Source: a virus
DNA: 27,479 nucleotides
Direction: 5' to 3' (one strand)
Virus record (IMG/VR): IMGVR_UViG_3300009175_000066
Location: 1 to 27,479 of that record
Program-made: the position numbers and the translations under genes
Notes under the pieces: model-generated
The model's database searches: none
What the model saw: only the letters and a program-made list of their open reading frames with translations
What the model was told of the DNA's origin: nothing
Shown: positions 1 to 27,479 of the stretch, piece after piece
How the letters are laid out: the number at the start of each line of letters is the position of its first letter
How positions within the stretch are numbered: the stretch's first letter is position 1

Positions 1-2
1 AC

Positions 3-122
3 CTGCGCGAGGCCAACCTGAGCGGGGCCGACCTGCGCGGGGCCAACCTGCGCGATGCCAACCTGCGCGGGGCCGACCTGCGCGAGGCCAACCTGCGCGG
101 GGCCGACCTGCGCGGGGCCGAC
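3..122 (+). repeat. 15-bp tandem repeats coding pentapeptides
   Basis: Eight 15-bp units of the type CTGCGCGGGGCCGAC differ from one another at only a few positions. Identity is high at the DNA level as well as the protein level, which suggests recent expansion or homogenisation. The array probably continues upstream of the window. Confidence 0.9.
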
Positions 123-374
123 CTGAACTCTGCCGCGAATGTGGTCAGCGTTACCGGCATCGGGTCGGCTCGCCGCATGACGACGTATCGCGCCGACACG
201 GACGAAATTTGGTGCGGGTGCTTCAAGGGCACGCTTGCCGAGTTTGCCAAGAAGATCAATCAGACGCACAAGGACAACCCCGAGCACCTAGCTCACTATC
301 GGGCGGCGGTGGCGTTCTTTCGGGCGTACAAGAAGAACGTGAAGCCGGTTGAGAAGAAACAGCAGCGCGCCTAG
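3..374 (+). CDS. Pentapeptide-repeat protein, 5' end missing
   Basis: The reading frame is open from the first bases and ends at TAG 372-374, so the start lies before the window. The first 40 visible residues are eight consecutive A(D/N)Lxx-type pentapeptides ([15 protein letters not shown] and similar), which in this family stack into a right-handed quadrilateral beta-helix. A non-repeat tail of about 83 residues follows, carrying an [22 protein letters not shown] segment and a basic, helical C-terminus. I recall similar tails on phage pentapeptide proteins, where the function is usually unknown. The internal ATG at 141 lies after the repeats and is unlikely to be the real start. The next gene follows after 16 bases. 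Confidence 0.85.
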
Positions 375-390
375 GCGCAGGAGGGGTGAG

Positions 391-879
391 ATGAGTGACG
401 AAATACCAGTGGTGCTGTCGCGATGCTGGCCTGCATTTGTCGCGTCTGCGATGGGAGAAGCATTCTATTCGGTCTATGCCCACCGAGACGGGCGCAGAGT
501 CAGATATGTGCGCGGATGGACTGGAAGAAACGAGAACCAAGAAGCCGTCGAATCATTCAAGGGGCGCAGGAACACCAACGGCACCGCTGGCAGCATTGAG
601 ATGTACGAGGCTTTCCCCGGCGAGGACGTTTGCTGCGGGTGTGTGGCGTCAATCGAAACCGGACAGGTCAAGAACGGCGAGTACAACCTAAGGTGGGGAA
701 AGTCCACGCCTAGCTTTCGTAGCGGAGCAGGTGCCACATCATATTGCACGACATGTGCAGAGCGAGAAGCAGACGACTTGCTCAAGAAGTTTAAGCTGCA
801 CATGCGCTGGCTTGGATTCGTCGTTGAGAAAGTCGAGCGATCAAACCGAGAGGCTGCACCAAACGGCAGCATGTTGTAA
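391..879 (+). CDS. Hypothetical Cys-rich protein, 162 aa
   Basis: I do not recognise this protein. The start at ATG 391 is chosen because AGGAGGGG sits just upstream; the open frame extends further back, but the upstream codons lie inside the preceding gene. The visible features are a Cys pair at residues 81/84 (CCGC) and another at 119/122 (CTTC), spaced like the two halves of a zinc ribbon, and a charged C-terminal helix. It sits 16 bases after the pentapeptide gene and 13 bases before the Lar-like gene, so co-transcription is likely. A structural zinc site is an inference from cysteine spacing. Confidence 0.7.
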   Translation: MSDEIPVVLSRCWPAFVASAMGEAFYSVYAHRDGRRVRYVRGWTGRNENQEAVESFKGRRNTNGTAGSIEMYEAFPGEDVCCGCVASIETGQVKNGEYNLRWGKSTPSFRSGAGATSYCTTCAEREADDLLKKFKLHMRWLGFVVEKVERSNREAAPNGSML

Positions 880-892
880 AAAGGAGCAACCC

Positions 893-1216
893 ATGACTAA
901 CCCGACGAGCGACCCGACAGCGATCAGGCCGTGCCCTTTCTGTGGCAGTAATGACATCATAACTACTTGTGCAGATGGCCCAGAGTGGAATGTTATGTGT
1001 CGAAAATGTTGTAGCTCTAGCCATTGGGACCAGACGGAGGATGGTGCCATCGCCGCATGGAACCGCCGAGCGCCCAAGCAGGCAGAGGGCGAGCGGTCGT
1101 GCGATGGGTGCCGACTCGACATCGACCCAATGCCCGTTTGCTTCACGTGCAAGCGGTATCGTTTTCTAACCGACAACTACACGCCAGCGGCCAAGGGCGG
1201 GGAGGCGGCGACATGA
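893..1216 (+). CDS. Lar-family restriction alleviation protein, 107 aa
   Basis: Residues 11-60 follow the Lar pattern: CPFCG at 14-18, a second pair C36/C39, then the closing AIAAWNRR. Lar of the Rac prophage modulates type I restriction-modification so that unmodified phage DNA is less attacked. This protein is longer than typical Lar because it carries a second ribbon-like segment, C70/C73 and C83/C86. The start at 893 has AAGGAG ten bases upstream; the longer open frame to 731 runs through the previous gene and is rejected. Its stop overlaps the next start as ATGA. The family call is firm, while anti-restriction activity for this copy is inferred. Confidence 0.85.
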   Translation: MTNPTSDPTAIRPCPFCGSNDIITTCADGPEWNVMCRKCCSSSHWDQTEDGAIAAWNRRAPKQAEGERSCDGCRLDIDPMPVCFTCKRYRFLTDNYTPAAKGGEAAT

Positions 1217-1914
1217 GCCTAAACAAATCAGTCGGCAACATGTACACATGGGTAACGCACACCCATACACACCTTCGCGGAAAGTGTCCTCACGAATGTG
1301 CGTACTGCTACGTGCAGTCCCACGAACGCCGTTGGCAATCCGGCGCGTTCGCTGGTCCGCTGCGCCTGAAGGAAGACGAACTAAAGGTTAAGTATGGAAC
1401 CGGAAAGGTGATCTTCATAGAACACCAGAACGACCTGTTTGCCGAAGACGTTCCGCATGAAACCGTTCGAGCTGTTTTGGATCACTGCTGCCAGTGGCCA
1501 GAAAATGAGTATGTGTTTCAGACCAAGAATCCGGCACGACTGGCGTTCTGCTTCACCGAACATCTGCCGCCGCGATGGATGATCGGAACTACCATCGAAA
1601 GCAACAGGTGGCACGAACAAATGGGGAAATCTCCACATCCTTCTGCGCGACACTTCGCCATGTTGAAACTGCGGCTGGATTTCCCTGACGCCAAACTCTT
1701 CTGCACCATCGAGCCGATCATGCAGTTTGATCTTGATGACATGGTACTGATCGCAGAATGGAAGCCGACGTTCGTGAACATCGGCGCGGACAGCAAGGGG
1801 AACAATCTGCCCGAGCCGACACGCGATGAAGTGCTGGCGCTTGCGGCTGAGCTTACCAAGCGCGGAGTTGAGATAAGAAACAAGAGCAACCTTGAAAGGC
1901 TGGTGACGAAATGA
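1213..1914 (+). CDS. DUF5131-like (phage Gp37/Gp68) CxxxCxxC protein, 233 aa
   Basis: Residues 25-32 read CPHECAYC, a radical-SAM-type CxxxCxxC signature, preceded by an MYTWVTHT segment as in the Gp37/Gp68 (DUF5131) family. Later segments such as VIFIEHQNDLF, YVFQTKNP and GTTIESNRW also fit that family, whose members often have FxxxMxDLF and LTKRP-like motifs. The family's substrate is not established; a 4Fe-4S cluster and SAM use are inferred from the cysteine motif. The start at 1213 has GGAGG upstream and overlaps the Lar stop; the next gene overlaps its TGA in the same way. The C-terminus (EIRNKSNLERLV) is basic and may bind nucleic acid, which is a guess. Confidence 0.8.
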   Translation: MSLNKSVGNMYTWVTHTHTHLRGKCPHECAYCYVQSHERRWQSGAFAGPLRLKEDELKVKYGTGKVIFIEHQNDLFAEDVPHETVRAVLDHCCQWPENEYVFQTKNPARLAFCFTEHLPPRWMIGTTIESNRWHEQMGKSPHPSARHFAMLKLRLDFPDAKLFCTIEPIMQFDLDDMVLIAEWKPTFVNIGADSKGNNLPEPTRDEVLALAAELTKRGVEIRNKSNLERLVTK

Positions 1915-2468
1915 ACGACAAAGACAAGAAAACAATCACCGACGCACTTGAACAACTCCACGGCAAGACGGGAGATGCGTACAGGCTCGCCGTGCGCGCC
2001 CACTGGCAGGCAGACGCGGCAGAGCGTGACGCCGAGCAGGAGATTCAAGACCGATTCCGCCCGCACTGGGCCGCCATCATGGCGATTATCAAACGCGAGT
2101 GCCGTATGCGTAGGCTCACATTCACAGCCAGCCACTGCGGGTACGACAAGGTTTCGCATGTGCAGATCTCTAAGCACCACCCACACGCGGTTGGAATCAA
2201 CCATATCGACTACACGGTATCACCGTACATCCAGATTCAATTCTGGGTTGGGCACGGCATGAAAATCGAATGGTGTGGGCATGCAAGGACTGCGAAAGAG
2301 TTTGAACGCAAGTTTGTCGTGCTGCTTTCCACGCTGGACGGATACATCGGCGGGTGCATCAAAGTAGGCGGCAAGGATTGCGACGACTGCGCCATGCCGT
2401 CCACCTATCCGCAGCACGAAAAGACGCAGCGGTGTAAGACCTGCCAGGAAGGAAGTTTGCGGATATGA
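1911..2468 (+). CDS. Hypothetical protein with C-terminal Cys pairs, 185 aa
   Basis: No family is recognised. The N-terminal 60 residues are charged and helical, the middle contains alternating hydrophobic strands (YIQIQFWVG, MKIEWCGHA), and the C-terminus carries CDDC at 157-160 and CKTC at 175-178, spaced like a zinc ribbon. The start overlaps the previous stop (ATGA at 1911) and its own stop overlaps the next start, so it is translated within the same early operon. Confidence 0.7.
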   Translation: MNDKDKKTITDALEQLHGKTGDAYRLAVRAHWQADAAERDAEQEIQDRFRPHWAAIMAIIKRECRMRRLTFTASHCGYDKVSHVQISKHHPHAVGINHIDYTVSPYIQIQFWVGHGMKIEWCGHARTAKEFERKFVVLLSTLDGYIGGCIKVGGKDCDDCAMPSTYPQHEKTQRCKTCQEGSLRI

Positions 2469-2596
2469 CCCGCAAGCATAAAGATGCAGACGAGCAGGCG
2501 CGAGGGGAGAAAATGCGTCTGCACAACGAGGCGCTGGCCGTATGGGATGAAGAACGTGCCAATAAACTAAAGGAAAACAATGACCAACCTAATTAG
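2465..2596 (+). CDS. Small charged protein, 43 aa
   Basis: This short frame begins by ATGA overlap with the previous gene and ends at TAG 2594-2596, overlapping the next gene by 17 bases. The product is almost entirely charged or helical (KHKDADEQARGEKMRL, AVWDEERANKLKE) with no cysteine or membrane segment. The overlap arrangement matches its neighbours and is the main reason to call it. No function can be assigned. Confidence 0.5.
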   Translation: MTRKHKDADEQARGEKMRLHNEALAVWDEERANKLKENNDQPN

Positions 2597-2945
2597 CATG
2601 ACCATTGCCATCTTGATTCAGGTCGAATCTCATGGCAACGTGGGCGCAGTCGGCGACCATGGCCGAGCCGTTGGCCTGACGCAGATTCATCCGTGTATCG
2701 TGCGCGAATGCAATCGCATTTATCCGCAGCATGAGTTCACGCTCAACGATAGATACGATCCTTGGATTAACGTGGAGATGGCTCGAATCTGGCTTTCACG
2801 TGAGGCCAACCGGCGTAAAATCACAGACCCCGTTGCACTGGCTGCGCGGTGGAATCGGCCACGCACAGGCCGCCCAACACGCGAGTACCGACGCAGACTG
2901 AACGAGTGCTGGAAAAGAATGCAGAAAACAGGAGACCTGAAATGA
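2580..2945 (+). CDS. Lysozyme-like / SLT-type transglycosylase fold protein, 121 aa
   Basis: Residues 14-37 contain ESHGN followed by GRAVGLTQIHP, matching the soluble lytic transglycosylase pattern in which the catalytic Glu lies in an ES motif (Glu16 here) and a GLxQI motif follows. Such enzymes cleave the MurNAc-GlcNAc bond of peptidoglycan. There is no signal peptide; the N-terminal hydrophobic stretch MTIAILIQV is part of the fold. AAGGA precedes ATG 2580; a second ATG at 2598 is possible. The protein is short for an SLT domain and ends in a very basic tail. Its place among early genes is unusual for a lysis enzyme, so another role of the fold cannot be excluded. Confidence 0.65.
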   Translation: MTNLISMTIAILIQVESHGNVGAVGDHGRAVGLTQIHPCIVRECNRIYPQHEFTLNDRYDPWINVEMARIWLSREANRRKITDPVALAARWNRPRTGRPTREYRRRLNECWKRMQKTGDLK

Positions 2946-3361
2946 CCATCTACATCGTGTCTAAAATGAAGGGACTGCCATGGTTCAATTTCGATGCGTT
3001 AGACGCTGCCCGCGACGAAATAATCCGACGCGGCCACACGCCGATCTCGCCGGCCGACCTTGACCGCGCTGCTGGATTCGACCCGCACCGCGATTGCTCA
3101 CCCGAATACGATTGGCGTGTCATTCCACCAGGGTTCGATTTTGAAGCATGCGTGACCCGCGACATCGAAGCCGTGCGCCGCGCAGACGCGATCTGCATGA
3201 TTGGCAACTGGCAGGACAGCAGTGGGGCGCTGGCCGAATACTTCCTTGCTCGGTGGCTTAGAAAGTTGGAGTTCAATGGTGTTGAAAGTGTGCCAGACCT
3301 GGCAGCAGAAAAGAATGCCGAACAACCGTTGACGCAAAATCCGCGCAGTGATATTGTCTGA
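2942..3361 (+). CDS. DUF4406-like (nucleoside deoxyribosyltransferase-fold) protein, 139 aa
   Basis: The opening IYIVSKMKGLPWFNFDALDAA, then RGHTPISPADLD and RDIEAVRRADAICMIGNWQDSSGALAEYFLAR, match the DUF4406 layout, related to nucleoside 2-deoxyribosyltransferases. The typical enzyme motif around D-x-x-A-x-x-x-A-D and S-x-G-A-x-x-E is present (DIEAVRRADA, SSGALAEY). A role in nucleotide metabolism is therefore plausible but not proven. The start overlaps the previous stop. The promoter for the next operon lies inside its last 33 bases. Confidence 0.75.
   Translation: MTIYIVSKMKGLPWFNFDALDAARDEIIRRGHTPISPADLDRAAGFDPHRDCSPEYDWRVIPPGFDFEACVTRDIEAVRRADAICMIGNWQDSSGALAEYFLARWLRKLEFNGVESVPDLAAEKNAEQPLTQNPRSDIV
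3329..3357 (+). promoter_or_regulatory. Sigma70-type promoter with extended -10
   Basis: TTGACG (3329-3334) is separated by exactly 17 bases from TATTGT (3352-3357), and TG at 3349-3350 supplies an extended -10. Transcription would start near 3364, just past the stop of the DUF4406-like gene, and would read the leader and the recombination-replication operon. Confidence 0.7.
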
Positions 3362-3415
3362 ATCGTTCGCTGCAATAGCGACTGCGTGACCCCGCAGACA
3401 AAGCAAGGATACCAA

Positions 3416-3553
3416 GTGACAATCTCCGCACCAGCTAGCGCGTTCGTTTTTTCCGATTGCCTATCAATCGGTCCTTGCGGGTCAGGCGTGTCTAGCTGGT
3501 GCGGTCTTCGTTTAGGAGTACACCATGGAATCCCTAAAAGTAGTCTCGCTTGA
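3416..3553 (+). CDS. Possible 45-aa leader ORF
   Basis: A GTG at 3416 is preceded by AAGGATACCAA, nearly the same leader found before ATG 5809 and ATG 6155 (AAAGGGATACCA). The frame runs 45 codons and overlaps the ATPase start by 29 bases. The product begins MTISAPASAFVFSDC and has three cysteines. No family is recognised. It covers both nested hairpins of the leader, so its translation would melt them; this would suit a leader peptide, but a real small protein or no translation at all are equally open. Confidence 0.35.
   Translation: MTISAPASAFVFSDCLSIGPCGSGVSSWCGLRLGVHHGIPKSSLA
3426..3504 (+). promoter_or_regulatory. Nested inverted repeats in the operon leader RNA
   Basis: CCGCACCAGCTAG (3426-3438) is the perfect reverse complement of CTAGCTGGTGCGG (3492-3504); with one bulged T (3491) the stem extends four more pairs, including one G-T pair. 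Inside lies a second perfect hairpin, CCGATTG (3453-3459) against CAATCGG (3465-3471) with a 5-base loop. A third small hairpin, TCGCT/AGCGA (3367-3381), lies nearer the predicted transcript start. The outer stem ends 20 bases before ATG 3525, leaving its AGGAG site free. I do not recognise it as a known riboswitch. Confidence 0.6.
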
Positions 3554-4838
3554 AGTCGAGAACGTCAAACGGGTTCGCCGTGTTGACATGACCTTCGATG
3601 AAACCGGCCTCACCGTTATCGGCGGCAAAAACGCGCAGGGCAAAACATCCCTGTTAGATGCCGTCAAGTGGACACTTGGCGGGGACCGCTTCCGTCCTTC
3701 TGATCCTGGTCATGAAGGCGCTCAGCCGGAAACCAAGGTCACGCTTTCAAACGGAATGATTGCCGAAATCCACGGCAAGAATTCTAGCTTGAAGGTTACG
3801 GACCCAAGCGGAAAACGTGGCGGTATCACGTTGGTTCAGGACTTCATCGGCACGTTCGCCCTGGACCTGCCCAAGTTCCTCAACAGCACGGCCACTGACA
3901 AGTGCAAGATGCTGATGGACACATTCCCAGGGCTTGGCAAGAAGCTGGCCGACCTGAATGCGGAAAAGGCCAAGGTCTATCAGGAACGGCTGACAGTGGG
4001 CCGTGAGATGGAGAAGAAGGACAAGCACGCCAAGGACTTGCCTTATGACGAGTCGGCGCCGGAGCAACTTCTCTCTACCTCCGACATGGCCGCGAAACTG
4101 ACTGCTACCCTGTCGAAGAACGCGGCAAACAAGGCGGCGCGTGACAACGTGCTGGTTGGCAAGATGCGGGCCGAGAACGCCGCAAAGAATGTGCTGGCAA
4201 AGGCTGGACGGGTTTCCGAAGTCGAGCGCATGCTGGCAGAGGCCAAGGACGCGCTGAATCACGCCATTGCCGAGCGCACCGGATTTGACGAGCAAGTCAA
4301 GCAATCGGAGCGAACCGCGGCAGACCTGATTGACGACGATGTTTCCAGCGTCAAGAAGGAGATGGGGGAAATCGACGTTATCAACGCCAAGGTGCGGCAA
4401 AACCTGGAGAAGGCGCACGCCGAAGACGAGGCCAGCACCTTGCGTGTGGAATACAACGCCCTGTCAGACCGGATAGAACAAATCGACGCCGAACGCGTGG
4501 CGCTGATGGATACGGTCAAGCTGCCACTGCCAGAACTCGCCATTGACGACGGTGAGCTGATCTACAACGGCCAGAAGTGGGATTGCATGTCCGGCGCCGA
4601 GCACTTGAAGGTTGGCACGGCCATTTGCATGGTCCTGAAACCTTCGTGCGGGTTTGTCCTTTTGGACGAGCTTGAGAAGATGGACCTGGACACCATGAAG
4701 GAGTTTGGCGAGTGGCTTGTTGAAAACAACATGCAGGCCATTGGCACGCGGGTTTCACGCGGTGAAGAGTGCAGCGTGATTATCGACGATGGTATTGTGG
4801 TTCAAGTGAACAAGAAGGAGTCAGGTTTCGACCTGTAA
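3525..4838 (+). CDS. AAA ATPase, RecF/SMC-like, 437 aa
   Basis: The N-terminus (LEVENVKRVRRVDMTF) and the Walker A motif GGKNAQGKT at 33-41 are those of RecF/SbcC/SMC-type ATPases. The middle (about 120-340) is rich in Lys, Glu and Ala and likely forms a coiled coil. The C-terminal GFVLLDELEKMD near 377-387 is a Walker B with adjacent Glu. Such ATPases in phages sit beside ERF annealing proteins and DUF669 proteins, exactly as here, and are thought to help recombination or replication. No nuclease domain is seen. AGGAG lies 8 bases before ATG 3525. Confidence 0.85.
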   Translation: MESLKVVSLEVENVKRVRRVDMTFDETGLTVIGGKNAQGKTSLLDAVKWTLGGDRFRPSDPGHEGAQPETKVTLSNGMIAEIHGKNSSLKVTDPSGKRGGITLVQDFIGTFALDLPKFLNSTATDKCKMLMDTFPGLGKKLADLNAEKAKVYQERLTVGREMEKKDKHAKDLPYDESAPEQLLSTSDMAAKLTATLSKNAANKAARDNVLVGKMRAENAAKNVLAKAGRVSEVERMLAEAKDALNHAIAERTGFDEQVKQSERTAADLIDDDVSSVKKEMGEIDVINAKVRQNLEKAHAEDEASTLRVEYNALSDRIEQIDAERVALMDTVKLPLPELAIDDGELIYNGQKWDCMSGAEHLKVGTAICMVLKPSCGFVLLDELEKMDLDTMKEFGEWLVENNMQAIGTRVSRGEECSVIIDDGIVVQVNKKESGFDL

Positions 4839-4841
4839 GTT

Positions 4842-5798
4842 ATGGAAATTCCACCTATCCAAGTCAGTTTGCCTGCCAGCACGCAGACTGAAAGCATAAA
4901 AAACCTTGCCGCGGCACTGTGCGCTGCCCTGCCCAACATCCCGGAGATTGCCAAGAATCGGCATGCTTCCGTGCGGTCCAAGAAGGGCGATGACAGCAGC
5001 TATAAGTACGCATACGCAGACCTTTCAGACATCCTTGCGGCTTGCACAAAGCCCATGGCCGAACAAGGTCTATGCGTGGTTTGGTCTACTACACCGACCG
5101 ACCGTGGCGCAATCCTGTCCGGTATCCTGATTCACGCCGGCAGCGGGGAATGGATGAAATCCAGCCTTGCCATCCCTCCTATGGCCAATCCGCAGGAGAT
5201 GGGGTCAATGCTGGCCTACCTGAAACGGTACATCTTTGGCCTGCTGGTGCCCGTAGCTGCCACAGAGGCAGACGATGATGGCCAAAGGGCATGCAAGGGT
5301 CAGGATGACGACGAAGCGGCTCAGGCGGCGCTCTTGGAGGCCAAACGCAAGGAACGGGAAGAGTGGGCGGCAAAGAAGAAGGCGGCTGGGCAGTACACGA
5401 AGGTTGAACCGATTGCCGAGGAGAAACAGCTTGCGGAAGCTGGCCTTGCGCCGGCCACGGTTGCAGATGCCACGCAGATTGTTGTCCGTGGCGACCGCAC
5501 GACAGACAACACGGTAACGGTCATTGGTTCGGCGATGGAAGAAAAGACGCATGTTTCCGAATCCGTCGCAACCCCACCGCCAACCGTGCCGAAGCACCTT
5601 CAAGACATGATGTTCGCGCTTGAAGAGGAGGGAATCTCGATTGACAAGTTCGTCAAGTGGGCAACCTCTCCGAGGGACTACGAAAAGAAGGGGCGATTGC
5701 TTCCCGAAGGGACCAAATTCGAGAACTTCACCGAGGATCTTATCAAGGCGATTTTGCAGCCTAACAAGTGGAATTCGATTCGCAAGCATCTGAAGTAA
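4842..5798 (+). CDS. erf: ERF family single-strand DNA annealing protein, 318 aa
   Basis: Residues about 15-145 match the ERF core: a helical start, SYKYAYADLSDILAACTKPMAEQGL, then QEMGSMLAYLKRYIFGLLVPVAATEADDDG. The last segment, with its Arg-Tyr pair and DDDG, is diagnostic. ERF proteins anneal complementary single strands during phage genome circularisation and recombination. The region after 160 is a charged linker, followed by a C-terminal module (HLQDMMFALEEEGISIDKFVKW). The gene begins three bases after the ATPase stop with no strong separate Shine-Dalgarno site, suggesting translational coupling. Confidence 0.88.
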   Translation: MEIPPIQVSLPASTQTESIKNLAAALCAALPNIPEIAKNRHASVRSKKGDDSSYKYAYADLSDILAACTKPMAEQGLCVVWSTTPTDRGAILSGILIHAGSGEWMKSSLAIPPMANPQEMGSMLAYLKRYIFGLLVPVAATEADDDGQRACKGQDDDEAAQAALLEAKRKEREEWAAKKKAAGQYTKVEPIAEEKQLAEAGLAPATVADATQIVVRGDRTTDNTVTVIGSAMEEKTHVSESVATPPPTVPKHLQDMMFALEEEGISIDKFVKWATSPRDYEKKGRLLPEGTKFENFTEDLIKAILQPNKWNSIRKHLK

Positions 5799-5808
5799 AG
5801 GGATACCA

Positions 5809-6135
5809 ATGAAAAAGACTCTAACACTTTCAAAAAAGATCACGGTTGAAATGTTGCGCAATGATCGGTCATTGTGTTTAGAAGTTACAGGTGTACTGAG
5901 CATTAATTTGAGCGGGGACGTGTCCGGCCTGAGCGGGGACGTGTCCGGCCTGAGCGGGGACGTGTCCGGCCTGAGCGGGCACGTGTCCGGCCTGAGCGGG
6001 TACGTGTCCGGACTGAGCGGGGACGGGTCCGGCCTGAGAGGGGACGTGTCCGGCCTGAGCGGGGACGTGCACGAATGCGAAATCATGGATGATGAGCGCG
6101 AAAATGGCATTAACATCAAAGACTTGATTGTTTGA
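5809..6135 (+). CDS. LSGDVSG heptad-repeat protein, 108 aa
   Basis: After a 33-residue head (KTLTLSKKITVEMLRNDRS) the protein is made of consecutive seven-residue units LSGDVSG with variations at position 4 or 5 (H, Y, D), ending in an acidic tail (DDERENGINIKDLIV). Leu and Val at fixed positions with Gly turns suggest a small beta-solenoid, like a seven-residue cousin of pentapeptide proteins. I recall similar repeat proteins from phages without known function. The start has AAAGGGATACCA upstream, identical to the next gene's leader. Confidence 0.75.
   Translation: MKKTLTLSKKITVEMLRNDRSLCLEVTGVLSINLSGDVSGLSGDVSGLSGDVSGLSGHVSGLSGYVSGLSGDGSGLRGDVSGLSGDVHECEIMDDERENGINIKDLIV
5908..6072 (+). 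repeat. 21-bp tandem repeats, about 7.7 copies
   Basis: Seven full 21-bp units of the form CTGAGCGGGGACGTGTCCGGC run from 5908 to 6054, with a partial eighth to 6072. Most units are identical or differ by one to three bases, so the array is conserved at the nucleotide level and may expand or contract by recombination. Confidence 0.95.
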
Positions 6136-6154
6136 TAAACAGAAAGGGATACCA

Positions 6155-6616
6155 ATGAGCGAGAAGATGATGGGATGGGATTCACAGATTACCGAAGCGC
6201 CGATTCTGCCGGCAACGGACGCGGCTGGGAACAAGATCGACTACGATTTTGAAATCAGCCAGTTCAAGCGCAATGCAGCGCGTGAGTTTGCGAAAGGTGC
6301 ATATACGGCTCTATCTATTGACCTGAAAATGAATCTGAAGGCCGAAGTGGATGGAGTTGTTCACGAAGACACAGCGGAGGATATGCTGATTCTGACCGTC
6401 AAGAATCAATTCAGGATCTTCCAGTACTTCACGGCCATCGGCCTTCGCGCCAAGGGTTCGGGAAACTTTGACCCGGTCAAGACGAAGGCATGGGAACCGG
6501 CAACCAACGTCGGTATGGTGGGCAAGTGCCATATCAAGATCGACGAGTTCAACGGGCAAAAGCGAGTCAAGATCGACCGCTATCTGGAACCTGCGGACGC
6601 AGGGATTGACGTGTAA
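6155..6616 (+). CDS. DUF669-like, putative OB-fold ssDNA-binding protein, 153 aa
   Basis: The start at ATG 6155 follows AAAGGGATACCA; an in-frame ATG at 6128 lies inside the previous gene. The protein opens with MGWDSQI, continues with a basic helical strand region, then NQFRIFQYFTAIGLRAKG and VGMVGKCHIKIDEFNGQKRVKIDRYLEP. The pattern of a fixed FFTAIG-like helix followed by a GxxGxxxIxxxEFNG strand pair is that of DUF669 proteins, which accompany phage AAA ATPases and ERF and are thought to bind single-stranded DNA. The match is by pattern only. Its TAA overlaps the helicase ATG. Confidence 0.6.
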   Translation: MSEKMMGWDSQITEAPILPATDAAGNKIDYDFEISQFKRNAAREFAKGAYTALSIDLKMNLKAEVDGVVHEDTAEDMLILTVKNQFRIFQYFTAIGLRAKGSGNFDPVKTKAWEPATNVGMVGKCHIKIDEFNGQKRVKIDRYLEPADAGIDV

Positions 6617-8202
6617 TGACACCACGCCCGTACCAGCAAAAGGGAAGGTTGGCCGTCCACGAGGCGTGGAAGCACTACCAGCGCGTGCTAGTGGTGTGGC
6701 CAACTGGTGCAGGGAAAACCATACTGTTCTCCCTGATTGCATCAGACGTGGTGCAACAGGGTGGCAGGGTTTTGATTCTCGCAGACCGGCACGAACTGTT
6801 GCAGCAGGCGCAGCAGAAACTTTCCTATGTAACAGGTTTGGATTCGGCGCTGGAAAAGGCCGATTCATCCGCATATGGAGAATTGGAACGTGTAACCGTT
6901 GGCAGTGTTCAGACCATGATGAACCTTTCACGCCTAGAGCGATTCCCAAGGGACTATTACACGCACATCATTGTTGATGAGTGCGACAAGTGCCTTGCTG
7001 ACTCGTATCAACGTATCTTTTCCTACTTTGAGAAAGCCAAAGTGTTGGGCGTCACGGCCACCCCTGACCGGGGTGATCTGAAAGACCTTGGACGATTTTT
7101 TGAAACCAAGGCCGACGAGTACCTGTTACCGCAGGCCATCGCAGATGATTTCCTTTGCAAGATGCGATGCCAGATGTTGCCGCTGCAAATCAACCTTAAC
7201 GGCGTTAAGTGCGGGGCTGACTTCGATGACGGAGAACTGGGAACCGCCCTTGATCCGTACATTCCAAAAATTTCCGAGGAACTTTGGGAATACTGCCAAC
7301 ATCGCAAGTTGCTCGTGTTTGCGCCTCTTTGCGCCACGGCCAGAAAAATGAGGGACGCGCTTGCGGCTGTTGGGTTCAATGCCTTCTACGCAAGCGGAGA
7401 ATACAGGGACGAATTGAAGGATTGGGAGAAGGCCGGAAAAGGCTCCTGCATGGTGAATGCCATGCTGCTCGGACGTGGGTACGATCATCCAATGATTGAT
7501 TCGGTTGCAGTGTTCCGACCAACCAAGGTGCGAAGTTTGTTTTCCCAGATGATCGGGCGCGGAACCAGAAAATACCCAGGCAAAGAATACCTATTGATCC
7601 TCGACGCCCTTTGGCTGTCCGAAAAGCACAGCCTTTGCCACCCGGCGCACCTGCTAGCCGAATCGGACGAGATTGCAGAAATAATGGTCAAGCGATCAGA
7701 GGCCACAGCAGGAGGAGAGGCCGAAGACGTGGACATGGACGCCGTGGCCGACGCCCAGGCCGAATTTCTGAAACAGCGGGAAGAAGTCTTGGCAAAGAAG
7801 CTGGCCGAACAGCGCCGGAAGAAAGCCAAGCTGGTTGACCCTCTACAATTCGCCGTATCCATCGGAGACGAATCTCTGGTTGATTATCAGCCGACCATGA
7901 AGGACGAAGGCAAGCCGGCCACGCTTGAACAGATGAAGTTCTTGGAAGAGCAGGGGCTTTCAACAACTGAGATGACGCAGGGACTTGCGCACCGGACTAT
8001 TGAGGCGTTGTCCAAGCGGAAGAACGAAGGGCTTGCACTGCCGAAGCAAATACGATTCTTGGAACGTATGGGTTTTCAGCATGTCGGGAAAATGAAACGC
8101 GGGGAGTGCGGCATACTGATTGGCCGTATCTCTGCAAACAATTGGCGGGTGCCAGATAATCTGATGCACCTGTGCGGAAACAAGGTGGTGAATGTTGCAT
8201 GA
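6616..8202 (+). CDS. Superfamily II DNA/RNA helicase, 528 aa
   Basis: The motifs appear in order: RPYQQKG (Q-motif-like) at 4-10, Walker A PTGAGKT at 29-35, DECD at 121-124 (a DEAH-box variant), TATPDR at 147-152, and motif VI QMIGRGTR at 311-318. These define an ATP-dependent SF2 helicase of the phage UvsW/DEAD family, acting in replication or recombination. A charged linker (360-410) leads to a C-terminal part with two similar segments, LEQMKFLEEQGL and PKQIRFLERMGF, likely a DNA-binding repeat common on phage helicases. TAATG overlap with the previous gene and 11-base overlap with the methyltransferase place it in the operon. Confidence 0.9.
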   Translation: MTPRPYQQKGRLAVHEAWKHYQRVLVVWPTGAGKTILFSLIASDVVQQGGRVLILADRHELLQQAQQKLSYVTGLDSALEKADSSAYGELERVTVGSVQTMMNLSRLERFPRDYYTHIIVDECDKCLADSYQRIFSYFEKAKVLGVTATPDRGDLKDLGRFFETKADEYLLPQAIADDFLCKMRCQMLPLQINLNGVKCGADFDDGELGTALDPYIPKISEELWEYCQHRKLLVFAPLCATARKMRDALAAVGFNAFYASGEYRDELKDWEKAGKGSCMVNAMLLGRGYDHPMIDSVAVFRPTKVRSLFSQMIGRGTRKYPGKEYLLILDALWLSEKHSLCHPAHLLAESDEIAEIMVKRSEATAGGEAEDVDMDAVADAQAEFLKQREEVLAKKLAEQRRKKAKLVDPLQFAVSIGDESLVDYQPTMKDEGKPATLEQMKFLEEQGLSTTEMTQGLAHRTIEALSKRKNEGLALPKQIRFLERMGFQHVGKMKRGECGILIGRISANNWRVPDNLMHLCGNKVVNVA

Positions 8203-8947
8203 GCTATCTTTATTCGCGGGCGCTGGTGGCGGAATTCTTTCAGGCAAACTCCTTGGATGGAGAACTGTTTGCGCCGTCGAACTCGACCCCTACGCCGCAA
8301 GCGTACTTGTCGCAAGACAAAATGACGGTATTCTCCCGCCCTTCCCTATCTGGGATGACGTTTGCACCTTTGACGGAAAACCATGGAAAGGAATTGTTGA
8401 CGTGGTTTCAGGCGGGTTTCCCTGCCAGGACATCAGCATCTGCGGCAAAGGCGCAGGACTCGACGGTGCGCGTTCCGGGCTATGGAAGGAAATGCGAAGA
8501 ATCATTAGCGAAGTTCAACCAAGATTCGTCTTCGTGGAAAACTCGCCAATGCTCACTATTCGGGGGGGGGGGGCAAGAGTCATTGGAGATTTGGCCTCGA
8601 TGGGCTACATGGGACGCAACTGCTGTTTGGGAGGATTCTCCGTCAATGGTTGTTCAAACGGTGAGCGCATGTGGATCTTCGCTGTTAAGGCCGACGGCAC
8701 AAGGCTGGAAAGCGTGGACGTTCAAAAACCTGTTATGTCTGGTTCGCCGGAATCATGCAGACGGCAATATACAGGAGCAATCGGCGCGATGCTTTCACAG
8801 GATGATTACACCAGAATCAAACGAGATTCTGCTTATGTGGCCGCAGGGATGGACAGACTTAAAGCCATTGGGAATGGACAGAATCCGGCAGTGGCTTCGC
8901 TCGCATGGCATATTCTGTCAGGACAACAAGCGCGAACGCTGCCCTGA
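8192..8947 (+). CDS. C5-cytosine DNA methyltransferase, 251 aa
   Basis: Motif I is LSLFAGAGGG (5-14), motif IV is GGFPCQ with catalytic Cys78, motif VI is ENS (116-118, more often ENV), the QRERIW region is represented by GERMWIF (157-163), and motif X is AIGNGQNPAVA (225-235). The enzyme transfers a methyl group from SAM to cytosine C5; a phage copy would protect its DNA from host restriction. It is short but similar in size to other phage enzymes, and the target recognition region (about 165-215) is brief. A G12 tract codes RGGGA at 124-128; related enzymes usually have about one residue fewer there. The gene is fully overlapped by another ORF. Confidence 0.85.
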   Translation: MLHELSLFAGAGGGILSGKLLGWRTVCAVELDPYAASVLVARQNDGILPPFPIWDDVCTFDGKPWKGIVDVVSGGFPCQDISICGKGAGLDGARSGLWKEMRRIISEVQPRFVFVENSPMLTIRGGGARVIGDLASMGYMGRNCCLGGFSVNGCSNGERMWIFAVKADGTRLESVDVQKPVMSGSPESCRRQYTGAIGAMLSQDDYTRIKRDSAYVAAGMDRLKAIGNGQNPAVASLAWHILSGQQARTLP

Positions 8948-8990
8948 GTCAGACTTCATGCGTACTTACGACGATGATTTTTTGCCATAA
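8199..8990 (+). CDS. Overlapping +1-frame ORF across the methyltransferase gene, 263 aa
   Basis: This frame opens at ATG 8199, which overlaps the helicase TGA as ATGA, the coupling used throughout this genome, and stays open for 263 codons, ending 43 bases after the methyltransferase stop. The product contains SYLYSRALV, TPTPQAYLSQDKM, SWKTRQCSLFGG, WPRW and GWTDLKPLGMDR. From memory these segments resemble phage proteins annotated as hypothetical and linked to C5 methyltransferases; I could not check this. The methyltransferase motifs read in +1 produce these same segments, so the resemblance may reflect frame-shifted annotations elsewhere rather than a true second protein. Translation is unproven. 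Confidence 0.4.
   Translation: MSYLYSRALVAEFFQANSLDGELFAPSNSTPTPQAYLSQDKMTVFSRPSLSGMTFAPLTENHGKELLTWFQAGFPARTSASAAKAQDSTVRVPGYGRKCEESLAKFNQDSSSWKTRQCSLFGGGGQESLEIWPRWATWDATAVWEDSPSMVVQTVSACGSSLLRPTAQGWKAWTFKNLLCLVRRNHADGNIQEQSARCFHRMITPESNEILLMWPQGWTDLKPLGMDRIRQWLRSHGIFCQDNKRERCPESDFMRTYDDDFLP
8562..8573 (+). repeat. G12 homopolymer inside the methyltransferase gene
   Basis: Twelve consecutive G residues follow ATTC at 8558-8561. In the methyltransferase frame they encode Arg-Gly-Gly-Gly with the next codon GCA; in the +1 frame they encode four Gly. Loss of one G would join the methyltransferase N-terminal half to the +1 frame, which is open to 8990. Gain of one G would lead to a stop after about 20 codons. 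It could also be an assembly error. Confidence 0.9.
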
Positions 8991-9100
8991 ACAGACTCAG
9001 TAAAACAAACCACGATCTTCGGATTTGCGCCGATTGCAAAGCGAAAGAACAGGAACTTGAAACGCGCCATCACAGCCGAACACGACGACGCAATGATTGA
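8958..9100 (+). CDS. Small zinc-ribbon protein, apparently frameshifted at T6
   Basis: ATG 8958 opens MRTYDDDF and stops after two more codons. In the -1 frame the sequence continues as AINRLSKTNHDLRICADCKAKE and on to TGA 9098, but that frame has no start codon of its own. The join falls exactly at T_TTT_TTG (8978-8984), a canonical -1 slippery heptamer. The joined product is 47 residues and has the LS-x-x-x-(H)DxxIC-x-x-C-x-x-x-E pattern seen in small phage zinc-ribbon proteins. Three readings compete: programmed -1 frameshifting, a one-base deletion in a T7 run, or a sequencing error. No strong downstream stimulatory stem is visible. The same ATG is also the C-terminal part of the +1 ORF. 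Confidence 0.5.
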
Positions 9101-9377
9101 CTGCGTTGAATCCCTCGACTGGACCAGCACAATCGCAAGCGGTCATACTTTCGTTCGGTCTGACCGCTTGCTTTTTACCTGCTGGATGTGCGGAGAATCT
9201 GGAACACACGACGACAACAAATGGGTGCGATGCACCAACCGTGAGTGTATGCTCTCTTCAAACCCCGTTCCACGTGCCGCATGGCAGCAGGCCGGAGGAG
9301 ACGCAAAACAGTGTATGACATGGGCCAAACGATTCTGGAAAATACAAGGAAAATACAATGGTATCGCCAAGTCTTGA
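9093..9377 (+). CDS. Lar-like zinc-ribbon protein, 94 aa
   Basis: ATG 9093 overlaps the stop of the frameshifted zinc-ribbon gene by eight bases, which favours coupling. A TTG at 9057 would extend it by 12 residues, but its AGGA lies only two bases before that codon. The core has CWMCG, then after 14 residues CTNREC, then VPRAAWQQ, which resembles the Lar layout of two Cys pairs and a closing A-x-W. No catalytic residues are seen. It lies just after the methyltransferase, so a role in restriction avoidance is possible but inferred. Confidence 0.6.
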   Translation: MIDCVESLDWTSTIASGHTFVRSDRLLFTCWMCGESGTHDDNKWVRCTNRECMLSSNPVPRAAWQQAGGDAKQCMTWAKRFWKIQGKYNGIAKS

Positions 9378-11313
9378 TTGGAATAGCCTGCTAATTGCAG
9401 GCGCAAGAAGCGAAATCGAAGCGGAATACATCGAGCCGGAAATTGTACCGGTGGCCAACGAGGATGCAAAAAACGACCTCGTTAACTACCTGACGGCCGT
9501 CTTTTCGGAAGGCGAACACATCGCCATCTGCACCGATTCACCGGACGGCGCGAAGGTTGGAAAAATCAACCACAACCTGACTGCCGGCGAACTGATAGAC
9601 TCCATCAACTCCGGCAAGCCAATGGGCGAAGTAATCGGCGACACCGGGGAAGCCGGCGCATGGATCGGATTCAACCCGCTGGACGGCCAGGGGAGCCGAG
9701 ACGCCAATATCACCGCCTACCGTCACGCCCTGATTCAATCCGACGAAGGCGAGATCGGCCACCAGCTTTCAATCATCCGGGCATTGCGCTTGCCATGCTC
9801 CGCCCTGATCCACTCCGGGGGAAGGTCCATCCATGCCATCGTCAAGATAGACGCTGCCGGCAAATCCGAATACCGGGACCGGGTAGACTACCTGTACAAG
9901 ATCGTGGCAAAGGCCGGACTACAGGTGGACGGCAAGCACCGATACCCCAGCCGACTGACCCGTCTCCCAGGCGTCCGACGCGGTCTGGACATGCAATATC
10001 TCATTCCCGTGGAAAACGCTTTCCAGACGTGGGAAGAGTGGTTTCAGTACGTGGAAGACCTTCACGACGACCTGCCCGACATCGAGAGCCTTTCTGACAC
10101 CCGCGACAACCCGCCCGAGCTTGACCCCGAGATTATCAGGGGGGTGCTGCGCAAAGGGCACAAGATGCTCATTTCTGGCCCATCCAAGGCCGGCAAGTCG
10201 TGGGGGCTTCAATCCCTGTGCATCGCCGTGGCAGAGGGATCTTCGTGGATGGGATTCCCGTGCGTCAAGGGGCGGGCGCTCTACGTCAACTGCGAACTCG
10301 CCCGGGCGTCCGGTATCAACCGCTTCCACATCCTTTACGAGGCCAAGGAGATCAAAAAGGGCAGCATGGACCAGATCGACGTTTGGAACATCCGGGGCAC
10401 CTGCGCCGCAATGTCCAAGCTGGCGCCCAAGCTGATCCGCAGGGCCAAGGAACGCGACGGCTACAGCATCATCGTGGTTGACCCCCTCTACAAGGTTGAA
10501 GAGGGCGACGAAAACGCCGCACATGTGATGATGAGCCTGTTCAACCTGTTTGAGATGGTGGCGCTCAAGACCGGAGCTGCTCTGGTATACGCCCACCACC
10601 ACAGCAAGGGGGACCAGGGCGGTAAGAAGGCAGGCGACCGTGGTTCTGGTTCCGGTGTGATCCACCGTGATCCCGACGCCCTACTTGACCTTATCGAGCT
10701 GGTCCTGCCATCCGCCAGGCGGCAGCAGCTCACCAACCGCATCCAGCTCGAGAAACTTCAGGCGCTGGCCACCTCCCATGGCGTTGACTTCCCTGACGGG
10801 GACGTGGCTGACGTGGCAGACGCCGCGGTGATCCACCTTTCGGCCAACATCCCGGCCGATGACCTTGACGAAGCCATGCAAGCCGGCGCCGAGACTGCCC
10901 GACTCATGGAAGGCTTCCGTTTGGACGGTTCCCTGCGCGAATTCCCAAAGTTCAAGCCGCGGGAGGTATTTTTCCGCTGGCCCTGCCATGTTGAGGACCA
11001 GTGGCAGCTCCTTGCCGATGCCAAGGCGGCAGGCGAGGAGGCGCCCTGGATGGCGGCACAGCGGGAGAAGGAGAAGGGCGCCAAGGAGAGGAAGAGCGCC
11101 AAGTCCGAGGCTCTGGATGCCGCCATTTCCGCGTCGGGTGGACCAGGGTGCAATATCGAGGCGGTTGCCGAACATCTTGGATTGGCCGAGCAGTCCACGC
11201 GTTTCCGTATCAACGGCCGCAAGGATGGCGTCGGACACAGCAATAAGTGGATCGTCGAGGATGGCCGGGTTTGCTTCCGCAAGCAGCCCAAGGGGGCTAA
11301 ACTCGATGTCTGA
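9358..11313 (+). CDS. Primase-helicase: AEP-like N-terminus fused to RepA-type ATPase, 651 aa
   Basis: Residues about 55-215 resemble an archaeo-eukaryotic-type primase core: QSDE (127-130), the SGGRSIHA segment (153-160) with its S-x-H motif, and RLPGVRRG (202-209). Residues 260-480 are a RecA-like hexameric ATPase of the RepA/AAA_25 type with Walker A GPSKAGKS (274-281), Walker B IIVVDPLYKV with Asp375, and YAHHHSKGDQGG (411-422). The C-terminus after about 590 looks like a small winged helix (CNIEAVAEHLGLAEQSTRF). Together this would prime and unwind the phage origin. AAGGA precedes ATG 9358, which lies inside the previous gene's end. Confidence 0.8.
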   Translation: MVSPSLDWNSLLIAGARSEIEAEYIEPEIVPVANEDAKNDLVNYLTAVFSEGEHIAICTDSPDGAKVGKINHNLTAGELIDSINSGKPMGEVIGDTGEAGAWIGFNPLDGQGSRDANITAYRHALIQSDEGEIGHQLSIIRALRLPCSALIHSGGRSIHAIVKIDAAGKSEYRDRVDYLYKIVAKAGLQVDGKHRYPSRLTRLPGVRRGLDMQYLIPVENAFQTWEEWFQYVEDLHDDLPDIESLSDTRDNPPELDPEIIRGVLRKGHKMLISGPSKAGKSWGLQSLCIAVAEGSSWMGFPCVKGRALYVNCELARASGINRFHILYEAKEIKKGSMDQIDVWNIRGTCAAMSKLAPKLIRRAKERDGYSIIVVDPLYKVEEGDENAAHVMMSLFNLFEMVALKTGAALVYAHHHSKGDQGGKKAGDRGSGSGVIHRDPDALLDLIELVLPSARRQQLTNRIQLEKLQALATSHGVDFPDGDVADVADAAVIHLSANIPADDLDEAMQAGAETARLMEGFRLDGSLREFPKFKPREVFFRWPCHVEDQWQLLADAKAAGEEAPWMAAQREKEKGAKERKSAKSEALDAAISASGGPGCNIEAVAEHLGLAEQSTRFRINGRKDGVGHSNKWIVEDGRVCFRKQPKGAKLDV

Positions 11314-11791
11314 GCTATCCGCCAGACCAGAGCTTAAGGCGTACTTTGCCAAGGGGTATTGGGCCTGCCAGTGCCCCGGCTACCTGCTGCGCCGGCCGGA
11401 ACAGATGGAGTGCCCCGTCTGCATGGCCAAATGCCCAACGGCGGCTGTTGGCACCACGCCTCCGGCGTCAGCCCCAGCCGCGTCAGCCCCTCCTCAAAAG
11501 CCAAATAAGGGTCCGAACAAGACCGAAGCGGAAGCCAAGCGCCGGTTCTGCCCGGGCGATGCCAGGTACGAGGGTTTGACATTTGTGATGGCGTCCGGAC
11601 ACCGCTATACTCCCGACTTCTGCTGGTGGGTTGGCGACCGGCTGCATTGCCTGGAGGTCAAGGGATCCTACAAGCTGGGCAGCTACGGCCGGGCAAAACT
11701 CGCTTTCGACCAGTGCAAAGTCGAGTTCGCTTGTGTCTCATGGATTTGGGCCGAGCGGCAAAAAGACGGTTCATGGAGGGTGCAAAAGTGA
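11306..11791 (+). CDS. DUF1064-like nuclease with N-terminal Cys ribbon, 161 aa
   Basis: The C-terminal half has HRYTPDF (99-105) followed by LHCLEVKGSYKLGSYGRAKLAF, giving Asp104, Glu117 and Lys119 in the D...ExK arrangement of PD-(D/E)xK nucleases as found in DUF1064 phage proteins. These are thought to act on DNA junctions or ends. The first 45 residues carry CQC (21-23) and CPVC (36-39), and residues 45-75 are a Pro/Ala-rich linker. ATG 11306 overlaps the primase-helicase stop by eight bases. The gene is the last before the repeat-rich non-coding region. Confidence 0.7.
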   Translation: MSELSARPELKAYFAKGYWACQCPGYLLRRPEQMECPVCMAKCPTAAVGTTPPASAPAASAPPQKPNKGPNKTEAEAKRRFCPGDARYEGLTFVMASGHRYTPDFCWWVGDRLHCLEVKGSYKLGSYGRAKLAFDQCKVEFACVSWIWAERQKDGSWRVQK

Positions 11792-11809
11792 GTCCATCGG
11801 GAACATTAG

Positions 11810-11976
11810 GTTACAAGTTACATACAGCAACGGTTGTAATTGTAACCTTGGCATACTACGCTCTTTTTTGTGCGTACAGGTTACAGGTTACATTCTTGGC
11901 ACGTCTGTCACATGTAACGCTTGAGGTTACAAGTTACATTTTCCTCCCCCCTACGGGGGGTATTGTAACGTGTAAC
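11810..11976 (+). repeat. GTTACA hexamer array; candidate origin or operator
   Basis: Six perfect GTTACA copies start at 11810, 11817, 11880, 11887, 11926 and 11933, and four TGTAAC copies start at 11841, 11913, 11964 and 11971. One-mismatch copies lie at 11835 (TGTAAT) and 11907 (GTCACA). Direct pairs are spaced 7 bases start to start and alternate in orientation along the region. It is visibly richer in A and T than the flanking genes. Position directly after the primase-helicase and nuclease suggests iterons of a replication origin; a repressor operator array is the main alternative. The remainder of 11792-12113 holds two hairpins and a terminator and no convincing gene. Confidence 0.7.
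11926..11976 (+). other. Long imperfect palindrome with G6/C6 core
   Basis: GTTACAAGTTAC (11926-11937) pairs with GTAACGTGTAAC (11965-11976) with one mismatch, and A11938 pairs with T11964. Inside lies a second hairpin, CCCCCC (11946-11951) and GGGGGG (11955-11960) around a three-base loop. It could extrude as a cruciform or fold in single-stranded DNA or RNA. The sequence after the G-run is not U-rich, so a terminator is unlikely. Confidence 0.65.
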
Positions 11977-12049
11977 ATCACACTTGCGATGCTCACGTCC
12001 GGTTGGGTACAGATTATTGGGGTCCGACAGGCTACCCCCAAAATCAATA

Positions 12050-12079
12050 CCCTGCCCGGAGTGGTGAGCAGGGGTTTTT
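12050..12079 (+). terminator. Rho-independent terminator after the replication region
   Basis: CCCTGC (12050-12055) pairs with GCAGGG (12068-12073) across a 12-base loop and is followed, after one further G, by TTTTT (12075-12079). Another stem, TTGGGG/CCCCAA (12017-12041), lies just before it. It would end transcripts that run through the GTTACA array, 35 bases before the next gene. Confidence 0.55.
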
Positions 12080-12113
12080 GTGAGACACATTAACGCATAG
12101 GAGTACCAGAATT

Positions 12114-12551
12114 ATGAGTGAAGAGAACGTGACGCCAAAACCGACCACAAAAAAATCTCCCCGTTCGTGTGCGTCCGCCTTGCGCCGCCAGATGATCCTG
12201 GGATGCCTCCGCGCCCACCCGACCCTGCGCGAGGGGATGGCTGCTGCCGGCGTCCGGTTTGCCCAACTCCGAGGCACGGCCAGCCGGGTACCAGACTTTG
12301 GTGCCGCGCTGAAGGAGATCATGGCCATGCACCGTGCTGCGCGCAAGGCCCGCCACAAGCCCGAGAACCGGGCGGCGGTCAGAGCCATGGTTGCGGCAGG
12401 GGTGCCGAGTGGCGTGGCGCGGACGGCGTTGCGGAGGATGCATGGCGACCGTCGTGGGCCGTGCGCTGACCCGGTGACGACGGTGGCGGTCGAGACCCCA
12501 TCACCATCGGTCGAGGATGGCCACGCAGAGCAGGTGCAAAAGATTCTGTGA
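12114..12551 (+). CDS. Putative helix-turn-helix DNA-binding protein, 145 aa
   Basis: The stretch MILGCLRAHPTLREGMAAAG continuing to VRFAQLRGTASRVPDFGAAL has the spacing of phage HTH proteins of the small-terminase or regulator kind (helix, AAAG-V turn, recognition helix, then a D-x-x-F-x-x-A helix). A second similar segment follows (NRAAVRAMVAAGVPSGVARTALRRM). The N-terminus is Lys-rich and the last 30 residues are likely disordered. TAGGAG lies upstream of ATG 12114. No promoter is clear in the 34 bases after the terminator, so it may depend on read-through. Binding to the neighbouring GTTACA array is a reasonable guess only. Confidence 0.6.
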   Translation: MSEENVTPKPTTKKSPRSCASALRRQMILGCLRAHPTLREGMAAAGVRFAQLRGTASRVPDFGAALKEIMAMHRAARKARHKPENRAAVRAMVAAGVPSGVARTALRRMHGDRRGPCADPVTTVAVETPSPSVEDGHAEQVQKIL

Positions 12552-12567
12552 AATGGTGGTTGCGCTC

Positions 12568-12582
12568 CTATAGCCGCTATAG
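12568..12582 (+). promoter_or_regulatory. Perfect 7-bp dyad, possible operator
   Basis: CTATAGC (12568-12574) and GCTATAG (12576-12582) form a perfect dyad around one C. A TATAGT hexamer (12578-12583) overlaps it and could serve as a -10, but I see no good -35 at 16-18 bases. A GCCGGG/CCCGGC hairpin (12599-12615) follows. Together they make a plausible regulated start for the small-gene cluster. Confidence 0.4.
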
Positions 12583-12635
12583 TACAGTGTCGTTGTTGGC
12601 CGGGATAGGCCCGGCTGGCAAAACGGAGATTGGCT

Positions 12636-12773
12636 ATGACCGGCAGCTACGTACTCGGATCGTCACACTATACGCGCACGAAGATGCCCGGACGATGGGG
12701 AGATGTGATCGGTGCAATCATCGCGTGCGCGATCTGGTTTGCCATCGGGTGGATGGTGGGGGAGGCGACATGA
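12636..12773 (+). CDS. Single-span membrane peptide, 45 aa
   Basis: ATG 12636 follows CGGAG and encodes a basic, aromatic N-terminus (YTRTKMPGRWGD) and one hydrophobic segment VIGAIIACAIWFAIGWMVG at about 24-42. The TGA overlaps the next start as ATGA. A larger ORF in another frame (12548-12988) covers it, but the start site and the membrane segment favour this reading. A holin, antiholin or host-membrane role is possible; nothing decides. Confidence 0.6.
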   Translation: MTGSYVLGSSHYTRTKMPGRWGDVIGAIIACAIWFAIGWMVGEAT

Positions 12774-12988
12774 CCCAGCAGACCTTTGCCATCCTGCGCC
12801 CGGAGCGCACGCGCAACATCGTCCCTCCGCCCATGCTGCCAGACGAGATGTCGCGCGCCAATGCCGAGCGGCGCAAGGCCCGCACCATCGCCCGCGGCTG
12901 GCTCTGCCCGTGCGGCCGGGCCGGCAATCACTGCGCAGTCTGCGGCTGGTGCGGCGCAGGCACGCGCAAGGGCGGGCGCCATGAGTGA
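12770..12988 (+). CDS. Small zinc-ribbon protein, 72 aa
   Basis: GGGGGAGG precedes ATG 12770, which overlaps the previous stop. The N-terminal half is basic (RANAERRKARTIARG), and the C-terminus has CPCGRAGNHCAVCGWCG, at least five cysteines in CxC and CxxC spacing, consistent with one or two zinc sites. The open frame extends upstream to 12548, but that part has no clear start and covers the membrane peptide gene. Function unknown. Confidence 0.6.
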   Translation: MTQQTFAILRPERTRNIVPPPMLPDEMSRANAERRKARTIARGWLCPCGRAGNHCAVCGWCGAGTRKGGRHE

Positions 12989-13142
12989 CCCAACCCCGCT
13001 GGACCTTGCCCGCGCCTACCTGATAGCCATCGGGCGCCGGGGCGGCACTGGATGCAGCCTGCGCAAGCGGGAGCACCTGGTGCGTGCCAGGGCGGCCAGG
13101 GCGGCAAAAAAGCAACAGGCCAAGGAGTCGCGCCATGAGTAA
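12981..13142 (+). CDS. Hypothetical basic protein, 53 aa
   Basis: ATG 12981 overlaps the end of the previous gene by eight bases, and the stop overlaps the next start by eight, the same arrangement on both sides. The product is strongly basic, with RRGGTGCSLRKREHLVRARA and a Lys/Ala-rich tail. It is probably a nucleic-acid-binding peptide, judged only from charge. Confidence 0.5.
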   Translation: MSDPTPLDLARAYLIAIGRRGGTGCSLRKREHLVRARAARAAKKQQAKESRHE

Positions 13143-13314
13143 TCACAAGGGACGCGCCGGCAAGCACAAGGCCAACGAGGCGCAGCGGCACTGGCAGGGC
13201 GGGTATGGCGCCGCCGCTGCCATGCACCTGGTCCGCATAACCAAAGCCAAGCAGCACGCTCTGCGCGAGGCCCGCGAACTGATGATGGACCGCATCGACT
13301 CCATCGCGCACTGA
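13135..13314 (+). CDS. Hypothetical basic protein, 59 aa
   Basis: AAGGAG lies about ten bases before ATG 13135. The N-terminus is very basic (KGRAGKHKANEAQRHW), followed by an amphipathic helix (MHLVRITKAKQHALREARELMMDRI). It overlaps the preceding gene. No family is recognised. Confidence 0.55.
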   Translation: MSNHKGRAGKHKANEAQRHWQGGYGAAAAMHLVRITKAKQHALREARELMMDRIDSIAH

Positions 13315-13347
13315 TCTCCACAAACCAACCCCAGAAAGACCAAGACC

Positions 13348-13578
13348 ATGAGCGACGACAAACTGACCAGCGCATCGCACCGAGCACATATCGCACAAGC
13401 CAAAGCAGATATCGCCAAGGCCGCAAGCGACGTGATGATTGCCCGCGCCAATCCTCCGACGCAGACCGATGACCCAGTTGCGGTTGCCGAATCGCATGTT
13501 GCGCTGGCCGAGCTGACTCTCGCACTCGCGCAGAAGCGCCTCGAACTCGCCAAGATTCGAGCCGATTCGGCGAGTTAA
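13348..13578 (+). CDS. Hypothetical helical protein, 76 aa
   Basis: The product is nearly all helix, with heptad-like Ala/Leu spacing in two stretches (IAQAKADIAKAASDVMIARA and VAVAESHVALAELTLALA) joined by a short Pro-Thr loop, so a helical hairpin or coiled coil is likely. The upstream site is a weak GAAAGA. It is the last gene before a strong terminator and hence the end of this transcript. Confidence 0.6.
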   Translation: MSDDKLTSASHRAHIAQAKADIAKAASDVMIARANPPTQTDDPVAVAESHVALAELTLALAQKRLELAKIRADSAS

Positions 13579-13598
13579 CCCCGCTACAGTCGATCCGT

Positions 13599-13635
13599 TG
13601 CCGTCTCGCCTAACCGGTGGGACGGCATTTCTTTT
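13599..13635 (+). terminator. Strong rho-independent terminator
   Basis: TGCCGTC (13599-13605) pairs with GACGGCA (13621-13627), and five further pairs, two of them G-T, close a TAACC loop. TTTCTTTT follows directly. It separates the small early or middle genes from the late promoter five bases downstream. Confidence 0.85.
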
Positions 13636-13639
13636 GGCT

Positions 13640-13668
13640 TTGACCTGATTGGGCGGCAGGCGTATCTT
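13640..13668 (+). promoter_or_regulatory. Sigma70-type promoter of the late module
   Basis: TTGACC (13640-13645) and TATCTT (13663-13668) are exactly 17 bases apart, the same spacing as the promoter at 3329. Transcription would begin about seven bases after the -10, at 13675-13676, essentially at the ATG of the next gene. Confidence 0.6.
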
Positions 13669-13675
13669 TTGCGGC

Positions 13676-14176
13676 ATGGATGAGATTGCCACCACCGGGC
13701 CGCGGCTGCTGCGGGTCATCATCGGCAAGCCGACCGACGCTGACATCCGCGAGCGCATTGAGCACTTCCACGGCGTGACGACGCTCGTTGCGCAGTCCCT
13801 GGGGATGCAGTCCGAGGAGCTGACCGCCCGCATCGCCAAGTCGTCAGACCTGGCCTACTCGCTCCAGTGTCAAGCCGCCAAAGCCGATGGCCACGCCACG
13901 GTTGCGATACGCGCCGGGTGCTGTGAGCACAATCCGGTCTGGGTGGCCATGCGGTTGCGCGAGCGCGAGAAAGAGTTCGAGCGCCGTGGCAGTGGTGGCA
14001 CGGGCGGGGACCAGCCCATAGATTTTACCCGCGAGATCGAGTCCGCGGCAGACTGCACCGACGCCGAGCTACAGGCAATCATCATGCGCGATGCCAAGCC
14101 GGCGCCGGGCGAACGCTGCCCATGCTGCGGGCATGTCGAGGCCGCGGAGCCCGAGACGGCGGAGATAGTCCCGTGA
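13676..14176 (+). CDS. Putative terminase small subunit with C-terminal Cys motif, 166 aa
   Basis: Position (first gene of the late module, two genes before the large terminase) and an HTH-like start (IEHFHGVTTLVAQSLGMQSEELTARIAKS) followed by AVAIRAG-type and NPVWVAMRLRERE helices suggest a small terminase, which recognises packaging sites. The C-terminus adds CPCCGH and an acidic tail. There is no Shine-Dalgarno site before ATG 13676, which coincides with the predicted transcript start, so leaderless translation is likely. An in-frame TTG at 13649 lies within the promoter and is rejected. Sequence similarity to known small subunits is weak. Confidence 0.5.
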   Translation: MDEIATTGPRLLRVIIGKPTDADIRERIEHFHGVTTLVAQSLGMQSEELTARIAKSSDLAYSLQCQAAKADGHATVAIRAGCCEHNPVWVAMRLREREKEFERRGSGGTGGDQPIDFTREIESAADCTDAELQAIIMRDAKPAPGERCPCCGHVEAAEPETAEIVP

Positions 14177-14388
14177 GCAAGCCGCCCGCCAAGCGCCGCA
14201 CGACCAGATGGGAGCGGCAGTGCGACGGGCTGACGTATCGACGCGGCAGGGGGTTCAGCCAGCAGGACGTGGACGCGGTGTCGCTGTCCATCCGCCGCAC
14301 GAGTCGCACCAGCGTGGACGAACAGGGCCGCATCCGAGGCGAGGCGAGTGACGCGATTATCGAGGAGCGGCGATGGGCGGACCTGTGA
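14173..14388 (+). CDS. Hypothetical basic protein, 71 aa
   Basis: GTG 14173 overlaps the preceding TGA and has GGAGA upstream. The product is rich in Arg (KPPAKRRTTRWERQCDGLTYRRGRGF), then has a short helical part (SQQDVDAVSLSIRRT) and an acidic end. It overlaps the large terminase gene by 16 bases. It may help the terminase bind DNA, but only position and charge support that. Confidence 0.6.
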   Translation: MSKPPAKRRTTRWERQCDGLTYRRGRGFSQQDVDAVSLSIRRTSRTSVDEQGRIRGEASDAIIEERRWADL

Positions 14389-15875
14389 CACTGCTGGGCG
14401 GGCTGACCGGCGCGGATGCCATGGCGGCGCAGGTGCAGCGGTATCGTGCGCGGCGGCGGATGATCGACTTCATGGCCGCGACGTGGAACGGAGGGCCGGG
14501 TGCTCCATTCATCGTAGGGCGTCACACGCTGGGGATCTGCGCGGCGCTGGACAGGGCAATTGCTCAACTCAAGCGCGGGGTGTCCACGTACATGCTGATA
14601 CGAGTGCCGTTTCGTCATGGCAAAAGCCTGGCGGTTTCGACGTACTTCCCATCATTCGCGCTTGGCCATCTACACGGCTTGGACCCGGACATCATGCTGG
14701 TTGGCTGCGACGCCTCGCTGGCTGTCGGGTTCTCTCGTGAGGCGCAGGCCATCGTATCGAGCGACGAGTACGGGCGATTGTTTCCCGGCGTGAGGATCAA
14801 TCGCAAGTACACGGGCAGCGAAGAGTGGGGCATGGACGGCAGCCGCGGTAAGTTGCGGGCTGTGGGGTTCGAGAGCAAGCGCATGACCGGGCGCGGCGCC
14901 ACGATTCTGATACCTGACGACTGGTGCGGCAGCCGGGAAGAGGCGGAGAGCCCAACCATCCGCGATGCACGATGGGATGGGCTGCGCAACAACCTGATGA
15001 CCCGGCGTGCGCCCGTGAGCATCGTGGCCATCGTTGGCACGCCCTGGCACATTGACGGGGTGCAGGAGCGAATTCTCAAGGAGATGAAGGGTAATCCGGA
15101 GTTCCCGCAGTTCGAGACGATCAGCTATCCTGCGCGGACAGCGCGGCCTGATGGGACATGGGAGTACTTGTTTCCAGAGCGGTTTGGGGAGAAGTGGTAT
15201 CGGGAGATGTACGCCACCCTCACACCCTACGAAGCCGCCGGCCTGCTGGATGTCAACCCCGTAGCAGCATCCGGCAACATGGCGTCGCGCCTATGGTTCC
15301 TGCGCGTGCCTGCGCCGCCGACCGGGACAGTTGTGAAGGACGTGCGGTACTGGGATTGCGCCGCCACGGCCAAGCGCACGAGCGACTACACGGCCAGCGG
15401 GCGCGTGCTGAAGTACAACGATGGCAAGGAGTGCATCGCCGGGATCACGCTGGATCGGATCAACTATGCGCAGATTGGCGATGCGATGCTTGCACAGGCG
15501 CGGACGGACGGACGGCAGACGGAGATTTGGATTGAGTTCGAGAAGGGCAGCATGGGTTTGATTGGTCCGGCCGAACTGGCAAGGCCACTGATTGGCGAGG
15601 GCTACACGGTCATGCTGTGCAAGAGACCGACCGGGCCGAAGCACACGATCTGGAACGGGATGCTGACGGCGGCATGGCAGATGCACGGGCGCGGGGCAGG
15701 CATGCCGATTGTAGACGGGCCGAACGTGGACGGGTTCCTGGCCAACGTGGACGCGGCGCCGAGTCCTGCGCACGACGATGACCTGGACGCGGTTAGCGGG
15801 GCGCACAACGCCGTGAATGGATTGCTGGAGAGCGAGGCCGCGGTTGGCGGCGGGATGCGGATGCAGGTGAGGTGA
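14373..15875 (+). CDS. terL: Terminase large subunit, 500 aa
   Basis: This is the packaging motor ATPase and nuclease. The ATPase half has Walker A VPFRHGKS (78-85), Walker B ILIPDDW (178-184) and a GTPWH coupling motif (222-226). The nuclease half has an RNase H-like set: YWDCA with Asp328, IWIEFEKGSMG with Glu388/390, and HDDDLDA (468-473). All parts expected in a complete TerL are present and the length is usual. GGAGCGG precedes ATG 14373. The portal gene follows three genes later, as expected for a packaging module, with two small unknown genes in between. Confidence 0.92.
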   Translation: MGGPVTLLGGLTGADAMAAQVQRYRARRRMIDFMAATWNGGPGAPFIVGRHTLGICAALDRAIAQLKRGVSTYMLIRVPFRHGKSLAVSTYFPSFALGHLHGLDPDIMLVGCDASLAVGFSREAQAIVSSDEYGRLFPGVRINRKYTGSEEWGMDGSRGKLRAVGFESKRMTGRGATILIPDDWCGSREEAESPTIRDARWDGLRNNLMTRRAPVSIVAIVGTPWHIDGVQERILKEMKGNPEFPQFETISYPARTARPDGTWEYLFPERFGEKWYREMYATLTPYEAAGLLDVNPVAASGNMASRLWFLRVPAPPTGTVVKDVRYWDCAATAKRTSDYTASGRVLKYNDGKECIAGITLDRINYAQIGDAMLAQARTDGRQTEIWIEFEKGSMGLIGPAELARPLIGEGYTVMLCKRPTGPKHTIWNGMLTAAWQMHGRGAGMPIVDGPNVDGFLANVDAAPSPAHDDDLDAVSGAHNAVNGLLESEAAVGGGMRMQVR

Positions 15876-15895
15876 GGTGATAGGAGGGCGAAGGC

Positions 15896-16561
15896 GTGAT
15901 AGGTCTTACTGGTTTCGCGCTATCCGATGGCGGCGTATGCCTTTCCGGCGACGTGGTTGTCGAGCGCATGGCGGCGGATGAGGCGTACAAGAAAGGCTCA
16001 TGGCCGTGGTCCAACGCCTTCATGCAGGGCGACGTTCGCGCGGCGGTGGCGTGGCCAGACCGGGAGATCAAGAGCGGCGGGGACATGGCCAATGGGTGCG
16101 TTGCCGTGGCAGTGCTGGACCCGGCAGGCGACATGCGCGTGGTGACGATGCAGTCATACGATCTGGTCAGCACGGGCATGGTAGGCGGTGTCATGCGCGA
16201 GGGGCTGGCAGTGATGCTGCGCGACCTGACATCCTGGGGCATCCGGCAAATCAGCGTGCAATCAGACGACGCCAAGCAGGCCGAATCATGGTGGGCGATG
16301 GTGCGCAAAGACCCCGCGTGTACGGCCAAGCGCATGCCGGTTGATGGGGTGGGCGAGATTGACAGGGCGCTGACGGTGTTCCGGGAGATGGCGACAAGGA
16401 TCATCACGCCGCGGGCATACGCTACGGCCATGGAGCAGGCGGACGCGCGGGGCGAAGTCACGCCGGCCAAGAAGGCGCTGGCCATGCTGGCGCTGTCGTA
16501 CAAGTTCCAGCAGCAGCGCCGAGTGCGTCCGGAGGATACCCGGTGGCAGGGGTGGAACTGA
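15896..16561 (+). CDS. Hypothetical protein after the terminase, 221 aa
   Basis: GTG 15896 is preceded by AGGAGGG. The protein begins with a Gly/Val-rich strand pattern (MIGLTGFALSDGGVCLSGDVVV), has a central strand segment CVAVAVLDPAGDMRVVTMQSYD, then a helix, RQISVQSDDAKQAESWW, and a basic helical C-terminus. The order of a strand with Asp, a long helix, and another strand ending in an Asp pair is faintly like an RNase H fold, but I would not assign it. No known phage family is recognised. Confidence 0.7.
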   Translation: MIGLTGFALSDGGVCLSGDVVVERMAADEAYKKGSWPWSNAFMQGDVRAAVAWPDREIKSGGDMANGCVAVAVLDPAGDMRVVTMQSYDLVSTGMVGGVMREGLAVMLRDLTSWGIRQISVQSDDAKQAESWWAMVRKDPACTAKRMPVDGVGEIDRALTVFREMATRIITPRAYATAMEQADARGEVTPAKKALAMLALSYKFQQQRRVRPEDTRWQGWN

Positions 16562-16616
16562 GGGTTGCGCTAACCGTCCCCGGCATGGTAGCATTTTGGC
16601 ACATCTCGGAGGCCGC

Positions 16617-17024
16617 ATGAAAACTATCCCATCTTGGCTGTCGGCGCTGGCCGGCATGACTCTGTTCGCTTCGGTTGCCTGCGCAGGCGATTACATGATT
16701 GTGCGCGATGTGGGCGCGATGCCCGGCACCACCACGAACATTGCCAAGATTCTCCCGCACCCGGACGGCGGTGAGTTGATTGAGTTCCATGCGTGGACAG
16801 GTGGCAACGACACGGCCACGCTGCAACGGGTGTCGTCTGACTTGGAGGTCACGAACCAACTGGCTGTGCTTGCGCTTCCGGGGCCGACCAGCGTCTGGCT
16901 GGTGTCGAGCAACTTCACCGCGGTAGCCAAGGCCGCAGGCGCCAATGACTTCATTCAGGTCAATGGCACCGGCACAAATAAGTTCAAGTGGGCAAGCGTG
17001 TGGCGCATTCACGTCGGCCTGTAG
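16617..17024 (+). CDS. Secreted beta-rich protein of the late module, 135 aa
   Basis: The first 30 residues are a clear Sec signal: a Lys near the start, hydrophobic WLSALAGMTLFASV, and a cleavage site near ACA-G (residues 28-31 in the longer reading, about 24 from ATG 16617). GGAGG precedes ATG 16617. The mature part is about 110 residues rich in Thr, Asn and Val with short strands (TSVWLVSSNFTAV, WASVWRIHVGL). No cysteine pattern or catalytic motif is seen. It lies between TerL and portal, an odd place for a secreted protein. Confidence 0.7.
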   Translation: MKTIPSWLSALAGMTLFASVACAGDYMIVRDVGAMPGTTTNIAKILPHPDGGELIEFHAWTGGNDTATLQRVSSDLEVTNQLAVLALPGPTSVWLVSSNFTAVAKAAGANDFIQVNGTGTNKFKWASVWRIHVGL

Positions 17025-17034
17025 GAGGCCGCGC

Positions 17035-19206
17035 ATGCAGGGCAACACACAGCAGACCACCCTCGAAAAGTTTGTCTCTGATACTCTGACCCGCGCCAAG
17101 CAGAACCGCGGCCAGACGATGACTACCGGGGCGGGCAGCGATGCCACCGCTGGTCTTGAACAGAAATGGTCTGCCAATCTTCTCGCGTCCATCCCGAACC
17201 ATGTCATGCCAAGCGTGGCCGGATTCAAACCGGCGTGGCGCGAGAGCGACGGCAAGGAGCGGTGGAGGAGTTCGGCTCGGTCCGGGTCCACGGCAAACGC
17301 CCTATCCACGGCGCACGACTTCTTCAGCGATGTCCTGTTCGCCACAGGCAATGTCCCGTTCCGAATCGGACTGGTGGACGACCACGGTCAGAACCTGCCA
17401 ATGCCGGCGGAGGAGCAGGCTGCGCAGGAAGAGAAGATCGAGAAGCACCTGGACTCACGGCACCAGAAGTGCGGCGGCGTGAAGCAGCTCCTGAGTGCGG
17501 CGGATGGCAGTGCGATGTATGGCACGCGCGTGATGCACTGCTATCTGACCGCCGACGAGAATGAAACTTCCGGCATGCGCCCTGCGTTCGAGGATGTGAA
17601 CATCTGGGAATGCTTCTGGGACATGGACAACCTTGGCGAGTTGGACGAGGGCGAGTTCTTCAACCGTCGCCAGCGCAAGAGCAGGCGCGACGTGATGAAG
17701 TGGGCGCGGGCGATCAATAAGACGGCGCTGAAAGAACACGGCGGCGAACAGATCGACATTGAAGCGCTGAAGGCATCGTTCGGGCACGGGGCGAACGCTG
17801 CGGCCATTGGCACGAACGGGACCGGCGATCAGACCGGAACGCCCGAGTCAACCGACCTGATTTACCAGAACAAGACCGAGGTCATGGATGAGATGTGGAT
17901 TCACGTTCCGCGCCGGGCGGTCGATGACTACGCGCAGAACCACGTGAATGCCATAAAGTACGTGCATCCCGATTCGGTTGACGTGGTAGACGCGGCCGGC
18001 AACACGGTTGCGACGATTGCGCCGCCGGCTGAAGGCGCCGCGGTAGAAGGCGCGACGGACACCGCCATCCCTGACACGAACGATGACACCGGGGAATACG
18101 TTTGGATTCTGACGCACCTGTGCAACGAGAAGATGGTTGGCATGTTGCCGGAGCCTGGCAAGCTGCCGTACAAGCGCGGTGAGTGGATGCGGATGCCGGG
18201 GTGTCGTGACGCGCTTGGCATCCCCGACCGCAACGACTCGAACCAGCGCGTTCTCGATGGTCTGTTCGTGGCGATGGACAATGACAACAAGCACGCCCGC
18301 ACGGTGGTGGCGTCGAAGACCGGGACGATTGCCAACGGCGGGCGCATGGAAGACATGCTCGCCAAGCCGATTGCATACGTCGAGGTTGACGCCGGGCTTA
18401 CCGGAGCGATTGACGGGATGATCAAAGTATTCAACATGCCGACCAACGGCGAAGTCTACATGCGGGCCATCGAGTTTTTCAACCGCATGTCTGACATGGA
18501 TTCAGGCGTCCCGCGCATTCAGCAGGGGCAGAAGAGCGAGGGCGGCAACACGGCGTTCGAGTTGAAGCAGCGGCTGGACAACAGCGGTCGGCACTGCGGC
18601 GATAAGATTCGCGGGCTGGACGAGGACATTGTTTGGATCAACTCCTGGATGCTGAAGATGGACGTTGAGCTTGGCAACATTGAACTGCCATCGGATGTCG
18701 AAGTCAAGGGCGGCGGGTTCCGGAAGTTCAGCAAACAGTTGTCGGCATGCTCTACACTCATGGCGATCATGCAGCTTGCCAAGGAGTTCCCGGAGGTCAA
18801 GGACCGGATGAACGTGGCCTGGGTGCTGGCTGAGTACGCCGAGGCGCAGGGGCAGGATCCGGAGAAGTACTGGATCAGCGAGGCCGAGTACCAGAACAAG
18901 GTCCAGCAGCGCGGGCAGTCTCCCGAGGCGCAGCAGCAGCAGCAGCAGATGCAGGCGGCGCTGGAGAAGATCCAAGCGGCCACGGCCAAGGACAACGCGC
19001 TGGCACAGAAGGCGATTGCCGAGGCGCAGTCCATTGGCGCCGGAGTGGGACACGCGGACAGCCGCTTGCAGCTTGACCGGGCCAAGGGTGCGATGGACAT
19101 TGCCGCCAAGATGCGCGGCGAGAGTACCCGCGCCAGTCGCAGGGCCGAGACCATGGAGCCGAGCAAGATTGTCCGGATGCGCCAGAAGGTAGACAAGGCG
19201 GCATGA
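17035..19206 (+). CDS. Portal protein, 723 aa
   Basis: Size, position after the terminase, and sequence pattern fit the dodecameric portal ring of short-tailed phages: an N-terminal helical region (about 1-120), a long core with FWDMDNLGELDEGEFF and RRKSRRDVMKWA, segments such as VYMRAIEFFNRMSDMDSGVPRIQQG and NTAFELKQRLDN, and a helical, Gln-rich C-terminal barrel (QQQQQQMQAALEKIQAA). TAGGAGG precedes ATG 17035; the open frame upstream to 16945 lies in the previous gene. The DxxSGVP segment is frequent in P22-like and N4-like portals. The exact family is not certain. Confidence 0.75.
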   Translation: MQGNTQQTTLEKFVSDTLTRAKQNRGQTMTTGAGSDATAGLEQKWSANLLASIPNHVMPSVAGFKPAWRESDGKERWRSSARSGSTANALSTAHDFFSDVLFATGNVPFRIGLVDDHGQNLPMPAEEQAAQEEKIEKHLDSRHQKCGGVKQLLSAADGSAMYGTRVMHCYLTADENETSGMRPAFEDVNIWECFWDMDNLGELDEGEFFNRRQRKSRRDVMKWARAINKTALKEHGGEQIDIEALKASFGHGANAAAIGTNGTGDQTGTPESTDLIYQNKTEVMDEMWIHVPRRAVDDYAQNHVNAIKYVHPDSVDVVDAAGNTVATIAPPAEGAAVEGATDTAIPDTNDDTGEYVWILTHLCNEKMVGMLPEPGKLPYKRGEWMRMPGCRDALGIPDRNDSNQRVLDGLFVAMDNDNKHARTVVASKTGTIANGGRMEDMLAKPIAYVEVDAGLTGAIDGMIKVFNMPTNGEVYMRAIEFFNRMSDMDSGVPRIQQGQKSEGGNTAFELKQRLDNSGRHCGDKIRGLDEDIVWINSWMLKMDVELGNIELPSDVEVKGGGFRKFSKQLSACSTLMAIMQLAKEFPEVKDRMNVAWVLAEYAEAQGQDPEKYWISEAEYQNKVQQRGQSPEAQQQQQQMQAALEKIQAATAKDNALAQKAIAEAQSIGAGVGHADSRLQLDRAKGAMDIAAKMRGESTRASRRAETMEPSKIVRMRQKVDKAA

Positions 19207-19261
19207 TTCTGATACCTTTTCGACACGTTTCCAACCAACCACCAACCCGAGGGGCGACCGA

Positions 19262-20050
19262 ATGAAGATCACCGAAGTACCGTTCAGCATGACCGTTGAA
19301 GATACGAAGACGTGGATGCTGGTCATGCAGCAGCTCACGTCCGGCGGCACCCCGAAGGAAAACACGCGCGAACGGTGGCAGAAGTTCCGGTGTTGCATGA
19401 TGACCAACCACCAGCGGTTGCAAGCCGCATGGGATGACCGCGCCAAGGAAATTGGCGTTGAGCGCACCCTGATTCTCGTCAACATCTGCGGCAGTGCGCA
19501 ACGCGCCACCGACTACGACGCCGAGATGCAAGCCGTGTTCAAGGCGTTCGGCGAGTACCGTAATGACCAAGGCAAGTTCGAGTTCAAGCCAGGGTCTGCG
19601 GCGGGCAAGCGCTTCTCGAACAAGATCAACGAGATCAACGCCAAGTTCAAGGACGTGGGCGAGGCGTCCAAGAAGTTCGCCGAGCGTCAGGCCGAAATGC
19701 TGGCCGAAGACATCACAGTCAAACTGGTGTGCTGCGACTACAACGAGGTGCCCGATGATGTCGGGTGCGCGTACATCGGGTTCATCAGCAAGATCCTCAT
19801 GGGCATGCCGAAGCTGAGGTTCTGGCATGCGGCGTTGCTGCGCGAGTCGCGGAATGATCCGGACACGGCGCAGATGGTTGTGCGCTCAATCAGCAAGGCC
19901 ATTGACGCGGCGATGGAAGCCAAGAAGACCAACGGCGAAATCGCAATGGACGTGTTCCGCGCCCTGTACCAGCCCACCGATGAGGCATTCAATGCTCCTG
20001 CGGTTGCAGGTTCCGGCGTGGTTCAGTTCACCCCGCCGGCCAAGGCATGA
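19262..20050 (+). CDS. Hypothetical protein, 262 aa
   Basis: No family is recognised. It starts with a short strand (MKITEVPFSM), continues with helices (TWMLVMQQLTSGG, RWQKFRCCMMTNHQRL) and has a long helical middle with Lys/Glu-rich FSNKINEINAKFKDVGEASKKFAER, followed by a hydrophobic AYIGFISKILMGMPKLRFW. GAGG lies nine bases upstream. It sits between portal and scaffold-like genes, so a head assembly role is likely only from position. Confidence 0.7.
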   Translation: MKITEVPFSMTVEDTKTWMLVMQQLTSGGTPKENTRERWQKFRCCMMTNHQRLQAAWDDRAKEIGVERTLILVNICGSAQRATDYDAEMQAVFKAFGEYRNDQGKFEFKPGSAAGKRFSNKINEINAKFKDVGEASKKFAERQAEMLAEDITVKLVCCDYNEVPDDVGCAYIGFISKILMGMPKLRFWHAALLRESRNDPDTAQMVVRSISKAIDAAMEAKKTNGEIAMDVFRALYQPTDEAFNAPAVAGSGVVQFTPPAKA

Positions 20051-20328
20051 GCCAGCGCCGTCAGATAGTCTACCCCGTGTCTTCGTTGCGCAAGCGGCTG
20101 GACGACAACGCCGTTGACCAGTTGCGGCAGTACGGCCACCTGTTCCGTCCGGTGATTGAATGGCTGGAAGAGCGGGCAAGCGGGCTGAAGGCCGGCGAGG
20201 ATGCACAGGGCAGTTTCCGCGATGACTGCCCGAACCATCTTCATGTTCGCGCCATGAAGGGCGCGCGGATGGACTGCGATGATGTGATTCAGGAATTGCG
20301 GGAAGTTGTTTTTCCGGAGAGAAAGTAA
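20047..20328 (+). CDS. Hypothetical protein, 93 aa
   Basis: Its start overlaps the previous TGA (ATGA). The protein is charged and helical (RKRLDDNAVDQLRQY, RPVIEWLEERASGLKAGED) with a CPNHLHVRAMKGARMDC segment that holds two Cys and two His. Nothing identifies a family. Confidence 0.65.
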   Translation: MSQRRQIVYPVSSLRKRLDDNAVDQLRQYGHLFRPVIEWLEERASGLKAGEDAQGSFRDDCPNHLHVRAMKGARMDCDDVIQELREVVFPERK

Positions 20329-20354
20329 ACCGTCGAAAAGAAAGGCAGATCACT

Positions 20355-20612
20355 ATGGACCCGACTAAAGAACCTGTTGTTGAAGGAACCGAAGACACCA
20401 CCGTGCTTCCCGTTGCGCCGGTTGTCGAGCCGGTTGCCGCGTTGACTCCTGATGTTCAAGTTGCGCTGGTCTCTTCCAAACCAATTACGCCTCACGTCTA
20501 CCCATCCACCACCGTTCGTGACCGCGTGTCTGCCGTGCTGGTGAAGAAACTTGGCAACTCCACCGAGACCGCGCATATCGTTGACGCCGTGTTGCGTGCG
20601 ATTGCGGGCTGA
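20355..20612 (+). CDS. Hypothetical protein, 85 aa
   Basis: The first half is acidic and rich in Val and Pro (EPVVEGTEDTTVLPVAPVVE), and the second is a short helical domain (RDRVSAVLVKKLGNSTETAHIVDAVL). The AAAGAAAGG upstream gives a weak ribosome site. It resembles the low-complexity head of the next gene in composition, which may mean a shared role in capsid assembly. Confidence 0.55.
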   Translation: MDPTKEPVVEGTEDTTVLPVAPVVEPVAALTPDVQVALVSSKPITPHVYPSTTVRDRVSAVLVKKLGNSTETAHIVDAVLRAIAG

Positions 20613-20654
20613 TTCTTTTAGGGTTCTCCACCAACCAACGAAGCGAGGTACACC

Positions 20655-21731
20655 ATGGAAGGCGATGCAGTAGTTGATACAACCCCGGCAGCGGCAGACG
20701 CTCCGGTTGATGCAGTCGTGGATACCGCTGCGCCCGTTGAGGCCGCGGTTGATGCACCCGCTTCTGGTGAAGAATCATCCGGCGTCGAGCCTGGCGAGTC
20801 GGGCATGACTCCCGAACAGGAAGACGCGGCCATCATCGAGCAGGCGAAGAAGTGGCAGAAGGCGGAGTCCACCGACACGACCGGAGAGCCGCAGCGCGGG
20901 CCGGATGGAAAGTTCCTGAAGAAGGAAGGGGACGCCAAGACGGCAGACCCCAAGCCAGTCGAGGCCAAGCCCGCAGTGGTCAAGCCAGCCGATGCTAAGC
21001 CGACAGAGGCCAAGCCCGCTGAAGCCAAGCCAGCCACGGCCAAGACAGATTCGGCACCAGTCGCGGCAGGCGCCATGTTCGATGTCAAGGCGCTCATGGC
21101 AGAGGTTGACGCGGAGATCAACGCCCGCGAGTACGACGACGTTCTGGGCGACGACGGCAAGCCGCAGAAGACGACCGGCGCCAAGGCGTTTCAGGAGTAC
21201 GGTCAAATCTCCGATCCGCTGCGCGACCGGCAGAATCTTGCCATCGAAAAGTTGATGGCGCGCATCGAACAGATGGTTCGTCCGGCGCTGGACGTGGCGC
21301 AGGCGCGGCAGGCAGAAACGGTGCAGTCTGACATTCAGGCCACCATGGCGGCAGTTGTCGCGGCTGGTGTGCCCAATGCAGCGGAGCTGCTGAAAGACCC
21401 GCGATTGCAGGAGTTCGCCAACGAGAACCCGCAATATGCCGGGATGCTCGTGGCCGACCCTGACCGGGCCGCGGATATCGCTTTCGTGATGAACCGCTTC
21501 AGCGAGAAGTACGGAATTGCCAAGCCGGCCGCAGCGGCAAAGACTCGCACGGCACCCGCAGCGCAGCCAAGGTCTCGTGAGGTTCAGGCGGCACTGGCAT
21601 CTGCCCGCGGCGGGAGCGGAGCCGCTGAAGCAGGCGGAACGGACGCAGGACTTTCCGAGGACGAGAAGATTGTCGCCATGGCACAGCGCATGCAGCGCGA
21701 AGAGGCCGAGCGGCGCCGCATGACGGAGTAG
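20655..21731 (+). CDS. Scaffold-like protein, 358 aa
   Basis: The N-terminal 50 residues are acidic and Ala/Val/Pro-rich, residues about 90-135 form a Lys-Pro linker (repeats of EAKPA-type units), residues 140-300 are mostly helical, and the C-terminus is basic and helical (MAQRMQREEAERRRM). It lies between portal and major capsid genes. This matches scaffolding proteins in position and architecture, though these diverge too much for a motif call. GCGAGG lies just upstream of ATG 20655. Confidence 0.6.
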   Translation: MEGDAVVDTTPAAADAPVDAVVDTAAPVEAAVDAPASGEESSGVEPGESGMTPEQEDAAIIEQAKKWQKAESTDTTGEPQRGPDGKFLKKEGDAKTADPKPVEAKPAVVKPADAKPTEAKPAEAKPATAKTDSAPVAAGAMFDVKALMAEVDAEINAREYDDVLGDDGKPQKTTGAKAFQEYGQISDPLRDRQNLAIEKLMARIEQMVRPALDVAQARQAETVQSDIQATMAAVVAAGVPNAAELLKDPRLQEFANENPQYAGMLVADPDRAADIAFVMNRFSEKYGIAKPAAAAKTRTAPAAQPRSREVQAALASARGGSGAAEAGGTDAGLSEDEKIVAMAQRMQREEAERRRMTE

Positions 21732-21739
21732 ATCGCTCC

Positions 21740-22183
21740 ATGCCAACAGTCATTGACGCGCGAATCATCGCCGAAGTCTCGGAGCGCCTTGGCCTTCCGC
21801 AAGAACTGGTTCGCATTTTCTCCTGCCCGGTGTGCAAACAGAAGCGGTTTGCCGGCATGCTTGGCGCTGGCAGTATCGTGAAGGTGCGGTGCGCGCGGTC
21901 ATCCTGCGCCCACCACCTTCCGGCGTCACCGTGGATCGTGCATGTGTCCGGCGCCGAATCTGAACGGTTGCGCGTGCATCGCTGCCCGTCTCCGCTGTGC
22001 AAGAACCCATGCCAGATCAGGGCTCCGCATATGCAATCCGATCAGGTCAAGTACGACAATGGCAAGCCGGTATGTAACTGGACCTGGTGCTGTGGATATT
22101 TCGCGCCCGGCACTCGCATCGTTGCGTGGTGCAAAGAAAGCAGTTGCGTTAACTACGCAAAAGGGTTTACGATTGTCTCCTAA
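21740..22183 (+). CDS. Multi-zinc-ribbon protein, 147 aa
   Basis: Eleven or more cysteines fall in pairs: CPVC and CARSSC in the first half, CPSPLCKNPC in the middle, then WCCG and WCKESSC at the end, so at least two zinc ribbons are likely. The first ribbon, followed by a basic strand, is reminiscent of the phage Com translational-regulator type, but the match is only by spacing. A GGAG precedes ATG 21740 by about 11 bases. It lies immediately before the major capsid gene and its hairpin. Confidence 0.6.
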   Translation: MPTVIDARIIAEVSERLGLPQELVRIFSCPVCKQKRFAGMLGAGSIVKVRCARSSCAHHLPASPWIVHVSGAESERLRVHRCPSPLCKNPCQIRAPHMQSDQVKYDNGKPVCNWTWCCGYFAPGTRIVAWCKESSCVNYAKGFTIVS

Positions 22184-22220
22184 TCGAGGGCGATAAGACC
22201 GCCTCTCATACCAAGGCTTC

Positions 22221-22263
22221 AGGAGCCGCAATCTTCCGGACAAATTTCCGGAGAAAGGCTCCT
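22221..22263 (+). promoter_or_regulatory. Nested hairpin before the major capsid gene
   Basis: AGGAGCC (22221-22227) pairs with GGCTCCT (22257-22263), and inside it two copies of TCCGGA (22235-22240 and 22247-22252) pair across a six-base loop. The likely ribosome site GGAGAAAGG (22250-22258) is partly buried in the stems and ATG 22268 lies just outside. Translational control or RNA processing is a reasonable inference. Confidence 0.55.
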
Positions 22264-22267
22264 AGTC

Positions 22268-23314
22268 ATGGACACGAACACCTCCACGTTCACAGGACCG
22301 ATTGCAGCGCAACAGCTCGCTGCAGCGTCCAAGATCCTCGTTTACATGCTTCCCGAGTTGATGGTAACTCGGTACGGCAGCCAGCAGGGCGTGCCGAACA
22401 ACACCGGCGACACGATCAAGTTCACGTACTTCGATCTGTTCCCCGTGACCGGCGTTTCGATGATCGAGGGAGTGAACCCTGGGTCGCTGCCGCTCACCCG
22501 CAAGAACGTCTCCCTCGTCCTTCAGCAGTACGGCACCTGGACGCCGATCACTGACTGGACCGTCGAGCTGCACCCCGACAATATCATGGAGCCGATTCTC
22601 AAGAATCTGGCCGAGTGGCGCGCGCAGACCATGGAACTGGTCACGCTCAACACCCTGCTTGGCGGCCTGAACGTGCTGTATGCCGGTGGCGCCACGAGCC
22701 GCTTGACCATTGCTACCACGATCAATCGCCCGATGTGCGCCCGCGTCAACGAGATCTTCAACACGAACAGCGCGAAGAAGATCACAGAGATCATGCCCGC
22801 GACTGTTGGCGTTGGCACGAACCCGATTGCCGCCTCGTTCCTGGCCATCGTCACCCCGGCCATGGAAGACGACGTGACGCACTGCGTCAACTACAAGCCG
22901 GTTCAGATGTATTCGAACCCGAAGAGCGCCCTGCCCAACGAGTTCGGCAGCGTCGAGAAGATCCGTTTCTGCACCAGCAACTTCCTGAAGCCCTGGAACG
23001 CCGCCGCGACCACGACTGGTTCGCAGGCCGTGTACCGCAGCGGAGGCAAGGACACCAAGACGGGTTCCGCCGGTATCCCCGACGTGCATCCGATCATCTT
23101 CATCTCGAAGGAAGCCTACGCCGTCGCCACGCTGAACAGCACCAAGCAAGGCCGAGTGGTCCTGCGCAAGCCCGGCAACGCCGCCCCGTCCGATGAGCTC
23201 GGCCAGACCGGCAGCGCGGGTATCAAGTTCTGGTTCGGCGCCACGATCCTGAACGACATGTACCTGATTCGCGGCGAGGCGCTTTGCACCAACCCGTCTT
23301 GCCAGCCCTCGTAA
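22268..23314 (+). CDS. Major capsid protein, N4-gp56-like, 348 aa
   Basis: This would be the HK97-fold shell protein. Residues 30-95 contain the family pattern: GDTIKFTYFDLFPVTG, then MIEGVNPG near 65-72, then a SLVLQQYGTW strand and ITDWTVELHPD. Later parts contain NEFGSVEKIRFCTSNF and a hydrophobic C-terminal strand set (KFWFGATILNDMYLIRGEAL). The length fits N4-gp56 relatives. The EGV-x-P motif after a Y-x-x-L segment is the best family marker. It follows the scaffold-like and ribbon genes. Confidence 0.85.
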   Translation: MDTNTSTFTGPIAAQQLAAASKILVYMLPELMVTRYGSQQGVPNNTGDTIKFTYFDLFPVTGVSMIEGVNPGSLPLTRKNVSLVLQQYGTWTPITDWTVELHPDNIMEPILKNLAEWRAQTMELVTLNTLLGGLNVLYAGGATSRLTIATTINRPMCARVNEIFNTNSAKKITEIMPATVGVGTNPIAASFLAIVTPAMEDDVTHCVNYKPVQMYSNPKSALPNEFGSVEKIRFCTSNFLKPWNAAATTTGSQAVYRSGGKDTKTGSAGIPDVHPIIFISKEAYAVATLNSTKQGRVVLRKPGNAAPSDELGQTGSAGIKFWFGATILNDMYLIRGEALCTNPSCQPS

Positions 23315-23359
23315 CCCGTCAACCGTTAACCCAACAGCAGAAACAAGGAACACCTTACC

Positions 23360-24022
23360 ATGAACTTCAAGACTTACCTCGGTTCCGGCGCGGCCATGAC
23401 GATTGGCCTGGGCGCTGTGCCCACGCGCCTGCGCATCATCAACCTCGCCACCGGTCTGGCAATCACGGACTGGCAAGTCGGGATGCTCGCCAACTCCGCG
23501 GTTGCGGGTGGCGTCATCTTCAACAACGCTGCGGCCATGGTCATCACCCCGCAGACCATCGCGCAGGGTGTGCAGCGGTACTTCGGCGGCGACCTGGTGG
23601 CCACGGCCGGCGCTTCCGTCGTGGTTGACCCGGCGCTGAACAGTACGCTCAACGTGAACTATGCTCCGGTCAACGAGCTGTTCTCGATGGACACGGCGGC
23701 GAATGGAACCGGCCATATCAGCGTGGCGCTGACCACCGGCGCCGGCGCTGGCTCGCTCATCGAGCTGGCCTATGTGGACGCTCAGGGTCTCTTCCAGTCT
23801 TGGACTGGCCGCATCGTTGCCCTGTCTGGCAGTGGTCTCACCGCCGATCAGGTGACGCTCGACTCGACCGCGCCGAACGTGTCCAATGCCCGCGTTGTTT
23901 GGGTAGGCCCGCAGTACGATCTGGTTCAGGTTCCCGCGGGCACGGTTGTGCCGGCCGGCGTGAAGCTGCTGAACACCACGTACATGACCAGCGCGGTGAT
24001 GTACGGCATTCAGTGGGAATAA
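23360..24022 (+). CDS. Putative decoration or minor capsid protein, 220 aa
   Basis: AAGGA stands about 13 bases before ATG 23360. The protein is Ala/Gly/Val/Thr-rich with regular short strands (RLRIINLATGLAITDWQV, GVIFNNAAAMVITPQT, ARVVWVGPQYDLVQVPAG) and has no Cys. It follows the capsid gene, as decoration proteins often do, but there is no sequence motif to confirm this. Confidence 0.6.
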   Translation: MNFKTYLGSGAAMTIGLGAVPTRLRIINLATGLAITDWQVGMLANSAVAGGVIFNNAAAMVITPQTIAQGVQRYFGGDLVATAGASVVVDPALNSTLNVNYAPVNELFSMDTAANGTGHISVALTTGAGAGSLIELAYVDAQGLFQSWTGRIVALSGSGLTADQVTLDSTAPNVSNARVVWVGPQYDLVQVPAGTVVPAGVKLLNTTYMTSAVMYGIQWE

Positions 24023-24086
24023 CCCGAGTCTCTTCAACCCCATCCTGCCTCCCCGTGAAAAGGGCGGCGGGCGGAGAACCAGAACC

Positions 24087-24485
24087 ATGAAACGTACAAT
24101 CTCTCTGGCGGCTGTGATCGGCGTGTTGCTCCTTGGCGCGAGCATGATGTTTGCGCAACAGCCGGCGGTCAACACCCCGACGCACTACTGGGCTCCCCAG
24201 TATTTCAACTCCGCGATCTACTACGGGCAGGATTCGGCGCAGCAGTTGCCCGCGCTGATTACCGGCACGGCCACGAACGCTCAGGCTCTGGTCTCGTTCG
24301 GCGTCGTGTTCAAGAGCGCCCCGATGGTGTTCTTGTCCTGGAAGGAAACGCAGGCGGTCGACAGCGGAACGAATGAGCTATGGGCGGTTTCAATCTCAAA
24401 AACCAACTTCGTCCCGAAGACGACCATGGTTGCAGGTGGTGCGTACACGAACATCAATTGGATTGCCATCGGTCCGCTGTTCTAA
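24087..24485 (+). CDS. Secreted protein of the late module, 132 aa
   Basis: The signal peptide is classical: MKR, hydrophobic ISLAAVIGVLLLGASMMF, and an FA-Q cleavage site at about residue 23. The mature part is beta-rich (SFGVVFKSAPMVFLSWKE, NELWAVSISKTNFVPK, YTNINWIAIGPLF) and of about 110 residues, the same size as the mature part of the protein at 16617. A GGAG precedes ATG 24087. The gene ends just before a terminator. Confidence 0.75.
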   Translation: MKRTISLAAVIGVLLLGASMMFAQQPAVNTPTHYWAPQYFNSAIYYGQDSAQQLPALITGTATNAQALVSFGVVFKSAPMVFLSWKETQAVDSGTNELWAVSISKTNFVPKTTMVAGGAYTNINWIAIGPLF

Positions 24486-24510
24486 CGCACCGGATACAAG
24501 TTTCACCGAG

Positions 24511-24543
24511 CGGCTGTGGCTAACCCCGCAGCCGCTTTTGTTC
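24511..24543 (+). terminator. Rho-independent terminator after the capsid genes
   Basis: GCGGCTG (24511-24517) pairs with CAGCCGC (24530-24536), with three more pairs (one G-T) closing a CTAACC loop, followed by TTTTGTT. It lies between the secreted protein gene and the next late gene. Partial termination here would make capsid transcripts more abundant than tail transcripts. Confidence 0.85.
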
Positions 24544-24571
24544 AAACAAAAACACCAAAACGAGGACCAAC

Positions 24572-25186
24572 ATGGACCCCAAGACGACCAAGGAAGACAC
24601 TCTGAAAGCCCCCACGCAGTCAATCGTGTTCAACACGGACAGCCTTCCGTGGACGACCGAAGCCGAAGCCGCGAACGAGATGCGCGCCCGGAGACTGGAC
24701 CGCGAGACCTGGATGATTGCGCGGGCGCCGCAGGGCGACGGATGGGTTCTGATGACGTTCAAGTATGCGCTGGAACAGCAGCAGCGCCGGGACCGGGAGT
24801 CGATCCAAGTTGCCAAGAGTACCCCGCAGAAGTATTGGCACATCAAGGTGGACACGTCGGCAGACATCTCCAAGGAGGGGCAGATCGCACAGCCGGTGAT
24901 GGTCAACGGCGAACTGCTCGTGCTGTACCTGAACTCCGCGGCCATCGTGTCAGACCAGTTCCTTGAGGCGCTGAACAACTCGGTTCGCCCGAACATGCAG
25001 CCGCGCACCAACCGCAAGGACGGGGACACCTTCGAGATCATCGGGTGGAAGGGGAGAATCAATTTCAGTGTTTTGAAAGAGGCGACCAAGGCCGAGTATG
25101 ATGAATACTCGTCCCGCAACAAGGACCGGTTCGAGCGGTTCCAGTTGGAGCGGTCACGCGAAGGTCAACAGACATCGCAGGGATGA
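24572..25186 (+). CDS. Hypothetical virion-module protein, 204 aa
   Basis: GAGG precedes ATG 24572. The N-terminus is polar, the first 90 residues include a helical Arg/Gln-rich part (FKYALEQQQRRDRES), and the centre has strands (QPVMVNGELLVLYLNSAAIV, TFEIIGWKGRINFSVLKEAT). The C-terminus is highly charged. No family is recognised; position between capsid and adaptor suggests a head completion or tail role. Confidence 0.65.
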   Translation: MDPKTTKEDTLKAPTQSIVFNTDSLPWTTEAEAANEMRARRLDRETWMIARAPQGDGWVLMTFKYALEQQQRRDRESIQVAKSTPQKYWHIKVDTSADISKEGQIAQPVMVNGELLVLYLNSAAIVSDQFLEALNNSVRPNMQPRTNRKDGDTFEIIGWKGRINFSVLKEATKAEYDEYSSRNKDRFERFQLERSREGQQTSQG

Positions 25187-25201
25187 TGACAGGGGGATCT
25201 C

Positions 25202-25954
25202 ATGGCAACGCAATACTCAGACCTGCTGAATCAGATTGTCGGCGATATTGGCGACGTGAATCCTTCGCAGGTCGAGATCATCTTCCGGCGCTGCCTGAAG
25301 TCCTTCATGGAAAAGTCGCAGGTGTGGCGGACGAAGTTCAGCACGAGCCTTGCTGCCGCCACGCCTGACCCTGTTACGCGGGCTGCGCTTGAGGTGGCAT
25401 ATCAAGCGGCACAGGACACGGCCAACGCCTCCCCTGGCGACCTGGGGCTTGCGCAGGCGGCAGCGGACGCGCGCGCGGCGGCATGCGTGAATCCGACGTT
25501 TACGCTGGCGCGTTTGATCAAGACGGCGGCAGTTGTCGGCCCCCCGCCCGTGGCTGAGGTGGACTACACTGCCGTGGCTACCGGGATTCGGGTGGAGTAC
25601 TGCCAGCGCAACGCCTTCCCGTACTGGAAAATCAACCCGCCGCCAGCCGCCGGCCAGCCGCAGACGCTCGAGATCCTGCCGCCGGTGTCGAGTTTGGGTA
25701 CCGGCATTGTCATCATCCGCCTATTCTGGACCCCTCTTTTTGACTCTGACCCGGCGCTTGCCGTGCCGGACTGGGTTTATGAGCGGTACGGGGACATCCT
25801 GTCACAGTGGACCGTAGGCGAGTTGTGGGTGTCGGGGCGCGGCCGTAGGAGCGACCGGCAACTTGGCATGAGCATGCGCAACAACGCCATGCTCGATGCC
25901 GCACGCCTGTGTTCCCGTGTCAATGCGGAAGACCCGATAGCGATTAGCGTTTAG
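25202..25954 (+). CDS. Putative head-tail adaptor protein, 250 aa
   Basis: The N-terminal helices (LLNQIVGDIGDVNPSQVEII then FRRCLKSFMEKSQVWRTKF) resemble the start of phage adaptor and tail-tube completion proteins, in which an R-x-x-x-x-F-x-x-x-S-x-x-W helix is common. The C-terminal helices VPDWVYERYGDILSQWTVGELW and MRNNAMLDAARL also fit, as adaptors end with a Y-x-x-x-I-x-x-G/W helix pair. Residues 60-100 are an Ala-rich insert. AGGGGGA lies just before ATG 25202. Confidence 0.6.
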   Translation: MATQYSDLLNQIVGDIGDVNPSQVEIIFRRCLKSFMEKSQVWRTKFSTSLAAATPDPVTRAALEVAYQAAQDTANASPGDLGLAQAAADARAAACVNPTFTLARLIKTAAVVGPPPVAEVDYTAVATGIRVEYCQRNAFPYWKINPPPAAGQPQTLEILPPVSSLGTGIVIIRLFWTPLFDSDPALAVPDWVYERYGDILSQWTVGELWVSGRGRRSDRQLGMSMRNNAMLDAARLCSRVNAEDPIAISV

Positions 25955-25964
25955 GAGATTTGCC

Positions 25965-26702
25965 ATGCGTTACCTGATGACACTCTTTGCGTCCCTCTGC
26001 GTTGCGATGTATGCAGTCGCCGGCAACGATTGGCAGATGAACGTGGAGGCGAACAGCGACCAGATACCGCAGTTTACGCGGGAGTTTGCCCGCGGTGAGC
26101 TGTGGAACATCTCGCCGCTGGTTACGGACAACGGCAAAACCCGCGCCTGGCCGACGAACGCCACATTCATCTTCTTCTGGCAGCGGCAGAACATGACGAC
26201 GAACTGGTGGGCAAGCACGAATGTGGTGTACCCCGTCTACCATTCCGTGACGATTGGCACGACATCACCAGTCGTTACATTGTACATCACCAACCTGACA
26301 GTGGTGACATACGAGACTACCAACAGCGGTGGAACGACAAACTACTTCTCCTCTACTAACCTGTTCACGAGCTACGTTGCATCGTACACAAACGTGAGCG
26401 TGATCGACACCGGGCGCGTGTCGGCAGTGTGGGTGGCGGGGATGGACGCCGGGGCGCAGTCATACAACTGGTTTCTGGGAGAGTTTGAGAACGGCAACCC
26501 CTGCTATCGGGTGAACGGGACAATCACCATGCGCGGTTCACCGGGGTACGGTGGCACGTTCACCGGCAACCCGATTCAGTTCCCGTGGGCAACGACAAAC
26601 TTTGTCACGAACTTTTTCGGGCAGGTATCTGCATACTCGCTGCGCGTTGTGACCAACGGGGCTCCAGCCGGATACTACTACCTGCAAACCCCTGGGCATT
26701 GA
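25965..26702 (+). CDS. Secreted fibre-like protein, 245 aa
   Basis: TAGGAG precedes ATG 25965. The first 20 residues are a signal peptide (MRYLMTLFASLCVAMYAVAG) with cleavage near AVA-G or G-N. The mature protein is rich in Thr, Asn, Tyr and Phe with many short strands and repeated TN doublets (TTNWWASTNVVYP, ITNLTVVTYETTNSGGTTNY). There is no Lys-rich segment and only one Cys after the signal. This composition suits a fibre or adhesin. It lies directly before another fibre-like gene. Confidence 0.65.
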   Translation: MRYLMTLFASLCVAMYAVAGNDWQMNVEANSDQIPQFTREFARGELWNISPLVTDNGKTRAWPTNATFIFFWQRQNMTTNWWASTNVVYPVYHSVTIGTTSPVVTLYITNLTVVTYETTNSGGTTNYFSSTNLFTSYVASYTNVSVIDTGRVSAVWVAGMDAGAQSYNWFLGEFENGNPCYRVNGTITMRGSPGYGGTFTGNPIQFPWATTNFVTNFFGQVSAYSLRVVTNGAPAGYYYLQTPGH

Positions 26703-26712
26703 GGGACACGAC

Positions 26713-27479
26713 ATGAACAAAATTTCTGTTTATCTTTGCGCGTTGCTGGTGTCGTGCGCAGCGTCGGCGCAGGTTACGAACTGGACTACAGTTAGCAACC
26801 TTGAGATCAACGCATCGCACGCGGATGTTGCGGCGAGCGCGACACTGGCACCGGACTACCTGCCGCTTTCCGGCGCAACGCCGATGTCGGGCACGCTGGA
26901 AACGGGTTTTAGCCTTGGGCTGTATTTCCAAACAGAAGGGGTTGGGCTGCATGTGGTGGCGGCAGACTATCTAGACATCAGTGGATTGTATTTTACTTCC
27001 GACATGGGGCACTCTTGGATATTGCCGTATTGCCTCAACAATCAAGACATGATCTTTGCCAGCACGGCTGACATCGCTAATGCGCTGGCTGGTTTGGGCG
27101 GCAGCGTGTCGTTCGCTACGAACAGCGCCTATGCCACGAACAGCGGGCACGCGGCCACCGCAGGCGCGGCTACGGACCTGACGGCGCGTGCCACGGCGGC
27201 GGTCGCACTGACCAACTGGACCACCACGACGGATGCGTTGTACCCGCGCAGCAACCCCAGCAACTACGTTGCGAGTTCAACGCTGGCATCGGGGCTGACG
27301 GCCGGGAGTAATTACGCCGTCACGGTGGCCAATGCAGCCAGCAGCGGCGCCATCGCAGTATCGGCCGCAGCGATCACTGCCGCGACAAACGGCCTTGTGA
27401 CTGCCAGCGTCACCAACGGCCTGGCGTCGACCGCCGCGCTGGGATCCGGGCTGACCGCCGGGAGCAACTACGCCGTCAC
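26713..27479 (+). CDS. Tail-fibre-like secreted protein, 3' end beyond window
   Basis: The frame is open to the end, at least 255 codons. The start MNKISVYLCALLVSC is hydrophobic and ends either in an ASA-Q signal peptidase I site or in LVSC, a perfect lipobox. After residue 130 the sequence has ATNSAYATNSGHAATAGAAT and LYPRSNPSNYV, motifs common in phage tail fibres, then repeats of SGLTAGSNYAVT. It is Ala/Thr/Ser-rich and low in charge, as fibre shafts are. GAGG precedes ATG 26713. Confidence 0.75.
   Translation, partial: MNKISVYLCALLVSCAASAQVTNWTTVSNLEINASHADVAASATLAPDYLPLSGATPMSGTLETGFSLGLYFQTEGVGLHVVAADYLDISGLYFTSDMGHSWILPYCLNNQDMIFASTADIANALAGLGGSVSFATNSAYATNSGHAATAGAATDLTARATAAVALTNWTTTTDALYPRSNPSNYVASSTLASGLTAGSNYAVTVANAASSGAIAVSAAAITAATNGLVTASVTNGLASTAALGSGLTAGSNYAV
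27289..27479 (+). repeat. Two 35-bp direct repeats in the fibre gene
   Basis: Positions 27289-27323 and 27445-27479 match at 31 of 35 bases. All four differences fall in third codon positions and are synonymous, so both encode SGLTAGSNYAVT-type residues 52 residues apart. The array may continue past the window. Confidence 0.85.

Follow-up and report, generated by a model that had tools for sequence, protein, structure and literature searches.

We propose that a split C5-cytosine methyltransferase has both of its subunits encoded by one stretch of viral DNA, and we put the probability of this reading at roughly 0.7. The window, that is, the whole stretch of DNA analysed, is a virus record of 27,479 bases. 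Frame 0 would give the large catalytic domain with motifs I-VIII and X (here called alpha). The +1 frame, which starts a few bases after the alpha start, would give the second subunit (here called beta) with the small-domain elements absent from alpha. Beta would bring a variable target-recognition segment and motif IX, which are placed between motifs VIII and X as in an ordinary enzyme. After translation from nearly coincident starts, alpha and beta would bind each other and assemble into the active enzyme, and beta would set its specificity. Such an enzyme would methylate the phage DNA, probably protecting it against host restriction. The features of the locus in the window are as follows.

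6616-8202, plus strand: helicase gene upstream of alpha and beta (phrog_16 DNA helicase, E = 2.7e-72); its TGA overlaps the beta ATG.
8182-8185, plus strand: AAGG, Shine-Dalgarno-like in sequence, 6 nt upstream of the alpha ATG and 13 nt upstream of that of beta.
8192-8202, plus strand: twin starts in two frames, ATGttgcATGA; the beta ATG follows 7 nt after the alpha ATG.
8192-8947, plus strand: alpha, the C5-cytosine methyltransferase frame, 251 aa, motifs I-VIII and X (PF00145, phrog_363, tblastn relatives).
8199-8990, plus strand: beta, the overprinted +1 frame, 263 aa, starting at ATGA over the helicase stop (open frame, stop depletion, synonymous constraint, phrog matches).
8411-8431, plus strand: motif IV of alpha, GGFPCQD, including the catalytic Cys (translation).
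8660-8680, plus strand: motif VIII-like GERMWIF of alpha (translation, alignment-based segmentation).
8679-8801, plus strand: beta reading between VIII and IX (SLLRPTAQGWKAW...RCFHR), proposed as target-recognition segment, a role suggested by family-wide conservation that is higher in beta than in alpha.
8802-8852, plus strand: motif-IX-like block of beta (MITPESNEILLMWPQGW; profile comparison with canonical C5-methyltransferases).
8852-8896, plus strand: motif X of alpha (DRLKAIGNGQNPAVA; translation; the segment is 62% conserved in alpha).

A first-pass annotation of this DNA had described a +1 frame open from an ATG at 8199 to 8990 and starting by ATGA at the helicase stop. Both points hold: the product has 263 aa, the stop codon ends at 8990, and the ATGA at 8199-8202 overlaps the end of the helicase gene. 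The overlap is complete, as the open frame of beta covers the whole alpha gene.

The same annotation considered such a long open frame unlikely by chance, and the stop counts agree. Alpha has no +1 stop in the window, while 5.0 were expected from synonymous shuffles (P = 0.0006; P = 0.00015 when the null uses the window's own codon usage). Furthermore, alpha is alone among the 22 window genes tested in having a stop-depleted +1 frame, and the 21 others fit the null. In the clade of the window, all 84 genes lack any +1 stop from the start region to the gene end, with mostly about 4-6 expected in each. The shuffle test covered 88 genes including these 84, and we found 10 +1 stops in total against 404 (within-gene shuffling) or 608 (locus codon usage) expected. 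All 10 fall in three distant genes (L007-L009). Meanwhile, the +2 frame of the 88 genes contained 1186 stops versus 990 expected, a slight excess, so the effect is frame-specific. Most relatives were drawn from IMG/VR by alpha peptide patterns, the exception being L001-L010, which were drawn by a beta query. Most of them were thus not picked for their beta frame, and no close relative with a stop inside the +1 frame was found in the IMG/VR clade. By comparison, eight canonical phage C5-methyltransferases with motif IX in frame showed no depletion (112 +1 stops, 119 expected).

Three simple explanations were rejected on these counts. Chance openness of beta is contradicted by the stop counts in the window and in the 84 clade genes, and genome codon bias by the codon-usage null and the 21 other window genes. 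A general property of C5-methyltransferases is contradicted by the canonical enzymes.

The change at synonymous sites, an analysis that the first-pass annotation had suggested, gave a consistent picture. An earlier test of amino-acid conservation was uninformative alone, because the +2 frame likewise exceeded its null, and it was replaced by a comparison with control genes. At fourfold-degenerate sites of conserved residues, the identity excess over expectation was 0.14-0.38 in alpha and 0.05-0.24 in control genes of the same contigs. In addition, the fourfold-site identity of alpha was higher than that of the controls in each protein-identity bin from 0.5 to 0.8. Synonymous change in alpha is thus reduced relative to matched control genes. 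Neither of the two observations that the annotation had named as contrary to an overprinted gene, stops in the +1 frame of close relatives or unreduced synonymous change, was made in the clade. Openness of the +1 frame together with low synonymous change, without such an effect in canonical C5-methyltransferases, indicates that beta is a selected gene. We regard it as almost certainly a real gene, and the sequence comparisons suggest that it is translated. As both signals recur over a diverse family, the overprinted gene pair that the annotation had offered as one alternative is well founded.

The start sites of alpha and beta nearly coincide. The alpha start codon lies exactly 4 nt ahead of the beta ATG in 61 of the 84 viral loci (NTGAATGAG), and 45 of these 61 have a Shine-Dalgarno-like word upstream. 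In the window, the AAGG at 8182-8185 may act as ribosome signal for both alpha and beta. In a second group of loci, the beta start is found 27 nt further upstream (ATGTCATGG...), and the protein begins with MSWLIS all the same. This upstream start lies outside the conserved core of alpha, at a place where alpha itself is not conserved.

It is hardly credible that beta is non-coding and that an RNA or DNA signal, or a bias in codons or dinucleotides, keeps the frame open and synonymous change low. Synonymous conservation does lift the similarity of the +2 frame too. However, the effect is frame-specific, removing +1 stops and leaving the +2 stops slightly in excess, and it is absent from the 21 other window genes and the canonical methyltransferases. 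Furthermore, the beta start codon is conserved.

Alpha contains the SAM-binding motif I, the catalytic PCQ motif IV, the ENS motif VI, motif VIII, and motif X. It matches phrog_363 (E = 2.2e-48) and PF00145 (E = 2.7e-21), the latter over profile positions 4-163 of 324 only. Residues 5-124 match HhaI, and a structure search confirmed the methyltransferase fold (HhaI, Z = 12.4). The first-pass annotation credited this frame with all core motifs. This is right for I-VIII and X, but motif IX is undetectable in alpha: profile comparison with canonical motif IX found none in the segment between VIII and X (P = 0.66), and none in the +2 frame (P = 0.98). In beta, a motif-IX-like block (LNPxWxEWLMGWP) aligns exactly on HhaI KLHPRECARVMGYP with a score of 22.3. 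The match has P = 0.0034 in the clade and P = 9e-4 with distant members added, and none of 200 column shuffles reached the score, although the match, at 14-18 columns, is short and in absolute terms weak.

The conservation of the two frames changes along the gene. Over motifs I-VIII, identity is 68% in alpha and 42% in beta. In the VIII-X segment the order is reversed, with 45% in beta (Z = 7.9) and 36% in alpha (Z = 3.8), and in the motif X segment alpha is again ahead (62% vs 45%). The higher conservation of beta between VIII and X argues for placing the putative recognition segment in beta. In addition, one to several variable WPTP modules precede the motif-IX-like block and differ among otherwise similar genes. 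From this pattern, we infer that the modules may be exchangeable recognition elements. They are conserved as +1 amino acids, which is a further point against a non-coding +1 frame, but the module comparison is biased towards beta because the modules were chosen by beta patterns, and it serves as illustration only. For instance, L028, L066, L075, and L084 are near-identical genes in which WPTP modules between VIII and IX are present, absent, or exchanged, like tandem recognition modules. A marine phage methyltransferase (L195, 1316-2569) has an open +1 stretch of 418 codons with about six WPTP modules.

The placement of the missing segment in the +1 frame between VIII and X would also fit programmed frameshifting, in which one chain would pass from alpha into beta after VIII and perhaps back again before X, and beta would never be made alone. 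A run of 12 G at 8562-8573, within the overlap of alpha and beta, could allow slippage. However, this run precedes motif VIII, and a conserved slippery site was not noticed on unsystematic inspection. Moreover, the +1 frame is open upstream of VIII as far as a conserved ATG with MSWL, and a product of frameshifting would have no use for this. We consider this explanation quite improbable. The same G run occurs in the near-identical contig L001; it is possibly a slippage or phase-variation site joining alpha to beta, or a sequencing artefact.

It is also conceivable, but unlikely, that beta is translated and yet unrelated to the methyltransferase, having originated by overprinting as an accessory protein with a separate task, such as a regulator, an anti-restriction factor, or a DNA-binding partner. 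Beta has no match among Pfam families, PADLOC families, or solved structures, and conservation extends to its N-terminal half, for which methyltransferases have no counterpart. Furthermore, beta is retained in some prophages despite a stop in alpha. Such alpha-frame stops with intact beta in several prophage loci count against a strict pair, which does not predict them. Against an accessory protein stands the motif-IX-like block, which is found in beta at the expected place and is missing from alpha; this suggests a second subunit and not an unrelated protein. In addition, beta always lies within an alpha gene, and no free-standing beta was seen among the loci examined. Modelling and profile searches also weigh against the two-subunit reading. 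AlphaFold2 modelled beta alone with low confidence (pLDDT 57), and the beta part of an alpha/beta chimera remained below pLDDT 50. When such chimeras were searched against Pfam, the PF00145 match was not extended by the beta segment.

Among known enzymes, the closest arrangement to the proposed two-subunit methyltransferase is that of M.EcoHK31I, whose small subunit is reportedly encoded in another frame within the gene of the large one. M.EcoHK31I requires two polypeptides, and motif IX is present only in the smaller (Lee, Kam and Shaw 1995, cited in PMC3404938); the large subunit has motifs I-VIII and X, and the predicted TRD was placed there (PMC3404938). The phage pair differs in three respects. 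First, beta overlaps the entire catalytic gene and starts nearly at the alpha start. Second, the recognition segment is apparently in beta, whereas the TRD of M.EcoHK31I is predicted in the large subunit. Third, many phages carry the pair, and no restriction partner is apparent.

The C5-methyltransferases M.EcoHK31I and M.AquI naturally consist of two polypeptides, and monomeric C5-methyltransferases can reassemble from fragments when the split lies between VIII and the TRD (PMC3404938). Thus, C5-methyltransferases tolerate splitting. M.AquI is naturally split like the proposed pair, but its small subunit carries both IX and X (PMC3404938), while motif X of the phage pair stays in alpha. A second reading frame concealed in a phage methylase gene is also known from the ShiLan domain, an out-of-frame HNH endonuclease within an actinophage DNA methylase (PMC11855218). 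However, ShiLan is an inserted homing endonuclease, whereas the overlap with beta covers the enzyme core, and a Pfam search with the +1 product gave no HNH family up to E = 1. In the literature searched, which covered only some subscription papers, we found no description of the alpha/beta overlap. Compared with known split enzymes, the pair stands out by its full-length overlap, its twin starts, the recognition modules apparently carried by beta, and its broad spread in phages.

The pair is widely distributed. A tblastn search with alpha found relatives in 1238 phage records. The annotated frame varies among phages: the alpha frame is annotated in Salmonella phage S9-5 and Acinetobacter phage ABMM1, and the beta frame is annotated as 'hypothetical protein' in Pseudomonas phage phPA-G (CDS0044, XAI65183.1) and Vibrio phage 1.236.O (gene 59, AUR97051.1). 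The phage hypothetical proteins to which the first-pass annotation had likened segments of this frame therefore exist as +1-frame CDS, and both also match beta-type phrog families. Both frames are present in phage S9-5 as well as in phPA-G. Beta of the window matches phrog_1008 and phrog_35493, and beta-type proteins in general match phrog_1008 (labelled 'DNA methyltransferase'), phrog_26627, and phrog_35493. The overlap with a methyltransferase gene in another frame is unrecorded in these families. A family of +1 readings has thus been annotated as separate proteins, which was the second alternative of the annotation, and our results support both alternatives together.

Beta-type frames also occur in 80 bacterial genome contigs (Pseudomonas, Acinetobacter, Pantoea, Akkermansia, Nitrosomonas, and others), and alpha is fully open in 70 of them. 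These contigs were chosen by beta patterns, so the openness of beta there is not independent evidence.

More distant relatives share a part of the +1 frame. We compiled 12 non-redundant phage methyltransferases (from Bacteroides, Porphyromonas, Mycobacterium, and marine phages) with 36-62% identity to the queries. From codon 58 onward, 10 of the 12 have no +1 stop, where about 49 would be expected. Codons 4-55, the N-terminal third, contain 24 +1 stops in all 12 genes versus 24.5 expected. It is therefore the C-terminal two thirds of beta that are shared widely, and the N-terminal extension (MSWLFSQALVEEY...) is a feature of the window's clade. It should be noted that the Bacteroides and marine methyltransferases are not a clean outgroup control, because they, too, carry a +1 frame of this type, though a shorter one.

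On balance, we lean slightly towards a broader proposal, in which a large share of the 'orphan' C5-methyltransferases of phages and prophages would be double-coded two-subunit enzymes with catalysis in frame 0 and exchangeable recognition modules plus motif IX in +1. Each frame would be ancestral for one half and newly invented for the other, and the arrangement would be old and common to phages of Proteobacteria, Bacteroides, and actinobacteria.

If the two-subunit reading is true, cloning only the annotated frame of many phage methyltransferases now listed as single chains would give no active enzyme, and a function could be assigned to many 'hypothetical' phage proteins. The product of the +1 frame would then be the place to look for the methylation specificity of such phages. 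In addition, few same-strand gene overlaps of full length in DNA phages would be as long or as widespread, and these pairs would offer a test case for one enzyme divided between two frames of the same DNA.

Several loci depart from the usual pattern. An alpha-frame stop, with beta open through that point, was found in the bacterial contigs L091, L108, L125, L147, L156, and L167 and in the viral locus L245; in L156, the beta frame also closes, roughly a dozen codons short of where the match ends. These loci could be decayed prophages, sequencing errors, or cases in which beta was kept without alpha. In L163 (3001-3984), one open frame reads as beta at first (74% identity over 88 aa) and then as methyltransferase, probably through an indel at the junction from mutation or assembly error. 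Finally, L177 (2305-3064; Mycobacterium phage Llama genes 74 and 75) has two adjacent overlapping CDS, both annotated as DNA methyltransferase, and its +1 match lies in two pieces.
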